Shown here: one piece after another, positions 1 through 64,000 of the stretch | Position numbering within the stretch: position 1 is the first letter of the stretch | How the letters are laid out: each line of letters begins with the position of its first letter | Assembly (NCBI GenBank): GCA_016841425.1 | Contig: JAENZE010000001.1 | Span: forward strand, 372,001 to 436,000 | Source of the DNA: Syntrophomonas sp. | GTDB taxonomy: Bacteria; Bacillota; Syntrophomonadia; Syntrophomonadales; Syntrophomonadaceae | Length of the DNA stretch: 64,000 bases | Reading direction: 5' to 3' | The notes under the pieces: generated by a model | The model's input: only the letters and a program-made list of their open reading frames with translations | Told to the model about the DNA's origin: nothing | Database searches by the model: none | Program-made: the position numbers and the translations under genes

Positions 1-587
1 CTCATTTGTCTATGTATCTGCTGCAATTGGATGAAAGTACTCCGCTGGCAGATGATATAAGAAAAGACCGTTTCCAGCTACCAGGTGAGGAAATTGAAGC
101 TCAGATGTATGATATTGGTATGGATATGCTTAAGAACCGGGGCTTCAGGCAATATGAGATATCCAATTTTGCTCGTCCTGGATATGAGTGCAGGCATAAT
201 TTGTTGTACTGGGAAGCCATGGAATATATAGGCATAGGTGCTGGTGCAGTTAGTTTTACCGACCAACGGCGCTATATCAATAAGAAGGATTTAATTCAAT
301 ATTTGTGGGCGATAGAGAACGGTAGGGAGTCTCCCGCGGAGGAATTGGAAGAGATGGACCAGAAAGAGCTGGCTGCAGACGCCATTATCCTGGGACTCAG
401 ATTATGTGATGGAATTAACCTGGAACAGTTCCGTTTGAGGTTTGACATAAAAATCATGGATTATTATAAGGATATAATAGAAGATTATATCGATAGAGGT
501 TTATTAAATATAAGCAATGGCAGATTAAGCTTTAGCAGGAAGGCATATTTTGTGTCTAACCAGGTCCTGTGCCATTTTATTGCTTGA
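1..587 (+). CDS. hemW: HemW-like radical SAM protein, C-terminal part (gene starts before the window)
   Basis: This is the C-terminal part of an oxygen-independent coproporphyrinogen III oxidase-like protein, the HemW family of heme chaperones. The reading frame is open from base 3, so the N-terminal radical SAM domain with its CxxxCxxC cluster lies upstream of the window. The segments ISNFARPGYECRHN, YIGIGAGAVSF and YLWAI are typical of the HemW C-terminal half, followed by the winged HemN_C-type region. It sits directly upstream of the CIRCE/hrcA promoter, the usual Firmicute neighbour order (hemW-hrcA). Whether it binds heme cannot be judged from this half. Confidence 0.85.
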   Translation, partial: HLSMYLLQLDESTPLADDIRKDRFQLPGEEIEAQMYDIGMDMLKNRGFRQYEISNFARPGYECRHNLLYWEAMEYIGIGAGAVSFTDQRRYINKKDLIQYLWAIENGRESPAEELEEMDQKELAADAIILGLRLCDGINLEQFRLRFDIKIMDYYKDIIEDYIDRGLLNISNGRLSFSRKAYFVSNQVLCHFIA

Positions 588-595
588 TTAGAGGC

Positions 596-624
596 TTGAC
601 AATAAGTACTGCAGGTGCTATTTT
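596..624 (+). promoter_or_regulatory. Sigma-A promoter of the hrcA heat-shock operon
   Basis: A perfect -35 box TTGACA (596-601) is followed after 17 bp by TATTTT (619-624). The CIRCE operator begins 15 bp downstream, at about the transcription start, as expected for an HrcA-repressed promoter. Confidence 0.75.
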
Positions 625-638
625 TTAATAAATACTGG

Positions 639-665
639 TTAGCACTCAACTGACGAGAGTGCTAA
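639..665 (+). promoter_or_regulatory. CIRCE operator (HrcA binding site)
   Basis: This is a perfect 9-bp inverted repeat TTAGCACTC-N9-GAGTGCTAA, the canonical CIRCE element bound by the HrcA repressor. It lies between the -10 box at 619-624 and the hrcA start at 682. Transcription entering hrcA, the chaperonin gene, grpE and dnaK from this promoter should therefore be heat-inducible and controlled by HrcA. No second CIRCE copy was seen in the window. Confidence 0.97.
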
Positions 666-681
666 CAGGCAGGTGAGCTAG

Positions 682-1710
682 ATGACCCTGGATAATCGCA
701 AAAGCAAAATATTAGAATCAATTATTCGGGACTATGTTGAAACTGCCGAGCCGGTAGGGTCACGTTCGGTAGTAAGGAAACATAATCTCAGAATAAGCGC
801 TGCTACGGTTCGAAATGAAATGGCTGATCTGGAGGATATGGGATATCTGGAGCAGCCCCATACTTCTGCGGGCAGAATACCTTCAGAAATGGGTTTCAGG
901 TATTATGTGGACTGTATGATGCAAAAGGAGACCCTGGACGATTCTGAGCTGGAACTGCTGCAAAAGATACTAAATGAAAATATAGGCGAATGGAGCGATA
1001 TTGTTAGCAAGGTGGGGAATTTTCTGTCCCAGGTAACTAATTACGCCTCTTTCGTCATAGTCCCTTCCATAAAATTGAGTGAGTTTAAGAATATACAAAT
1101 TATTCCAATAGCCAATGGAAAAGCTATGCTGCTGGTAGTAACCGATGTTGGCGTGCTGATGCATCGGCAAATAGATATCCCGACATCTATCGCCAGTGAA
1201 GAACTGCAGCTAATAGGGAAAGCATTTACCAGGGTTTTATCAGGTACCAGGCTGGAGGAAATGAGGCGTAATGAACTGAAAGCTCTGCGTGAAGATCTAA
1301 AAAACCGCAGAAAAGTGATCGATAAGGTACTGGAAGCGGTTGATATTATGATGCAAGGTTCCAGAGACGAAAGTGTAGTCATAAGCGGTGCGTTGAATAT
1401 ATTAAACGAACCGGAATTTAAGGATCTGGAGAAATTAAAACGGATATTGACCATCCTGGAAGAAGATGTTCTATTAAAGCAGATTATTCCTGATCCCATC
1501 AGTGAAGAGGTAAATATCACTATTGGCAAAGAAAATAAAGCTGAAGATATACAGGAAATGAGTCTGGTGATAGCCGGTTACAATAACTTTGGGGAAATGG
1601 GGAAAATAGGGGTTATTGGTCCGGTCAGAATGGAATACTGGAAGGCAGCGGGGACCGTTGAATCTCTCCGAAACATTCTAGACCAGGTATTAAGCAAGAA
1701 ATATTTCTAA
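682..1710 (+). CDS. hrcA: Heat-inducible transcription repressor HrcA
   Basis: HrcA is the repressor that binds CIRCE and keeps class I heat-shock genes off until chaperonin capacity is exhausted. The 342-residue product has the N-terminal winged helix ([25 protein letters not shown], residues about 3-27, continuing through [16 protein letters not shown]) and the HrcA signature [18 protein letters not shown] at about 60-77. The rest is the GAF-like dimerisation domain. The ATG is preceded by AGGTGAG at 671-677, and the CIRCE site is only 17 bp upstream, so the gene is autoregulated. It is first in the operon with the chaperonin gene, grpE and dnaK. In many bacteria GroEL is needed to fold HrcA; here the adjacent chaperonin is of another type. 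Confidence 0.97.
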
Positions 1711-1735
1711 GATTGATAATATCAAGGAGGCGTTA

Positions 1736-3301
1736 ATGTCTGATCATATGCTTACCGGTCAACAGGAAGCAGAGGAGAATTTTCGGACTCTGCTTAATAA
1801 TACCAGCGCTGCTCAGGCAGTATCCCGGGTGGTTGAGGGAACTATTGGACCCAAGGGCCTGGATGTTATGCTCATCGATAATCTGGGTGGTATAGCTGTA
1901 AGCAATGACGGTCTCACTATATTAAAATTAATGGAAGTTAACCATCCAGTAGCCCGGATGATTATTAGTGCAGTTAAATCACAGCAGTCTGAAGTAGGAG
2001 ATGGTACTACAACAACTGCCATATTAACCGCCGCCCTGATTGCTGAGGGATCATCCCGGATTTTAAAAGGAGTACCTGTGAGTTCGCTGCTGGAGGGAAT
2101 TAATAAAGGCATTAGAGAAGCTATGAGATTAATTGATAATGCTACCTTTCATATTTCATCTTTAAACCATAAATACTTATTTGATACTGCTTTGATCGCA
2201 GGCAGGGGATGTGAGGACGTAGCCAGGCTGGTTGTAGATGCTGCTAGTCTAATTGGGATTGATAAATTGGTGAATCCAGGTTACAAATTGGCGGATGCTG
2301 TGTCATCCTGTGAAGCAGCAGCAGACAGTGTATTTAACGGAATTATTATTAACCGGGAACCGATAAATATGCATATACTCCCTGATTTTATAAGCAACCC
2401 GGTCATAATGGTCATCAATGATGCTCTTGGACCTGGCAAAGTAGATAATGATGCACTAAAAACCGACAGTGGTTTTAAACATTATATGAAGTCCCGTGAT
2501 CTTTACGAACGTAATCTTAACAAGATAAGAGATGCCGGGGTTAATCTGGTAGTAGTTGATCGCGGCATTGACGATATGGCCGAGGAATTCTTCATTCGTT
2601 CGGGTATAGCAGCAATTCAAAGAGTATCAGCCCGGGAAATAAATGACTTGTGCAGACATACCGGTGCACAAAAACTAAAAAGATCTGCGTTGGATGAAAA
2701 CGTTGATCAAGTTAAACAATATGCCGGCTGCGCTGAACAGGTCTGGTTTGATAAAAAACACCGGCAGGTATTAGTTTACGATGGTCGTGGGGAGAACCTT
2801 GCTACCATTTTAATAGGGGCTTCCACCAGAGAAGCAACAGAGGAGAGAGAACGCATCGCTCAAGATGCAGCCGCTGCTGTGCAGGCAGCAGTGCAGGATG
2901 GAGTAGTTGCAGGGGGAGGGACCCTTGAAGTCTGGCTGGCGGAAAGACTTCAAGAGTTAGCCGATAGTGAAGATGGGATGAGTTCATATGGTATATCCAG
3001 TGTAAGTGAAGCCCTCAAAAGACCTTTTTTGTGTATGGCAGCTAACGCAGGATTAAATCCTCTGAAAAAACTGGGGGAAGTGGTTGCGTCCCAGAAAGAG
3101 ACTGGCAACTCCTCGATGTCCCTGGATTATAGTTCTGGGGAGTTGGTAGATGCTTTTGATAAGGGAATAATTGATCCAGCCGGGGTTAAAATAAACGCCC
3201 TTAAAACTGCTGGTGAAGTGGCTGCCTCTGTTTTGAGGATTAATATGATAATCAAAATGCAGACAGATCCAGGTAAGCCAGATAATACTTTAATGAATTG
3301 A
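1736..3301 (+). CDS. Group III (archaeal-like, thermosome/CCT-related) chaperonin
   Basis: This 521-residue protein is an ATP-dependent double-ring chaperonin of the thermosome/CCT type rather than a GroEL. Group II-like ATPase motifs are visible: TIGPKGLDVML near residue 37, NDGLTIL near 58, and GDGTTTT near 87. Near the end are VVAGGGTLE and DPAGVKINAL, counterparts of archaeal VVPGGGAxE and DPxxVKxxAI. The C-terminus lacks the GroEL GGM tail. Bacterial members of this group are known from Carboxydothermus hydrogenoformans and relatives, where the gene also lies in the dnaK operon. Here it sits 25 bp after hrcA with AAGGAGG at 1724-1730 and ends 10 bp before grpE, so it should be co-regulated through CIRCE. 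Whether the genome also has groEL cannot be seen. Function by family; no co-chaperonin gene lies nearby. Confidence 0.9.
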   Translation: MSDHMLTGQQEAEENFRTLLNNTSAAQAVSRVVEGTIGPKGLDVMLIDNLGGIAVSNDGLTILKLMEVNHPVARMIISAVKSQQSEVGDGTTTTAILTAALIAEGSSRILKGVPVSSLLEGINKGIREAMRLIDNATFHISSLNHKYLFDTALIAGRGCEDVARLVVDAASLIGIDKLVNPGYKLADAVSSCEAAADSVFNGIIINREPINMHILPDFISNPVIMVINDALGPGKVDNDALKTDSGFKHYMKSRDLYERNLNKIRDAGVNLVVVDRGIDDMAEEFFIRSGIAAIQRVSAREINDLCRHTGAQKLKRSALDENVDQVKQYAGCAEQVWFDKKHRQVLVYDGRGENLATILIGASTREATEERERIAQDAAAAVQAAVQDGVVAGGGTLEVWLAERLQELADSEDGMSSYGISSVSEALKRPFLCMAANAGLNPLKKLGEVVASQKETGNSSMSLDYSSGELVDAFDKGIIDPAGVKINALKTAGEVAASVLRINMIIKMQTDPGKPDNTLMN

Positions 3302-3311
3302 GGTGATATTC

Positions 3312-3857
3312 TTGGAGGATAAAGTTTTTGATAGTACTGAAGGTGAAGTGGTAACTGCCAGCAATGAGGATGCACCAGCAGGTGCGGAGAATGAAATAGA
3401 ACAGCTGCAGGAGGAGATCAGCAAACTCAAGGAAGAAATAAAGAACACTGGTGATATGTATCTGCGGGCTTTAGCCGAAGTGGAAAACATTAGAAAAAGA
3501 ACTGCCCGGGAACGAGAAGAATATGTCAAATTTGCAGCACTGCCATTAGTGAAGAAAATGCTTACAGTGATAGACGATTTGGACCGAGCGGTTAGTATGT
3601 ATGACCCTGAACAGGACCCGGAAGTGCTGGTAAAAGGTGTTGAAATGATCAATACCAGGCTTAAAGAAATAGTTGAACAGGAAGGAGCTGAGGCTCTGCA
3701 TGCGGTTGGTAAACCATTCGATCCCCAGTTTCATCAGCCGCTGGCTATAGAACAAAACAGCAATTATCCGGAAAACACCGTAATAGAAGAACTGCAGAAG
3801 GGTTACATGATGCACGGCCGGGTTATAAGACCCAGCCTGGTTAAGGTTAGCAATTAA
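3312..3857 (+). CDS. grpE: GrpE, nucleotide exchange factor for DnaK
   Basis: GrpE releases ADP from DnaK. The product has an acidic N-terminus, a long coiled coil (EIEQLQEEISKLKEEIKNTG, about residues 22-42) and the C-terminal beta domain ending GYMMHGRVIRPSLVKVS. I chose the TTG at 3312 because GAGGTGA at 3300-3306 is 5 nt upstream; a GTG at 3303 would lie inside that ribosome-binding site. The length (181 residues) fits the family. It is tightly packed between the chaperonin gene and dnaK. Confidence 0.95.
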   Translation: MEDKVFDSTEGEVVTASNEDAPAGAENEIEQLQEEISKLKEEIKNTGDMYLRALAEVENIRKRTAREREEYVKFAALPLVKKMLTVIDDLDRAVSMYDPEQDPEVLVKGVEMINTRLKEIVEQEGAEALHAVGKPFDPQFHQPLAIEQNSNYPENTVIEELQKGYMMHGRVIRPSLVKVSN

Positions 3858-3912
3858 AGCAGAGTGCTTTAAGTTAATAAATTCATTTATATAGATTTTG
3901 GAGGTGTTGATA

Positions 3913-5727
3913 ATGAGCAGGGTTGTTGGAATAGACCTGGGAACAACAAATTCTTGTATTGCTATTATGGAAGGAAAAGAAGCCCAAGTTATCACTAATG
4001 CAGAAGGAGAACGTACTACCCCCTCGGTAGTGGGTTTTTCTAAAGCTGGTGAAAGACTGGTAGGAAGGGTCGCCAAACGGCAGGCCATAACTAACCCGGA
4101 GAGAACCGTGGTATCTATTAAAAGAAGAATGGGTACTGACTATAGTGTTCAAATAGATCAGAAAAAGTATTCGCCTCAGGAAATCTCGGCCATGATACTG
4201 CAAAAGCTGAAAGCTGATGCTGAGGCCTACCTGGGAGAAAAGATCACCCAGGCAGTAATTACAGTGCCAGCTTACTTTACTGATTCCCAGCGCCAGGCTA
4301 CTAAGGATGCGGGTAAGATAGCCGGGCTGGAGGTTTTAAGAATAATAAACGAACCTACAGCAGCCGCCCTGGCTTATGGGCTGGATAAAGAGAATATGCA
4401 GACTATACTAGTCTTTGACCTGGGTGGTGGAACCTTTGATGTATCGATTTTGGAAATAGGAGACGGTGTATTTGAGGTTAAAGCTACCAGTGGAAATAAT
4501 CGTCTGGGTGGGGACGATTTTGATGACAAGATTATCAACTGGCTGGTGGAAGAGTTCAAAAAAGATAATGGGGTAGATTTGAAAAACGATAAAATGGCCA
4601 TGCATAGGCTAAAGGAAGCTGCAGAAAAAGCTAAACATGAAATTTCAGGAGTTATGAGCACCGATATCAATATACCTTATATTACTGCTACTCAGGAAGG
4701 CCCCCTGCATTTGGAACGTACTTTGACCAGAGCCCGATTCGATGAGATGACTGCCGATCTGGTAGAAAAAACCATGGGACCTACCCGCCAGGCTATGAAA
4801 GACTCGGGATTAAAACCGGAACAGATTGATAAGATTATACTGGTAGGCGGTTCTACCAGGATACCGGCGGTTCAGGACGCAGTTAAGAATTTTATCGGAA
4901 AAGAACCTTTCAAAGGCATAAATCCGGACGAAGTAGTAGCTATAGGAGCAGCTATACAAGCCGGTGTTCTTTCGGGCGAAGTTACAGATGTAGTATTGCT
5001 TGATGTAACTCCATTATCTTTGGGCATAGAGACTCTGGGTGGGGTGTTTACCAGAATCATCGAGCGAAATACTACCATTCCAACTTCCAAAAGCCAAATC
5101 TTTACTACTGCCGCTGATAATCAACCTTCGGTCGATGTACATGTGCTGCAGGGAGAAAGGAAGATGGCCTCTGGGAATGTGACTCTAGGCCGGTTCCAGT
5201 TAAGCGGTATACCACCAGCTCCCCGGGGACTGCCCCAGATTGAAGTTAAATTCGATATTGATGTAAATGGTATAGTTAATGTCACTGCTAAAGACCTGGC
5301 TACGAACAAGGAACAGACTATAACCATCACTTCATCCAGCGGGTTGAGTGATGACGATATCGAACGTATGGTTAAAGATGCGGAGAAATTTGCAGAAGAG
5401 GACGAAAAACGGCTGGAAGAAATCGAGGCCAGGAATGCTGCGGATAGTATGATATACCAGAGTGAGAAGACATTAAAAGAAAATGCAGATAAGATAGATG
5501 AAGAGTTAAAGAATGAATTGGAAACAGCCCGGGATGAACTGAAGAAGACCCTGGAAGGCAACGATATCGAAAGCATTAAGTCAGCCACAGAGGCCATAAC
5601 TCAAGTGTTCTACAAAATAAGCGCTAAATTATATGAACAGGCCAATCCCCAGTCGGGAGAGCCGGGTGAACCCGGAGAGGGTGATGTTTTTGATGCCGAT
5701 TACGATGTTGCTGATGAGGAAAAATAA
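3913..5727 (+). CDS. dnaK: Molecular chaperone DnaK (Hsp70)
   Basis: DnaK binds unfolded peptides in an ATP-dependent cycle with DnaJ and GrpE. The N-terminal ATPase domain opens with [12 protein letters not shown] and carries phosphate and adenosine motifs ([25 protein letters not shown]). The substrate-binding domain follows from about residue 380 ([12 protein letters not shown]), and the C-terminal lid ends in an acidic tail rich in G, E and D. The ATG at 3913 gives the conserved start [10 protein letters not shown] and is preceded by GGAGG; a longer reading from 3898 would begin inside the ribosome-binding site. The length, 604 residues, is typical. A 195-bp gap with a hairpin separates it from dnaJ. 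Confidence 0.98.
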
Positions 5728-5866
5728 ATTTTGGATGTAAAATACCTGGTGTAGAGAGTATAATATTACAATAAGTATTTTAATCTGGGTTCAGTTTTAG
5801 TAATTGACACAAAATACGTTGTCTTAAGTGACACGACTGTGAAGATATAAAAACAGGAGATTATAA

Positions 5867-5897
5867 AAACCCGGAAGCAATTGCTGCTTCCGGGTTT
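5867..5897 (+). terminator. Perfect 13-bp hairpin between dnaK and dnaJ (attenuator or processing site)
   Basis: AAACCCGGAAGCA (5867-5879) and TGCTTCCGGGTTT (5885-5897) form a perfect 13-bp stem with a 5-nt loop. No T-run follows on the plus strand; on the minus strand the stem is followed by a short T-rich stretch. Placed 25 bp before dnaJ, it could partly terminate or set the processing of hrcA-dnaK mRNA relative to dnaJ. Its role is inference. Confidence 0.6.
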
Positions 5898-5922
5898 ACC
5901 CGGCTTAGGAAGGTGGAATGAA

Positions 5923-7059
5923 ATGTCTTCTAAACGTGATCTATATGATATCTTGCAGATATCCAGGGACGCTTCTGCAGAAGATATCAAGAGGGCATAC
6001 AGAAAAATGGCCAGAAAATATCATCCTGATGTTAATCGGGAAGAAGATGCAGCGGATAAATTCAAAGAAATCAGCGATGCATATGAAATACTAAGTGATC
6101 CACAGAAAAGGGCCACTTATGATCGCTTTGGTTATGATGCTTTTGATCCGACCAGGAATGCAGGCGCAGGAGGTTTTGGAGGCTTTGACCCTAATGACCT
6201 GGGCGGCTTCGGCGACATTTTTGATATGTTTTTTGGCAGCAGCGGAGCCGGGCGTGGGAACAGGAATGGACCGAGGAGGGGTGCCGATAAAGAAGTCCGT
6301 CTGGATATAGATTTTGAGGATGCTGTATTCGGGTTAGAGAAAGAAATTGAAATTAACCGGGTTGAAAAATGCGAAAAATGCAATGGAAATGGAGCAGAAC
6401 CTGGCTCTAAAATAAAAGACTGTCCGGAATGTAAGGGCAGCGGTCAAGTCAGAAGTGTACAGAGTACTCCATTCGGACGCTTTGAGACGGTTAAAACCTG
6501 CAGCCGATGTCGAGGTGAGGGCCGCGTGATAGAAAAACCCTGTTCGGCATGCAAAGGAAATGGGCAGGTTCGAAAACCTCGTAAGATAAATCTGCGCATT
6601 CCAGCAGGGATTGATACCGGTTCCAGGTTAAGGATACAGGGAGAAGGAGAACATGGGCAACGAGGAGGACCAGCTGGAGATCTGTATATTACCATTGTGG
6701 TGAGACCTCATACCGAGTTCAGGCGTGAAGGATACACATTAATAAAGAATATGGAAATTAATTTCGTACAGGCAGCTCTGGGTGCTGATCTAGAAATTCC
6801 GCTGCTGGGAGGAGCCAGTCATAATCTGCATATTCCTGAAGGAACTCAGCCAGGCACTGTATTGACAGTCAAGAGCAAAGGTGTACCTTATTTGAATGGA
6901 CATCGTTTTGGGGATCTTAAAATAATCATTGATGTAGCTATACCTAAAAAGCTTGATAAAAGGCAGAAGGAACTCCTGGCTTCTTTCTATGAAGAAGAAG
7001 AAGATAACAAAACTGTAAAAAAAGGTTTGTTTGATAAATTTAAAGATGCCATGGGATAG
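5923..7059 (+). CDS. dnaJ: Chaperone DnaJ (Hsp40)
   Basis: DnaJ delivers substrates to DnaK and stimulates its ATPase. The 378-residue protein has the J domain with the HPD tripeptide (KYHPDVN, about residue 33), a Gly/Phe-rich linker (GGFGGFDPNDLGGFGD) and a complete zinc region with four CxxCxGxG-type repeats (CEKCNGNG, CPECKGSG, CSRCRGEG, CSACKGNG). The C-terminal substrate-binding domains follow. The ATG at 5923 is preceded by AGGAAGGTGG and gives the normal start MSSKRDLYDIL. It is the last chaperone gene of the operon, and prmA follows 9 bp later. Confidence 0.98.
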   Translation: MSSKRDLYDILQISRDASAEDIKRAYRKMARKYHPDVNREEDAADKFKEISDAYEILSDPQKRATYDRFGYDAFDPTRNAGAGGFGGFDPNDLGGFGDIFDMFFGSSGAGRGNRNGPRRGADKEVRLDIDFEDAVFGLEKEIEINRVEKCEKCNGNGAEPGSKIKDCPECKGSGQVRSVQSTPFGRFETVKTCSRCRGEGRVIEKPCSACKGNGQVRKPRKINLRIPAGIDTGSRLRIQGEGEHGQRGGPAGDLYITIVVRPHTEFRREGYTLIKNMEINFVQAALGADLEIPLLGGASHNLHIPEGTQPGTVLTVKSKGVPYLNGHRFGDLKIIIDVAIPKKLDKRQKELLASFYEEEEDNKTVKKGLFDKFKDAMG

Positions 7060-7068
7060 GGGTGTGTC

Positions 7069-7995
7069 ATGAACTGGAAAGAAGTTACCGTGCTGACCGA
7101 GGGAATATGTGTTGAAGCAATAGCAGGCATTTTTCACCACCTGGGTTCAGGTGGTGTTATTATTGAAGACCCCCAGGCTGCAAGAAAATACGTTAAAAAA
7201 GATGTCTGGGACTCGAATTCCGTTTCACCCGATTTTCTTAATCATGAATTTGTAGTAGTGAAAGGGTATTTCTTGGAGGAACGGGAGGTCTTGGACGAGC
7301 TGATGCTGAGATTGGATGCGGTTAAGCTCAATTTTGGGATCGAATGCAAAGTATTTATCGATGAAGTTAGAGATGAAGACTGGGAAACTTCCTGGAAGAA
7401 GTACTATCATACCTTCAAGGTTGGAGAACGGCTGGTAATCAAGCCGTCCTGGGAAGAATACCGGTCCCAGAACCATGAAATAATCATAGAAATTGACCCA
7501 GGTATGGCTTTTGGGACTGGAATACACGCATCCACCCGTTTCTGCTTGGTTTTTTTAGATGAATACATTGGAGGCGGAGAAGAAGTAATAGATGCCGGGT
7601 GCGGGTCAGGAATACTGTCGATAGCTGCTGCCAAATTGGGGGCCAGATCTGTAAAAGCCATGGATATGGATGAAATAGCAGTACAAGTTGCCAAGGAAAA
7701 TATAGCCTTGAACCACCTGGAGTATAAAGTGGAAATTGCTTCTGGCAATATTGTTGAGGAAATAGAGCATATGGAAGCGGATGTAATACTGGCGAATATA
7801 ACCGCTGAGGTAGTGGAAATGTTGATTCCCAGGGCAGCTAAAATACTTCCGCCCGGAGGGTATTTTTTTGGCTCCGGCATAGTAGATAGCCGTTGGCCAG
7901 GAGTTAAGCAGCAGTTGGAATCCTGTGGATTTATCATAGAAAAGGTCCTTTCAGACACCGATTGGATAGGAGTATTTGCAGTCAAGCAGGGGTAG
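7069..7995 (+). CDS. prmA: Ribosomal protein L11 methyltransferase PrmA
   Basis: PrmA methylates ribosomal protein L11 using S-adenosylmethionine. The 308-residue product has the SAM-binding motif DAGCGSGILSIAAAKLG at about residue 175, the preceding family signature DPGMAFGTGIHASTR, and the post-motif ILANITAEV. The ATG follows GGGGTG closely. The gene lies 9 bp after dnaJ, the usual place in Firmicutes, and is probably read through from the heat-shock operon. Confidence 0.96.
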   Translation: MNWKEVTVLTEGICVEAIAGIFHHLGSGGVIIEDPQAARKYVKKDVWDSNSVSPDFLNHEFVVVKGYFLEEREVLDELMLRLDAVKLNFGIECKVFIDEVRDEDWETSWKKYYHTFKVGERLVIKPSWEEYRSQNHEIIIEIDPGMAFGTGIHASTRFCLVFLDEYIGGGEEVIDAGCGSGILSIAAAKLGARSVKAMDMDEIAVQVAKENIALNHLEYKVEIASGNIVEEIEHMEADVILANITAEVVEMLIPRAAKILPPGGYFFGSGIVDSRWPGVKQQLESCGFIIEKVLSDTDWIGVFAVKQG

Positions 7996-8153
7996 GGGAT
8001 TTGATTATTAATCTTATTCGTCCTTTGTTAGAAGGGCTGTACTGCTAAAATCCTGTCAGGGAATTTATCGATTCAGAATGGATGAACGTGATTGGATTCC
8101 AATCAGGCAGAGATAGCTATGAAGAAACCAGCCAGGGAAAGGGTGTTTTTTAT

Positions 8154-8903
8154 ATGCACCGTTTTTTTGTGTCAGCAGATAACATTACTGGAGAAACAGC
8201 TTATATTGATAAACAAGAGGCACGTCATATCAAGAAAGTCCTCCGTCTCAAAGCTGGTGATGAGGTAATACTATTTGATGGCAGTGGGCAAGAATATAAG
8301 GCGTTGCTGATGGAATCTGAAAAAAACAATTTATTCGCTCGGATAATTGAGATAAAGATGAAAGAAGACTCCCCTGAAATATCTTTATGCCTGGTCCAGG
8401 GTATAGCCAAGGGGGACAAGATGGATAATATTATCCAAAAGGCTACTGAAATAGGAACTGCAGTAATTTATCCTCTTTCGTCTGAACGTACCATCGTACG
8501 TTTGCAGGGTGATAGCGCAGTTAAAAAGGTCAATCGGTGGCAGCAAATTGCCAGGGAAGCCTGCAAACAATGCCGGCGCAATGTGATTCCGCTGGTAAAA
8601 CCGGTCATGGAAATTGACCAGATCTTTCAGGATATTGGAGATTTTCCAGCTCTGATGTTATACGAAAACGAACAAGACAATAGCCTGCGCCAGGTTTTGC
8701 ATAGTATCAGAGAAACAGTCCTAACCACGGGCAAGATATTTTTGATCGTAGGTCCAGAAGGGGGTTTCTCTGAAGTTGAAGTAGAAAAAGCACGTAAGCA
8801 GGGAGTGCAGACTGCTTCATTGGGTCCACGGATACTGCGTACCGAAACCGCCGGTATAGCAGCATCAAGTATAATAATGTACGAATACTGTTCGCTGGTA
8901 TGA
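8154..8903 (+). CDS. rsmE: 16S rRNA (uracil1498-N3)-methyltransferase RsmE
   Basis: RsmE methylates U1498 of 16S rRNA and belongs to the SPOUT knot class. The N-terminal PUA-like part (MHRFFVSADN, EARHIKKVLRLKAGD) and the C-terminal knot with GPEGGFSEVE and LGPRILRTETA are visible. I place the start at ATG 8154 because it gives the conserved MHRFF beginning; an in-frame ATG at 8082 would add 24 residues without family similarity. The predicted length is 249 residues. Confidence 0.93.
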   Translation: MHRFFVSADNITGETAYIDKQEARHIKKVLRLKAGDEVILFDGSGQEYKALLMESEKNNLFARIIEIKMKEDSPEISLCLVQGIAKGDKMDNIIQKATEIGTAVIYPLSSERTIVRLQGDSAVKKVNRWQQIAREACKQCRRNVIPLVKPVMEIDQIFQDIGDFPALMLYENEQDNSLRQVLHSIRETVLTTGKIFLIVGPEGGFSEVEVEKARKQGVQTASLGPRILRTETAGIAASSIIMYEYCSLV

Positions 8904-8909
8904 TGTAAT

Positions 8910-8954
8910 GGGGACATTCCTGGCACCAGGAATACTAAGGCCTGGTGTGTCCCC
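8910..8954. repeat. GGGGACA...TGTCCCC nested palindrome between rsmE and mtaB
   Basis: GGGGACA (8910-8916) is complementary to TGTCCCC (8948-8954). Inside lies a second palindrome, TTCCTGG-CA-CCAGGAA (8917-8932). Related GGGGA...TCCCC and TGTCCCC pieces occur at 39992-40080, suggesting a dispersed REP-like or small palindromic element family. There is no T-run, so simple termination is less likely. Confidence 0.45.
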
Positions 8955-9034
8955 TGACCTTATAAGGAGAGTCCCGCCATAGCACCGACAAGTCATGGTG
9001 GCTCCTACCCTGACCTTAATAGAAAGGATCATCT

Positions 9035-10345
9035 ATGAAAGTAGCTTTTCATACCCTGGGATGTAAGGTCAACCAGGTAGAAACTGAACAGCTGAAAGAA
9101 GAGTTTATAGCTCGAGGGTATGAACTGGTTGATTTTACCCGGGAAGCAGATGTATACATAATTAATACCTGTACGGTAACTCATACCAGTGACAGAAAAT
9201 CCAGATCTCTTATTAGGAGAGCAATACGAAGCAACCCCCTGGCAATAATTGCAGCTGTAGGTTGCATGGCTCAGGTAAATGCGGATCAACTGGCTGGAAT
9301 TGAGGGTCTTAATCTAATAGTGGGTAATAGAGATAAAGAACATATCGTAGATATTATTGAAGAATACCTGGCTGCTGGAAGCCATGCCTGCAGAATATTC
9401 GCTGGTCCATTAGCAGCCAGTACTAGCTTAAAAATTGCTGCCTATACAAGACATCATCAGAGAACCCGTGGCTTTATAAAAATCCAGGATGGATGCGAGA
9501 ATTTCTGCTCCTACTGTATAGTCCCATTTACCAGGGGACCGGTTAGAAGTAAAAAACCAGCAGATGTATTGCTGGAGATTGATCAGATGCTCTCGTTGGG
9601 TTATAAGGAACTGGTTTTGACTGGAATACACACCGGCTTGTACGGTTATGATATCCCGGACTGGGACATTGGCAAATTACTCCAGGAAATATTCACCCGT
9701 ATTAAAGGAAGGTACAGGCTTAGGCTCAGCTCCATCGAGCCATTGGAAGTGAGTGAAACACTAATCGAAATTGCCGTCTCCGAGCCGGGCTTTTGCAGAC
9801 ATTTACATATACCTCTGCAAAGCGGGAGCGATGATATTTTACGAGCTATGAACCGTAGATATGATAGATACTATTATAAAAAAATGCTCAGTGATATTTC
9901 AAAACAAATACCCGATATCGCGCTTACTACAGACATAATGGTGGGTTTTCCCACCGAAAGTGAAAGCGATTTTATGCAAAGCGTAGAGTTATTGCAGGAA
10001 CTGCCAGTATATGATCTGCATGTTTTTAAATATTCTTTACGCAGGGGAACTGATGCTGCTCTGTTGTCACCACAGGTGAACGAGGCTGAAAAACAACGGA
10101 GAAGTCAATTATTGATAAACATAGCCCGGCAGAAAAAGAGTGAATTTATTAAGGGACTGGATAATCGGGAACTAGAGGTTTTGGTAGAGAAAAAAACTGG
10201 ACCTGATAGATATCAGGGCTTGAGTGATAATTATGTACAGGTAGAGCTGAAGTCAAGGCAAGAAATAACCGGGGAATTTGTAAATATTGTACTGGGTGTT
10301 AATGGGACACCGATTTACAAAGCTGCCAGTGATGTCAACAGATAA
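9035..10345 (+). CDS. mtaB: tRNA t6A37 methylthiotransferase MtaB
   Basis: MtaB is a radical SAM enzyme that adds a methylthio group to t6A at position 37 of tRNAs reading ANN codons. The N-terminal domain carries its cluster cysteines in GCKVNQVE, INTCTVTH and GCMAQ. The radical SAM cluster is C-ENF-C-SY-C within DGCENFCSYCIVPFTRGP. A TRAM-like C-terminal domain follows (KKTGPDRYQGLSDNYVQVEL). The 436 residues match MtaB rather than MiaB or RimO, as does its place after rsmE. The ATG is preceded by GAAAGGA. Confidence 0.95.
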   Translation: MKVAFHTLGCKVNQVETEQLKEEFIARGYELVDFTREADVYIINTCTVTHTSDRKSRSLIRRAIRSNPLAIIAAVGCMAQVNADQLAGIEGLNLIVGNRDKEHIVDIIEEYLAAGSHACRIFAGPLAASTSLKIAAYTRHHQRTRGFIKIQDGCENFCSYCIVPFTRGPVRSKKPADVLLEIDQMLSLGYKELVLTGIHTGLYGYDIPDWDIGKLLQEIFTRIKGRYRLRLSSIEPLEVSETLIEIAVSEPGFCRHLHIPLQSGSDDILRAMNRRYDRYYYKKMLSDISKQIPDIALTTDIMVGFPTESESDFMQSVELLQELPVYDLHVFKYSLRRGTDAALLSPQVNEAEKQRRSQLLINIARQKKSEFIKGLDNRELEVLVEKKTGPDRYQGLSDNYVQVELKSRQEITGEFVNIVLGVNGTPIYKAASDVNR

Positions 10346-10613
10346 GATGGACACTGATATAATAAATGTAAAACCCCCGGGAACACACTCGATGGACTAG
10401 ACTGTTAGCGGTAAAACTATGACTTAATTAATGCAGTGCATACTTTATCAGACAGGAGCAAGGGCAGTAGCTGTTAAGCAATTCTGATTTTATAGCATTT
10501 TGGTCTTGACTCTAACTGTGTTTTAGGTAACTATTAATTCGAACCATTCATTTTCATGTTGTTAAATCAGCTAAATGGAGATAATTTTGATATACTATAG
10601 AGGAGGTGAAGCA

Positions 10614-10967
10614 GTGCCTGATACTAATGAGTGTATATTTTGCAGAATAATTGCTGGTGAAATTCCATCTAAAATAGTATTTCAAGATGACCTGCTAATT
10701 GCTATAGAAGATATTAGTCCTACCGCTCCGGTGCATATTTTAATTATCCCCAGGGAACATATCGTTTCCCTAAATGAAGTTGATCACAGTCACGGTAATA
10801 TTCTGAGTCAAATTCAGATAAAGGCTGCAGTAATTGCCAGGGAAATGAATATAGACCAGAATGGGTACCGCCTGGTTAATAACTGTGGTGAATGGGGTGG
10901 ACAGACCGTAATGCACCTCCATTATCATCTGCTAGGCGGAAGAAAAATGAGCTGGCCGGCAGGGTAA
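10614..10967 (+). CDS. HIT (histidine triad) family nucleotide-binding protein
   Basis: This is a purine-nucleoside phosphoramidase-type HIT protein of 117 residues. It begins with CIFCRIIAGEIPSKIVF and ends with the histidine triad GQTVMHLHYHLLGGR (H-x-H-x-H). I chose GTG 10614 because AGGAGGTGAA lies 7 nt upstream; the longer in-frame start at 10575 would run through the ribosome-binding site. Its neighbour rpsU matches the usual Firmicute order. The true substrate of such HIT proteins is usually unknown. Confidence 0.92.
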   Translation: MPDTNECIFCRIIAGEIPSKIVFQDDLLIAIEDISPTAPVHILIIPREHIVSLNEVDHSHGNILSQIQIKAAVIAREMNIDQNGYRLVNNCGEWGGQTVMHLHYHLLGGRKMSWPAG

Positions 10968-11042
10968 TCTTGACTCAATGCCCTTTGAAATAGTACAATA
11001 TAATGGCATTTATATAGCCCAAACGATGAGGGGAGGGAAATG

Positions 11043-11219
11043 ATGAGCGAAGTCAAAGTAGGAAAAAATGAATCCCTGGATAGCGCTTTAAGAAGGTTCA
11101 AAAGATCCTGTCAAAAGTCTGGGGTTATGCAAGATATAAGAAAGCATGATCACTATGAAAAACCAAGTATTAAAAGGAAAAAGAAATCGGAAGCTGCACG
11201 CAAGAAGAAGAAATTTTAG
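11043..11219 (+). CDS. rpsU: Small ribosomal subunit protein bS21
   Basis: This 58-residue reading frame encodes S21. It has [20 protein letters not shown], the conserved [20 protein letters not shown] segment, and a highly basic tail ([15 protein letters not shown]). It falls below the length cutoff of many gene callers. Two ATGs are adjacent (11040 and 11043); GGAGGG at 11032-11037 favours the second. It is followed after 11 bp by yqeY, the usual pair. Confidence 0.96.
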
Positions 11220-11230
11220 GAGGGAAAAAA

Positions 11231-11680
11231 TTGTCCCTTGCTGATAGATTGCTCGATGATATGAAAAAGGCCATGAAAGATAGAGAAGCCGGTAAAATTA
11301 GGCTGGCTACTATTAGAATGGTTAGGGCAGCCCAAAAGGAAGCTGAAATAGCCAAAAGAGATGGATTGACTGACCAGGAAATGCTGGACATTCTAAATCG
11401 CGAGCTAAAAAAACGTCGAGATGTGATCGGAGATTATCAAAAGGCTAATAGGTTGGATGATGTAATTCGATTACAGGAAGAAATATCAGTAATTCAGGAA
11501 TACCTTCCCGAGCAGTTAGATGAAAGCGAAATAAGGGCTATAATTGAGAGAGCAGTACAAAATCTGAAAGCGATAGGTCCAGAACAAGCCGGAAGAGTTA
11601 TGAAGGAAATCATGCCTGGACTAAAAGGCCGAGCAGATGGAAAACTAATAAACCAATTGGTTAAAGAAATACTAAAATAA
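11231..11680 (+). CDS. yqeY: YqeY/GatB-like domain protein
   Basis: The 149-residue protein belongs to the YqeY family, which resembles the tRNA-binding tail of GatB. Family hallmarks are RLATIRMVRAAQKEAEIAKR, EEISVIQEYLPEQLDESEI and the closing GRADGKLINQLVKEIL. The TTG start at 11231 is preceded by AGGAGGG. Its cellular role is unsettled; a link to tRNA-dependent amidation is only inferred from the fold. It is the last gene of this transcription unit, with a terminator just after it. Confidence 0.93.
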   Translation: MSLADRLLDDMKKAMKDREAGKIRLATIRMVRAAQKEAEIAKRDGLTDQEMLDILNRELKKRRDVIGDYQKANRLDDVIRLQEEISVIQEYLPEQLDESEIRAIIERAVQNLKAIGPEQAGRVMKEIMPGLKGRADGKLINQLVKEILK

Positions 11681-11684
11681 TTAT

Positions 11685-11727
11685 AAAAGCCTGCTGAGGA
11701 AATATATTACATCTAGCAGGCTTTTTA
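11685..11727 (+). terminator. Rho-independent terminator after yqeY
   Basis: AAAAGCCTGCT (11685-11695) pairs with AGCAGGCTTTT (11715-11725), and the T-run continues after the stem. It closes the hrcA-to-yqeY gene block and marks the left border of the catabolic block. Confidence 0.9.
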
Positions 11728-11784
11728 TTTTGCCCATAATTAAAGTACAATAATAAAAAGTAAAGATTAAGTGAGGGAACGGTA

Positions 11785-11901
11785 ATGAGTTTTATTAAAA
11801 GTGCCCGAGGGAAAAAGAAACAAAGAATGTTCTTGTATCTAGTAGCAGGTCTGGTTATTGTCTCATTCTTATCCAGTATAGTTGCAGTTAACTTTATATA
11901 A
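11785..11901 (+). CDS. Small single-span membrane protein (38 aa), function unknown
   Basis: An ATG frame of 38 codons with GAGGG upstream encodes a basic N-terminus (KSARGKKKQR) followed by one hydrophobic segment (MFLYLVAGLVIVSFLSSIVA). The layout resembles the very small Firmicute membrane proteins of the DUF4044/Prli42 type, but similarity at this length proves little. The gene stands alone between the yqeY terminator and the sigma-54 activator. It is real only if conserved in relatives. Confidence 0.5.
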   Translation: MSFIKSARGKKKQRMFLYLVAGLVIVSFLSSIVAVNFI

Positions 11902-12076
11902 CAGATTATCATAAATTTTCCGGTAAATAACAAGAATTTTGTTTAAATTAGCTGCTTAATAAGGCGAGGGCATACTGAAGCAGTATAGATTGCTGTATAA
12001 ATATACCCAGTATGCTATAATAATCGCAAGACATAAATCGACTTATTGCGACGGATTTTTAAAGGAGGTATTTTCC

Positions 12077-13867
12077 TTGCCACAAGTACAGCCGATTAAT
12101 ACTATAACGGTTGGAGAAGCAATGACCTGCGATTTTGGGAGGGTTGCTAGTGATACTGCAGTAGAGACGGTTATCAGTATGATGTTGGAGAACCACTGGG
12201 GCGAAGTGGTAGTCGAAGGCGATTATCGGAATGGTTTTCAACTAGTTACTAAAGAACATCTTATGAGGTGTGTAGATAACGGTTTTCCTTCGTATCTTCC
12301 TATCTCCGAAATTGGCAGTAAAAATACTGTTACTACTACAGCTAACGAATCTCTGGTAGGGGCCCGGGAACTTATGAGGCAACTCCGGATTGGACGACTG
12401 CCGGTTATGGATACCACTGGAAATATTGTTGGTATGCTCACTGCCAGAGATGTATGTAATGGATTCAGTGATAAACTAGAAATGCTTAGTGAGCATATGT
12501 ATGCCATATTGCATAACATCAGTCAAGCCATACATGTAATCGATTGTGAGGGGCGTGTTATTTTTTGGAATCGAAGTGCAGAAGATTTATTTGGAATGAA
12601 AGCTGAGCATATTGTCGGTCTAAAATTAGAGGAATTTTTTCCGGACGATATCTCTTTGCAGGTAATTAACACTAGAGAATCATGTAAAAGTGTTTTTTAT
12701 GAGTTAAAAGAAGGCATATATGTAATCCGTAATTCAATGCCGGTGATCATGCCAGATGGGGCTATTGTCGGAGTAGTTTCTACTACTGCTGATGTCACCC
12801 ATTCTAAAACATTGATGGAAGAGTTAAATCGGGTTAACAGCAGAGTGAAACAACTTGAGGAAAGAATTGTCAACAAAGAAGATTTTATTAAAGACCCATT
12901 TTACACTATTAATACTGATACCAGGAGAATCTTGATTCAGGCCAAGCGGGTGGGAAGCACAGACGCAACGGTACTGATTCAGGGCGAGAGCGGTACGGGC
13001 AAGGAATTGATGGCCAATGTAATATATCAAAACAGCAAAAGGGCTAAACAACCGTTGATTGCAGTTAACTGCAGCGCCATTCCCAGTACTCTGTTTGAAA
13101 GTGAGATGTTTGGTTATGAAGCAGGCAGTTTTACTGGTGGCCATAAATCGGGTAAACCAGGGAAATTCGAGCTTGCGAACGGCGGAACCATATTCTTGGA
13201 TGAAATAGGGGAGCTCCCTTTGGATATGCAGGCCAAGCTGTTAAGGGTAATCCAGGAACGCAAGTTTTATAGGGTCGGTGGTACGGCGCCGGTAGAAGTG
13301 AATGTCAGGTTGATCGCAGCTACTAATAAGGATCTGACTCGGCTGGTTGCGGAAGGTAGATTTCGGGAAGACCTTTTTTATCGTTTAAATGTGGTAACAT
13401 TGGAAATACCTCCATTAAGACAGAGGCAGGAAGATATAGCTGGTTTGACCGATAGATTTATCAGTGAAATGGAATGCGTGTATATGCGGTCCATAGCCGG
13501 AATAGATAAACAGGTTCTGGATTTGTTTAGGGCTTATGAATGGCCTGGCAATGTACGTCAACTGCATAACCTGCTGGAAAGTGTGATAATATTAATGGAG
13601 GATGACTTTATTAGCCTCAATTCCCTGGCTGAGGCCGGAGTGTTAGAGACATTAAGCGGTAATAAAGATCTAATAAATGAAGGCCTGCTGCGGGAGGATG
13701 ATTTAGTTGATCCCAATTTAGATGACCTATTGGTTAGGAGAGAGCGGGAAGTAATTATCCGGGTCATGGAAGAATGCAAACACAACAAAGCACGGGCGGC
13801 TAAGAAACTGGGTATTCCCAGAAGTACTCTATATTATAAATTGAAGACTCTAGGGATATATGATTAA
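12077..13867 (+). CDS. Sigma-54-dependent transcriptional activator with CBS pair, PAS and Fis-type HTH
   Basis: This bacterial enhancer-binding protein of about 596 residues has, in order, two CBS domains (about 10-130; [29 protein letters not shown]), a PAS domain (about 140-240; [23 protein letters not shown]), an AAA+ sigma-54 activation domain (about 290-510; GESGTGKEL Walker [15 protein letters not shown] Walker B) and a C-terminal HTH ([19 protein letters not shown]). The sigma-54 contact loop reads GSFTGG instead of GAFTGA. I chose TTG 12077 because AAAGGAGG lies just upstream. CBS and PAS domains suggest sensing of adenylates or CoA-type ligands and of redox or a small ligand (inference). 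Sigma-54 promoters at 14019 and 26810 are the obvious targets. Confidence 0.93.
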
Positions 13868-13918
13868 TAAAGGCGACTAAAAATTCTTGTCGAATTAGAT
13901 GTTGAAAAAAGGGATTGG

Positions 13919-13965
13919 AAGTGTCAGTTTTTTAGAATTAATTCTAGAAAGCTGACACTTTTTAT
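13919..13965 (+). terminator. Long hairpin with AGTGTCAG/CTGACACT outer stem and T-tail
   Basis: AAGTGTCAG (13919-13927) pairs with CTGACACTT (13952-13960). The interior TTTTTTAGAATT/AATTCTAGAAAG extends the stem with wobble pairs, and TTTTTATT follows. This is a good terminator for the activator gene. The same outer stem reappears at 26554-26593, and the right arm lies 67 bp upstream of the sigma-54 -24 box, so it may also be an activator site. Confidence 0.8.
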
Positions 13966-14018
13966 TATTAAAACCTGAATATATTGATCTTTACGGTGCG
14001 TATTATGTTCGCTTAAGG

Positions 14019-14035
14019 TTGGCACGCTAATTGCA
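14019..14035 (+). promoter_or_regulatory. Sigma-54 (-24/-12) promoter of the Hdr-like operon
   Basis: TTGGCACG-CTAA-TTGCA matches the sigma-54 consensus TGGCACG-N4-TTGCW, with correct GG-to-GC spacing. It lies 79 bp upstream of the first Hdr-like gene and directly downstream of the gene for a sigma-54 activator, which is the likely regulator. Confidence 0.93.
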
Positions 14036-14114
14036 AAGTATAGTAGCGAAGAATGAGTTAAATAGAATATAATTTGCGCCGGCAAAAAAGACTGGCAAAG
14101 GAGATGTAAATAAT

Positions 14115-14744
14115 TTGCCCAGAGAAAAAATGACTGAGTGGGATGATAAATTGTATCACAAAGTAGACCGGTATAATCTGGTGCCTAACCTGGAGGAATG
14201 CCTGCAGTGCGGTAAATGTACCGGCAACTGTCCGGTAGCTGCTCTGCATCCATCCTACAATCCCAGGCAGATAGTGCACGATATACTGCTGGGAGAGGTT
14301 GACAGGGTACTTCAGAGTGAAGAGATTTGGAGATGTTTGTGGTGTGCGAATTGTTATCGCGTATGCCCGGTTGACATTCACTATCCACTGCTTATGATGC
14401 AGCTGCGATACCTGGCTCTGGAGAATGGTTATGGACTTAAATACGTTACACCTATAAACAAATATGCCTATCGGTCTCTGGAATGCGGATTGACTTTCGT
14501 GCCCGGGCAAAAGGGCGTAGATAAAATAAAGGGTCTGAGAGAAGGAATTGGGGTAGAACCTTGGCCTAAGGTATCTAAGAAGGCTATTCATGAATATAGC
14601 GAGATATTTAAACAAACGGGAGCTTATGATTGGATGAAAGCACTGGATGAGGTGCAGGCTAAAGGGGAAGAAAAACCGGTAACACTTACTTTTTTGGGGG
14701 GGAGATTAATAGATGAGCAGTATGACACAGAAGAGGGTAATTAA
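14115..14744 (+). CDS. HdrC-like iron-sulfur protein (copy 1)
   Basis: The 209-residue protein has two [4Fe-4S] motifs of the HdrC type: CLQCGKCTGNCPVA at about residue 31 and CLWCANCYRVCPVDIHYP at about 75. In heterodisulfide reductases HdrC passes electrons between HdrA and HdrB. The start is probably TTG 14115, with GGAG 11 nt upstream; ATG 14130 is possible but lacks a ribosome-binding site. It is first in a five-gene operon downstream of a sigma-54 promoter and overlaps the next gene by 32 bp. The partner pathway is inferred, not shown. Confidence 0.88.
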   Translation: MPREKMTEWDDKLYHKVDRYNLVPNLEECLQCGKCTGNCPVAALHPSYNPRQIVHDILLGEVDRVLQSEEIWRCLWCANCYRVCPVDIHYPLLMMQLRYLALENGYGLKYVTPINKYAYRSLECGLTFVPGQKGVDKIKGLREGIGVEPWPKVSKKAIHEYSEIFKQTGAYDWMKALDEVQAKGEEKPVTLTFLGGRLIDEQYDTEEGN

Positions 14745-15702
14745 ACCTCAGGAGCGTATTCCAGAAATCCCCGAAAAGATATTTCTGTTCCGCAGCTGCA
14801 CAGGCAGTATGGAATACCCGGGTACTGAAAATTGTGTAGAGTATGTTCTCAAGAAATTGGGGATAGAAGTAATAAAAGACCCGGACCAAAGCTGTTGTTC
14901 GGGATATATACTAACTTGTTCCGGGCACATTGCCGAGCCATCACTGGCCGTAACAGCTCGTAATCTGGCTCTGGTTGAACAAAGATATGGTTTGGACACC
15001 TATGTTTTCTGCAATGGGTGTTTTGGCTATAATAAAGAATTAAAACACATTATTGACCATCACCCGGATTACAAAAAGATGTGCAATGATCTAATAGCCC
15101 AGTGGGGATATCATTACGAAGGTAAGAGCACTGTTTATCATGTGCAGGAATTGTATTACTTACTCTTGGACCGAATAAAAGAAAATATAGTTCGGCCCTT
15201 AAACGGATTAAGAGTTGCAGCTCACTACGGCTGTCACTACCTGGCTCAGCAATACGGCATCCTGGGTGAAGGGGATCTGCCTACGTTCCATGAAGAGATT
15301 TACGAAGCCCTGGGAGCAACCCCGGTCTTTTACAAAGAGAGAAGGATGTGTTGTGCTTACGCTGTGGGTCGGGGATTCACCCACCCGGAAAACGTGGTGC
15401 AGCCGCATCTGGCTCGTAAATTTGACAGCGCCAAGGAAGAGGGCGTTGATATAATGACCACTACCTGTCCGGGGTGCAATGTAGCATTAGATAGGGAACA
15501 GCCTAAACTTAAGAAAAGGGGCTTTGGACCGTACGATATTCCGGTAGTAGATTTAGGGCAGTTGATTGCTCTGGCATTAGGAGCCCCCATTGAGTCGATA
15601 GGTTTTAATGCGAATTCAACCCCTGTTGAACCGGTACTTAAAAAACTGGGGTTCTGTAAAGATGATTATGGGGTTTGGGAAAGGAGATTGGCAAATGAAT
15701 AA
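14713..15702 (+). CDS. HdrB-like CCG-domain protein (copy 1)
   Basis: This 329-residue protein has two cysteine-rich CCG domains. The first contains FRSCTGSMEYPG, SCCSGY and FCNGCFG; the second contains HYGCHYLA, RMCCAYAVG and TTTCPGCN. HdrB-type CCG domains bind non-cubane Fe-S clusters that reduce disulfides or pass electrons onward. The ATG at 14713 follows GGGGGAGAT and overlaps the upstream HdrC-like gene; the stop overlaps the HdrA-like start by 8 bp, indicating translational coupling. A methanogen-type CoM-S-S-CoB substrate is not expected in this host, so the physiological acceptor is unknown. Confidence 0.88.
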   Translation: MSSMTQKRVIKPQERIPEIPEKIFLFRSCTGSMEYPGTENCVEYVLKKLGIEVIKDPDQSCCSGYILTCSGHIAEPSLAVTARNLALVEQRYGLDTYVFCNGCFGYNKELKHIIDHHPDYKKMCNDLIAQWGYHYEGKSTVYHVQELYYLLLDRIKENIVRPLNGLRVAAHYGCHYLAQQYGILGEGDLPTFHEEIYEALGATPVFYKERRMCCAYAVGRGFTHPENVVQPHLARKFDSAKEEGVDIMTTTCPGCNVALDREQPKLKKRGFGPYDIPVVDLGQLIALALGAPIESIGFNANSTPVEPVLKKLGFCKDDYGVWERRLANE

Positions 15703-16714
15703 TAGCGTAAAGACAGCACTCATAATCGGCGGGGGAATGGCCGGGATGGAAGCAGCCAGTAAAATTGGCAGTGCGGGTTACAATGCCATTTTACTGGAAA
15801 AAGAGGACCATCTCGGCGGTATTATGAAACAGTTATATGGCAGTTTCCCGCGCTGGGACAACCCTCAGGAACTGGTTGGTCAAAAAGTGAAGATAGTGGA
15901 AGAAAATCCGAATGTTACGGTTAAAATAAACACCACTGTAAAGTCCGTGCAGAAAAAAGATGAATCATTTTTAGTGGAGCTGAGCAGCAATGAACAGGTG
16001 GAAATTGACGCAGTAGTTCTGGCTACCGGGTTTGGTTTTTTTGATACATCAGAATACGGAGAATATGGACATGGTTCATTCGATAATGTATATACTGCCC
16101 TGGAATTTGAAGGAAAATTAAAGGAAATGGAGTCCTGGGATAAGAAGGACCTACCCCAGGTTGTGGCGTTTTTTAAATGTGTAGGTTCCCGCGATCGGTC
16201 CAAAGGGTATCCATATTGTTCTAAAATATGCTGTATGTTTACTGCCAAAGAGGCCGGTTTGATGAAAGATATTAATCCAGATGCGAAGTGCTTCGTGTTT
16301 TACATGGACTATCGGGCGGCCGGCAAGGAATATGAAGAGTTTGTACGTTCAGTAATAGAAGACAAACATGTACGTTATGTCAGAGGGCGTCCGGCTAAAG
16401 TACTGCCTGAGAATGGCAAACTTATGATAAGAGCAGAGGATACGTTAATGGGTGTACCTGTTGAAGTGGCAGCAGATATGATCGTGCTGGCCAATGCTAT
16501 GATACCGTCTGAAGCCACCAAAGAGCTGGCACAGCTATTTGGTGCCAAAACCGATCAGTATGGATTTATTGATTATATTCCCGGACATCCAACTCAAACA
16601 GGAGATAGAGTGTTCTTCGCCGGCGGCTGCGGATTCCCGGTAGAAAGTCTGGGCGCACAGTATCAAGGGGCGGCAGCTGCGGCAGATGTTATAGCCCTGC
16701 TCAATCAGGATTAG
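15695..16714 (+). CDS. Short HdrA-like FAD-binding protein
   Basis: The 339-residue flavoprotein has an FAD Rossmann motif near the start (LIIGGGMAGMEAA, GGIMKQLYG) and the HdrA segment VAFFKCVGSRD...YCSKICCMFTAKEA at about residues 150-187, whose cysteines may hold a cluster. It ends with GDRVFFAGGC...YQGAAAAADV. It lacks the N-terminal and ferredoxin-like insert domains of full-length HdrA (about 650 residues). ATG 15695 has AAGGAG upstream. The gene lies at the centre of HdrC-HdrB-[this]-HdrC-HdrB. Flavin-based electron bifurcation or confurcation is possible but unproven, since no NADH-binding or hydrogenase subunit gene is adjacent. Confidence 0.85.
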   Translation: MNNSVKTALIIGGGMAGMEAASKIGSAGYNAILLEKEDHLGGIMKQLYGSFPRWDNPQELVGQKVKIVEENPNVTVKINTTVKSVQKKDESFLVELSSNEQVEIDAVVLATGFGFFDTSEYGEYGHGSFDNVYTALEFEGKLKEMESWDKKDLPQVVAFFKCVGSRDRSKGYPYCSKICCMFTAKEAGLMKDINPDAKCFVFYMDYRAAGKEYEEFVRSVIEDKHVRYVRGRPAKVLPENGKLMIRAEDTLMGVPVEVAADMIVLANAMIPSEATKELAQLFGAKTDQYGFIDYIPGHPTQTGDRVFFAGGCGFPVESLGAQYQGAAAAADVIALLNQD

Positions 16715-16725
16715 GGGGCGAGGAA

Positions 16726-17307
16726 ATGCTTAATACTGAAGATTTTTATCATGTTTGGAGAATAGATCAAACCAGCAGTTTACTCCGGGAGGAAATCAAG
16801 GAATACTGCCATACCAATATTGAGATGTGCCTGGAGTGCGGCAAATGTTCCGGTGGCTGTTCCAATGCCCATATTTTTGATATTACTCCCAGGAAGATAA
16901 TTCAATTAATAAAAATTGGGGAAGAAGCAAAACTATTAAAAATGGACGCATTATGGTCATGTGTGGCCTGCCAGTTATGTGTAGACCGCTGTCCGTCATC
17001 CATTAACATTCCCAGGATAATGGACTATTTAAGGGAGAAAGCTTATAAGCAAAACATTCCTTCCACCCGGCCCAATGTGGAGCTGTTCCATGAACTGATG
17101 CTGGGTAATATTAAGAAATTCGGCAGAGTACCGGAAGCTTTGTTAAGTGTAGAATTTAATATCAAGTCCAAACAGTATACCAAGGATGCTGAAATGGGAA
17201 TGAAAATGTTCTTTAAAGGTAAATTGAATCCCATCCCTGCAAGAGTAAAAGATATACAAATGGTTAGGCGTATGTTTAGAAATATACCAGCGCAGAGGGA
17301 GGGATAA
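16726..17307 (+). CDS. HdrC-like iron-sulfur protein (copy 2)
   Basis: This 193-residue protein carries two four-cysteine cluster motifs, CLECGKCSGGCSNA at about residue 35 and CVACQLCVDRCPSSINIP at about 84. The first has SGGCSNA instead of the usual CP. It follows the HdrA-like gene by 11 bp and touches the second HdrB-like gene (ATAATG overlap), so the pair is translated together. It differs clearly in sequence from copy 1, so this is an old paralogue pair rather than a recent tandem duplication. Confidence 0.87.
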   Translation: MLNTEDFYHVWRIDQTSSLLREEIKEYCHTNIEMCLECGKCSGGCSNAHIFDITPRKIIQLIKIGEEAKLLKMDALWSCVACQLCVDRCPSSINIPRIMDYLREKAYKQNIPSTRPNVELFHELMLGNIKKFGRVPEALLSVEFNIKSKQYTKDAEMGMKMFFKGKLNPIPARVKDIQMVRRMFRNIPAQREG

Positions 17308-18182
17308 TGATGAATGTAGCATATTACCCCGGGTGTTCACTGCATGGACTGGCCAAGGAATACGGAATATCGGTAGAAGTGGTATGCAAACACCTTGGTA
17401 TTGAATTAAACGAGATTGAAGATTGGAACTGCTGCGGAGCAACAGCAGCCCACAGTTTAAATCACGAACTCACAATAAGTTTGAGTGCTCGTAATCTGGC
17501 TATTGCCAGAGACATGAATATGGATAAAGTGCTGGCACCCTGTGCGGGATGCTTTAGCCGATTAAAAGGTGCTTCTTATGAACTAAGAAATAATAAGGTT
17601 CTGGCTGCTGAGGTATCGGAAATTATTAAAAGCGAAGCACCAGTAGAACCAGAGGTCAATAATTTACTGCAGTTTATCATGGAAGAACAAGGATTGGATG
17701 CTTTAAAAGGAAAGGTCACTAAACCCCTGCAGGGATTAAAACTAGCTGCCTATTACGGTTGCTTGCTGACCAGACCCAAAGAAGTAGTGCAGTTTGATGA
17801 TCCTGAACAACCGGTATCTATGGATTTAGTTTTACAAGCACTGGGAGCCGAAACTGTAAACTGGGCTCATAAGGCTGAGTGTTGCGGTGGTGGATATGCT
17901 GCCAGCGATACTGATATAGTCCTGGATTTGAGTGGGCAGGTTCTGGATTCAGCAAAGAGAGCTGGAGCAGATGCGATTGTTGTTGCCTGTCCCATGTGCG
18001 GTGTAAACCTGGATACCAGACAAGAGGCTGTTTCCGCTAAGAAAGGCATAAAGTACGATTTGCCAGTTATATATCTTACTCAGTTAATGGGGATAGCCTT
18101 TGGATATTCCCCAGCGCAGTTGGGCCTGAAGCGACATCTAAATAGTCCATTCCCATTACTGCAAAGTAAAGGATTGGCATAG
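17307..18182 (+). CDS. HdrB-like CCG-domain protein (copy 2)
   Basis: The 291-residue protein has both CCG domains in classical form: YYPGCSLHG, WNCCGATAAH and LAPCAGCFSRL, then AYYGCLLTRP, AECCGGGYAASD and VACPMCGVNLD. It is closer to canonical HdrB than copy 1. GAGGGAGG lies just upstream; the second of two adjacent ATGs (17310) has the better spacing. It is the last gene of the sigma-54-driven operon; no clear terminator follows before the CoA-transferase genes. Confidence 0.88.
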   Translation: MMNVAYYPGCSLHGLAKEYGISVEVVCKHLGIELNEIEDWNCCGATAAHSLNHELTISLSARNLAIARDMNMDKVLAPCAGCFSRLKGASYELRNNKVLAAEVSEIIKSEAPVEPEVNNLLQFIMEEQGLDALKGKVTKPLQGLKLAAYYGCLLTRPKEVVQFDDPEQPVSMDLVLQALGAETVNWAHKAECCGGGYAASDTDIVLDLSGQVLDSAKRAGADAIVVACPMCGVNLDTRQEAVSAKKGIKYDLPVIYLTQLMGIAFGYSPAQLGLKRHLNSPFPLLQSKGLA

Positions 18183-18293
18183 GTTTGATGAGTTATTATG
18201 AATCTGCTGAAATCCGGTAGCTCATATAAGTATACGAAAGGTACACCATTGTAGATTAAATGAAATTGATGGTAAGCCTAACTTTTGCTTATA

Positions 18294-18321
18294 AAGGAGG
18301 TGAAAAAAAATGACTGACTAA
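18294..18321 (+). other. Strong ribosome-binding site followed by a three-codon frame (MTD-stop)
   Basis: AAAGGAGGTG (18294-18303) is followed by ATG ACT GAC TAA (18310-18321), 121 bp before the first CoA-transferase gene. It is either a minimal leader peptide or the remnant of a lost reading frame. A similar arrangement (ATG CAG TGC TAA at 26890-26901) precedes the second CoA-transferase pair. Confidence 0.3.
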
Positions 18322-18441
18322 TCATTGCTGAATTAGCCAGTCCAATAAAAAGACTCAATCTAATTATATTTCTATTACAGACAGATTAAAACTATCTTAA
18401 TTTAGAAAAATAACGGCCAAGTAAAAGAGGAGGGAAAGTCA

Positions 18442-19425
18442 TTGAACAAAAGCAAGCTCATCACCATGAAAGAAGCTGTTGAGCAGTACACTTATGACGG
18501 GATGTATTTCGGTCATGGCGGAGCACTGCCCGTAGGTTCAGATTGCATTTCGTTTTTTAGAGAAATGGTTAAAGTCGGCAGAAAGGATATCGACATTGCT
18601 TCCAACTGTAATTCCCAGGGGACTAATCTTCTGGCAGCGGTGGGTGGACTCAAACGGATGGAAGTTGGATTTTCCGGATTAGAAGTATACGGTTTTGCCA
18701 ATGGCTTAAAAAGGGCAGTTGAAACCGGGCAGACCGTCCTGGAAGATTACTCCAATGGTGCAATACCTATTCGTATGATGGCCGGGGCATTAAATTGGCC
18801 CTTCATACCTATGTTTATGAATACCGGCTGTGATCAGCAATGGGCATCAGCAGATGATCCGGAAAACTATCCCAACACCAAGAAGATCCCGGAAATAACC
18901 GATCCATTTACTGGCAGAATTTGCGGCGCATTCACTCCTATCAAACCTGATGTGGCAGCCATTCATGTTACCATGGCGGATATTTACGGTAATGCCATTA
19001 TGCTGGGAACCGAATGGAACCGTTATGAATTATCACGCTGCTCCAAGAAGGTAATCCTTTGTGCGGACAAGATAGTCGATACCGGGGTTATGAGACAATA
19101 TCCCAACCTGGTTAGAATTCCATATATAGTAGTCGATGCAGTTGTCTACGCTCCGTTCGGTGTATGGCCACAGTGCTCAACCGGTCTCTATGATAGTGAT
19201 GAAGAGCACATGTACTACATGAACAAGATGCTCAAGACTGAAGAAGGTACAAATGAATATCTGCAAGCGTTCGGTCAGTATGATGATGTCTTTGATTATG
19301 TAAATCTGGTCGGACAGGAAAGAATTGACAAAATAACTAAAACTGATACTGCTTTTTTGATGGATCCGTATAGGCAGTGGATTAAAACTGATGCGGAAAT
19401 CAAGGAACTCTTGGAAAGGAGGTAA
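18442..19425 (+). CDS. Glutaconate-type CoA-transferase, alpha subunit (pair 1)
   Basis: This is the A subunit of a family I CoA-transferase resembling glutaconate CoA-transferase, 327 residues. Typical parts are YDGMYFGHGGALPVGS near the start, VLEDYSNGAIPIRMMAGAL at about residue 95, the substrate-region segment KPDVAAIHVTMADIYGNA, and KKVILCADKIVDTG. Such enzymes move CoA from acetyl-CoA or another acyl-CoA onto a carboxylic acid. The TTG start is preceded by GAGGAGGG. The beta gene begins 4 bp after the stop. The adjacent carrier gene suggests an imported organic acid is the substrate; which acid cannot be read from sequence. Confidence 0.9.
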   Translation: MNKSKLITMKEAVEQYTYDGMYFGHGGALPVGSDCISFFREMVKVGRKDIDIASNCNSQGTNLLAAVGGLKRMEVGFSGLEVYGFANGLKRAVETGQTVLEDYSNGAIPIRMMAGALNWPFIPMFMNTGCDQQWASADDPENYPNTKKIPEITDPFTGRICGAFTPIKPDVAAIHVTMADIYGNAIMLGTEWNRYELSRCSKKVILCADKIVDTGVMRQYPNLVRIPYIVVDAVVYAPFGVWPQCSTGLYDSDEEHMYYMNKMLKTEEGTNEYLQAFGQYDDVFDYVNLVGQERIDKITKTDTAFLMDPYRQWIKTDAEIKELLERR

Positions 19426-19429
19426 GATC

Positions 19430-20224
19430 ATGGATTATACAAGACAAGAAATGATGGCAATTGCAACCGGTAGGGAGTTTAAAGACGGTGAACTGGCAAT
19501 ATTCGGAGTTGGACTGAGTATGCTGGCAGGATTTTTTGCCCAGAGAAACCATGCTCCTGGTTTAATGGCTTTTACTGAAGGCGGAGTTTATGGCTCTACT
19601 CCAGTAGGCGGATTACCCTGGGGTATAGAAGATAATCGGATATCTGCCAATGCGGTCAGCTTTACCAACGCTATTGATGCTCTGGGATTCCTGGTCGCCT
19701 CTGGAAGGGTTGATAATGCGGTTATCGGTGCAGCTGAAGTTGATAAATATGGCAATGTTAATACCACCGGAATATGGGCTCCCGATACCGAGCCTTGGAA
19801 AGTAGGCAAATATACCCTGCCCCGGGTCCGGTTAAATGGTTCCGGCGGTGCCAATGAAATTGCCACTGGAGCTAAAAAATATCTGCTTATGGTTACCCAT
19901 GAAAAGAAGAGATTTAATGAAAAAGTTGCTTATATCTCTTCACCAGGTTACCTGGATGGCGGAAACACACGTGAAAAATATGGTTTCCCAGGAGGCGGAC
20001 CATCCGCAATGATTACTACCCTGGGAATACTAAGACCTGATCCGGTGACCAAGGAATTTATCCTTACCGGTTATTATCCCTTCTCTTCAATTGAAGAGAT
20101 TAAAGAGAATACCGGTTGGGATCTCAAGGTAGCTCCAGATGTTCAGGTTATTCCTGAACCTACTGAAAAGGAACTGGAGAACCTGAGAGCAGTAGACGTA
20201 ACTGGTTCACTTAGAAAGAAATAA
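19430..20224 (+). CDS. Glutaconate-type CoA-transferase, beta subunit (pair 1)
   Basis: The 264-residue beta subunit should hold the catalytic glutamate that forms the glutamyl-CoA thioester. Glu50 in LMAFTEGGVYGSTP is the best candidate, matching the position near 54 in glutaconate CoA-transferase. Later segments include NGSGGANEIATGA and PGYLDGGNTREKYG. ATG 19430 has AAAGGAGG upstream and follows the alpha gene by 4 bp. Unlike the beta subunit of pair 2, this one keeps the acidic active-site residue. Confidence 0.9.
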   Translation: MDYTRQEMMAIATGREFKDGELAIFGVGLSMLAGFFAQRNHAPGLMAFTEGGVYGSTPVGGLPWGIEDNRISANAVSFTNAIDALGFLVASGRVDNAVIGAAEVDKYGNVNTTGIWAPDTEPWKVGKYTLPRVRLNGSGGANEIATGAKKYLLMVTHEKKRFNEKVAYISSPGYLDGGNTREKYGFPGGGPSAMITTLGILRPDPVTKEFILTGYYPFSSIEEIKENTGWDLKVAPDVQVIPEPTEKELENLRAVDVTGSLRKK

Positions 20225-20537
20225 TTGGTTTTAGTTAAGCTTAAGCAAAGTATCCCCAACAGTATCGTCAGTACACATTATGTGTGTCTATTCGTTACTG
20301 GTTAATTTAGCAAAACATGTTGTTCGTTCAAACAAACGATTGTGGGAGGGGGAGATAGAGGATAAGATTTAATCGCATTCTCTTTGTGACTGATTTCACT
20401 GCTACACAGAATAGTTCAACTTACTAATGCAGTGAGCATATTTGCGTATTGAATCGGTTGTGTATTGAATTAGGGTTCAAGGTTGGAAGCTTTCAGTTTT
20501 GCTAATGGGTTTAACTAGAGAGGAGGAAATAAGCTAA
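20225..20537. other. 313-bp gap before the CstA-like gene; no gene seen
   Basis: No credible reading frame, sigma-54 box or T-run terminator was found. GTATTGAAT occurs twice close together around 20450-20475. The strong GAGGAGG ribosome-binding site for the next gene lies at the end. A separate promoter for the carrier gene is possible but not recognised. Confidence 0.5.
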
Positions 20538-22193
20538 ATGACTACAACATCACTAACATTAATAGGAATGGCTATCTGGCTATTGGGATTTATTTTCGTT
20601 GGTGGCCATCTGCAAAAAGTGTATCTTAAATACAAACCCGGTAGGCCAGTACCGGCTGTTGAACTGCGAGATGATGTGGATTTTTATCCGGCCAATCCGG
20701 TCACTCTGTTCGGTGACCACTGGGCGTCAATCGCCGGGGGAGCGCCTCTAGCCGGGGGCGCAACCGGGGCTATGTGGGGTTTTCTGCCCGCTTTCCTGTA
20801 TATTACCATAGGTAATATATTCCTGGGCTCTCCTCATGACTATGCTACTATGCATGTATCTATGAGGAAAAAAGGAAAGACTATCGGGGGTCTGATATCT
20901 GAGCTCATCAGTGAAAGATCTGGAAAGATGGGGGTCGTTCTGGGATGGTTTAGTATCGCAGCTTTCACGGCTACTTTTCTAACCGCCTTGGCCAAGCTTT
21001 TCGTCGCGACACCGCAATTGACTCTGCCGACCATTGCCTTCACTGTCAGCGGTGTTATAATGGGGCTTCTGATTTATAAGGTTGGCTGGCCGGTTTCGTG
21101 GGCGACTACACTCGGAGTAATAATCGTGGCTATATGTGTGGTTCTGGGTCTTAAATACCCGATAAGCTTGCCGTTTTATGCTTGGTTCGCTATCTTCACA
21201 ATCTATCCGATAATATCAGCTTCCATTCCGGCCTGGATTCTGGTTGAACCAAGGAACTTCCTGAATTTCTGCTTCATGTGCGTTGGTTCGTTAGCCCTGT
21301 TGATAGGCTGTATTGTTGGTAATCTGCCGCTTCAGCTGCCGGCTGTTATTGCGACCACCGCAAAGGGGCCTCTATGGCCAATGTTGTTCTTGACTATATC
21401 ATGCGGTGCCTTGACCGGGATGCATTCCTTCTGGACCACGGGATATACCTCCAGAAGAATACCTGATGAAAAATTTGTGCGCCTGATAGGATATGGCGGA
21501 GAAGCATTGGAAGGATTAACAGCATTCGTGGCTTTGGCTTCTGCTGCAGTCTTGCCTCTGGCAGTCTATTCGGAATATATAGGTCAGGGATGGATATTCA
21601 TCCTCCAGAACGGGTATGCACAAATTGCCGGAAGCGTATTTACTTTCATTCCCCTTGAGGTATGGGCAGTATGGGGTGGATTACTAGGCAGCATATTCAT
21701 GATCACAACCCTGGAATCCGGTGGTAGAAATATGAGAATATTTATGCTGGAACTGTATACCATGGTAACTAAAAAAGCTATCAGCCCGCAAATGCAGACT
21801 CCTTCCAAGTGGGGAGCAGCCTCATTGTCACTGGGTGCCTGCGCAGCGCTGGCGCTATCCGGGGCCTGGTTCTATATATGGGTTCTTTTCCCGTGCCTGT
21901 CAAGTCTGCTGGCACTCATGTCCTTCATGACGGTTATCATCTGGCTCAAGCTGGTTGGCAGACCTACCGGGTATTTCTGGTTTGCCCTGATGTTTACCAC
22001 CTTTATCGTAGCAATACCAGGAGCGGTTTACCTCAGCTACACCTATGTAGTGCAAAACATGCTGTATCTGGCCTGGATACCGCCACTTGCTATTGTTATG
22101 ACACTGTTCTTCTACTTTGACTTCTTCAAGCGGAGAAATTCCATTACCGAAAAGGATATCGCTCTGGCCACCGCGGAGGAAGAAGCAATGTAA
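20538..22193 (+). CDS. CstA-family membrane carrier
   Basis: The 551-residue polytopic protein belongs to the carbon-starvation CstA family. The family signature is present near residues 45-85: DFYPANPVTLFGDHWASIAG, AGGATGAMWGFLP and IFLGSPHDYATM. About 13-15 hydrophobic segments follow. Known CstA proteins take up peptides or pyruvate and are about 700 residues; this shorter form lacks part of the C-terminal region. GAGGAGG precedes the ATG. Its place right after CoA-transferase pair 1 suggests that it imports the acid the enzyme activates (inference). Confidence 0.88.
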   Translation: MTTTSLTLIGMAIWLLGFIFVGGHLQKVYLKYKPGRPVPAVELRDDVDFYPANPVTLFGDHWASIAGGAPLAGGATGAMWGFLPAFLYITIGNIFLGSPHDYATMHVSMRKKGKTIGGLISELISERSGKMGVVLGWFSIAAFTATFLTALAKLFVATPQLTLPTIAFTVSGVIMGLLIYKVGWPVSWATTLGVIIVAICVVLGLKYPISLPFYAWFAIFTIYPIISASIPAWILVEPRNFLNFCFMCVGSLALLIGCIVGNLPLQLPAVIATTAKGPLWPMLFLTISCGALTGMHSFWTTGYTSRRIPDEKFVRLIGYGGEALEGLTAFVALASAAVLPLAVYSEYIGQGWIFILQNGYAQIAGSVFTFIPLEVWAVWGGLLGSIFMITTLESGGRNMRIFMLELYTMVTKKAISPQMQTPSKWGAASLSLGACAALALSGAWFYIWVLFPCLSSLLALMSFMTVIIWLKLVGRPTGYFWFALMFTTFIVAIPGAVYLSYTYVVQNMLYLAWIPPLAIVMTLFFYFDFFKRRNSITEKDIALATAEEEAM

Positions 22194-22256
22194 ATAGGAA
22201 TTCGCTAATTTTATTTAAAGAAGACTCTTAATGGGAACAATTAAATATGAGGGGAG

Positions 22257-22281
22257 GACCGGAGGAGTTTTTCCTCCGGTC
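22257..22281 (+). terminator. Strong hairpin after the CstA-like gene
   Basis: GACCGGAGGA (22257-22266) and TCCTCCGGTC (22272-22281) form a perfect 10-bp GC-rich stem with a 5-nt loop, 64 bp after the stop. No T-run follows, so termination is likely but not certain. Confidence 0.6.
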
Positions 22282-22599
22282 GGAACCTTTAAAGATTATA
22301 CCAATACAATGAAGAACGTCCACTGTTGTGCGAGTATGAAGCAAAATATGTAATAATAATACTAATTTAGGCATTCCGTTGCTCGCTCCTGTGCTGACAA
22401 CCAGGATCAGGCTGCCGGAAGAGGAGGGTTCAAACAGGAACCGCAAGTGTAGTTTGTTCAATGCCAGGGGTTTACGGGAAATGTTATGTTCCTCGATACA
22501 GTCCCTGACTGTGCAGGAAAACATGAGGATGAAGAGTTACCTTTCGTCAATATTGTTAAAGTTCTGGTAGGAAACCAGGTAATTGGAGGTGCTTTAAAA
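22282..22599. other. Gap of about 320 bp before the small winged-helix-like gene; no gene seen
   Basis: Short open frames cross this stretch on both strands, but none has a ribosome-binding site or recognisable content. A good GGAGGT (22585-22590) belongs to the next gene. Confidence 0.5.
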
Positions 22600-22866
22600 A
22601 TGGCAGATATTAATTTAACATTAGTGCAAAAACTTTATCTTGAAGCCTTAAAAGATGGTTCAAAAGATTCCAGTCAACTCATAAGCATAGTGAAGGATAA
22701 ACTTACTGAACTCAAAGGCGGTAATAACCCGGTGGGAGCAACGGCGAGATCTCAAGCCGTATTAGATGAGCTAACAAAAAATGGGTATATTGTTGTAGTT
22801 TCTAAAAAGCTATTTGGAGCTAAAACCTATGATATAACAGGAAAAGGCAGAGATGCAATTAGCTAA
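22600..22866 (+). CDS. Small winged-helix-like protein (88 aa)
   Basis: The 88-residue protein begins MADINLTLVQKLYLEAL and ends KKLFGAKTYDITGKGRDAIS. The helical first half followed by LDELTKNGYIVVVSKK and TYDITGKGRDAI looks like the recognition helix, wing and closing helix of small winged-helix proteins. That is inference from pattern, not a recognised family. ATG 22600 has GGAGGT 9 nt upstream; a longer frame from 22486 is less likely. Its last 14 bp overlap the start of the membrane protease gene, so the two are probably coupled. Confidence 0.65.
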   Translation: MADINLTLVQKLYLEALKDGSKDSSQLISIVKDKLTELKGGNNPVGATARSQAVLDELTKNGYIVVVSKKLFGAKTYDITGKGRDAIS

Positions 22867-23797
22867 GATCAATAAAAGGCTGTCCGGACTGGAAAAGAAT
22901 CTGGACAGCATTCAGGCGTTTCAGCAGAAGGGGTGTCCGGTTGAAAGTTCCATGGGCGATATATACCTGGACCTGAGAGGCATAGAAGAATACCTGAAAG
23001 GAGTTCGAGCTGAGGATAACAAAACGTTGGACCAGGAACTAGCTGAAACAACCGAAAGGTATAAAAATGTATTGGCTAAATTTGAGTCCATTGCGGATGA
23101 GGGCGGTTCACAGGATCAGGGTATGGTCATGGCAAGCAGCAGCACTCTTCCTGATTTCTTTTGTCGTATTACAGAACGTTACCGAAATGCGTGCAAGACA
23201 TTTGAGCAAATAGCAACCATGTTTGGAGTCGGAATGATCGGCTTTACTGTAATGGGTCCTGCTTATTTTCTGTCGGTTGGGAAATTTCCGTTCATTCAAT
23301 TTTCCGACGGAGTAGTATCTGCAATAAATGGGTTGGTATTCGTGGTTGGTATTATTGTAGGCTTATGCGTTCATGAATTTGCACACGGTATTGTTCTGGC
23401 TAATAACGGGATCAAAATTAAACGGGTAGGGGCGATGGCGGGTTCCATGGTTGGTGGTTTTGTAGAGGCTGATGAGACAAGTTTTTTCCAGGCCGATCCA
23501 AAGGTGCATTTGAGATTTAATGCCGCCAGCATCGGAACCAATGCCTTGTTAGCCGTGGTCTTGATTGTCATCGCACTTGTAACATCCTCCCAGGAAGTTT
23601 TATTCCTGGCATTGGGCAATTTATTTTTTGGGTTTATTAACTCCTACCCCATTAGCCCGCTGGACGGCGGTTGGGTATATGAGGATTTAATCAAATTGTA
23701 TATAAATAGCGAAAGAGCCAGGGATGTTTTCCTTGCTTTACCATTTGTTGTTTTTGTACTTTGGATTGTTCTTTTTATACGCTACGCTCTCCTGTAG
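22853..23797 (+). CDS. M50-type (site-2-protease-like) membrane metalloprotease with N-terminal coiled coil
   Basis: The 314-residue protein has a soluble, mostly helical N-terminal half of about 120 residues with a predicted coiled coil. A membrane half carries VHEFAHG (HExxH zinc motif, about residue 180) and NSYPISPLDGG (about 265), the second-site motif of S2P proteases. Four to six hydrophobic segments surround these. S2P enzymes cut membrane-bound substrates such as anti-sigma factors. The N-terminal coiled coil and the overlapping winged-helix-like gene suggest a paired regulator, which is speculative. No typical anti-sigma or sigma gene is adjacent. Confidence 0.8.
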   Translation: MQLAKINKRLSGLEKNLDSIQAFQQKGCPVESSMGDIYLDLRGIEEYLKGVRAEDNKTLDQELAETTERYKNVLAKFESIADEGGSQDQGMVMASSSTLPDFFCRITERYRNACKTFEQIATMFGVGMIGFTVMGPAYFLSVGKFPFIQFSDGVVSAINGLVFVVGIIVGLCVHEFAHGIVLANNGIKIKRVGAMAGSMVGGFVEADETSFFQADPKVHLRFNAASIGTNALLAVVLIVIALVTSSQEVLFLALGNLFFGFINSYPISPLDGGWVYEDLIKLYINSERARDVFLALPFVVFVLWIVLFIRYALL

Positions 23798-24181
23798 AAA
23801 TCGATAGTTACTTGTGGTTAAACCTGAATTCGAAAAATATCCTCAATCAGTTCTTTACGGCAAGTTCTTTTTAATTAATTTAAAACATCTATAGTTAGTT
23901 AATAAAACTGTTTTTAAGGTTTTATTACTATGAAAAGCTAAACTAGGAAGTTTGAGTGATTAAAATATAAGGCTTCAGGTATAACTTAAAGATTTACACC
24001 TAAAACTTGAGTATAAAGAGTTTTAATTGGATACTGTTTTTTAATTGTGTAACACGAGCCTTGAATAGATAATCCCCACAGGTTCTCTGTGGGGATTACT
24101 AATAAAAAAATAGATAATGAGCAAAGTCTGTATCCCGGTGTTCAGGTATATTAGCTTAAAAAATAAAAGGAGTTGATTTTT
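23798..24181. other. AT-rich gap of about 380 bp with one hairpin
   Basis: No gene was seen. A perfect 11-bp hairpin, TAATCCCCACA (24070-24080) with TGTGGGGATTA (24088-24098), lies near the right end. It is not followed by a T-run. It may terminate the protease transcript or belong to the leader of the next gene. Confidence 0.5.
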
Positions 24182-24745
24182 TTGTATTTACTTCTAGCTG
24201 GCCTGGTTGCAGTTGGATTCGTAGCTTATTTGTTATTGAATAACAGAAATATGAAAACATATAGACATTTTATGAAAAGAATGAAAAAGCTCGACAAATC
24301 GATTGATTTTTTTAATGCTACACAAAAATTCTCCAATCAAAATATGGCAATCGCGATAAATGAGGAAGAAAAAAAGCTTTGCGTAAGCACTATGAAAAAT
24401 GGCAATCCTGTTTCGCTGGTGCATACATTTAATGATATAATCTCTTGCGAAATTATTGAAAATGAGGTTGATGAAACAACCGCCTCAATAAGAGAAAAGA
24501 GAGTTGCAAATGTCCTGGCTGACACAGTTGGAAAGGTAACGGGGGAAAAGGAAGAGGAAGGCAAAATAAACAGAATAGATTTAAAAATATCATTCAAGGA
24601 TCCCCAGAACCCATTTGTGCTGGCTAACTTTCTATACTGGGAAGTCAGTAAACATAGCGATGAGTACAAAACTGCATCGAAATCCGCTAATTGCTGGTAT
24701 GGTATAATTAATGAAAGCATTAAAAAGGAAAGAGTTATGAATTAA
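24182..24745 (+). CDS. Membrane-anchored protein of unknown function (187 aa)
   Basis: One N-terminal transmembrane segment (LLLAGLVAVGFVAYLLL) is followed by a basic stretch and a soluble domain of about 150 residues with alternating beta-like segments (MAIAINEEEKKLCVSTM, FNDIISCEIIENEV, RIDLKISFKDP). The pattern of a cytoplasmic PH-like or DUF-type beta domain behind one helix is plausible, but I do not recognise the family. TTG 24182 has AAAGGAG 9 nt upstream; the in-frame TTG at 24173 would abut the ribosome-binding site. Terminator-like hairpins follow. Confidence 0.65.
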   Translation: MYLLLAGLVAVGFVAYLLLNNRNMKTYRHFMKRMKKLDKSIDFFNATQKFSNQNMAIAINEEEKKLCVSTMKNGNPVSLVHTFNDIISCEIIENEVDETTASIREKRVANVLADTVGKVTGEKEEEGKINRIDLKISFKDPQNPFVLANFLYWEVSKHSDEYKTASKSANCWYGIINESIKKERVMN

Positions 24746-24812
24746 ATTATAATCATCATCAAGCCAACATTAGACCCAAAGAGAATATGGGGGAAGTTGG
24801 CTTCATTATTGC

Positions 24813-24849
24813 CTAAAAAAAACCGAAGTAAACATAGTTCACTTCGGTT
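24813..24849 (-). terminator. Terminator for the minus-strand DUF1646 gene
   Basis: AACCGAAGT (24821-24829) pairs with ACTTCGGTT (24841-24849). On the minus strand the stem is followed by a T-run (the A-run at 24814-24820 on the plus strand). It terminates the convergent DUF1646 gene and can also act on the plus strand. A second imperfect hairpin AAGCCAAC...GTTGGCTT lies just before it. Confidence 0.8.
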
Positions 24850-24952
24850 AAATATTAGGGCAAGGCTGAAATAAACATCACCTTTGCCGGCTGCGCAAAT
24901 TTTACAATTCAAATGACCGACTTTAGTACCTGTTCTGTAACAGTATTCTTAT

Positions 24953-26026
24953 TTACAGATAGAACAATACAACAAACATTATTCCCATTACTATAAGCCC
25001 CAAAGGGGTCCCCAATTTAGCCCACTCTTTACTTGTTATCCTTAACCTGGAAGCACTTATAATGTTGGGGATATTACCTGGAATCAGCATACCACCGCTT
25101 ATCAACAATCCCATCAATATAGCCTTTATAGTTGCATCTCCCATAGAGTTGCTGATTTCTGCAGCGCATAGGGTAGCATTATCCAGGACCGCAGATACCA
25201 TATTGATCCAATATAATAACTGGGGGTTTAGTCCTAAGATATAGGCTTCTATCAAGGGTTCAAATCCTTCTCCCAGGAACACCAGAGCCATAACGAACAA
25301 GTAGACCTTTAAAGCACGAATAATGATACTCGCCCATGTATCCTCTTCCAGCGGTTCATCTTCAATAAGCGAATCTTCTGTGGCCTGTGGTTCAGCAGTC
25401 ATGGCCACTTGAATATAAATATTATTCTCCTTGGCGACTTTTAGAGTGTAGATGCCAGCCAGGACCGCGAAAAATACTACCATGGGGATAATATACATAG
25501 CCAGCAGATGGAATAAATAGAAAAAGCCTTCATCCAGCTTGGCAATGGCTATAGTTGCCAGCGGTTCTCCCACCGGGGTAAGTGTTGCTCCTAACCCGAT
25601 GGCAAAACAGGCCAGTATGCATACCACTATCTTATGCTGCCGTTTCAAGGGAAGTAAGGTGATGACCTCAACCAGAATAATTGATGCAACGATGGCAGTT
25701 ATAACACTTGATAGCAAACCCAGTATTAATACAACACCCAAAACTACAATCGCGACTGGAACTCTCAGCAGCAGTTTATTCATCAGGATGGAGAACTGGT
25801 CTTTAAGTAAGAAGAACAAAACCCCGGCAATCAGAACAACAGATGCGATCATAATCGGTTCCCTCAAAGCCTCCATAACCAGGTGGGTGGAAATCTTGCC
25901 TGAGACAATGGTGGCCGATATTCCCATTACAAATAGGAATGGCTCTAGATTTTCTTCGATTTTTTTTATCAAGAAAGGCAAAGCCAACACTAAAAGTAGT
26001 ATTACAGTAAGTCCAGCGATAACCAA
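24953..26026 (-). CDS. DUF1646 family membrane transporter
   Basis: The 357-residue protein has about ten hydrophobic segments and the conserved motif GATLTPVGEPLATIAI typical of DUF1646 (putative cation or Na+ transporters related to the ion-transporter superfamily). Its TTG start at 26024-26026 is preceded on the minus strand by AAGGGAAG. It is the only long minus-strand gene in the catabolic block, with its own terminator. In other bacteria, DUF1646 genes can be preceded by a Na+-sensing RNA; I could not confirm such a motif upstream. Transport substrate unknown. Confidence 0.85.
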   Translation of the reverse strand: MVIAGLTVILLLVLALPFLIKKIEENLEPFLFVMGISATIVSGKISTHLVMEALREPIMIASVVLIAGVLFFLLKDQFSILMNKLLLRVPVAIVVLGVVLILGLLSSVITAIVASIILVEVITLLPLKRQHKIVVCILACFAIGLGATLTPVGEPLATIAIAKLDEGFFYLFHLLAMYIIPMVVFFAVLAGIYTLKVAKENNIYIQVAMTAEPQATEDSLIEDEPLEEDTWASIIIRALKVYLFVMALVFLGEGFEPLIEAYILGLNPQLLYWINMVSAVLDNATLCAAEISNSMGDATIKAILMGLLISGGMLIPGNIPNIISASRLRITSKEWAKLGTPLGLIVMGIMFVVLFYL

Positions 26027-26553
26027 ATTATATCTTCCCTTCTACAGATTTTTATTTGTTAACAACTTCACAAGAGCCTGTGATTTATCTGAAATTCAAA
26101 TAATTAAACAGACCGGATAAGCGGTTTTTAATTTTTTTAACCATCCTCAAAAACTGATAATATTTAGTTTTTGCCTAAATAACTGCAATAGTGCGATACG
26201 AAATTTTTATAATATTTTTTTCAGACCATAATTTCGGGCCCAATATATACCGACCTGTCTGAGACATCATCAGGATCCGTAAGATTCCGCATCCAAAACA
26301 ATTCAGACAGAATAATCCAACCACCCTAAAACCATTCAAATGTCTGCCAAATAACCAAATAAAAGAGCAAAATTTATGAATAATTCCTGTCTGCCCGGTA
26401 AAGGAAAATGGCCCCGGTACCTCCCTCCTTGGTAACTCTTAACTTTGATTTCATGCAAGATTTATACCATTGTCGAAAAAATTAGATTTATGCTGGTTCG
26501 TGGAAAAGAAATCAGACAATAAGCTATCAAATTGTCCTGTGAAATATATAAAA
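26027..26553. other. AT-rich gap upstream of the DUF1646 gene; no gene seen
   Basis: This stretch must contain the DUF1646 promoter and leader (minus strand). Runs of T near 26130-26140 and 26200-26222 are the only obvious features. No reading frame with a ribosome-binding site was found on either strand. Confidence 0.45.
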
Positions 26554-26593
26554 GGTGTCAGCTTCTTGGATAAATGTTCAAGAAACTGACACT
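26554..26593. repeat. Hairpin with GGTGTCAG/CTGACACT outer stem (second copy of the 13919 element)
   Basis: GGTGTCAG (26554-26561) and CTGACACT (26586-26593) are separated by 24 nt, exactly the spacing seen at 13920-13959. Inner arms CTTCTTG and CAAGAAA extend the stem with one mismatch. A weak T-tail follows. There is no gene immediately upstream on the plus strand to terminate, so a regulatory role is worth considering. Confidence 0.6.
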
Positions 26594-26742
26594 TATTGTG
26601 ACTTATCGTTGATGGTTAACTTAAGAATGCGCTTCCCTACAATATTCACATCAACTTTGCTGATGAATGCGCTGCAAAATCAGTGATACACCTAAACTAA
26701 GTTTTTCTTATTTCATGTTTCCTTAGATCTCATTCTAATAAT

Positions 26743-26801
26743 CTGACACCACTTTTATATTGCTAACAGTGTTATTGCCAATATATAGACAATCTGTTAG
26801 C
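26743..26801 (+). promoter_or_regulatory. Putative activator sites upstream of the second sigma-54 promoter
   Basis: CTGACAC (26743-26749) starts 67 bp before the -24 box, the same distance as CTGACAC (13952-13958) before the first sigma-54 promoter. A perfect 8-bp inverted repeat GCTAACAG (26762-26769) / CTGTTAGC (26794-26801), also with a 24-nt spacer, lies between it and the promoter. These may bind the CBS-PAS activator or another regulator. Confidence 0.45.
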
Positions 26802-26809
26802 TATAAAAA

Positions 26810-26826
26810 TTGGCATGTTAATTGCA
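26810..26826 (+). promoter_or_regulatory. Sigma-54 (-24/-12) promoter of CoA-transferase pair 2
   Basis: TTGGCATG-TTAA-TTGCA has the conserved GG and GC with correct spacing and closely matches the promoter at 14019-14035. It lies about 365 bp upstream of the second CoA-transferase alpha gene, on the same strand. Confidence 0.9.
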
Positions 26827-27190
26827 AGATAGATCAACAGTTACAGTAAGGAAACCATTAAATGCAGGGTCTTATAAGAAGGTGTTAAAATGCAGTGCTA
26901 AATGGGGAAAGCCTAATAACCAAAAAGAGTTTTTTGACCTAAACATTTCGGTTATAGATCCCGAACAACTCATAGTGCTGGCCCCGGGTGTTCCAGATAC
27001 GATAAATAAGCCTGTAAATGGTATACTGAAAAAGACTGGGGCAGGGAAAGGAGATGAAAAGCACTCGTAATCAGGGGTAAATAGCTGGAATGAAGGTGCT
27101 AACAAGTACTTCACTACAGGACTGAATTGGCAAATGTATTTGTATATATTTGCGAAGTCAATACATAATAAGTTTAAAAGGAGGATTAAA
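26827..27190 (+). other. Long 5' leader of CoA-transferase pair 2
   Basis: About 350 bp are transcribed before the alpha gene if the sigma-54 promoter is used. The leader contains AGAAGG followed by a three-codon frame ATG CAG TGC TAA (26890-26901). An open frame runs to 27070 whose product (with DPEQLIVLAPGVPD) is not recognised and lacks a convincing start. It may be a gene remnant or non-coding regulatory sequence. Confidence 0.4.
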
Positions 27191-28003
27191 ATGAAGGAGA
27201 AACTAATGTCTTTGTCACAGGCCGCTGATCTGATACAGGACGGGATGCTATTGGCTCTGGGTGGCAATGCAATGCATAGAAACCCCACTCTCTTTGCTTT
27301 AGAGTTGGCCCGTCGTCCCCTCAAGGGTCTTAAAGTATGTGGAGCAGCACCGGGAATAGCAACTGATTACCTGATGGCTCAGGTTGACACAGCCTACTTC
27401 GGTTTCTTTGGACTGGAAAACGAAGCGGGATTGGCTCCTCAAATGCGTAAATACATGGAAGGAGATGGACCAGCCCGCGCTATCGAAGGTTCTTGAACTG
27501 CCCAGATACACGCTCTCCGTGCGGGAGCATATGGGGTACCCTTCTTACCTGTAGGTGGGATGTGGGGCAGTGACCTGGTTGCTAAAAACCCGGATTTTTA
27601 CCACATATATAAAAATCCCTGGGGTGACGATGAAGTGGTGTGTGTAAGGGCACTTGTTCCAGATTATGCAATTCTTCATGTTCAGGAAGCAGATATTTAT
27701 GGTAATGCACGTATACTTGGTCCCAGCTATCAAGATGCATTAATGGCCAGAGCTGCCAAGAAGGTAATTTTAACCACGGAACGTATCGTGGGAACTTACC
27801 GCATGCAGGAAGAACCGAAGTTAACCGCTATTCCTCACTTCCTGGTCGAAGCAGTGGTTGAACTGCCCGGTGGAGCAAAACCGGGAATCTGTTATCCCGA
27901 GTATCTGACCGTAGACTGGGCTGACCACAAAGCTTATCAAAAAGCTGTGAAGGCAGACGAAGTCAAGCAATTTGCAGACAAAATGTTAGAAGGGAGGGCA
28001 TAA
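27191..28003 (+). CDS. CoA-transferase family alpha subunit (pair 2) interrupted by an in-frame TGA at codon 102
   Basis: Two matching halves lie in one frame: MKEKLMSLSQAADLIQDGM... to IEGS, and TAQIHALRAGAYGVPFLPVG to the stop at 28001-28003. They are separated only by TGA at 27494-27496. Read through, the product has 270 residues, including ILHVQEADIYGNARI and KKVILTTERIVGTY as in the alpha subunit of pair 1. The frame after the TGA stays open for 168 codons, and the beta gene follows after 2 bp. Three explanations remain: selenocysteine insertion (a hairpin lies 16 nt on), a fresh nonsense mutation, or a sequencing error. AAAAGGAGG precedes ATG 27191. Function by family: CoA transfer or a related CoA-ester reaction. 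Confidence 0.75.
27501..27535 (+). promoter_or_regulatory. Candidate bacterial SECIS-like hairpin after the in-frame TGA
   Basis: GCTCTC (27512-27517) pairs with GGGAGC (27523-27528), with one wobble, around the loop CGTGC (27518-27522). A lower stem CCCA (27501-27504) / TGGG (27532-27535) can extend it. The loop starts 21 nt after the TGA and has a G within its first two bases, which satisfies loose published bacterial SECIS rules. Short GC stems in coding DNA are common, so this is suggestive only. Confidence 0.35.
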
Positions 28004-28005
28004 AT

Positions 28006-28752
28006 ATGGAATTCGGCAAAGATTATGGCAAACCGGAAATGTTCGCAACAGCGGTTATGCGCGAAATAAAAGACGGCGAAATCGTATTTCACGGCCTCGC
28101 TTCTTCAACTCCTATGGTAGTAATGAAAGCCGCCAAAGCTTTGGGAAAAGACTTCACCTATGTTACTCTGAGCGATGGTGTAGATCATGACTGGAATCGT
28201 CCTCCCTATGTAGCATCAACTTTGACTGAGAACACTTACACCGGATCAGTGGCTACTTTCGGACTGGATGAAATATTTGACCTGTATGCCTCTGGCAAGG
28301 GTGATATCGCCTTTCTATCCTGTTTGCAGATTGATAAAACAGGAAGAATAGCTATGTCCTATGTTGGCGGTGACTATGATCATCCAAAACTCAGAGGACC
28401 TGGTGGTGCAGGCAGTGCAACTCTTACTCCGGTAACCAAAAGAACTATAATATGGAAAACAGCTCATGACAAAAGAACCATGGTTGAGCATGTCGAGTTT
28501 GCAACTACCTCGCCCGCAGTAGATAAAGAGTTCACCCTGATTACTCCTTTGTGTATTTTCCGCAAACCGGTTGGAGAAAAGCTTTTGAAACTGGAATGCA
28601 TCTTCCCATATACAACTGTTGATGAGGTGAAAGAAAATACCGCCTGGGTGATCGACGAGACTGAAGTGCCGGTTATGGCGCCTCCAACTGAAGAAGAGCT
28701 GGCAGCATTAAAGAAAGTAGATCCAAACAATATTCTGGCTTTTGAATTCTAA
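28006..28752 (+). CDS. CoA-transferase family beta subunit (pair 2), probable active-site variant
   Basis: The 248-residue protein aligns with the beta subunit of pair 1 (IKDGEIVFHG versus FKDGELAIFG; GPGGAGSATLTP versus GSGGANEIAT; FPYTTVDEVKENTAW versus YPFSSIEEIKENTGW). At the position of the catalytic Glu50 it reads TLSDGVDHD, so Ser56 replaces Glu and an Asp follows. This suggests different chemistry, for instance a CoA-ester hydrolase as known for the CoA-transferase-fold enzyme IpdAB, or a catalytic residue supplied by the alpha subunit. It starts 2 bp after the alpha stop with AAGGGAGGG upstream. The frame is intact, arguing against an old pseudogene. Confidence 0.85.
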   Translation: MEFGKDYGKPEMFATAVMREIKDGEIVFHGLASSTPMVVMKAAKALGKDFTYVTLSDGVDHDWNRPPYVASTLTENTYTGSVATFGLDEIFDLYASGKGDIAFLSCLQIDKTGRIAMSYVGGDYDHPKLRGPGGAGSATLTPVTKRTIIWKTAHDKRTMVEHVEFATTSPAVDKEFTLITPLCIFRKPVGEKLLKLECIFPYTTVDEVKENTAWVIDETEVPVMAPPTEEELAALKKVDPNNILAFEF

Positions 28753-28782
28753 AACTTAGAATTTAAGAATTAGGCAGAAACG

Positions 28783-28832
28783 GCGGGACAGCACAAGGCA
28801 TCTTATTTGTTTCTTGTGAATCCCGCTTTTTT
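28783..28832 (+). terminator. Rho-independent terminator after CoA-transferase pair 2
   Basis: GCGGGA (28783-28788) pairs with TCCCGC (28821-28826), inner arms CACAAG/CTTGTG add six pairs, and TTTTTT follows at 28827-28832. It closes the second sigma-54 transcription unit. Confidence 0.88.
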
Positions 28833-29017
28833 CCTGTTCAAGATCAAAAATTAGGTCGGGTCAGCGCCCCTGGTCTATGATAAGTTTGCTACCAGGATAA
28901 TTTGTTCTAATGCACAATAGGAAAAAATTTGTATGCCAGATAAATATTTTACAATAGTTTGCGGCGCTATTAGTTTAGAATAGAGTAAAGACTTCTTTTA
29001 AGCTGAATTTTTATGAA

Positions 29018-29107
29018 AGGCAGGTGACTTATGCCTGGTTGATTAGGATAGAAATATCCGAGGTCGACAGCCTGAAGCTAAAACTTGGGTAAACCAGGCT
29101 TACGGTT
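29018..29107 (+). promoter_or_regulatory. Structured, switch-like leader of the CoA-disulfide reductase gene
   Basis: GCCTGGTT (29033-29040) can pair with AACCAGGC (29092-29099), enclosing a GGATA-GAAA-TATCC hairpin (29046-29059). The 3' arm can instead pair with AGCCTG (29069-29074), and the 5' arm can pair with AGGCA (29018-29022). The 3' arm covers the only likely ribosome-binding site (CCAGG) 10 nt before the ATG. Competing pairings over a ribosome-binding site suggest translational control. I could not match it to a known riboswitch class. Confidence 0.45.
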
Positions 29108-30772
29108 ATGAAGAAAAAAGTATTAATAGTAGGTGGTGTGGCAGGAGGAGCCAGTTCTGCGTGTCGCTTGAGGCGTCTGGATGAAGAAGCAGAAATCATA
29201 ATGTTTGAACGCGGGGCAGATATATCTTTTGCTAACTGTGGTCTTCCCTACTATGTCGGTGGGGTTATCGAGCAGCGAAAGAAACTGCTGGTGCAGACTC
29301 CTAAAGCGATGCGCAGCCGGTTTAACATCGATGTTCGTACCATGAGTGAGGTTTCAAAGATATTCCCAGCTGAAAAAAGGGTAGTAATAAAAAATTTACT
29401 TAATGATACCAGCTATGAAGAAAATTATGATTACCTGGTATTATCTCCCGGAGCACAGCCAGCCCTGCATGATATACCAGGAATTAATAAGGGGAATGTG
29501 TTCGTGGTCAGAAATGTACCGGATAGTGATGCCATAAAGCAGTATATCGAGATAAACAAACCGTCTGCTGCTGCGGTCGTAGGAGCTGGCTATATTGGTC
29601 TGGAAATGGCTGAGATGCTTAAAGAATCAGGATTAAAAGTGACAATAGTAGAAGCTGCCGAACAGATCATGGGAGCATTGGACCCGGACATGGCTGCTAT
29701 CGTTCAGGAATATATTCAAAAGCACGGAATTGATATAATTCTCTCTGATAAAGTAGTAGCCATGGAGGGCAGCGATCAAGTTGAAAATATTCAGCTGGAA
29801 AGCGGTAAATCAGTTTCTGCCCAAATAGTTATTATGGGCGCTGGAGTGAAACCAGAAGTGTGGCTGGCTAAAGAGGCTGGTTTAGCTATCGGCACTACTG
29901 GCGGTATACTGGTTGATGATTATCTGCAGACTTCTGATCCCCATATATATGCGGCAGGAGACGCTATACAGATAAAAGATTTCGTTACCGGTGATGACAG
30001 TCTGGTTCCTCTGGCCGGACCAGCCAACCGGCAGGGATGGATAGTAGCCAATAATATTTGTGGACGCAAGATTAAATATACTGGTTCTCAGGGGACTTCG
30101 ATTGTAAAAATTATGGATATGGTGGCCGGAGGTACCGGACAAAATGAAAAACAGCTGAAGAGAAAAAATATAGAGTATTTAGTTTGCCATGCTCATCCCT
30201 TTTCTCATGCTACCTATTATCCGGGTAGCACTCAAATGACCATCAAACTTTTGTTTACACCTAAAGAAGGTGAAATTCTGGGTGCTCAAGTAGCAGGATA
30301 TAGTAATGTAGATAAAACCATAGATGTGCTGGCCACTGCCATCCGGGCGGATATGACTGTATACGATTTATTAGAACTGGAACTTGCTTATGCACCTCCA
30401 TTTTCCTCGGCCAAGAGTCCTCCTAATATGGTAGGGTATGTGGCAGCCAATATATTGGATAATAGTATTGACAGCGTAAGATGGGAAGAAGTAATGGACC
30501 TGGTTGAAGGCGGGGCTTTCTTAATCGATACCCGAATGCCCAATGAAGTAGAAAAAGGGTCTGTACCCGGTGCATATAACATTCCAGTTGACAACCTTCG
30601 TGAGCGGCTGGATGAGATACCTGAAGATAAGGAGATATGTGTATTTTGTCAGGTAGGATTGAGATCATATATCGCCAACCGGATACTTAAACAAAACGGA
30701 TTTAAAACCAGGAATATAAGCGGTGGATATAAACTATATCAATCTCTAAAAAACTGCCAGGTGATTAATTAA
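29108..30772 (+). CDS. CoA-disulfide reductase-type flavoprotein fused to a rhodanese domain
   Basis: The 554-residue protein has an FAD Rossmann motif (VLIVGGVAGGASSACRLRR), the single redox cysteine Cys44 in SFANCGLPYYVGG, a central NAD(P)H-binding motif (VVGAGYIGLEMAEML) and a dimerisation domain. A C-terminal rhodanese domain from about residue 465 has the persulfide cysteine in FCQVGLRSY. This is the CoADR-RHD arrangement, which reduces CoA disulfide, CoA persulfide or polysulfide with NAD(P)H. It could keep CoA in the thiol form needed by the neighbouring CoA-transferases (inference). The gene is alone between terminators and has an unusual structured leader and a weak ribosome-binding site. 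Confidence 0.92.
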   Translation: MKKKVLIVGGVAGGASSACRLRRLDEEAEIIMFERGADISFANCGLPYYVGGVIEQRKKLLVQTPKAMRSRFNIDVRTMSEVSKIFPAEKRVVIKNLLNDTSYEENYDYLVLSPGAQPALHDIPGINKGNVFVVRNVPDSDAIKQYIEINKPSAAAVVGAGYIGLEMAEMLKESGLKVTIVEAAEQIMGALDPDMAAIVQEYIQKHGIDIILSDKVVAMEGSDQVENIQLESGKSVSAQIVIMGAGVKPEVWLAKEAGLAIGTTGGILVDDYLQTSDPHIYAAGDAIQIKDFVTGDDSLVPLAGPANRQGWIVANNICGRKIKYTGSQGTSIVKIMDMVAGGTGQNEKQLKRKNIEYLVCHAHPFSHATYYPGSTQMTIKLLFTPKEGEILGAQVAGYSNVDKTIDVLATAIRADMTVYDLLELELAYAPPFSSAKSPPNMVGYVAANILDNSIDSVRWEEVMDLVEGGAFLIDTRMPNEVEKGSVPGAYNIPVDNLRERLDEIPEDKEICVFCQVGLRSYIANRILKQNGFKTRNISGGYKLYQSLKNCQVIN

Positions 30773-30786
30773 TAAACAGTCGGTTG

Positions 30787-30820
30787 CTGAGGGGCAGGTG
30801 CAGGAGCACCTGCCCCTCAG
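30787..30820 (+). terminator. Perfect 15-bp hairpin after the CoA-disulfide reductase gene
   Basis: CTGAGGGGCAGGTGC (30787-30801) and GCACCTGCCCCTCAG (30806-30820) form a perfect 15-bp stem with an AGGA loop, extended by CGG/CCG outside. No T-run follows. It probably terminates the transcript and marks the right border of the catabolic block. The remainder up to 31017 shows no gene. Confidence 0.75.
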
Positions 30821-31017
30821 GCCGATGAAGGAAGGATTACAATTTATGTTCGGAGTCACAAATTTTAAGCCCACTCAATCATTGTACGCTAGTACGCCTG
30901 ATTGGAAGACGTTTTTTGCGTTTTGATCTTCACTCCTGGAAATTAATTCTTTTCTGCTCCTTTACCGTTCTGCATACAATACACCCACTCTAATCAGATT
31001 TTAATAAGGAAGGATTC

Positions 31018-31146
31018 CTGCTGCCCTCTTTTATTGCTGTGGTCATGACCTTAGTTATATTGGCATATATTTGTATGAACGTAAATGTAAAAAAGCTTCT
31101 AAGAGAGGGGCCAAAGAGGAATGGAGAAACGCCGGGAAGTATTTAA
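31018..31146 (+). CDS. Possible CTG-initiated small membrane protein ahead of yqfC
   Basis: AAGGAAGGA at about 31007-31014 is followed by CTG CTG and an open frame of 42 codons overlapping yqfC by 26 bp. The product has one hydrophobic segment (SFIAVVMTLVILAYICMNV) and a basic tail (KKLLREGPKRN). CTG starts are rare; GTG 31039 or ATG 31045 would be alternatives without a ribosome-binding site. It is worth keeping only if relatives have it. Confidence 0.3.
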   Translation: MLPSFIAVVMTLVILAYICMNVNVKKLLREGPKRNGETPGSI

Positions 31147-31399
31147 TCGAGTAATGGCAGATTTTCTTGAAATACCTAAAGATTTGGTAATGGATATTCC
31201 CAAACTTACCATGGTGGGAAGAAATGAATTATATATTGAAAATCACCGGGGAATTATTGAGTACAGGGTCGATATGCTGAGAATTAATCTCAGCCGGGGG
31301 TTTATCGAGATACAGGGTGATAACCTGGAAATTAAAACATTAATGCCGGAGGAATTATTTCTTATAGGGGATGTGCATGCCGTAATATTTCGGGATTAG
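31121..31399 (+). CDS. yqfC: Sporulation protein YqfC
   Basis: The 92-residue protein matches YqfC: IPKDLVMDIPKLTMVGRNEL, then IENHRGIIEY and ISLSRG-type INLSRGFIEIQGD. In Bacillus the gene is in the sigma-E regulon and is paired with yqfD, as here. AGAGG lies just upstream of the ATG. Its presence supports an endospore-forming host. The molecular role is unknown. Confidence 0.92.
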   Translation: MEKRREVFNRVMADFLEIPKDLVMDIPKLTMVGRNELYIENHRGIIEYRVDMLRINLSRGFIEIQGDNLEIKTLMPEELFLIGDVHAVIFRD

Positions 31400-31417
31400 C
31401 CAGAAGGGAGTGTTAAA

Positions 31418-32638
31418 ATGGGGAACAAGTTCTTTGACCATTTTGGAGGTGTTGTAACCATTAAGCTCCTGGGCTTAAGACCAGAAAAAATAATCAACAT
31501 GGCCCTGGCACGGGGCATCTTTGTATGGGACCTAAAAAAGGACCAGAACTTTATGAATTTCAGAATCAGGAGCAGTGGATACGAAGCCCTGAAGAGTTTG
31601 GCGGATGAACATGGTTATGAACTGGAAGTGATAGACAAAAAGGGATTACCGTTTATGAAGTCAACTATCAAAAGACGGATTGGCTTTCTAGGGGGTGCAC
31701 TTGGGTTTATAATGGCTTTGTATATCCTCTCGTCTTTTGTATGGTTTATTAACGTGAGCGGAAATGAGAAAATCGACGACCATACCATACTTAAGACCGC
31801 CTCCCAATATGGTTTGCATAAAGGGGCTGCCAGGTGGAATTTTAGCCGGGAGGAAACAGAGCAGGCCATGCTGCGGGATATAAAAGAGCTCACTTATATA
31901 AAAATTGAAATAAGGGGTGTAAAGGCTGATATACAAGTAGTTGAGAAAATATTACCCGCTGATGAGGTTACCGGTCCCTGCCACCTGCTGGCCGGGAAAG
32001 ATGGTGTGATTGAAGAGATATTGATATTAGAAGGCCAGGCCCAGGTCAGGGAAGGAGATGCAGTAGCACGAGGAGATGTGCTTATATCAGGGATCGTATT
32101 CCCTGAACCAAACCCATATATGCCTGAGGAACTAAATCAAGACTTAAATCCTTATCTAGTAAGGGCAAGAGGAATAGTGAAAGCCAGAGTGTGGTATGAA
32201 GGATATGGGGAATGCAGTCTTTACGAGGAATCTCTCAAATTTACCGGGCAGGAGAAAAAATTGATATACATTAAATCTCCCTGGAATGACTTTAAAATAT
32301 TCGGTGATGATAGAAAGGAGTTTAAACTTTTTGAAACCAGTGAGAATAAAAAAACTATTACTACCCCCCTGGGAGAATTTGTTTTATTAAAGATAGTGGA
32401 AGAAGAACAGGTGGCAGAAGTAAAAGAATATACAGAAAAAGAAGCTGCTGGAATTGCTAAAGAGAAAGCCTTGAAAAGCTTGCAGGGAAAAATCGGCAAA
32501 TCGCAGCAGGTCAGTGATTCAAAAATAGAAGTCCTGTCTTCACCCAGTGAATCAGTTATGAGAATAAAGGTAGCAGTAGAAGCTATAGAAGATATTGCTC
32601 TGCCTGAACCAATAAATACAGGCGAAAATGGCAATTGA
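31418..32638 (+). CDS. yqfD: Sporulation protein YqfD
   Basis: The 406-residue protein has a soluble N-terminal part, one transmembrane segment at about residues 90-110 (IGFLGGALGFIMALYILSSFVWFINVSGN) and a long extracytoplasmic region with POTRA-like and beta-rich segments, as in YqfD. It follows yqfC by 18 bp with GAAGGGAG upstream. YqfD is a mother-cell sporulation protein in Bacillus; its action is not well defined. Confidence 0.92.
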   Translation: MGNKFFDHFGGVVTIKLLGLRPEKIINMALARGIFVWDLKKDQNFMNFRIRSSGYEALKSLADEHGYELEVIDKKGLPFMKSTIKRRIGFLGGALGFIMALYILSSFVWFINVSGNEKIDDHTILKTASQYGLHKGAARWNFSREETEQAMLRDIKELTYIKIEIRGVKADIQVVEKILPADEVTGPCHLLAGKDGVIEEILILEGQAQVREGDAVARGDVLISGIVFPEPNPYMPEELNQDLNPYLVRARGIVKARVWYEGYGECSLYEESLKFTGQEKKLIYIKSPWNDFKIFGDDRKEFKLFETSENKKTITTPLGEFVLLKIVEEEQVAEVKEYTEKEAAGIAKEKALKSLQGKIGKSQQVSDSKIEVLSSPSESVMRIKVAVEAIEDIALPEPINTGENGN

Positions 32639-32743
32639 ATGCCTTCATGTGCTATAATTACTAAGATAAAATACTTGGTAAAATAGCTCCAGGTATATTT
32701 TTTTAACGATAGTGTATATCATATGTTTGGAGGGAAACCCTTA

Positions 32744-33718
32744 TTGGCAAGAAAAGAGGCAAAAATATCTATTGATGATAATGAAAAAGCAATAAGTTTA
32801 TTTGGAACCAATGATGAAAACTTTAAGTATTTGAAGAGCATTTGCAGTGTGGAAATGTCATCAAGAGGAGCCGATATCTTTATATCTGGTGAAGAGGAGC
32901 AGGTGAATGAAGCCTGTGAACTTATATACGGTTTAATTGATATAGTAGAAACCGAAGGGCAGATTACGATCAATGATATTAACTATATAAACGGACTCGT
33001 GAAAAGAGGAGAAAAGATCAGGCACAAAGATATTGTTTCTGGTACCTTGCTAACAACCGTAAGGGGTAAAGCTGTAAAAGCAAAAACTCTGGGGCAGAAG
33101 CGTTATGTACAATCCATTATTAGAGATGATATAGTTTTTAGTATTGGACCGGCCGGAACCGGCAAGACATATTTAGCGGTAGTTATGGCGGTTAGAGCAC
33201 TAAAGAATAAAGAGGTGGAACGAATTATACTCGTGAGGCCTGCGGTGGAAGCAGGAGAAAAGCTGGGTTTTTTGCCAGGAGATTTTATAGAAAAAGTAAA
33301 TCCCTATCTCAGGCCGCTTTATGATGGTCTTTTCGATATACTAGGTGTAGATGTAACTCAGAGATATCTGGAAAAGAATATTATTGAGGTTGCTCCCCTG
33401 GCATATATGCGAGGCAGAACATTAAACGATGCATTTATAATTTTAGATGAAGCTCAAAATACTACCCCCCAGCAAATGAAGATGTTTCTAACCAGACTTG
33501 GTTTCGGCTCCAAAGCGGTAATAACAGGTGATATAACCCAGGTGGACCTACCCAAAGAAGAGTATTCGGGACTGGTTGAGATACAACGTATTCTTAGCCG
33601 AGTAAAGGGAATATCTTTCGAGTACCTTACTAAACAAGATGTCATCCGGCATCCACTGGTTCAGAAGATTATTGATGCTTATGAAATTTTTGAGGCCAGT
33701 AATGGGAAAAGCCATTGA
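32744..33718 (+). CDS. phoH: PhoH family ATPase
   Basis: PhoH-like proteins are cytoplasmic P-loop ATPases linked to RNA metabolism; the exact activity is unsettled. The Walker A motif GPAGTGKTYLAVV and the Walker B segment FIILDEAQNTTPQQMKMFLTRLG are clear, followed by SKAVITGDITQVDLP. I chose TTG 32744 because GGAGGG at 32729-32734 fits it; the ATG at 32723 is upstream of that site. It is followed by pgpH and ybeY, the normal Firmicute order. Confidence 0.95.
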   Translation: MARKEAKISIDDNEKAISLFGTNDENFKYLKSICSVEMSSRGADIFISGEEEQVNEACELIYGLIDIVETEGQITINDINYINGLVKRGEKIRHKDIVSGTLLTTVRGKAVKAKTLGQKRYVQSIIRDDIVFSIGPAGTGKTYLAVVMAVRALKNKEVERIILVRPAVEAGEKLGFLPGDFIEKVNPYLRPLYDGLFDILGVDVTQRYLEKNIIEVAPLAYMRGRTLNDAFIILDEAQNTTPQQMKMFLTRLGFGSKAVITGDITQVDLPKEEYSGLVEIQRILSRVKGISFEYLTKQDVIRHPLVQKIIDAYEIFEASNGKSH

Positions 33719-33774
33719 ATTTGAAGAGCGGGTATTATATTTAGGAAGCTTAATGCTTTTTAAGGAGATTTTAA

Positions 33775-35964
33775 ATGGGGATATCAAAAATTATTACTAG
33801 TTTATGGAAAAATATCAATATATTTTTTAAAAACTCTAATATCAAAAAGGGCCTGAGCATCCTTTTATTTTTTACTATAACAATTCTGATTCTCTTCAGC
33901 AATTTCAACCCCAAGCAAGTTATGCTGAAACCAGATGAAGTGGCGCAAAGAGACATACAATCAAATGTCAACGCTACGATAATTGATGAAAAACAGACGG
34001 AGGAATTAAGAAGGCAGGCTGCAGCTAAAGTACAAAAGGTATATCAGGAAGATACCTATGCCCTTTCCAGTGCTGAGAATGATATAGAAATTTTCTACTC
34101 CAATCTCCAAAATATACTGTTTGCAGAAGAGGATACAGAAAATAACAGCCAGAAAAAAGCCAGTTTGGTGACTTTACTGCAGAGTACCAGCACCCGATAC
34201 AGCGAGCTGGCTCTGGAAAATACAGCTTTGGCTGCTTACCTCTTGAATGTTAATCAGGAAGACCTGGTGCAGATGAAAGAGGCTTCCCTTTCAGTGGTAC
34301 AGAGTCTTATGAATAAACCAGTCACTGACGAAACTTTAACCAATTTGAACGAAGAAGCCCTTGGTAAGATAAATATTCTTCCTTATTCCCAGGAAGCCCG
34401 GGAAGTAATTAAACTAGTCAGCATCAATTCTTTAAGACCAAATTTAATCTACAATGAAGAGAAAACAAACCTGGCTATTCAGGAAGCTATGGACGCAGTA
34501 GCCCCGGTTCAAAAGACTATTAAAGCCGGAGAAATAATAGTTCGTGAAGGAAACCGGGTTACGGAAGAACAAATATCTATACTCGAACAATTAGGCATCC
34601 AGAGAACGGATAATTATACTCTTACCCTGATCGGGACAGCTTTATTTGTTCTGCTGACCTTTTGGCTGGTTATAGAGTTTGTTCGCAAATATTACCCGGA
34701 AATATATCAGAATGATATGCTTCTGTTGCTGCTTGGTTTAATTTTCGTATTGATTATATCTATAACCCGTTTCCTTACCATAATAAAGATTGGAGATCAG
34801 CCGGGTTTGGGAAATCTTATGGGATATCTGGCGCCGGTTGCGGCAGGTTCTATGCTCATTGCAATTCTCCTGGATGACCGGTTGGCTTACTTTGTAACCT
34901 TGATTATGGCTTTGTATGTTGGTTTATTGACCGAAGGCAACCAGCTCTTTTATGCTATTACTGCTTTTGTGGGTGGAACAGTTGGAATATTTCAGGTTTA
35001 TCGCGTTAATCAGACTTCAGATCTGGCCAGATCAGGTTTGTTCATAGCTCTGGCAGATATCGCCGCCATCGTTACTCTGCTATTTATCGGAGATGAACTT
35101 AATTTGAGCAACCTGGCAGTTGGAGCTGCTATTGGGGCTGTGAATGGTATTTTATCGGCAGTATTGATGATTGGTGTCTTACCATATTTAGAAGCTGCCT
35201 TTTCCATAACCAGCATGAGTAAATTGCTGGAACTCTCCAATCCGAATAATCCGCTGCTTAAACGGCTTTTGCTTCAGGCTCCGGGAACTTATCACCATAG
35301 TTTGATGGTTGGAAATCTAGCTGAAGCCTCAGCTGAGTCGATTGGTGCTAACCCGCTTCTGGTAAGAGTGGGGGCTTTATATCATGATATTGGCAAGATT
35401 AAAAGACCAGAGTATTTTGTGGAAAATCAGCGGGGATTTGACAACCCGCATGAAAAAATTGCACCGGCCTTAAGTACCTTAATAATCACCTCGCATGTAA
35501 AAGAAGGAGTAGAAATGGCCCGTGAGGCCCATCTGCCAGATATCATTATAGATTTTATTGAACAGCATCATGGTACCAGTTTGGCCAAGTATTTCTATAG
35601 CCGGGCACTGGAAGAAGATCGGGATGGGAATGTTAATGAAGATAACTTCAGATATGAGGGGCCCAGACCAAAAAGCAAAGAAACCGCCCTGGTTATGCTG
35701 GCAGATTCAGTAGAAGCAGCAGTAAGGTCGTTGGAATCACCCAGTCCCGAGAAAATACGGGATATGGTTCGGATGTTAATAAAAGATAAATTAAATGATG
35801 GGCAGCTGGAGATGTGCGATCTTACCTTTAAAGACCTGGATATCATCTCTAAATCGTTTAACAAAGTGCTGGAGGGAATTTATCATAAACGGATAGAGTA
35901 CCCGGAAGTCATTCAAAAGGAATTTGAGCAAAGGAGCGATAACGATGGATACGATGATCATTAA
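33775..35964 (+). CDS. pgpH: 7TM-HD membrane phosphodiesterase PgpH/YqfF (cyclic di-AMP hydrolase family)
   Basis: The 729-residue protein has an N-terminal membrane segment, a long extracellular 7TMR-HDED domain (about 50-280), seven transmembrane helices (about 290-490) and a cytoplasmic HD domain with HHSLMVGNLAE, ALYHDIGKIKRPEYF and SHVKEGVEMA. Family members such as Listeria PgpH degrade c-di-AMP to pApA. The ATG has AAGGAG upstream. The stop lies within the start of ybeY (20-bp overlap), so the two are translationally coupled. Confidence 0.93.
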   Translation: MGISKIITSLWKNINIFFKNSNIKKGLSILLFFTITILILFSNFNPKQVMLKPDEVAQRDIQSNVNATIIDEKQTEELRRQAAAKVQKVYQEDTYALSSAENDIEIFYSNLQNILFAEEDTENNSQKKASLVTLLQSTSTRYSELALENTALAAYLLNVNQEDLVQMKEASLSVVQSLMNKPVTDETLTNLNEEALGKINILPYSQEAREVIKLVSINSLRPNLIYNEEKTNLAIQEAMDAVAPVQKTIKAGEIIVREGNRVTEEQISILEQLGIQRTDNYTLTLIGTALFVLLTFWLVIEFVRKYYPEIYQNDMLLLLLGLIFVLIISITRFLTIIKIGDQPGLGNLMGYLAPVAAGSMLIAILLDDRLAYFVTLIMALYVGLLTEGNQLFYAITAFVGGTVGIFQVYRVNQTSDLARSGLFIALADIAAIVTLLFIGDELNLSNLAVGAAIGAVNGILSAVLMIGVLPYLEAAFSITSMSKLLELSNPNNPLLKRLLLQAPGTYHHSLMVGNLAEASAESIGANPLLVRVGALYHDIGKIKRPEYFVENQRGFDNPHEKIAPALSTLIITSHVKEGVEMAREAHLPDIIIDFIEQHHGTSLAKYFYSRALEEDRDGNVNEDNFRYEGPRPKSKETALVMLADSVEAAVRSLESPSPEKIRDMVRMLIKDKLNDGQLEMCDLTFKDLDIISKSFNKVLEGIYHKRIEYPEVIQKEFEQRSDNDGYDDH

Positions 35965-36415
35965 TCAGCAGAGCCGGGTAGATTACACCCGCGATTTGGA
36001 AGGGATTATCAAAACCACTGCAGAAAAAGCTGAACAAATTCTGGGACTTTCAAAGAATACCGAATTAAGCGTATTGATTGTAGACAGTGAATACATTAGG
36101 GAATTAAACTCCATATATAGAAATAAGGATGAAATTACAGATGTCCTGTCATTTGCTATGAATGAACTGGGCGAAGATGAACCTGATTTTGATGAACAGG
36201 CTGAGATAAATATCCTGGGTGATATAGTCATATCTCTGGAACAGGCATTACTTCAAAGCGAGGAGTATGGCCACAGCCTGAACAGAGAACTGGGTTATCT
36301 GCTTACCCATGGTCTCTTACATCTATTAGGATATGATCATAATAATGAAGATGAACGCCAGGCGATGAGGGATTTGGAAGAAAAAATAATGAGTGCAGTC
36401 AAACTGGCAAGGTAG
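35945..36415 (+). CDS. ybeY: Endoribonuclease YbeY
   Basis: YbeY is a metal-dependent RNase needed for 16S rRNA maturation and ribosome quality control. The zinc motif HGLLHLLGYDH (H3xH5xH) is intact near residue 120. ATG 35945 has AAAGGAG at about 35930-35936; a second ATG at 35954 is possible. The 156-residue length is normal. Confidence 0.95.
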   Translation: MDTMIINQQSRVDYTRDLEGIIKTTAEKAEQILGLSKNTELSVLIVDSEYIRELNSIYRNKDEITDVLSFAMNELGEDEPDFDEQAEINILGDIVISLEQALLQSEEYGHSLNRELGYLLTHGLLHLLGYDHNNEDERQAMRDLEEKIMSAVKLAR

Positions 36416-36423
36416 TTGAGAAT

Positions 36424-36777
36424 ATGAAACACAGAACCTTAAACGAAAGCTTTTCCTGCGCTGTCTCAGGATTTGTTTTTGTACTCCGAAGCGAGAGAAA
36501 TATGAAGATACATTTGGCGGCGGCATTTATAGCAGCAGCGCTGGGGTTTGTACTGGGTATCAGCCGGGTCGAATGGGGATTACTGTGCATTACGATATTT
36601 CTGGTACTAGCTGCTGAAACTGCAAATACTGCGCTGGAAAAAGTTGTGGATCTGGTAACTGCTGACTATCATCCTCTAGCGCGAAGCGCTAAAAACGCTG
36701 CAGCGGGAGCGGTATTATTAAGTGCCATAAACGCTGTGATTATGGCTTTCATAATATTTGGGAGGTATTTATTCTAA
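36424..36777 (+). CDS. dgkA: Undecaprenol/diacylglycerol kinase, DgkA family
   Basis: The 117-residue membrane protein has the DgkA fold with three hydrophobic segments and the signature AAETANTALEKVVDLV followed by HPLARSAKNAAAGAVLL. Gram-positive members phosphorylate undecaprenol for cell-wall carrier recycling. It follows ybeY by 8 bp. Confidence 0.93.
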   Translation: MKHRTLNESFSCAVSGFVFVLRSERNMKIHLAAAFIAAALGFVLGISRVEWGLLCITIFLVLAAETANTALEKVVDLVTADYHPLARSAKNAAAGAVLLSAINAVIMAFIIFGRYLF

Positions 36778-36896
36778 AATGAACTATCATTTTGGGGCTA
36801 AATAGTTTTTTATAAAGCGCGGTAGTTTAATTAATAATAATAAGGTATAATTTTATTTTGACCCATTAATTGAACCTGAACTGGAGGATTGTCAAT

Positions 36897-37292
36897 ATGG
36901 AAGCAGGCTGCCTTATAGAAGAGGCGCGCAAAGCTCAGCAGAATTCTTACTCACCTTATTCTGGATATAAAGTAGGGGCTGCCCTCCTGGGTAAATCCGG
37001 CCAGATTTATACAGGAACCAACATCGAAAACTCTTCCTATGGATTAAGTATTTGTGCGGAGCGGACTGCACTCTTTAATGCAGTCAATAATGGAGAAGTG
37101 GATTTTTTAGCTATAGCGGTTTGCAGCAACGGCCCTGGATATGTTTACCCCTGCGGGGCCTGTTTGCAGGTGCTGGCTGAATTTGTCCCTGATTTACAGG
37201 TAATAGTCAGCAACGAAAAAGATGAATTTGAGCAATATCTTCTGAGTGACTTATTGCCGCAGGCTTTTAAGTTATCAACACAGGAGGGTTAA
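36897..37292 (+). CDS. cdd: Cytidine deaminase
   Basis: The 131-residue enzyme deaminates cytidine and deoxycytidine for pyrimidine salvage. The zinc site is complete: CAERTALFNAV with the catalytic Glu, and PCGACLQVLAEF. The N-terminal NSYSPYSGYKVGAALLG is typical. ATG 36897 has GGAGGA 9 nt upstream. The era gene follows 3 bp later. Confidence 0.96.
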   Translation: MEAGCLIEEARKAQQNSYSPYSGYKVGAALLGKSGQIYTGTNIENSSYGLSICAERTALFNAVNNGEVDFLAIAVCSNGPGYVYPCGACLQVLAEFVPDLQVIVSNEKDEFEQYLLSDLLPQAFKLSTQEG

Positions 37293-37295
37293 TTT

Positions 37296-38177
37296 TTGAA
37301 GTCAGGATTTGTTAGTATAGTAGGTCGGCCCAACGTGGGTAAATCTACCTTGATAAACAAAATAATAGGAGAAAAAATCGCCATTGTTTCAGAAAAACCA
37401 CAAACGACCAGAAACCGTTTACAGGGCATTCATACTTGTGCCGAGGGGCAGATTATATTTATAGATACTCCGGGTATTCACAAGCCAAGACATCTTCTGG
37501 GAGAATATATGGTGAACGTTTCTACCCGGAGCCTGCATGAAGTTGATCTAATTTATTATATTACTGATGTTACTCGAGCCTATGGAGGAGGAGAGGAGTT
37601 TATTATCAATCGTCTGCAGCAGTCCTCAGTCCCTATATTCCTGGTAGTTAATAAGATCGATCTAAGCAGTACTGATGAAATACAGGCCTTTATAAAGCCT
37701 TTCACTGCTCATATGAATTTCGCTGAAATAATAGCTATATCAGCTGCTCACGGCACCAACCTGCCTGATTTGCTGGACAAAACAATTGATTATCTTCCGG
37801 AAGGACCTTTGTATTACCCAGAGGATGATATGACCGACCAGCCGGTATCATTTATTGTAAGCGAGCTGATCCGGGAAAAGGCATTGATTCTTACCCGGGA
37901 TGAGATACCACATTCACTGGCAGTTGATATTGAAGAATTCAAACAGCAAAATGGCGGCAAGGTTTATTTACGAGCAGTAATTTACACTGAACGTGATTCA
38001 CAGAAGGGTATAGTGATTGGCAGGAACGGCCAGATGCTGAAGCAAATTGGTGAGCAGGCCCGTTCGGATATTGAGAGTTTTCTCGGTCAATCTGTTTATC
38101 TTGATTTATGGGTAAAAGTGAAGAAAAACTGGCGGGATAGCGAAAGTAATCTTAACCAGTTGGGGTATCGCTTATAA
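37296..38177 (+). CDS. era: GTPase Era
   Basis: Era binds 16S rRNA near its 3' end and assists 30S assembly. GTPase motifs are GRPNVGKSTLINKI (G1), TTRNR (G2), DTPGIHKPRH (G3), NKIDL (G4) and SAAHG (G5). The C-terminal KH domain includes GIVIGRNGQMLKQIG. The TTG start at 37296 is preceded by AGGAGGG. The length is 293 residues. Confidence 0.97.
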   Translation: MKSGFVSIVGRPNVGKSTLINKIIGEKIAIVSEKPQTTRNRLQGIHTCAEGQIIFIDTPGIHKPRHLLGEYMVNVSTRSLHEVDLIYYITDVTRAYGGGEEFIINRLQQSSVPIFLVVNKIDLSSTDEIQAFIKPFTAHMNFAEIIAISAAHGTNLPDLLDKTIDYLPEGPLYYPEDDMTDQPVSFIVSELIREKALILTRDEIPHSLAVDIEEFKQQNGGKVYLRAVIYTERDSQKGIVIGRNGQMLKQIGEQARSDIESFLGQSVYLDLWVKVKKNWRDSESNLNQLGYRL

Positions 38178-38215
38178 ATAGGGAGAAAATACACTGTAAG
38201 CAGGAGTTGACAAGT

Positions 38216-38875
38216 ATGCTGGCATCTTATCTGGACAGCACCAACCTTAAACCTGATTGTAGGAGAGAGGACATTATAACATTATGTGAACGAGCAGCCG
38301 AATTCAATATGGCTGCTGTTTGCATTAATCCCAGTCGAGTTTTGCTGGCCCATCAAATTCTAAGAGGCTCCCAGGTTGGTGTATGTACGGTGGTTGGATT
38401 CCCACTGGGGGCCACCGCTTCCCAGAATAAGCTGCGGGAGGCTGAACGGGCATTAATTGAAGGGGCCTGTGAACTTGATATGGTAATAAATATAGGTGCT
38501 GTAAAAGATCAGGACTTTCAAGCCCCAGCAGATGAAATTAGGAAGCTGCTGGAGCTGAGAAAAGATTATGAGTTTTTACTTAAGATTATCGTTGAAACTG
38601 CCTTGCTTTCAATAGGAGAGTTAAAACAGTTGACAGCTCTCATAGGAGACCTGGGAGCCGATTATATTAAAACTTCCACTGGATTTGCCAGCCGGGGAGT
38701 AAGTCTTGATGATCTCGCTATCATAAAGGGCTGTAAAAAACCTGAACTTAAAATAAAAGCCAGTGGAGGCATCAAAACGCTGGATTTTGCTTTGGAGCTT
38801 ATAAATGCAGGTGCAGATAGAATTGGAAGCAGTAGTGCAGAAAGATTGATATCAGCATACCGGGCTATCCATTAA
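38216..38875 (+). CDS. deoC: Deoxyribose-phosphate aldolase
   Basis: DeoC cleaves 2-deoxyribose-5-phosphate to glyceraldehyde-3-phosphate and acetaldehyde. The Schiff-base lysine lies in YIKTSTGFASRG, with KASGGIKT downstream and CTVVGFPLGA upstream. ATG 38216 has CAGGAG 9 nt upstream; TTG 38207 would abut it. The 219-residue length is normal. With cdd nearby it fits nucleoside salvage. It is less usual between era and recO. Confidence 0.95.
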   Translation: MLASYLDSTNLKPDCRREDIITLCERAAEFNMAAVCINPSRVLLAHQILRGSQVGVCTVVGFPLGATASQNKLREAERALIEGACELDMVINIGAVKDQDFQAPADEIRKLLELRKDYEFLLKIIVETALLSIGELKQLTALIGDLGADYIKTSTGFASRGVSLDDLAIIKGCKKPELKIKASGGIKTLDFALELINAGADRIGSSSAERLISAYRAIH

Positions 38876-39239
38876 TTATAAAACTAACCTTTCTCAATTG
38901 ACTTTGACTCAGCTATCTTGCGCCCACTCGATCGATAAATGATACCATCCGGCTGCCACAAGAGCAACAATACCAGCGACCCTAATAGTGCAGTAACAAA
39001 GTGAATGCACATACCAGTTGTCCCGTAGCGGGGTAATACCCAGAGTGAAACGTCTTCGTGACTTCCAAATTGGTCATGGTAGTGCCCTTAGGGTGCAGCC
39101 TGTCGTTCGTCACCCTTCCTGCCTCAACCTTCGCCCGGTATCACCAGGAACCTGCGTCCAATTGCTCGCAAGTCTCAGAAGTTGTATTCTATAGTTATGT
39201 AATACTGCATCAGCCTTGGCGGTTGGAAAGAGTGATATT
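38876..39239. other. Unexplained gap of about 360 bp between deoC and recO
   Basis: This stretch is more GC-rich than typical intergenic DNA here and contains small palindromes such as CCCGTAGCGGG (about 39019). An open frame at 39058-39270 lacks a ribosome-binding site and family features and overlaps recO. It may be the remnant of an inserted element. Confidence 0.4.
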
Positions 39240-39986
39240 ATGTACTATCAGAGCCGTTCCATTATATTAAAAACCAGTGATTTAAGAGAAGCAGACAAAA
39301 TAGTAAGTATCTTTTCCGAAAAAGCAGGGAAAATAAGCGCAGTTGCCCGGGGCATTAAAAAACCTAAGAGCAGTCTGAGAGCATGTGTTCAACCATTCTG
39401 TCATTCACTGCTGTTCTTCAGCAGCGGGCGGGAACTGGACTTGATAACCCAGGGTAAACTGATTCAATTTTATGGCAATACCCGCGAAGATATACAAAGA
39501 ATGCTTTATGCCGTATATATTATGGAACTGCTGGATAAATCGTTGATGGAGAGAATGCCTTTAAGTGATTTATACCTGTATACCCTGCAAGTATTAAATT
39601 ATATTGATGAATGGGGTGTTAATCAACTTATAATCAGGTCTTTTGAACTCAAGTTATTAATATGTTTGGGCTATACACCTTTACTAAACCGTTGTATTAA
39701 ATGCGGCAGTCCCACGGTATCATCTTTTAATATACCAGAAGGTGGTACAGTATGTGATGTTTGTCAGAAGGAATCTTCCTCCATTTACCCGCTAGCTGCT
39801 CCAACCCTGGCACTATTACGTCTGCTGCTGAATGCTAACATTAAAACCATCAGCCGGGTTAAAGCATCAACTCAAAATCTGCAGCAGTTAGAGGCCTTTC
39901 TGGAAGCTTACCTGGAATATCATCTGGAAAGAAGATTCAGCCTGAAAAGTACTATTAGAACTCTCAAGGATAGAATGATGCTTTAA
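39240..39986 (+). CDS. recO: DNA repair protein RecO
   Basis: RecO loads RecA with RecR during recombinational repair. The N-terminal OB-fold opens YYQSRSIILKTSDLREADKIV. A zinc finger CIKCG...CDVCQ lies at about residues 153-180. The length is 248 residues. ATG 39240 is the family-consistent start, although its ribosome-binding site (GGAAAGAG) is weak. Confidence 0.94.
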   Translation: MYYQSRSIILKTSDLREADKIVSIFSEKAGKISAVARGIKKPKSSLRACVQPFCHSLLFFSSGRELDLITQGKLIQFYGNTREDIQRMLYAVYIMELLDKSLMERMPLSDLYLYTLQVLNYIDEWGVNQLIIRSFELKLLICLGYTPLLNRCIKCGSPTVSSFNIPEGGTVCDVCQKESSSIYPLAAPTLALLRLLLNANIKTISRVKASTQNLQQLEAFLEAYLEYHLERRFSLKSTIRTLKDRMML

Positions 39987-39991
39987 ATTAA

Positions 39992-40080
39992 GGGGAACCT
40001 GTCCCCGTTTTCCCTGCTGACATACTGAAATAGCCAAGGAGTGGGTATCAAAAGAAATGTCCCCGTGACACCTGGGACAC
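39992..40080. repeat. GGGGA...TCCCC and TGTCCCC repeat cluster after recO
   Basis: GGGGAACCTGTCCCC (39992-40006) is a small palindrome. TGTCCCC (40058-40064) and a GGGACAC (40074-40080) follow. They resemble the nested GGGGACA palindrome at 8910-8954. Confidence 0.4.
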
Positions 40081-40225
40081 AAATATTTAAAACAAGTTTT
40101 TAAAAGGGGGGCATTGTTTGGTTTTTTTAGGCTGCTATATGTAACAGGGGAAGATTTCATCAGTAATATGAAATAAATAGTATAGAAATGTCAATACTAA
40201 TGCTAAATCTTATGCTTAATTGGCA

Positions 40226-40254
40226 TTGACACGACCCGGGCCGGTTGATAAACT
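40226..40254 (+). promoter_or_regulatory. Probable sigma-A promoter of glyQS
   Basis: TTGACA (40226-40231) is followed after 17 bp by TAAACT (40249-40254). It lies just upstream of the T-box leader. The -10 match is only moderate. Confidence 0.45.
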
Positions 40255-40276
40255 TATTTAAGAATTTCATAAATAA

Positions 40277-40494
40277 AGTGATGAAGAAGAGTAGTAAGAA
40301 AGAATATTCTCTCACAGAGAGCCGGGGGAGCTGGAAACCGGCAGAGATAAGTTTCTGAAGGCGTTTCGGAGCTGCCAGGAGGAAAGCCTTTATAGTTAGT
40401 AAAACCTGGATTTTTAAGGTGGGCATAAAAGCCAACCAGGGTGGAACCGCGGGTAATACCCGTCCCTGTACCGGGACGGGTATTTATATTTTCA
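40277..40494 (+). promoter_or_regulatory. Glycine T-box leader with antiterminator/terminator
   Basis: The T-box core AGGGTGGAACCGCG lies at 40438-40451. Stem I begins with the typical GTGATGAAGAAGAGTAGTA stretch (from about 40278) and has AGAGAG and GGGAGCTGGAAACCGG motifs. The likely specifier codon is GGC (40360-40362) within TGAAGGCG, decoded by glycine tRNA. A terminator follows: TACCCGTCCC (40457-40466) pairs with GGGACGGGTA (40473-40482), then a T-rich tail. Uncharged tRNA-Gly should cause read-through into glyQS. Confidence 0.93.
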
Positions 40495-40515
40495 TGATTA
40501 TGAGGAGGTAAATAA

Positions 40516-41427
40516 ATGAATTTTCAAGAGATAATCCTGCGTCTGGAGAGTTTCTGGGGAAAACAGGGATGCATTATACAACAGCCCTATGACATGGAAA
40601 AGGGAGCTGGAACTATGAATCCGGCAACATTTCTGCGTTCACTGGGTCCTGAACCCTGGAATGTAGCTTATGTTGAACCTTCTCGCAGACCTACCGACGG
40701 AAGATATGGAGAGAATCCCAATCGTCTGCAGCATTACTATCAATATCAAGTAATACTCAAGCCATCTCCAGATAATGTTATCGACCTTTATCTTGATAGT
40801 TTGAAGGATCTGGGAATTGATCCGGATAAGCATGATATTCGACTGGTAGAAGATAATTGGGAATCTCCTACTCTGGGAGCATGGGGGCTGGGATGGGAAG
40901 TATGGCTGGATGGAATGGAGATTACCCAGTTTACCTATTTCCAGCAATGTGGAGGATTTGATTGTGTACCGGTGTGTGCTGAGATAACTTATGGACTGGA
41001 AAGAATAGCAATGTATATACAAAATAAAGAGAGTGTATATGATATCGATTGGGTGGAAGGCATTAGCTATGCAGATGTTCACCATCAGGGTGAAGTTGAG
41101 CATTCTCATTACAATTTCGAAGTAGCTGATGTGAGTACCTTAACCACCATGTTCAATCTTTGTGAGAAAGAAGCCTTGAGAGTAGCGGAACAACAGCTGG
41201 TACTTCCAGCCTATGATTTTGTATTGAAATGTTCCCACCTGTTTAACCTGCTGGATGCTCGAGGAGCAATCAGTGTTACGGAAAGAACCGGTTATATTGC
41301 CCGGGTAAGAAATCTGGCTAGAATTGTAGCCGGCAGGTATCTGGAACAGCGGAAAACGCTGGGGTACCCTCTATTAAAAGATGAAAACCGCCGTCGTGAA
41401 TTTCTGGCTGATGAGGAGGTGCTGTAA
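40516..41427 (+). CDS. glyQ: Glycine-tRNA ligase alpha subunit
   Basis: The 303-residue alpha subunit of the two-subunit bacterial glycyl-tRNA synthetase carries the class II catalytic core: [50 protein letters not shown] and [18 protein letters not shown] precedes the ATG. It is controlled by the glycine T-box just upstream and overlaps glyS by 1 bp (TAATG). Confidence 0.98.
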
Positions 41428-43496
41428 TGGCTAAAGACTTATTGTTTGAATTGGGGGTAGAGGAATTACCCTCTGCTTATATGGCCAAAGCTCTAAAAGA
41501 TTTGGAAAATCTGGCCCGGAAAAAATTTACAGAAGCCCGTCTTAAGTATAGTGAATTGAAGGTTTATGGCACCCCGCGCCGATTAACCCTTTTTATCACT
41601 GCGATGGAAGAAATACAGCAGGATGCGATAATAGAGAATCGCGGCCCTAAAAAAGCTATAGCTATTGATAAACAAGGTAATCCCAGTTCTGCTGCCCAGG
41701 GTTTTGCCCGGGGACAGGGAGTCAGGGTGGAAGACCTGCTGGTAAAAGAGGTAGATGGCGTAGAATATATCTTTGCAGTGAAAAATGAGATCAGCCGACC
41801 GGCAGCCGATATACTGGCCGACGTAGTGAAGGAAATTGTTTATTCCATTGTATTTCCTAAATCAATGCGCTGGGCATATTATCAGACCCGTTTTGCCCGG
41901 CCGATAAGGTGGCTTTTGTTGCTTTTTGGAGATAAGGTTATAGACCTGGAGATAGAAAATATAAAATCAGGTAAAGTTACCTGGGGACACAGATTTCTGG
42001 GTCAGGGAGCGCTGGAAGTCAATAATGCGGAAGGATATTTCCAGGCTTTGCGAGAAAACTATGTCATCCTGGATCAGGAAGAGAGAAAAACTATGATTTG
42101 GAATCAGGTGCAGGATATAGCTCAAAATCAAGGCGGTAATGCCATGGAGGACCCTGAGTTGTTAGAAGAAATCACTTACCTGGTTGAATATCCACACGCT
42201 TTCTATGGTCAATTTTCCAAATCCTATCTGGAAGTGCCTCCGGAAGTATTAACTACCTCGATGATAGAACATCAGAGATATTTCCCTGTATACGATGCCG
42301 AAGGAGAGTTAATGGCTGGATTTATAGGGGTTAGGAATGGAACTGACTACTGTCTGGATATCGTCCGGGCTGGAAATGAAAGGGTTATTAAGGCACGTCT
42401 GGAGGATGCTCTCTTTTTCTGGAGAGAGGATACTAAAAAACCATTCCAGGATATGGCTCCGGGTCTCTCCAATGTGCTTTTCCATGAACGCCTGGGTACC
42501 ATTATGGATAAAGTAAAACGTATTACAGAGCTGGCCTGTTATATTGGTCAAAAAACAGCCCTGAGCCAGGAGAGCAGGTTAGTAAGGGCGGCTTATTTAT
42601 GCAAGGCAGACTTGATGAGCAGCATGGTCTATGAGTTTCCTGAACTGCAGGGGATCATGGGACGCTATTATGCTCAAATAAGTGGTGAAGAAGCAGAAGT
42701 GAGCCAGGCAGTATTTGAGCACTACTTACCACGATTTGCTGGGGATAACCTGCCAGAAACACCTACTGGAATAGTATTAAGCCTGAGTGAAAAAATTGAT
42801 AATCTTATCGGATCCTATGCTATAGGTATAAAACCCAGTGGTTCACAAGACCCCTATGCGCTGCGCAGACAGGCACTGGGTATAGTAAATATCATAGTAA
42901 ATAAGAATTTAAAGCTTAATCTACAAGATGTGCTGAGCAAATCTTACGCGGGATTCAACAGTATTAATCCGGAACAGGGCCTGGAAGATACAGTTAAAGA
43001 AGTAATTGATTTTATATTACAGCGTATGCGCGGAGTACTGATGGAAAAATCCATAGCATATGATGTTATTGATGCGGTATTTATGTCGGCAGCAGTTGAT
43101 ATAACTGATATATATAGTCGCGCAGTATGCTTGCAGCAGTTCAAGGCCATGCCTGAATTTGACGATCTGATGGTGGTATTTAATCGCTCCCATAACCTGT
43201 CCAGGAAATGGCAGTCTGAAGAAGTTCAATTTGATAAGCTGACCGATGTAAGCGAGATTAGCCTGTATAAGCAGGTTAATATGGTTCGGACAGAGGTACA
43301 GTCAGCTGTTCAGGCCGGTGAATACATTCTGGCTATGAAGACCATTGCCACATTAAGACCGGAGGTGGATAATTTCTTTGAGGCGGTTATGGTAATGGTT
43401 GACGATGAAGTATTGAAAAATGCCAGACTGGGATTATTGAGATCAATATCTGATCTATGTAGGTTTATAGCAGATTTTAGCAAGATCGTGCTATAA
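41427..43496 (+). CDS. glyS: Glycine-tRNA ligase beta subunit
   Basis: The 689-residue beta subunit recognises and binds tRNA-Gly. It begins DLLFELGVEELPSAYM and has GTPRRLTLF, FPKSMRW, HQRYFPVYD, the HD-like segment CKADLMSSMVYEFPELQG, and SDKID-type LSEKIDNL...DPYALRRQALG. The C-terminal anticodon-binding domain follows. It is co-transcribed with glyQ. Confidence 0.98.
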   Translation: MAKDLLFELGVEELPSAYMAKALKDLENLARKKFTEARLKYSELKVYGTPRRLTLFITAMEEIQQDAIIENRGPKKAIAIDKQGNPSSAAQGFARGQGVRVEDLLVKEVDGVEYIFAVKNEISRPAADILADVVKEIVYSIVFPKSMRWAYYQTRFARPIRWLLLLFGDKVIDLEIENIKSGKVTWGHRFLGQGALEVNNAEGYFQALRENYVILDQEERKTMIWNQVQDIAQNQGGNAMEDPELLEEITYLVEYPHAFYGQFSKSYLEVPPEVLTTSMIEHQRYFPVYDAEGELMAGFIGVRNGTDYCLDIVRAGNERVIKARLEDALFFWREDTKKPFQDMAPGLSNVLFHERLGTIMDKVKRITELACYIGQKTALSQESRLVRAAYLCKADLMSSMVYEFPELQGIMGRYYAQISGEEAEVSQAVFEHYLPRFAGDNLPETPTGIVLSLSEKIDNLIGSYAIGIKPSGSQDPYALRRQALGIVNIIVNKNLKLNLQDVLSKSYAGFNSINPEQGLEDTVKEVIDFILQRMRGVLMEKSIAYDVIDAVFMSAAVDITDIYSRAVCLQQFKAMPEFDDLMVVFNRSHNLSRKWQSEEVQFDKLTDVSEISLYKQVNMVRTEVQSAVQAGEYILAMKTIATLRPEVDNFFEAVMVMVDDEVLKNARLGLLRSISDLCRFIADFSKIVL

Positions 43497-43547
43497 ATGG
43501 ATGCTTTTTTTAAACTATTAAACAGGATTTTTTCATTTGATATAGTA

Positions 43548-43575
43548 TATATAATTAGTTAGGATATATAATTAG
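43548..43575 (+). promoter_or_regulatory. Direct repeat TATATAATTAG x2 upstream of the CcpN-like gene
   Basis: TATATAATTAG occurs at 43548-43558 and 43565-43575, 17 bp apart. It may contain the promoter -10 region and a regulator site, possibly for autoregulation by the CcpN-like protein. Sequence repeat is certain; function is inference. Confidence 0.35.
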
Positions 43576-43620
43576 GGTAAAAGTTCGTAAAAAGTATAGC
43601 ATAATTGGATGGTGTATTTT

Positions 43621-44271
43621 GTGGAACTGAACGAGAGGCAAGAGAAAATCCTGGAAATAGTAAAAGAATATGGACCTATAACCGGCGAAAAAATAGCCGA
43701 TTTATTGTGTGTGACCAGAGCTGCTTTAAGACCTGATCTGGCAGTACTAACCATGTCAGGATTTCTGGAAGCCAAGCCGCGGGTAGGGTATACGTTCAAA
43801 ACCGAAGCAGTAGATAATGAAATTAAGCGTATTTTAAATCAGTACCGGGTAGGGGATGTACAGTCTATGCCAGTGGTATTGAAAGAAAACTGCAGCATTT
43901 ATGATGCCATAGTGACCTTATTTGTACAGGATACTGGAACCATCTTTATTATTGATGATCACAATTTCTTAACCGGGGTGGTATCCCGTAAAGATTTTTT
44001 GAAAACTACTCTGGGTCAGGCAGATATACATAAAATGCCAGTTAGTGTGATAATGACCCGTATGCCTAATATTGTCACTACTACTACTGATGAGACGGTA
44101 GTTGAAGCAGTAAAAAAAATAGTAGAACAAGAAATCGACAGCCTTCCCGTGGTAAAGTATCACCTGGATCAGGAAGGAGAGGAACACCCGGAGGTTGTCG
44201 GCAAACTCACCAAAACTAATATTGCCAGACTGTTTTTAGACCTGGCATCCAGACATAACGAAAGGGGGTAA
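43621..44271 (+). CDS. CcpN/YqzB-like transcriptional regulator (HTH plus two CBS domains)
   Basis: The protein of about 217 residues has an N-terminal winged helix (LNERQEKILEIVKEYGPITGEKIADLL) and a tandem CBS pair (MPVVLKENCSIYDAIVTLF..., VIMTRMPNIVTTTTDETVVEAV...). In Bacillus, CcpN represses gluconeogenic genes and its CBS domains sense nucleotides. The following genes here are the PPDK regulatory protein and PPDK, so control of pyruvate-to-PEP conversion is likely. GTG 43621 has GGATGGTG at a suitable distance; ATG 43609 is the alternative. Confidence 0.9.
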   Translation: MELNERQEKILEIVKEYGPITGEKIADLLCVTRAALRPDLAVLTMSGFLEAKPRVGYTFKTEAVDNEIKRILNQYRVGDVQSMPVVLKENCSIYDAIVTLFVQDTGTIFIIDDHNFLTGVVSRKDFLKTTLGQADIHKMPVSVIMTRMPNIVTTTTDETVVEAVKKIVEQEIDSLPVVKYHLDQEGEEHPEVVGKLTKTNIARLFLDLASRHNERG

Positions 44272-44274
44272 ATA

Positions 44275-45096
44275 TTGGTGAATCATCTGCCGGGAGTCTT
44301 TATAGTCTCAGATTCCATTGGCGAAACTGCAGAGATGGTAGTAAGGGCTGCTGCCAGTCAGTTTAATTCCGGTGAAATGGAGATCAGACAGGTTCCCAAC
44401 ATATCCAATATTGAAACTATTGATGAAGTAATCCATCAAGCAGCAGCTAACAAATTCCTGGTAGCATATACTCTGGTCATAGATGAACTTGCACTTCACC
44501 TCAGAACTGAAGCTGAAAAATATGGGGTGATTTGTGTTGATATCCTGGGACCGTTGATTGCCGCATTTAATAATGTCAGTCATATAGAACCCAGAAGGGA
44601 ACCAGGCTTGTTGCGAAAGGTTGATGAAATGTATTATCGCCGGATTGAGGCGGTAGAATTTGCAGTTCGTTACGACGACGGCAAAGATCCCAGGGGGATA
44701 GAACTTTCGGACATTGTCCTGGTTGGGGTATCTCGTACTTCAAAGACACCACTATCCATGTACCTGGCGCACAAACGTATTAAAGTAGCTAATGTTCCAT
44801 TGGTGCCAGAGGTACAGCCTCCAGAGGAATTATTCACTGCTCAAAAGGGAAAAGTTATAGGTCTTACCATAAATCTGGATCAGCTAAACCAAATTCGAAC
44901 TGAAAGACTTAAAACCCTGGGTTTAAAAGGCCAGGCCAATTACGCAAATCCGGAGAGAATTGGAGAAGAGCTTGAATTTGCACATAAAATAATGAAAAGA
45001 CTAGGATGTCCGGTAATTGAAGTTACTAACCGCGCGGTAGAAGAGACCGCCAGCAAAATCCTGGAAATATACTATAGGAGGTTAAGTAATGTCTGA
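44275..45096 (+). CDS. Pyruvate, phosphate dikinase regulatory protein (DUF299 bifunctional kinase/phosphorylase)
   Basis: The 273-residue protein belongs to the family that phosphorylates and dephosphorylates PPDK or PEP synthase on a threonine, using ADP and phosphate. The P-loop-like motif is GVSRTSKTPLSMYLA near residue 152, with the N-terminal FIVSDSIGETAEMV. AAAGGGGG precedes TTG 44275 (GTG 44278 is also possible). Its stop overlaps the ppdK start by 8 bp, fixing PPDK as its target. It is the counterpart of Bacillus YqfL. Confidence 0.95.
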   Translation: MVNHLPGVFIVSDSIGETAEMVVRAAASQFNSGEMEIRQVPNISNIETIDEVIHQAAANKFLVAYTLVIDELALHLRTEAEKYGVICVDILGPLIAAFNNVSHIEPRREPGLLRKVDEMYYRRIEAVEFAVRYDDGKDPRGIELSDIVLVGVSRTSKTPLSMYLAHKRIKVANVPLVPEVQPPEELFTAQKGKVIGLTINLDQLNQIRTERLKTLGLKGQANYANPERIGEELEFAHKIMKRLGCPVIEVTNRAVEETASKILEIYYRRLSNV

Positions 45097-47734
45097 CAGT
45101 AAGTATATATACTTATTCGAAGAAGGGGATGCCAAGATGCGCTCCTTATTGGGGGGGAAAGGAGCCAATCTAGCAGAGATGACACGCATTGGACTACCAG
45201 TTCCACCCGGGTTTACAATTAGTACCGAAGCCTGCAACGAATACCTTGCTGCAGACAGAAATTTTCCTGCTGGTATGTTGGACAAAGCATTTGAAGCTTT
45301 GAGTAAACTGGAAGAAAAAACGGGTAAAAAGTTTGGGGATAAAAATAATCCCCTGCTGGTATCAGTAAGATCTGGAGCAGCTGTATCGATGCCAGGTATG
45401 ATGGATACAATACTGAACCTGGGTCTTAACGATGATTCGGTTCAGGGACTATCAGAACTAACCGGAGATGAGAGATTTGCCTATGACTGTTATCGCAGAT
45501 TTATACAAATGTTCAGCAACGTGGTATTGGATATAGACCATACTAGATTTGATGACATTGTAGAAAAACATAAGAGTAAACTCAGAGTAATATTTGATTA
45601 CGAAATACCTGCTATAGAATTGAAAGCTATCATTAGTGAATATAAGGTGCTGGTAGAAAAAGATAAAGGCTTTAAATTTCCACAGGAGGTTCAAGAGCAG
45701 ATGATCATGGCCGTTAAGGCGGTTTTTGATTCCTGGAACAACCAGAGAGCCATTGTCTATCGGCGCATTAATAAAATAGATGACCACCTGGGTACGGCTG
45801 TAAACATACAATGTATGGCATTCGGAAATATGGGGCAAGATTGCGGAACGGGAGTCGCTTTCACCCGTAATCCTTCCACCGGGGAAAAAGAGCTTTACGG
45901 GGAATTCCTGGTAAACGCTCAGGGTGAAGATGTAGTAGCAGGTATAAGAACACCTACCCCGATCAGCAAACTTAAAGAGGAATTACCAGCAGTATATGAG
46001 CAGTTTATTGATACCTGTCAGAAACTGGAGAACCACTACCGTGATTTGCAGGATATCGAGTTCACAGTCGAAAAAGGAAAATTGTATATGCTGCAGACTC
46101 GTAACGGCAAAAGAACTGCCAGAGCTGCAGTTAAAACAGCTGTTGATATGGTTGAAGAAGGTATTATTGATATTCATGAAGCTATAATGAGGGTAGATGC
46201 CGAGCAGATTAACCAGCTGCTGCACCGACAGATTGATAGCAGTGCAGAGTTCAAACCGATTGCGGTAGGATTACCCGCATCTCCTGGAGCAGCCTGTGGC
46301 AAAGTGGTATTTGATGCTAATGCAGCTGAAAAACATGGCTCAGCTGGAGAAAAAGTGGTTCTGGTAAGAAGTGAAACTGCGCCAGATGATATACACGGTA
46401 TTGTGCATGCCGAAGGAATTCTAACCTCACGAGGCGGAATGACTTCTCATGCGGCAGTTGTAGCCAGGGGGATGGGTAAGCCCTGCGTGTGTGGATGCGA
46501 AAGTATAAAGATAGATGCCGAGCAGAAATGTTTTAAGGTGGGAGATATTATAGTTTCAGAGGGTGATATAATAACCCTTGATGGCGCCACCGGAGGGGTT
46601 ATGTTAGGCGAAGTTCCCATGATTGAACCTACTCTATCTGATGAGTTCGAAAAGCTTCTACAGTGGGCCAATGACATTAAAATGCTGTCGGTAAGAGCCA
46701 ATGCCGACACACCAGAAGATGCTGCCAGAGCACGTGACTTTGGAGCGGAAGGAATTGGTCTGTGCAGAACTGAGCATATGTTTATGGCTCAGGAACGATT
46801 ACCTGCGGTTCAAGAGATGATAATGGCCGAGTCCCTGGAAGACAGAGAAACAGCATTAGAGAAATTGCTCCCCTTCCAACGGGAAGATTTTTACGGCATT
46901 CTAAAGGCTATGTCTCCTCATCCAGTAACAATACGTCTGTTGGATCCACCTTTACATGAATTCCTTCCGGACAAGGAGTCGCTGATGCTGGAGATAGCAG
47001 AGCTTAAATTTAGAAATACCAGCCCCTCTGAGATATTCAAAAAAGAGGAACTGTTAAAAAAGATACATAACCTATCAGAAGCTAATCCCATGCTGGGACA
47101 CCGCGGATGCCGCCTGGGTCTGACCTATCCTGAGATATATCGGATGCAGGTTAGGGCCATCTTTGAAGCCATTAGCAGACTCAAGGTAGAAAATATCAAT
47201 ACTTTTGCAGAAATAGAGATCCCGCTGGTCATTGATGTAGCCGAGTTTAACTTTTTGAAAAAGCATATTTTTGAAGTATATGAAGAAGTCAGGAAAGAGA
47301 CCGGACAGGAACTTGATTTTGCCCTGGGAACCATGCTGGAGCTTCCCCGAGCCTGCATAATGGCGGACGAATTAGCAGGTGAAGCGGAATTCTTTTCTTT
47401 TGGAACTAACGATTTGACTCAGACCACTCTGGGATTCAGCCGGGATGACGCTGAAGGAAAATTCATACCGATATATCTGGAAAGAAAAATTATGAAGGAC
47501 AATCCCTTTGCAGTACTCGACCGCAAAGGAGTGGGCAGCTTGATGATAATGGCCATAGAAAAAGCCAATTCCTCCAGACCCGGCATTTTAATGGGTATAT
47601 GCGGTGAACATGGGGGAGAACCAAGCTCAATCGATTTCTGCCATCAAATAGGGCTTAATTATGTAAGTTGTTCACCATATAGGATTCCAATTGCCAGATT
47701 GGCGGCAGCCCAGGCTGCACTGAGAATCGGATAA
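45089..47734 (+). CDS. ppdK: Pyruvate, phosphate dikinase
   Basis: PPDK interconverts pyruvate + ATP + Pi and PEP + AMP + PPi. The 881-residue protein has the ATP-grasp domain (LLGGKGANLAEMTRIGLPVPPGFTI, SVRSGAAVSMPGMMDTILN), the phosphohistidine domain with GGMTSHAAVVARGMGKPC (catalytic His in TSHAA, the regulated Thr just before it) and the C-terminal PEP/pyruvate TIM barrel (GIGLCRTEHMF, CGEHGGEPSS). In an organism growing on acids it serves gluconeogenesis from acetyl-CoA via pyruvate (inference). A strong hairpin follows. Confidence 0.98.
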   Translation: MSDSKYIYLFEEGDAKMRSLLGGKGANLAEMTRIGLPVPPGFTISTEACNEYLAADRNFPAGMLDKAFEALSKLEEKTGKKFGDKNNPLLVSVRSGAAVSMPGMMDTILNLGLNDDSVQGLSELTGDERFAYDCYRRFIQMFSNVVLDIDHTRFDDIVEKHKSKLRVIFDYEIPAIELKAIISEYKVLVEKDKGFKFPQEVQEQMIMAVKAVFDSWNNQRAIVYRRINKIDDHLGTAVNIQCMAFGNMGQDCGTGVAFTRNPSTGEKELYGEFLVNAQGEDVVAGIRTPTPISKLKEELPAVYEQFIDTCQKLENHYRDLQDIEFTVEKGKLYMLQTRNGKRTARAAVKTAVDMVEEGIIDIHEAIMRVDAEQINQLLHRQIDSSAEFKPIAVGLPASPGAACGKVVFDANAAEKHGSAGEKVVLVRSETAPDDIHGIVHAEGILTSRGGMTSHAAVVARGMGKPCVCGCESIKIDAEQKCFKVGDIIVSEGDIITLDGATGGVMLGEVPMIEPTLSDEFEKLLQWANDIKMLSVRANADTPEDAARARDFGAEGIGLCRTEHMFMAQERLPAVQEMIMAESLEDRETALEKLLPFQREDFYGILKAMSPHPVTIRLLDPPLHEFLPDKESLMLEIAELKFRNTSPSEIFKKEELLKKIHNLSEANPMLGHRGCRLGLTYPEIYRMQVRAIFEAISRLKVENINTFAEIEIPLVIDVAEFNFLKKHIFEVYEEVRKETGQELDFALGTMLELPRACIMADELAGEAEFFSFGTNDLTQTTLGFSRDDAEGKFIPIYLERKIMKDNPFAVLDRKGVGSLMIMAIEKANSSRPGILMGICGEHGGEPSSIDFCHQIGLNYVSCSPYRIPIARLAAAQAALRIG

Positions 47735-47771
47735 GTAAGAGGTAAATACAACTCCATCCTCGCTAAACTAT

Positions 47772-47804
47772 ACGCCCATAAGCCGATAAGAGGCTTATGG
47801 GCGT
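47772..47804 (+). terminator. Terminator-like hairpin after ppdK
   Basis: ACGCCCATAAGCC (47772-47784) and GGCTTATGGGCGT (47792-47804) form a perfect 13-bp stem with a 7-nt loop, 38 bp after the ppdK stop. No T-run follows. Confidence 0.7.
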
Positions 47805-47860
47805 CAGCTTATCACAAGCCGACAAGGCGCCAGACCGATGATCTTATTATGAGCGTCCCG

Positions 47861-47885
47861 ACTTCGGGCCAACGTGGCCCGAAGT
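47861..47885. repeat. GC-rich hairpin at the left edge of the acquired segment
   Basis: ACTTCGGGCC (47861-47870) and GGCCCGAAGT (47876-47885) form a perfect 10-bp stem with loop AACGT. There is no T-run on either strand. It lies between the ppdK terminator and the sigma-factor remnant and may serve the minus strand. Confidence 0.5.
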
Positions 47886-47935
47886 AAATTCCCCTCTCAA
47901 TAACCATGAGATTTTTGACGCAAAATCGACCCGTA

Positions 47936-48094
47936 TCACAAACGGTTTTTCAAGAATCTTTCCATGCTGCGGATTGCGCGGTTTATGGATTGACGCACAT
48001 TCTTTTCGCTCACACCCTCGGCACGTGCAATTTCGGTTTTGCTCATGCCGAGTATGTAATGGACGTAAACCCTCCGGCCCTGTTTGTTGGGGAG
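47936..48094 (-). pseudogene. Remnant of a mobile-element-type sigma-70-like factor (region 4 only)
   Basis: On the minus strand SLPNKQGRRVYVHYILG, MSKTEIARAEGVSEKNVRQS and INRAIRSMERFLKN match the C-terminal helix-turn-helix of small sigma-70-like proteins often carried by integrative elements of Clostridia. The frame can be extended to 48145, but the extra residues are not family-like. The N-terminal half is missing, and upstream sequence looks shuffled into another frame. It is a decayed gene fragment marking former mobile DNA. Confidence 0.65.
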
Positions 48095-48206
48095 CGATCG
48101 AGGGCGGCATGGAGGCGGTGAGAGCATCCCCAATTCCGTTATCAATCGTAAACATAGTATCCCCTTAATTTTTTATTGGTTAAATATTTACAGTCGGTTA
48201 TTACAT

Positions 48207-49136
48207 TCAAGGTGTCGCTTTCACGATTGCTTTCCTTCTTCCTATCAGCGCCATACTAAGAATAATGAGAAGTCCACCGACCCATTGTGCGCACTCTATT
48301 TTTTCCTTTAAAAGGAGCAGGGACAAAAGCATCGAAGTCAGGGGTATCATTCCTGAAAAAGCGGCGGTTGTGTAAGCATCGCAACGCTTCACCCCCTCAT
48401 AAAAAAATACGAAAGCCAGCGCGGTCACAACTAAACCATACCAAACCAAAGCAAACCATTCTTTGCATCCGAGTACCGACATGGAGGCTAAGGGGTGTTC
48501 ACAAAGCGCCAGAATGATGGACAAAATGAAAGCAATAGCGGACACCAGCAGGGTTTGCACCATTGGATGAAGCTGTACCGCCGATTCATCCCACGTTCTT
48601 GCCTTATGCCTTCTTGAAATGATATTGAAGGTAGATTCGCTTGCCGCAGCGCAAATAATAAGCACATTCCCTAAAACATGTTGAGCGGAAAACTGTGCAG
48701 ATAAAATGTTGATTCCTTGCAACAAAATAATGCCCACGACAGTACAGCTAATTCCCAACGCCGTTGTGCCTGAAAAATGCTCTTTCAAAAAGAAGAAAGC
48801 CAGCAACGATGTGATAGCTGGCGTTGTGCCTGTTAATATTCCGGCCTCCACGGTACTTGTCAATTTCACGCCAAAAAGCAAGAAAGTGCGGAACAGAAAA
48901 ATCCCAAAAATTGCTTGAAACAGAATCATTATCCAATCGCTCTTCGTCAGTATATGTATCGTCCGAATGGTTTTCGTTCCGTAGAACGGCAATAAACATA
49001 CAAGCATGATTCCCAAGCTAACCGCCGTTATCATAAAATTGCTTAATTTCATTGCAAGAATATATCCTGTAATCACGGAAGTACCAGCTAACGAAAAAGC
49101 ACCCAGTAGGTACATCTTCCCTTGAATATGTCTCAT
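48207..49136 (-). CDS. EamA/DMT-family membrane exporter
   Basis: The 309-residue protein has ten hydrophobic segments in two EamA repeats, with PAITSLLAFFFLKEHFSG ending repeat 1 and PLTSMLLSLLLLKEKIE ending repeat 2. Family members export amino acids and other metabolites. ATG 49136 has AGAAGG upstream on the minus strand; a longer frame to 49229 would run over the divergent promoter region. It is transcribed away from a MocR-type regulator, a common pairing in which the regulator controls the exporter. The base composition here is more GC-rich than neighbouring core genes. Confidence 0.88.
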   Translation of the reverse strand: MRHIQGKMYLLGAFSLAGTSVITGYILAMKLSNFMITAVSLGIMLVCLLPFYGTKTIRTIHILTKSDWIMILFQAIFGIFLFRTFLLFGVKLTSTVEAGILTGTTPAITSLLAFFFLKEHFSGTTALGISCTVVGIILLQGINILSAQFSAQHVLGNVLIICAAASESTFNIISRRHKARTWDESAVQLHPMVQTLLVSAIAFILSIILALCEHPLASMSVLGCKEWFALVWYGLVVTALAFVFFYEGVKRCDAYTTAAFSGMIPLTSMLLSLLLLKEKIECAQWVGGLLIILSMALIGRRKAIVKATP

Positions 49137-49194
49137 TCCAAACCTTCTTTTGATCATTGCATTCATTCCAAATCTTGCTATAATTATATCGTGA

Positions 49195-49247
49195 CAACTG
49201 GACTTCCGTAAGGGCCAGTATTGCATCAATTATAGGGTGCCAGTTGG
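49195..49247. promoter_or_regulatory. Putative MocR operator: three CCAGTT-type half-sites
   Basis: CAACTGG (49195-49201), GGCCAGT (49213-49219) and TGCCAGTTGG (49238-49247) lie in the divergent gap. The outer two form an inverted pair, and the second and third are direct half-sites. MocR/PdxR regulators commonly bind such arrays. A palindromic TATAATTATA (about 49180) may provide -10 boxes. Confidence 0.5.
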
Positions 49248-49261
49248 AAGGGGGTAGTTAG

Positions 49262-50647
49262 ATGTGGGGAATCGTATTGCATGACAACAGCGAGGTTGGT
49301 TTGGCTCGCCAAATCTTCATGTCGCTAAAAGAGCATATTTTGACAGGTCAAATTCCGCAGGGAGAAGCCTTGCCATCTACAAGAAAACTTGCAAAGGGCT
49401 TGGGCGTTTCCCGTAATACAGTTTGCGACGCATACGATATGCTTTGGACGGAAGGCTTTATTGTCAGCCATCAGGGTGCGCCGTCACGTGTGGCTGACGG
49501 GCTTCAAATCCAAACCGTGCAGAATAGAGAAAAGGTACAAGAAACGGACAAAAGCCAGCCGGTTATCTTGTGGGATTTCAAAACAGGCCAGCCGGATTTA
49601 TCGCTTTTTCCGTGGCAGGTATGGAATGGGATCATACGCGATGCGGCAGGCAGCCTATCCGCCCGACAACTGGAATACAGCGGGCCAAAAGGGTATGAAC
49701 CGCTTTGCGAGGAAATTGCCCTTTGGCTTCTGCGTAGCAGGAGCATGGAAGTCGATCCGAAGGATGTATTTATTACATCAGGAGCGACACAAGCACTTCA
49801 TTTGCTTGTAGACATTCTCTATAAAGAGGGCCGTGTCTTTGCTCTGGAAAGCCCTTCCCACCCAGGAATCCGCACAGTCATTTCCGATAAAGGATACCCC
49901 ATACACTGGATGCCCGTTGACAGCAAGGGCGCGGATATGACCTCCCTCCAGGGCAAGAATATTTCGGCGGTTTATGTTACGCCTTCCCATCAGTTTCCGA
50001 TGGGAGGGATTCTTCCGGCAACCCGTCGTGCGGCGCTGATACGTTTGGCAATGGAGAAGGATTTTTATGTCATTGAAGATGATTACGACAGCGAATTCCG
50101 CTATTGCGGCTCTCCCGTCAGTCCCATTTATTCGATGAATTCTTCCCATGTCGTCTATGTCGGAACTTTCAGCAAGGCGGTGTTTCCTGCCCTCCGGTTG
50201 GGCTTTGCGGTATTGCCAAAGCCGTTGCAGGCCAAATGGAGGCATTACCGCAATTACATGGATGTTCAGAATCCGATTCTGGAACAGGCGGCATTGGCCG
50301 AATTCCTGCGCAAGCGGAAAATGGACAAGCACGTCCAGCGTATGCGGCGAGTATATGGCGAAAAGAGGAATGCCTTATTAAAGTCTTTAGAGACGACGTT
50401 TGGCGATTCCGTATGCCCATGGGGGGATGCCTCCGGCCTGCATGTGGCGCTTCAATTTCCGGGCTTCGAGTTTGGGGGAAAGTTCATTTTAAGTTGCAAA
50501 AATTCAGGCATACGGGTATCTCCACTGACGCAATATTGCATTTCACGAAACGATCATAAGGATATGCTCCTCGTAGGCTATGGACACCTTAGTTCTGAGC
50601 AAATTCAAGAGGGTATTAAGGCGCTACACCAATTGATTGTAGGTTAA
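49262..50647 (+). CDS. MocR-family regulator (GntR-type HTH fused to an aminotransferase-like domain)
   Basis: The 461-residue protein has an N-terminal GntR winged helix (LARQIFMSLKEHILTGQIPQ, LPSTRKLAKGLGVSRNTV) and a fold-type I aminotransferase domain from about residue 110. The PLP lysine is in YVGTFSKAVFPALRLG, with EDDYDSEFRY upstream. Such regulators sense PLP or amino-acid/PLP adducts. GGAAGGGGG precedes the ATG. The divergent EamA exporter is its likely target. Base composition and the nearby mobile-element remnant suggest horizontal acquisition. Confidence 0.93.
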   Translation: MWGIVLHDNSEVGLARQIFMSLKEHILTGQIPQGEALPSTRKLAKGLGVSRNTVCDAYDMLWTEGFIVSHQGAPSRVADGLQIQTVQNREKVQETDKSQPVILWDFKTGQPDLSLFPWQVWNGIIRDAAGSLSARQLEYSGPKGYEPLCEEIALWLLRSRSMEVDPKDVFITSGATQALHLLVDILYKEGRVFALESPSHPGIRTVISDKGYPIHWMPVDSKGADMTSLQGKNISAVYVTPSHQFPMGGILPATRRAALIRLAMEKDFYVIEDDYDSEFRYCGSPVSPIYSMNSSHVVYVGTFSKAVFPALRLGFAVLPKPLQAKWRHYRNYMDVQNPILEQAALAEFLRKRKMDKHVQRMRRVYGEKRNALLKSLETTFGDSVCPWGDASGLHVALQFPGFEFGGKFILSCKNSGIRVSPLTQYCISRNDHKDMLLVGYGHLSSEQIQEGIKALHQLIVG

Positions 50648-50988
50648 TCGTATAAGGGTACGTTGCGATTATCCAAGACTATATAAAACTGGCACGGAAC
50701 CATATGTGCACAAAACGGCAAGCAATGCGACTGTGGCCACAGCCGCGAATTTTTTACGTTTTGCCCTCCGGCCAAACCACGAAAAATTATGCTTGTTGGG
50801 TCTCATAAGAAGACAAGCCATAATAACCCAGACCTAACTTATTAAGCGTATTAGCTAAACATAATAATATATTCTGATAACAACAGTTATAAACAGCTTA
50901 CTTCAGGGTCTGGCCGTTTGCCTGGTTTATCCCGCTGCAGATACAATGTTCATATGATCTTCCATATGGAGAAAGGAGTGGCTAGTAT
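50648..50988. other. Gap of about 340 bp; no gene seen
   Basis: No credible reading frame was found. A CTGTGGCCACAG palindrome occurs at about 50732. The right end contains AAAGGAG for the next gene. It probably contains the right border of the acquired segment, but no terminal repeats were recognised. Confidence 0.45.
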
Positions 50989-51882
50989 TTGCAGCAAAGA
51001 AAACGTAATAAAGTTACAGCAGGGTTAGTGGTGTTGCTTGTCTTAAGCACAGCACTAATATGTTTACCATCAGTCGGTGCAGGTTATGGCGAAGAGATCT
51101 TACAAAGGGGGTCCCATGGTGATAGTGTATACAGACTGCAGCAGGATTTGACCTCCCTGGGTTATGATACCTCTGGTATTGATGGTTGGTTTGGAATTCA
51201 TACCTACAATGCAGTTAAAGAATTTCAATCTGAGCAGGGATTAAAAGTGGATGGTATACTAGGAACCGCAAGTATAAAAGCGCTCGAAAAATGTTTAGCG
51301 GGAAATACTGCCTATTATACTGTGAAATCTGGTGACACTTTAAGTGCAATAGCGAGCAGGTATAAAACAACGGTCAACTCAATAATGGCTGCTAATAACT
51401 TGAACTCATACATAATCTTAATCGGAGATACTTTGAAAATCCCATCCAACAATAATTGCGAGGTTTCAAGAAGTGTATCCCGCTATGGTAAGATGGCTGA
51501 TTGGTGGACAGAAGCACAGTACATATTTTCACGTGGTAAAGTAGCAAAAATTACAGATATTGATACCGGGATAAGCTACTATACGATACGCAAAGCGGGA
51601 AGCAATCACGCAGACTGTCAGCCTTTAACCGCAGCCGATACTGCTAAAATGAAGCAAATTTATGGTGGACAATGGAGCTGGACTAGAAGGGCTGTCATTG
51701 TTGAAGTAGATGGAATTAAATTAGCTGCTTCCCAGAATTGCATGCCTCATGGAGGTCAATCAATTTATGATAATAATTTTCCAGGACATTATTGTATACA
51801 CTTTTTAAACAGCAGGACTCATGGTACCAATAGAGTAGATGAGAATCATCAGGCTATGGTTTATAAAGCCGCCGGCTTATAA
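50989..51882 (+). CDS. Secreted wall protein: PG-binding domain, LysM and an uncharacterised C-terminal domain
   Basis: The 297-residue protein has an N-terminal signal peptide (basic start, VVLLVLSTALICLPSVGA), a peptidoglycan-binding type 1 domain (about 37-100; GDSVYRLQQDLTSLGYD, IDGWFGIHTYNAVKEFQ), a LysM domain (about 106-152; YYTVKSGDTLSAIASRYKT) and a C-terminal domain of about 130 residues with KITDIDTGISYYTIRKAG, the tryptophan-rich GGQWSWTRRA, and FPGHYCIHFLNSRTHG. I have seen the last block in Firmicute LysM proteins, but its activity is unknown to me. The TTG start has AAAGGAG 10 nt upstream. Confidence 0.88.
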   Translation: MQQRKRNKVTAGLVVLLVLSTALICLPSVGAGYGEEILQRGSHGDSVYRLQQDLTSLGYDTSGIDGWFGIHTYNAVKEFQSEQGLKVDGILGTASIKALEKCLAGNTAYYTVKSGDTLSAIASRYKTTVNSIMAANNLNSYIILIGDTLKIPSNNNCEVSRSVSRYGKMADWWTEAQYIFSRGKVAKITDIDTGISYYTIRKAGSNHADCQPLTAADTAKMKQIYGGQWSWTRRAVIVEVDGIKLAASQNCMPHGGQSIYDNNFPGHYCIHFLNSRTHGTNRVDENHQAMVYKAAGL

Positions 51883-51906
51883 TATGTTAATACTAAGATT
51901 AAATAC

Positions 51907-51942
51907 AATAACTGACTCTGCTTCAGGCTGGAGTCAGTTATT
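51907..51942. terminator. Bidirectional terminator-like hairpin between convergent genes
   Basis: AATAACTGACTC (51907-51918) and GAGTCAGTTATT (51931-51942) form a perfect 12-bp stem between the LysM gene and the convergent FapA-family gene. Confidence 0.75.
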
Positions 51943-51973
51943 GCACTTGTGTATACAGACATGTTTGGTTAAG

Positions 51974-53539
51974 TTAATAAAAAAGCAGTTTCTTTTCATC
52001 CGGATCATAATACATTTTCAGGGTTTTAACGTCCTGGGGAAGTTTTATGATCTCATGTTTTATAGAAAAAGACATACCTTCCTCCAGTCCACCTCCAATC
52101 TCGATCATACCTTCGCCGCGTGTACTTTTAAGCATTTGACTAAGGAATTTTCGCTCTTCGATCATGATATCCAATTCTTCCTGCAAATTCATATATTCGG
52201 GCAGCATCTCTTCCAGCAGGAACAGCGAACGTGCATCTTCCTTCCTGTTGCGAAGAGTCCGAATAGTTGAAGCAGACTGCTTTAGCTTATTTTCTAACCT
52301 GTCGATAATATGATTAAGTTCATGCATTCTTTCATAATATTGCTTTCTTTCAATACCTTCCACCCTTAAATCGAGTTGTCTGGAATTATTAATCCGGGAT
52401 GCCTTGATTCTTGTTTTAGCAGATATTGTATTACTACCCAGAATACGTCCTCTACGCCCTTGTATCAGGACAGAATCACCAGCACTAGCATTACAGCGTA
52501 CAATATATTCATTTATTACAATGGACTGGCCAGCTACTACCGTAGCTGCCTGAACAAACTTTGCTTCCACATTTTTGTGGGCTGTGACTAATGCTTTACC
52601 ACGGCCTATAATTCCGTTCTTTACAAAAATCGATCCCTTGCGAGATTTGATTAGAGCGTTACCTACCCCACCACGAATATCAATATCATCATCAGCCTCA
52701 ACCTTAAATCCGTCGTATACATTGCCAGTAATTAATACTTTCCCCATAAAATTAATGTTACCAATTGAAAAATCCACATCACCGGATACCTGGTATAACC
52801 TGCTGACATGCAGTTTATCATTAATCCATGATATGGCTCCGTCAATTTCTGCTTGCGCCTTATCCTGTATGATAATGACCCCCCGGCCTACTTTAAAGTT
52901 GATATTTTCTCCCGATTGAGCAGCTACTTCTTTTCCGTAAACATCAGTGCCAGGAGTTCCTTCAGTAGCAGGTTCTCGGACAGCTAGTATGTCGCCTGCA
53001 TATACCGGTATAATCTGTCCCAGTTCATAATAATCGACTTTATCATTTGCAAGTAAAACAGGTTTAGGGGTAGGATTCTTTTCATAAAAATATTTTATAC
53101 TTGCATTTTGGCCATTTACCGGATTAATGCCTCTAGCAGCTATAGTAGGGATGTCAGGATTATTTAAAGCTTTTTCAATCTCCTGGGTATCGATTCCAAA
53201 TACTATTCCCTGGTTCCCAAGCTCAGTAATTATATCATTTACCGAGGTTCTGACATAGGATCTGGATTCTACAGTTAAAATCACCAGCATATTATCTTCA
53301 GTCACTTCTATTATCAGGGGCAATATTTCATCAGTTTCTTCTGACAATAGATCTTTATCTAAATCTGATTCAAGTTTAATCTCCATTTCCAATTCTCCTT
53401 CGGCCAGGTCCTGAATAGATTTACATGATAGGCGGATACCCATCAAGGATAATTCTCTTTCGATGTGTGTGAAGTCCAATTTTTTGAGTAGTTTAATATA
53501 CCTTCCATCTGGTCTGTCGATAAGTTTCAGGTTGCTCAT
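51974..53539 (-). CDS. FapA (DUF342) family protein
   Basis: The 521-residue protein matches the FapA/DUF342 family. It has an N-terminal alpha/beta region, a beta-helix core (GQIIPVYAGDILAVREPATEG, GKEVAAQSG, then repeated segments such as GNVYDGFKVEADDDIDIRGG and ARNI-like ALVTAHKNVEAKFVQ) and a C-terminal coiled coil (HELNHIIDRLENKLKQS). Family members form polymerised beta-helical structures linked to flagellar or cell-surface localisation, but the biochemical role is open. ATG 53539 has GGAG upstream on the minus strand. It stands alone. Confidence 0.88.
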   Translation of the reverse strand: MSNLKLIDRPDGRYIKLLKKLDFTHIERELSLMGIRLSCKSIQDLAEGELEMEIKLESDLDKDLLSEETDEILPLIIEVTEDNMLVILTVESRSYVRTSVNDIITELGNQGIVFGIDTQEIEKALNNPDIPTIAARGINPVNGQNASIKYFYEKNPTPKPVLLANDKVDYYELGQIIPVYAGDILAVREPATEGTPGTDVYGKEVAAQSGENINFKVGRGVIIIQDKAQAEIDGAISWINDKLHVSRLYQVSGDVDFSIGNINFMGKVLITGNVYDGFKVEADDDIDIRGGVGNALIKSRKGSIFVKNGIIGRGKALVTAHKNVEAKFVQAATVVAGQSIVINEYIVRCNASAGDSVLIQGRRGRILGSNTISAKTRIKASRINNSRQLDLRVEGIERKQYYERMHELNHIIDRLENKLKQSASTIRTLRNRKEDARSLFLLEEMLPEYMNLQEELDIMIEERKFLSQMLKSTRGEGMIEIGGGLEEGMSFSIKHEIIKLPQDVKTLKMYYDPDEKKLLFY

Positions 53540-53747
53540 GGAGTTTCTCCCATCTTTATTAGTAAAACCTTATTTAAGTGGTTAGTCTGCTCGAAAGTGC
53601 AGGAATAGCAGTTTAAGTATTTAATCTAAAGCATAAATTATACTATATATACTGTTTCGTATAATTAAGACATAAAATTTATGTCTATAAAATAAAGGAT
53701 TACATATTTATTTGTAGTATTAAGAATATATAGTTGGGGGTGGACGT

Positions 53748-54356
53748 ATGACAGAGCTAAATGTAATAGCTATAAATGGAAGCCCGAATGAAAAAGGCAA
53801 TACTGCCTATTTATTACAAGAGGCTCTTAATGAGTGTAAGAATATGGGTGCCATTACTCAAATTATTAGCTGCCAGCAGATGATTAAAAGGCACAAAATG
53901 CCTTTTTGCATTGCTTGTTCATCTCCCTGTTTGGGTAAATGTTATGAAAGTTCTGAACTTGAAAAAGCATTCAAAGCCATTTCCATGGCCGATGGATTGA
54001 TAGTTGGGAGTCCGGTATATTTTGGCACAGTTACTGCACAATTGAAGGCAGTCTGGGATAAAGGAAGAAAAATAAGAAGTGAAAAAAAATTAATGAATGT
54101 AGTTGGAGGAGCAATCGCGGTAGGAGCAGCAAGATTCGGAGGCCAGGAAACAACTATGAGAGCTATACAGGATATGTTTCTGGCACAGGGAATGCTAGTG
54201 GTAGGGGATGGGTACTACCTGGATGACTGTGGTCATCTGGGGGCAGCAGGTCAGAACCCGGCCTGGGAAGATGAGAATGCTGTAGAAAGAGCCCGCATAT
54301 TGGGAAAACGAATATTTGAAGTTGCCATGGCTACCGCTTATTTGAGAAGACGATGA
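53748..54356 (+). CDS. NADPH-dependent FMN reductase / iron-sulfur flavoprotein-like protein
   Basis: The 202-residue flavodoxin-fold protein begins with the FMN phosphate loop AINGSPNEKGNTAYLL. It has SPVYFGTVTAQLKAVWDK, typical of the FMN-reductase/ISF family. Four cysteines, C-IA-C-SSP-C-LGK-C at about residues 57-67, could bind a [4Fe-4S] cluster as in archaeal-type iron-sulfur flavoproteins, although the spacing is not canonical. GGGGGTGG precedes the ATG. The likely role is two-electron/one-electron transfer or oxygen defence; partner unknown. Confidence 0.85.
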   Translation: MTELNVIAINGSPNEKGNTAYLLQEALNECKNMGAITQIISCQQMIKRHKMPFCIACSSPCLGKCYESSELEKAFKAISMADGLIVGSPVYFGTVTAQLKAVWDKGRKIRSEKKLMNVVGGAIAVGAARFGGQETTMRAIQDMFLAQGMLVVGDGYYLDDCGHLGAAGQNPAWEDENAVERARILGKRIFEVAMATAYLRRR

Positions 54357-54387
54357 AGGATGCCGGATAAAAACAAAACTCCGCTGT

Positions 54388-54417
54388 AATCCTTGGTCGG
54401 GGGACTAAGGATTTTTA
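54388..54417 (+). terminator. Rho-independent terminator
   Basis: AATCCTTGGTC (54388-54398) pairs with GACTAAGGATT (54403-54413) with one G-T wobble, then TTTT. It lies 32 bp after the flavoprotein gene. Confidence 0.85.
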
Positions 54418-54499
54418 TATTAATAAGACAATAGCCATAAAAGAAGATTAATAATAAATCAAAACTAATTCAGAGGCCTGGTTAGAGAGGTGAGCAGGT

Positions 54500-55591
54500 A
54501 TGAGCATCAGGGAAGAAATAGAAAAACGAGAAAAAGAGATGTTAGCTGCCCATGCCACTCTGGCAATAAACTCCAGAGGCAGAGATAGGGAGGAAGAACC
54601 AGATCCAATCCGCTCATGTTTTATGGTCGACCGGGATCGGGTGGTACATTCAAAATCCTTCAGGCGATTAAAACATAAGACCCAGGTTTTCATTGCCCCT
54701 CCGGGTGATCATTACAGAAGCAGGTTGACACATACCCTGGAAGTCAATCAGATCGCTAAAACTATCGGGGCAGGCCTGAACTTGAACATAGATTTAATAG
54801 AAGCCATAGCGCTGGCCCATGACCTGGGACATACACCATTTGCCCATGCCGGAGAACAAATACTGGATAGTTTACTCGCTTCTGGTTTCCGGCACAACGA
54901 GAACAGCATCCGGGTCTTAACCAGGATAGAACAGCACCGGACCGGAAGAGGCCTGAATTTATCCTGGGAAGTACTGGATGGGGTGATTCATCATAGTGGA
55001 TACGATTCCAGTGATAAGATGGCGGCTACCCTGGAAGGACAGGTAATAAGGCTGAGTGATAAAATTGCTTATGTTCAGCATGATATAGATGACTCGATAC
55101 GGGCAGGACTGCTGTCCTGGGAAGATATCCCCAGGGGTTACCTGGATGTATTAGGATATACCCACAGTAAAAGAATAGCCACTCTTGTAAATGATACGAT
55201 TATACATACCCGATCACTGATGGAGAAAAAAAAGCAAGTGGCAGTTAAACCATCTCCGAAGATAGACCAGGCTTTGAAAGGACTTCGGAAATATATGTTT
55301 GATTTTATTTACAATGGTCCAGTTTGTCAGGCTGAACGCTCTCGGGCAGGTTTTATTATCGAGCATTTGTTTAAGTACTATAAGGAAAACCCCCGGAAAA
55401 TGACAGCAGTGTATCTGGAGATAGCTGAAGAAGAAGGATTAGATCAGGCAGTCGCAGACTACATTTCGGGAATGAGTGACGAATACTGTATTTCATCTTT
55501 TCTTGATATATATGTACCGCGCTCGCTGGTACCAGAGGCCAGAAAATCCTGGGAGCTTGGTTTGAAAATTGATAAAAAGCAAAATAATTAG
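54500..55591 (+). CDS. dgt: dGTP triphosphohydrolase-like HD protein
   Basis: The 363-residue protein matches the short dGTPase-like family in Firmicutes. HD-domain motifs include RSRLTHTLEVNQIAK, ALAHDLGHTPFAHAGE and LRLSDKIAYVQHD-type IRLSDKIAYVQHDIDD. It hydrolyses dNTPs to nucleosides and triphosphate. GAGAGGTGAG precedes the ATG. It is followed by dnaG and rpoD, the usual macromolecular-synthesis neighbourhood in Clostridia. Confidence 0.94.
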   Translation: MSIREEIEKREKEMLAAHATLAINSRGRDREEEPDPIRSCFMVDRDRVVHSKSFRRLKHKTQVFIAPPGDHYRSRLTHTLEVNQIAKTIGAGLNLNIDLIEAIALAHDLGHTPFAHAGEQILDSLLASGFRHNENSIRVLTRIEQHRTGRGLNLSWEVLDGVIHHSGYDSSDKMAATLEGQVIRLSDKIAYVQHDIDDSIRAGLLSWEDIPRGYLDVLGYTHSKRIATLVNDTIIHTRSLMEKKKQVAVKPSPKIDQALKGLRKYMFDFIYNGPVCQAERSRAGFIIEHLFKYYKENPRKMTAVYLEIAEEEGLDQAVADYISGMSDEYCISSFLDIYVPRSLVPEARKSWELGLKIDKKQNN

Positions 55592-55651
55592 ATAAAATTC
55601 GCATAATTAAAAGGAATTCTATTTAAAAAGTAGAATAGTAGGTGGAGATAA

Positions 55652-57406
55652 TTGACTAGATATTATGATGATCAAATATTAAACGACATAATGAATAGAT
55701 TGGACATGGTAGATATAGTATCAGAAAGTGTGAAGCTCACCAGAAAAGGTACTCGATACTGGGGTTTGTGTCCATTTCATGAGGAAAAAACCTCATCCTT
55801 TTCAATAACACCGGATAAAAACCTGTTTTATTGTTTTGGGTGCCATGCTGGAGGCAATATATTTACGTACATCATGAAGCGGGATGGAGTTGAATTTGCA
55901 GAAGCAGTGGAGATGCTTGCCAGTCGGGCAGGAGTCCATCTCACAGTGTCAGGCAAGAACCAAAAGGCTGACCGGATTAGAAAGAGTGTGCTCGAGATTA
56001 ACCAGGCCGCCGCACAGTATTATCATAAATCTCTGCTGTCGAATCAACTGGCCATTGATTACATGATGAAACGCGGAATAAACCAGCAGACGATTGAAGA
56101 ATTTAAAATAGGATATGCTGTTGATGCTTGGAATCATCTGGAAGAATACCTGTTGAAAAAAGGGTATTCTGAACAGTATCTTAAAATATCAGGATTGATC
56201 AAACGAAGCAGTACCGATAGGTATTATGATCTATTTAGGAATCGAATAGTATTTCCGATCAGCCAGTACAGTGGAGAAATTATCGGATTTGGAGGCCGGG
56301 TAATCGACGAGGGTATGCCCAAGTATTTGAATACTCCAGAGACCGAACTATATTCCAAAAGGAAAAATCTTTACGGTTTATATCAGGCTAGAGAAGCAGT
56401 CCGCAAAGAAAATGAGGTGCTGCTGGTAGAAGGCTACATGGACTGTATTAAAATTCATCAGAATGGGATAAAAAATTGCGTAGCTTCCCTGGGTACTGCC
56501 TTCACCAGTGAACAGGCTGTCCTGTTAAGGCGTTATGCCGAAAAAGTAATAATTCTATATGATGGTGATGAGGCTGGACAGAGGGAGACAATGCGGGCCA
56601 TAGATATTCTTCGAGATCAGGAACTGAATGTTGAAGTGGTTACCCTGCCGGGAGGTAAGGACCCGGACGAGTACTTGGAATTGTATAGAAAAGAGGAATT
56701 TTTGCATTATATAAAGAATAATAAAGTAACTTACCTGGAATTTAAAATAAATCGATATATAAACCAGGAAAAACAGATGAGTCTCGAGGGACAGAAGAAA
56801 ATCATAAGTGCAGTAAAAAGTGATATCAATCAATTAACAAGTGAAATTGAAAAAGATTATTATGTAAAGACTCTAGCTAAAAAATTACGACTGGAAGAAA
56901 ATATCGTTTACCGTGAAATAAGCTCAAAAAACAGGGATAATCGACCTATTGAGGAGAATAAAAGTAAAAAATATAGGGATAATATTGAATACGGCAATTA
57001 TAGCTTAGAAGAGAAAATATTGGTATCCATGCTTAGAAACGAGCAGGTTTTCAGCAAAGTTAAATCCTCGATAGGGATTAAATTTTTTACTAAACCAGAA
57101 TATCAAGAATTTATTATCCAGTATGATTTAATGCAGAACCTGAAGCAAATGACTGACAAGGCTGATGAAGAAATGATGCCGATTATTGCCAGGATTGAAT
57201 TCATGCTGGAAGATATCGGCGAAATTGATGATATAGCAGTAAATAACTTTATTCGCAGGGTTGTTGTGATGAAGGCTAAAAAGCGCCAGCGAACAATATA
57301 CCATAAGCTAAATACCCTTACTACCGAAGGTGATTTTAATAGTTTAATGAAGTTTATTCTCGAAATGGACACCATCCTTAATAAAACCCGGGAAGGGGGG
57401 ATATAG
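55652..57406 (+). CDS. dnaG: DNA primase DnaG
   Basis: DnaG makes RNA primers at the replication fork. The zinc-binding domain CPFHEEKTSSFSI...CFGCHAGG lies at about residues 39-72. The TOPRIM core has VEGYMDCIKIHQNGI and LYDGDEAGQRET, and the C-terminal helicase-binding domain follows. The TTG start has GGTGGAG upstream. The stop touches the rpoD ATG (57407), so the two are co-transcribed and probably coupled. Confidence 0.97.
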   Translation: MTRYYDDQILNDIMNRLDMVDIVSESVKLTRKGTRYWGLCPFHEEKTSSFSITPDKNLFYCFGCHAGGNIFTYIMKRDGVEFAEAVEMLASRAGVHLTVSGKNQKADRIRKSVLEINQAAAQYYHKSLLSNQLAIDYMMKRGINQQTIEEFKIGYAVDAWNHLEEYLLKKGYSEQYLKISGLIKRSSTDRYYDLFRNRIVFPISQYSGEIIGFGGRVIDEGMPKYLNTPETELYSKRKNLYGLYQAREAVRKENEVLLVEGYMDCIKIHQNGIKNCVASLGTAFTSEQAVLLRRYAEKVIILYDGDEAGQRETMRAIDILRDQELNVEVVTLPGGKDPDEYLELYRKEEFLHYIKNNKVTYLEFKINRYINQEKQMSLEGQKKIISAVKSDINQLTSEIEKDYYVKTLAKKLRLEENIVYREISSKNRDNRPIEENKSKKYRDNIEYGNYSLEEKILVSMLRNEQVFSKVKSSIGIKFFTKPEYQEFIIQYDLMQNLKQMTDKADEEMMPIIARIEFMLEDIGEIDDIAVNNFIRRVVVMKAKKRQRTIYHKLNTLTTEGDFNSLMKFILEMDTILNKTREGGI

Positions 57407-58489
57407 ATGAAAGTGGATGGAAAACTTGCTGAGGCAATAACTGTTATAGCTGAAAAAGGCAAGAAGAAGAAAAATTTGTCCTATGAGGAAATTATAGATG
57501 AGCTGCAGGGCTTCAGCCTGGACTCTGACCACATAGACGATATTTTGGAACATTTACAGACCATGGGCATAGCTATAGGCAGTGAGAGTGAGATTGAAGG
57601 AGAAGACGATGTAGAGCAGGAAACCCTGGAAACTGCAGATGTAGTTATACCCGATGGTATAGAAATAGATGATCCGGTTCGTATGTACCTCAAGGAAATT
57701 GGCAGGGTAAGGCTTCTCACAGCAGAAGAGGAGATAGATCTGGCCTTGAGGATTGAACTAGGTGAAGAGGAAGCAAAAAGGCAGTTGGTTGAGGCTAACC
57801 TGAGATTGGTCGTCAGCATAGCTAAAAGGTATGTTGGGAGAGGTATGCTGTTTTTGGACTTGATCCAGGAAGGGAATCTTGGTCTTATGAAGGCAGTGGA
57901 AAAGTTTGATTACCGGAAAGGATTCAAATTCAGTACATATGCTACCTGGTGGATCAGGCAGGCTATAACCAGGGCCATAGCAGATCAGGCTCGTACTATC
58001 AGGATACCTGTGCATATGGTTGAAACTATTAACAAGTTGTCCCGGGTGCAGAGGAATCTGCTGCAGATTTTGGGCAGGGAACCTACGCCGATCGAGGTGG
58101 CAGAAGAAATGGACATTCCGGTGGATAGGGTTATTGAAATAATGAAAGTAGCTCAGGAGCCGGTATCTCTGGAGACTCCTATTGGAGAAGAAGATGACAG
58201 CCATCTGGGCGATTTTATTACCGACGAAGATGCAGAGTCACCGGAAGAATCAGCATCATTTGTATTATTGCGGGAACATCTGGATGGAATCTTGAATACC
58301 TTGACCGAAAGGGAGGAAAAAGTCCTGAGATTAAGATTTGGTCTGGATGACGGAAGGCCTAGAACCCTGGAGGAGGTAGGGCAGGAGTTTGGCGTTACCA
58401 GAGAAAGGATTAGACAGATCGAAGCCAAGGCCTTGCGTAAACTAAGGCATCCATCACGTAGTAAGAAACTTAAAGACTATATAGAATAA
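57407..58489 (+). CDS. rpoD: Primary sigma factor RpoD/SigA
   Basis: The 360-residue vegetative sigma factor has region 1.1, region 1.2/2 ([57 protein letters not shown]), region 3 and region 4 ([37 protein letters not shown]). It recognises TTGACA/TATAAT promoters such as those seen here before hrcA and the tRNA genes. GGGGGGATAT precedes the ATG. Confidence 0.98.
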
Positions 58490-58513
58490 AGCGATAGAAA
58501 TATCAAAATCGTA

Positions 58514-58543
58514 TTGACAATGACCTATAATAAATAATATAAT
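58514..58543 (+). promoter_or_regulatory. Sigma-A promoter of tRNA-Asn
   Basis: Perfect TTGACA (58514-58519) and TATAAT (58538-58543) boxes are separated by 18 bp, 17 bp before the tRNA. Confidence 0.85.
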
Positions 58544-58560
58544 GAATCTCGTTGAGACGG

Positions 58561-58632
58561 TCCTCGATAGCTCAACGGTAGAGCATCCGGCTGTTAACCG
58601 GAGGGTTGTAGGTTCGAATCCTACTCGGGGAG
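58561..58632 (+). tRNA. tRNA-Asn (anticodon GTT)
   Basis: The cloverleaf folds fully: acceptor TCCTCGA/TCGGGGA (one T-G wobble), anticodon stem CCGG/CCGG with loop CTGTTAA, and T loop TTCGAAT. CCA is encoded at 58633-58635. A terminator and its own promoter make it a single-gene unit. Confidence 0.97.
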
Positions 58633-58646
58633 CCATTGAAATCCAG

Positions 58647-58676
58647 GCGGTAACCCAGAAGAGTTACCGCTTTTTG
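58647..58676 (+). terminator. Terminator after tRNA-Asn
   Basis: GCGGTAAC (58647-58654) pairs with GTTACCGC (58663-58670), followed by TTTTT. Confidence 0.88.
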
Positions 58677-58790
58677 ATTAAATATATTATCATATACAGC
58701 TATTGGATTGGATGGGAAATAGTAGAAGTGGGTATATTGCCGGGATTCAGGTTCCAGCGATAATCAATTAAAAGAAATATTGTTTTGCTA

Positions 58791-58819
58791 TTGACCTTTG
58801 TACAGAATTTTTATATACT
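58791..58819 (+). promoter_or_regulatory. Sigma-A promoter of the Met-Glu-Val tRNA cluster
   Basis: TTGACC (58791-58796) and TATACT (58814-58819) are separated by 17 bp, 28 bp before tRNA-Met. Confidence 0.75.
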
Positions 58820-58847
58820 AACTGTTGCGGGGTTACCGCAGTAACCA

Positions 58848-58920
58848 GGGCCTATAGCTCAGTTGGTAGAGCCACCGGCTCATAACCGGTTGGTCCCAGG
58901 TTCGAGTCCTGGTAGGCCCA
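58848..58920 (+). tRNA. tRNA-Met (anticodon CAT)
   Basis: Acceptor GGGCCTA/TAGGCCC pairs fully, so it is not the initiator (which has an unpaired position 1). The anticodon stem CCGG with loop CTCATAA gives CAT. Elongator Met is most likely; tRNA-Ile with modified CAT cannot be excluded from sequence alone. CCA is encoded at 58921-58923. Confidence 0.92.
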
Positions 58921-59074
58921 CCATATCTGATATCAGAAGTCTAAAGTTGAAAAAGAGTTTTGAAGTCAGATCAACAGGGTCAGATATCGGAAACAGGATA
59001 TAAGACCAAGCAGAAATTATCGCAGTCAAATCCCTGCTCTCAATCATCCGATGTCCAAATCCGATTTCCGTTAA

Positions 59075-59146
59075 GGCCCCTTGGTCAAGCGGTTAAGACA
59101 CCGGCCTTTCACGCCGGTAACAGGGGTTCGAGTCCCCTAGGGGTCA
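59075..59146 (+). tRNA. tRNA-Glu (anticodon TTC)
   Basis: Acceptor GGCCCCT/AGGGGTC pairs with one wobble, and the anticodon stem CCGGC/GCCGG has loop CTTTCAC. CCA is encoded at 59147-59149. It is 154 bp after tRNA-Met; the spacer shows no gene. Confidence 0.96.
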
Positions 59147-59152
59147 CCATAA

Positions 59153-59225
<73 letters not shown>

Positions 59226-59239
59226 CCATAGAATAATAG

Positions 59240-59283
59240 AGGGTTCCAGAGTTTTTATTTTAAGCTCCGGAACCCTTTTTTCT
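59240..59283 (+). terminator. Terminator of the tRNA cluster
   Basis: AGGGTTCC (59240-59247) pairs with GGAACCCT (59269-59276), followed by a T-run. The 211 bp up to the next gene hold nothing recognised. Confidence 0.88.
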
Positions 59284-59494
59284 GCTTACTATAGAGAGGT
59301 TTGCACAAAAAAGGCCTTTTGTATCCTAACGTTTAAGTGCTAAACTAACATGGATACGGCTCCAGTAGTTATTAAACCAGATTGTGAATCGGATAAGAAA
59401 TAATTAGAGCAACAATTAGAAAAACTGCTGCCAGCCTGTGCAGAGTCTGATTAAATAGCGACGGTTGGTATTTTTGCTGGAAAGGGGTTTAGCT

Positions 59495-60310
59495 TTGCTA
59501 TCTTACCTGTACAATCAGATTAAGATGTATTGCCGGAAAAAAAGAACTCATACAGATTCTAAAAATAGTTGTCCCAACGACTATATGTTGAAAGGGAGCG
59601 AAGAATCCCTGTTGCTGGTAGAAGGATTGAGATCTGGCTATAAAGAAAAATTATCTGTTATTACCGATTTTTCCTGCTATGTAAAAGCCGGTGAAATAGT
59701 TGGCCTGATTGGTGCCAATGGAGCAGGAAAGTCTACCACCATCAAAGCTATTATGGGTCTGCTGCCCCGCTACCAGGGAGATGTTAAAATACCATTCCGA
59801 GAGCACGGGGGCTATGCTTATATACCAGAATTGCCTGCGCTTTATGAAGAGCTAACCCTGCAGGAGCATTTAGAGATCGCTGCTATGGCGTCTAACATGA
59901 ATATGGAAGTATTCAAAATACGAACTAAAACATTATTGCATAAGTTCAGTATGTTCGAGCAAAGATATGCATATCCGGGAACATTTTCCAAGGGAATGAG
60001 GCAAAAGCTAATGATTTTATGTGCATTTCTTATCGAACCTAGTCTTTATTTAATTGATGAACCTTTTAATGGTTTGGACCCACGAGCAACCAGGGAACTC
60101 TTGAATTCTTTGGTTGAAGAAAAAAAGCGCGGAGTCGGGGTTTTACTTAGTACTCATGTTCTGGATGTAGCTGAGCGTATATGCGACCGTTTCATTGTAA
60201 TGGATAAGGGCAAAATAATAGCTGAAGGTAATCTAAAGGAACTCCAGTCTATTTGCAGCATGCCGGGCAGGGCATTGTTCGAACTCTATGACGAGTTGTT
60301 GGGAGGGTGA
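59495..60310 (+). CDS. ABC transporter ATP-binding protein (EcsA-like)
   Basis: The 271-residue ATPase has Walker A GANGAGKSTT, the signature segment FSKGMRQKLMIL, Walker B LYLIDEPFNGLD and the H-loop STHVLD. The order with a large integral-membrane partner matches EcsAB of Bacilli, a transporter affecting protein secretion and processing. The N-terminus carries an extra basic stretch of about 40 residues. I chose TTG 59495 because AAAGGGG lies 7 nt upstream; ATG 59585 would give a more standard length. Its stop lies just before the permease start. Confidence 0.85.
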   Translation: MLSYLYNQIKMYCRKKRTHTDSKNSCPNDYMLKGSEESLLLVEGLRSGYKEKLSVITDFSCYVKAGEIVGLIGANGAGKSTTIKAIMGLLPRYQGDVKIPFREHGGYAYIPELPALYEELTLQEHLEIAAMASNMNMEVFKIRTKTLLHKFSMFEQRYAYPGTFSKGMRQKLMILCAFLIEPSLYLIDEPFNGLDPRATRELLNSLVEEKKRGVGVLLSTHVLDVAERICDRFIVMDKGKIIAEGNLKELQSICSMPGRALFELYDELLGG

Positions 60311-60317
60311 ATCCAGG

Positions 60318-61571
60318 TTGGAGATCAACAGGTTTCTATTCAAGCAACGTATTAGCTATCGTTGGAGATTAGTAAAAGATTTTACCGAAATAGTGATTGA
60401 TTTCTGGGTGGGATTATACATATTGATTCCAGCTTTATTGTTCATATTATCGTGGTATCGGGACTTATTTCAAAGCCTTCCAAGCTGGTTTCTTCTCGAA
60501 TTTCAACCTTTATTGATAGTACTGATAGGAACAGCTGCAATCTGGGGAATGCCCAGAACGTATTTAAGCAAGGCAGATTTAGTATTTCTTTTCCATAAAC
60601 AAGATGTATTCAAACGGCTATATGAAAATGGTCTGATGTTCAGTATTCTATTGTTATGTTTGAAGACCGTTATAGTGTTAATATTTGTATACCCCTTTTT
60701 TCTTCATATAGAACAGCTTACCACAGCAAACTGGATTATAATCGGCGGGTGGACATTATTGATCAATATTGTATTCTCGTTGATTAATTGGCTAATGCTC
60801 CTGCGTCTTTCTTCACTGGCTCGATGGTTATTTAGGGCAGTAGAAATGACTATCTTTCTTTACTTATGGTCGGGAGTCGTAGTGCCATATATACGTGCTG
60901 GGGAAACATTCTATTTAATACTGAGTGGGATAATATGGCCCCTGGTTCTGATATTATCTGCCAGGTTCCTGCCAATAAGAGATTGGGAGTTGGTGGCTGA
61001 ATGGGAACAGTATCAGAATGCCTGGATTTTACGTCTAATTCCCGGGAATCGGGATGGCAGTGGCAGAATTCCAGGAAAAAAGGCTCAAGCAGGTTTACTG
61101 TCCAGAGGTCGATTGGGATTTAATTTTCGGAGTGAAAATGCTCTGACCTATTTTTTCGTCAAGTATCTATTACGGAAAAGAGGATTAAAAACAGAGCTCA
61201 CAATGTTTTATATCATGGCTTTTTCATTTGCTATACTATCTGTACCATTATGGTTTAAACTGTTGTTTCTCACTGCAATCGTGGTGGCCTGTACATTTTG
61301 GATGGAAATAAGCTGGAATGAAAATAGTACCAATATTTTTCTGCGCATGCTCCCCCTGGATTTCCAGGATATAAGTAAGGGCATCAGCAGCTCCATCCAA
61401 ATTACGCTGTCTCCTCTGGTGGTTACTGCACTGGCAGGATCTGCTTTCTCCAGCGCTAGCTGGAATGAAACCGTACTAATAGCACTTGTGATATTGCTAC
61501 TAATTTTGATCTTACCAGTTTATTCAGGAAGTAAACTGGCCCACTTGCACTTCCAAAGTTCCGTTGCTTAA
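60318..61571 (+). CDS. ABC transporter membrane subunit (EcsB-like)
   Basis: The protein of about 417 residues has roughly eight to ten hydrophobic segments and an EcsB-like beginning (INRFLFKQRISYRWRLVKDF). The conserved IWGMPRTYLSKADLVFLFH lies at about residue 75. TTG 60318 has GGAGGG 11 nt upstream; an ATG at 60288 overlapping the ATPase gene is an alternative. It is paired with the ATPase upstream. Substrate unknown. Confidence 0.82.
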   Translation: MEINRFLFKQRISYRWRLVKDFTEIVIDFWVGLYILIPALLFILSWYRDLFQSLPSWFLLEFQPLLIVLIGTAAIWGMPRTYLSKADLVFLFHKQDVFKRLYENGLMFSILLLCLKTVIVLIFVYPFFLHIEQLTTANWIIIGGWTLLINIVFSLINWLMLLRLSSLARWLFRAVEMTIFLYLWSGVVVPYIRAGETFYLILSGIIWPLVLILSARFLPIRDWELVAEWEQYQNAWILRLIPGNRDGSGRIPGKKAQAGLLSRGRLGFNFRSENALTYFFVKYLLRKRGLKTELTMFYIMAFSFAILSVPLWFKLLFLTAIVVACTFWMEISWNENSTNIFLRMLPLDFQDISKGISSSIQITLSPLVVTALAGSAFSSASWNETVLIALVILLLILILPVYSGSKLAHLHFQSSVA

Positions 61572-61796
61572 GACTAAATTTTTGAAGGCGTAAATAAACA
61601 GGATGTCATTTTAATCTCTTTAGTTAAGTAAATAAACTGAGTCTGGATCATCCTGCAGAATTATTCTTTGTGTGGCGAAGTGTATATTGTGTACTTATCA
61701 CCTTTGATACTGTTAAAATAATAGATATAGTGATTATTATTCTCTCTGCTGTAAATCACATTACAGCGGAGTGGCTATCTAAAAGGGGAGAATTTT

Positions 61797-63164
61797 ATGG
61801 CAAGTTTTGAAGCGAATGAATTGGAAGTAAAAATGCTGCCTGATTTGACTGCTATGGCAGAAGATAACAGTTTTATAGATCCTGAATTATACCAGAAATT
61901 CATGGTTAAACGGGGATTGAGGGATATAGATGGATGGGGCGTGCTGGTAGGTCTGACTGAGATTGGTGAAGTGCATTCTTACATTACAGATGAAAATGAG
62001 ATAGTTCCAGTTCCCGGGCGGTTGATATATAGGGGAATAGACATCAATGAAATTGTGAACGGGTTCTTATCCGAAGATCGTTTTGGTTTTGAGGAAAGCT
62101 GTTATTTGTTGCTGTTTGGCCAGCTGCCCCAGAGAGAACAGCTGGATAATTTTAAGCAGCTGCTGGCCGCTTATCAAAATCTGCCGGAATATTTTGTTAC
62201 AGATATGATCCTGAAAGCACCCAGTAAAGATATGATGGTGGTACTGGCCAGGAGCGTCCTGGCTTTATACAGCTTTGATGACCGGGCGGATGATACCTCG
62301 ATTGGGAACGTACTCAGACAGTGTCTGCAATTAATAGCATGTTTCCCGCTGCTGGCAGTTTATGGCTATCAGGCCTATTCTCATTACCATGGCAATAACA
62401 GCTTGTATATACACAGTCCCCGGCCGGACTTGAGCGTGGCAGAAAACATACTGCATATGCTGCGGCCCAACAGTAAATATACCCGATTAGAGGCAACTCT
62501 GCTGGATCTTGCCCTGGTGCTGCATGCTGAGCATGGAGGAGGTAATAATTCCTCCTTTGTAACTCATGTGGTAACTTCATCAGGTACCGATACTTACTCA
62601 GTAATAGCTGCAGCCCTGGGATCGTTAAAAGGTCCCCGGCATGGAGGAGCCAACCATAAAGTGGTACAGATGATGGCAGATATCAAGCAGCAGGTTAAAG
62701 ACTGGGAAGATGACGAAGAAATTGCATCCTACCTGTCAAGGGTTATAAATAAAGAGACTTTCGATAAAACTGGCAAGATTTACGGCATTGGCCACGCAGT
62801 TTACTCCATATCAGATCCCCGGGCAGTTATCCTGAAATGCCAGGCAGCTAAACTGGCTAGTGAAAAGGGACTTGAAAGTGAGTTCCGTCTTTACGAAAAG
62901 GTAGAAAAACTGGCCCCGGAAGTTATTGGGCAGATGCGTCAAATCTACAAAGGGGTAAGCGCCAATGTGGATTTTTACTCAGGATTTGTTTATAGTATGC
63001 TGAAGATTCCACCGGAATTATATACCCCGATCTTTGCTATAGCCAGGATTGCAGGATGGAGCGCGCATCGAATTGAGGAAATAGTAAACACCGGAAAAAT
63101 AATCAGACCAGCTTACAAGAGCGTGGCTCAAAGGCGGCCATACATCGCTTTGGATGAACGGTGA
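61797..63164 (+). CDS. Citrate synthase (Si-type family, possibly 2-methylcitrate synthase)
   Basis: The 455-residue enzyme condenses acetyl-CoA (or propionyl-CoA) with oxaloacetate. Catalytic regions are LHAEHGGGNNSSFVTHVV (first His), GSLKGPRHGGANHKVV, IYGIGHAVYSISDPRA (second His) and ANVDFYSGFVYSML (Asp). An N-terminal stretch of about 50 residues precedes the core. AAAGGGGAG lies upstream of the ATG. The gene stands alone. It is a Si-type sequence, unlike the Re-citrate synthase (isopropylmalate-synthase-like) used by some Clostridia. Acetyl- versus propionyl-CoA preference cannot be decided. Confidence 0.92.
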   Translation: MASFEANELEVKMLPDLTAMAEDNSFIDPELYQKFMVKRGLRDIDGWGVLVGLTEIGEVHSYITDENEIVPVPGRLIYRGIDINEIVNGFLSEDRFGFEESCYLLLFGQLPQREQLDNFKQLLAAYQNLPEYFVTDMILKAPSKDMMVVLARSVLALYSFDDRADDTSIGNVLRQCLQLIACFPLLAVYGYQAYSHYHGNNSLYIHSPRPDLSVAENILHMLRPNSKYTRLEATLLDLALVLHAEHGGGNNSSFVTHVVTSSGTDTYSVIAAALGSLKGPRHGGANHKVVQMMADIKQQVKDWEDDEEIASYLSRVINKETFDKTGKIYGIGHAVYSISDPRAVILKCQAAKLASEKGLESEFRLYEKVEKLAPEVIGQMRQIYKGVSANVDFYSGFVYSMLKIPPELYTPIFAIARIAGWSAHRIEEIVNTGKIIRPAYKSVAQRRPYIALDER

Positions 63165-63289
63165 TTGTGTTCAATGATTTTGACTCCTGATTTCCTGGCG
63201 GGGAGATTGAATGAACTTACGAATAAGAAGAACCGGTGTTTTTACCTGTACAGGAAGGCCTCAAGAGGCGCTATAAAGCATTTCACTCG

Positions 63290-63817
63290 CTAATGCACCT
63301 GGTTCCATTCTAGCTTATATATTTTCCATTTGTTCCCATCGTATTGGCAGAATACCTGATAGAGATATTTTGTATTTTCCCCATAATAATCTTCAAAATA
63401 GCGCTGGAACATAACATGATCAGTATCGATAAATTGGGTGCTGATCTTGTTGGGGTTTTCTGATACCAGCACTGGAAGGCCATCTGTGGGCAGTATCTGT
63501 AATTTATTATTATCCGGGTTATAGAAAGTATAGGCATTGGTAACCGCCGCCGCAAGCTCCTCATCAAAAGCCTGCGAAAAATAGGCCAGTGCTTCCTCAT
63601 AAGTATCAGCATGACGGGAAACAGTAAAATTACCGGCTGGATAGGAATCATTGAAAAAAGCCAGGTACAGCTCAAAGTCGTTTATCATGTCACCCCAGGC
63701 CTGATCATATTTCTTGGTATCTGCAGTTTCCTGCAGGCTCTCTTTTCCGCTTACATAAGAATAACCACAGCCTAAAATTAGCAGAAGAATCAGAAATATA
63801 GCACAATGCTTAAACAC
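63290..63817 (-). CDS. Probable lipoprotein of unknown function
   Basis: The protein of about 175 residues has a hydrophobic N-terminus ending in a lipobox-like ILGC (VFKHCAIFLILLLILGCGYSY), followed by a soluble domain with YDGNKWKIYKLEW at the end. I chose GTG 63817 because GGGGGGTG (63826-63833, minus strand) is 8 nt upstream; ATG 63835 would overlap that site. No family is recognised. The rest of the window to 64000 is AT-rich and presumably contains its promoter. Confidence 0.75.
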   Translation of the reverse strand: MFKHCAIFLILLLILGCGYSYVSGKESLQETADTKKYDQAWGDMINDFELYLAFFNDSYPAGNFTVSRHADTYEEALAYFSQAFDEELAAAVTNAYTFYNPDNNKLQILPTDGLPVLVSENPNKISTQFIDTDHVMFQRYFEDYYGENTKYLYQVFCQYDGNKWKIYKLEWNQVH

Positions 63818-64000
63818 GGTTATAACACCCCCCATAAACGCAATAGTATAGAATGATTATAATCTATTGGAAATTATTAACAAATAAATATTGATCGAAT
63901 CCTTAACAAATTTTCCATCATAAAGTGAGTAAATTATCAAATTTTAAAAATAGTGTAATAATTTATTAAAAATTGAAGTCTGGCAGGGTTGCATAGGTTT

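Follow-up and report, generated by a model that had tools for sequence, protein, structure and literature searches.

A predicted selenoprotein with the CoA-transferase fold, encoded near heterodisulfide reductase-like genes in Syntrophomonas sp.

The closest described relatives of the proteins discussed here are three enzymes of the CoA-transferase fold, namely glutaconate CoA-transferase (GctAB; PDB 1poi), the steroid ring-cleaving hydrolase IpdAB (PDB 6co6, 6co9, 6coj, 6con), and the 3-methylglutaconyl-CoA decarboxylase AibAB of Myxococcus (PDB 5mzw-5n03). The usual catalytic site of the beta subunit is Glu54 in GctB and Cys56 in AibB. A 2026 inventory of 119 prokaryotic selenoprotein families holds no entry with the CoA-transferase fold (PMC13188914). 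Our full-text searches of open-licence papers returned no earlier report of a selenocysteine CoA-transferase; in one paper the terms selenocysteine and CoA-transferase both occur, for unrelated proteins (PMC5736913), and the deep-Sep paper gave no match for CoA or transferase. The initial annotation had called selenocysteine in this fold undescribed, which agrees with the inventory and with the literature covered: a CoA-transferase-fold selenoprotein family has not previously been listed as selenium-dependent.

The window analyzed here, a 64,000-nucleotide stretch of a Syntrophomonas sp. genome, encodes a GctAB-like pair (tentatively referred to as pair 1) and a further alpha/beta pair whose alpha gene contains an in-frame TGA codon (referred to as the Sec pair). 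The features of the Sec pair are as follows.

27191..28003, + strand: alpha subunit gene, predicted CoA-transferase-fold selenoprotein read through TGA102 (from the ORF, Pfam, and orthologues)
27494..27496, + strand: TGA codon 102, predicted selenocysteine (conserved column, Cys in relatives)
27512..27528, + strand: putative bacterial SECIS-type hairpin GCTCTC-CGTGC-GGGAGC (covariation, synonymous conservation)
28006..28752, + strand: beta subunit gene, with Leu55 at the usual catalytic position (Pfam, alignments)

Predicted recoding of the in-frame TGA codon

The alpha frame, which is preceded by a strong Shine-Dalgarno sequence (AAAGGAGGATTAAAATG), contains a single internal TGA at codon 102, after which it remains open for 168 codons up to a TAA. 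Read through the TGA, the whole frame matches Pfam CoA_trans with 60.6 bits (cut-off 23). It shares 32% identity with pair 1 alpha, where Asn occupies the Sec position. The initial annotation had placed the TGA between two halves homologous to pair 1 alpha, with an open frame beyond it and an intact beta gene downstream (28006-28752), and all of this was borne out. NCBIfam and Pfam searches with the predicted selenoprotein gave generic CoA-transferase matches only. Ordinary ORF calling splits such genes at the TGA, and it breaks this one into 27134-27496 and 27560-28003. Non-synonymous divergence is low both upstream and downstream of the TGA codon.

Among 100 related genomes, all 14 full-length close orthologues (61-86% identity) have one internal stop, which is always TGA and always at codon 102, within an invariable EGS-U-TA motif. 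When 398 genomes from the phylum and 63 from the order were searched with profiles, more divergent members were found, with either TGA (L055, L056, L057, L060, L062, and L064) or Cys (L058, L059, and L061) at the Sec column; together with Acetoanaerobium noterae, which has a Cys form, this makes four more distant Cys members. A second, divergent Sec clade has the motif (E/D)H(T/V)-U, and a search of another class added L110-L118. The same alignment column is TGA in 28 non-redundant homologues, and every close clade member has TGA or Cys there. In the tree, a 100/99 branch separates the 28 Sec rows, together with three Cys and three Glu rows, from the Asn and His rows; an 18-row Sec clade has the Cys pair L058/L059 as its sister group, and L060 (Sec) falls outside both. 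As the TGA is conserved across independent genomes, a sequencing error and a recent nonsense mutation, which the initial annotation had wanted excluded, can both be ruled out. A changed genetic code was also rejected, since TGA ends six of the 39 long ORFs in the window. Another CoA-transferase-fold alpha gene with one in-frame TGA is present at G471 C127:10-729, in the class searched for L110-L118.

The components required by the initial annotation's reading, selA, selB, selC, and selD, are all found in the genome of the window, with scores above the curated cut-offs: tRNA-Sec (selC; 69.7 bits, cut-off 47), SelB (366, cut-off 242), SelA (584, cut-off 268), and SelD (376, cut-off 125), the selD gene itself having an in-frame TGA. 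The four genes lie within 10 kb (G000 C17:166573-175975). Further, tRNA-Sec scored above the cut-off in 20 of 20 other Sec holders tested, and selA was found in all tested Sec holders except G052, an 88%-complete genome; selA is absent from G088, which has Glu at the site.

The hairpin with the loop CGTGC is located at 27512-27528 as claimed, and its first base is the 16th past the TGA. By itself, the hairpin does not have an exceptional folding energy (z -0.38 and -0.44 vs. dinucleotide shuffles), and 6% of synonymous resamplings fold as well. An Rfam scan of the window at gathering thresholds returned a T-box and four tRNAs, and nothing else. Because single-sequence hairpin energies are modest and mostly non-significant across the members, we relied on covariation. 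Every Sec member has a stem-loop beginning 15-16 nt past the UGA, and a comparable stem was not seen in the Cys members. In group 1 (19 sequences), 114 of 114 pair cells are standard, and two pairs show compensatory changes, both at third codon positions (UA to CG; CG to GC and to UA). Among the 10 sequences of group 2, 98.6% of the pair cells are standard, with four compensated pairs and one broken cell. Slid controls gave 28-68% and 30-44% standard pairs, all lower than the true registers. In columns with an invariant amino acid, codon identity within the hairpin is 0.80, 0.80, 1.0, 0.80, and 0.54; elsewhere in the gene, it averages 0.31 for invariant fourfold codons (n = 39, maximum 0.57) and 0.33 for invariant sixfold codons (n = 11, maximum 0.63). 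The SECIS assignment is therefore upheld by covariation and raised synonymous conservation, but not by single-sequence stability; judged from this comparative evidence, which gives it its significance, the window hairpin is a putative SECIS-type element under selection.

Based on the conserved TGA, the exchange between Sec and Cys, the covarying hairpin, and the sel machinery, TGA102 almost certainly encodes selenocysteine (Sec102), and the candidate reading of the initial annotation is thus supported by the homologue alignment, the SECIS test, and the sel genes. In this mechanism, SelB, tRNA-Sec, and the hairpin at 27512-27528 would recode UGA102 as selenocysteine in the alpha subunit. It is extremely improbable that a different amino acid is inserted at the TGA or that a nonsense mutation has turned the gene into a pseudogene, in either case without a selenoprotein as the full-length product: such a reading would fit the splitting of the gene by ordinary ORF calling, but six of 39 window ORFs end on TGA, Cys replaces the TGA in relatives, the SECIS-type hairpin covaries, and tRNA-Sec is present in all Sec holders tested.

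Gene neighborhood and possible regulation

Besides the Sec pair, the window contains the following features.

11990..13867, + strand: PrdR-related sigma-54 activator (CBS, PAS, AAA, and HTH_8 domains), with relatives also near the cluster in L096 and L098
14020..14035, + strand: sigma-54-type promoter site upstream of the hdr genes
14115..14744, + strand: hdrC1-like gene
14713..15702, + strand: hdrB1-like gene
15608..16714, + strand: short hdrA-like gene
16726..17307, + strand: hdrC2-like gene
17307..18182, + strand: hdrB2-like gene
18442..19425, + strand: pair 1 alpha, GctA-like, with Asn at the Sec position
19391..20224, + strand: pair 1 beta, GctB-like, with Glu kept in TEGGVYGS
26811..26826, + strand: sigma-54-type promoter site TGGCATGTTAATTGCA upstream of the Sec pair, with a similar site before the L092 orthologue
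29108..30772, + strand: CoA-disulfide reductase-like protein with a C-terminal rhodanese domain

In Syntrophothermus lipocalidus (L090), a single cluster consists of hdrC1-hdrB1-hdrA-hdrC2-hdrB2, a true CoA-transferase pair, an MFS transporter, and the Sec pair, and the same full cluster is present in L091, L094, L095, L106, L107, and L109. L096, L097, L098, and L099 retain most of the hdr genes and the Sec pair. The Sec pair occurs with hdrC1B1AC2B2 in most relatives, where the MFS transporter and the true CoA-transferase pair are often found as well. In the window, the cluster is split, with about 7 kb from pair 1 to the Sec pair and 9 kb from the hdr genes to the Sec pair; each half comes with a sigma-54-type site of its own (14020 and 26811, respectively). 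By chance, the window would be expected to contain two such sites with at most one mismatch, so that their support comes from their position and from their recurrence in relatives, where similar sites lie before the hdr genes, before the Sec pair, or before the cluster (L090 18068, L092 10595, L094 1979, L095 18226, L098 2626, and L109 609); several genomes also have a PrdR-related activator gene close by. A small open frame of 62 codons with a GTG start (26882-27070), possibly a gene remnant, lies between the sigma-54-type site and the Sec gene. In L092, which belongs to the window's own genus, a 167-aa HdrA-like fragment (12829-13332) precedes the Sec pair; it looks like what loss or disruption of the hdr cluster would leave behind.

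A gene encoding a CoA-disulfide reductase-like protein with a rhodanese domain follows the Sec pair in the window, L092, and L095. In A. noterae, a CoA-disulfide reductase gene (611.8 bits, cut-off 458) lies ahead of the Cys pair with a gap of 7 bp, and this arrangement is, going by gene order, an independent link to thiol redox. The A. noterae locus (L153 1949-16711, strain DSL2, NZ_CP154629.1, a 2.63 Mb record labelled plasmid) also encodes methylthioribose kinase and its isomerase, class II aldolase, aldehyde dehydrogenase, and phosphate propanoyltransferase.

No hdr genes are linked to the divergent members L100-L102 or to the Cys forms in the loci inspected, and Hdr redox coupling would therefore not be universal. 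In the second Sec clade (L101, L102, L146, and L148), the adjoining genes encode adenine deaminase, HAD hydrolase, and FMN reductase, partly in divergent direction; together with GGDEF, these neighbors suggested no clear pathway, several being divergently oriented.

Probable active site and possible function

Both subunits of the Sec pair have the CoA-transferase fold and match Pfam CoA_trans, and the alpha subunit matches GctA, IpdA, and AibA in both sequence and fold (TM about 0.73-0.76; model predicted for one chain, pLDDT 73.6). Helix 102-114 of the predicted alpha model begins with Sec102. Counted back gaplessly from the common helix (LRAGAYGIPF / LEAAAARLPF), Sec102 aligns with Glu105 of IpdA, an equivalence that is our own gapless reading, HMMER placing small gaps there. 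The chains of 6co6 and 6coj differ at Glu105 (E105A). Farther CoA-transferase-fold paralogues have Asn, His, or Glu at the Sec column, which points away from an ordinary Cys site and toward an active-site position, that of Glu105 in IpdA. Sec102 is very likely located at the active site.

In the beta subunit, Leu55 corresponds to the site where the AibB variants 5n00-5n03 differ, and most of the clade has Leu or Ile at this usual catalytic site; pair 1 beta keeps its Glu in TEGGVYGS. The Sec pair thus has Leu55 in place of both the catalytic beta Glu of class I CoA-transferases and the beta Cys56 of the AibAB decarboxylase, and Sec or Cys in place of the alpha Glu105 of the IpdAB hydrolase. 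Because of the beta Leu at the usual catalytic site, the Sec pair is probably not an ordinary, classical CoA-transferase. The catalytic group has apparently shifted from a carboxylate in the beta subunit to a selenol in the alpha subunit, and there is good reason to expect Sec at the active site of a non-classical enzyme of this fold. From these alignments, we infer that selenium would be the catalytic atom.

The most likely function, in our view, is that of a redox-cycling acyl-CoA enzyme and not of a CoA-transferase. In such an enzyme, an acid imported by the MFS transporter would be activated by the neighboring true CoA-transferase pair, and Sec102, replacing the catalytic Glu105 of IpdA at the N-terminus of the active-site helix, would attack a substituent of the bound acyl-CoA with its selenolate. 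The acyl-CoA would leave as a stabilized enolate, with a selenosulfide or mixed disulfide left on the enzyme, and this bond would be reduced by HdrC1B1AC2B2 or, where it is encoded, by the CoA-disulfide reductase. Glycine reductase and the omega-class glutathione transferases provide precedents for such chemistry. The linkage to the hdr genes and the CoA-disulfide reductase link in two distant lineages argue for this redox model. We give redox coupling of the Sec enzyme an even chance; the specific reaction drawn (substituent attack, enolate leaving, and Se-S reset) is unlikely to hold as a whole, and the substrate and the bond cleaved are conjecture.

The main rival to the redox model is that Sec102 acts as a non-redox nucleophile or base, as in IpdAB, so that the pair would hydrolyze an acyl-CoA, cleave a C-C bond, or decarboxylate its substrate in the manner of IpdAB or AibAB, the selenolate forming a selenoester or acting on the acyl chain. 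The nearest solved folds (AibAB, IpdAB, and GctAB) and the placement of Sec at the catalytic Glu of IpdA would suit such chemistry, and to our knowledge neither IpdAB nor AibAB is a redox enzyme; however, the linkage to Hdr and CoA-disulfide reductase genes and the usual redox role of Sec in bacteria speak against it, and we regard it as somewhat unlikely. It is quite improbable that the pair is a true, if unusual, CoA-transferase whose Sec replaces the beta Glu as carrier of the acyl or CoA group: both subunits match Pfam CoA_trans and the Sec pair adjoins another CoA-transferase pair, but the beta subunit of the clade has Leu or Ile at the catalytic position and pair 1 in the same operon keeps its Glu, so that a second transferase would be redundant.

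Returning to the redox model, we tentatively propose, at slightly less than even chances, that the Sec pair represents a new class of selenium-dependent acyl-CoA redox enzymes on the CoA-transferase fold, with catalysis shifted from a beta carboxylate to an alpha selenol and turnover by a dual heterodisulfide-reductase module, in an undescribed catabolic pathway of syntrophic bacteria. If true, a fold known for catalysis by carboxylates would bring selenium chemistry into acyl-CoA metabolism, and a partner enzyme would be added to the hdrC1B1AC2B2 modules in these syntrophic bacteria. As the Sec gene is present in a cultured organism (S. lipocalidus TGB-C1), this is directly testable.

Comparison with known systems

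Similar to the Sec pair, IpdAB is a two-subunit enzyme of the CoA-transferase fold with a catalytic alpha residue at what appears to be the same place (Glu105 = Sec102). It differs in having Glu in IpdA where Sec or Cys is found here, in its 25-27% identity, and in its lack of Hdr linkage. AibAB, a thiol-dependent member of the fold, is the best fold match of the alpha subunit and the best sequence match of the beta subunit; however, the catalytic Cys of AibB is located where this beta has Leu55, and AibA has Gly at the Sec place. GctAB shares the fold and the subunit order, provides the best PDB sequence match of the alpha subunit, and is of the same kind as pair 1 of the window, but its beta catalytic Glu is missing from the Sec pair, and in GctA the residue at this alpha position is Gln in place of Sec.

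Glycine and proline reductases (GrdA/GrdB and PrdB) offer a working analogy, in which a selenolate attacks a small acid and the Se-S bond is then reduced. A PrdR-related activator is present upstream here, but the fold is unrelated, and no homology is claimed. The sHdr complex of sulfur oxidizers (hdrC1B1A-hyp-hdrC2B2), which is accompanied by a lipoate-binding protein, has the same C1-B1-A-C2-B2 order and a short HdrA, whereas the hdr cluster in the window lacks hyp between A and C2 and is linked to CoA-transferase-fold pairs. The hdrC1-hdrB1-hdrA-hdrC2-hdrB2 genes at 14115-18182 thus present an sHdr-like order minus hyp in syntrophic bacteria, conserved beside the predicted selenoprotein.
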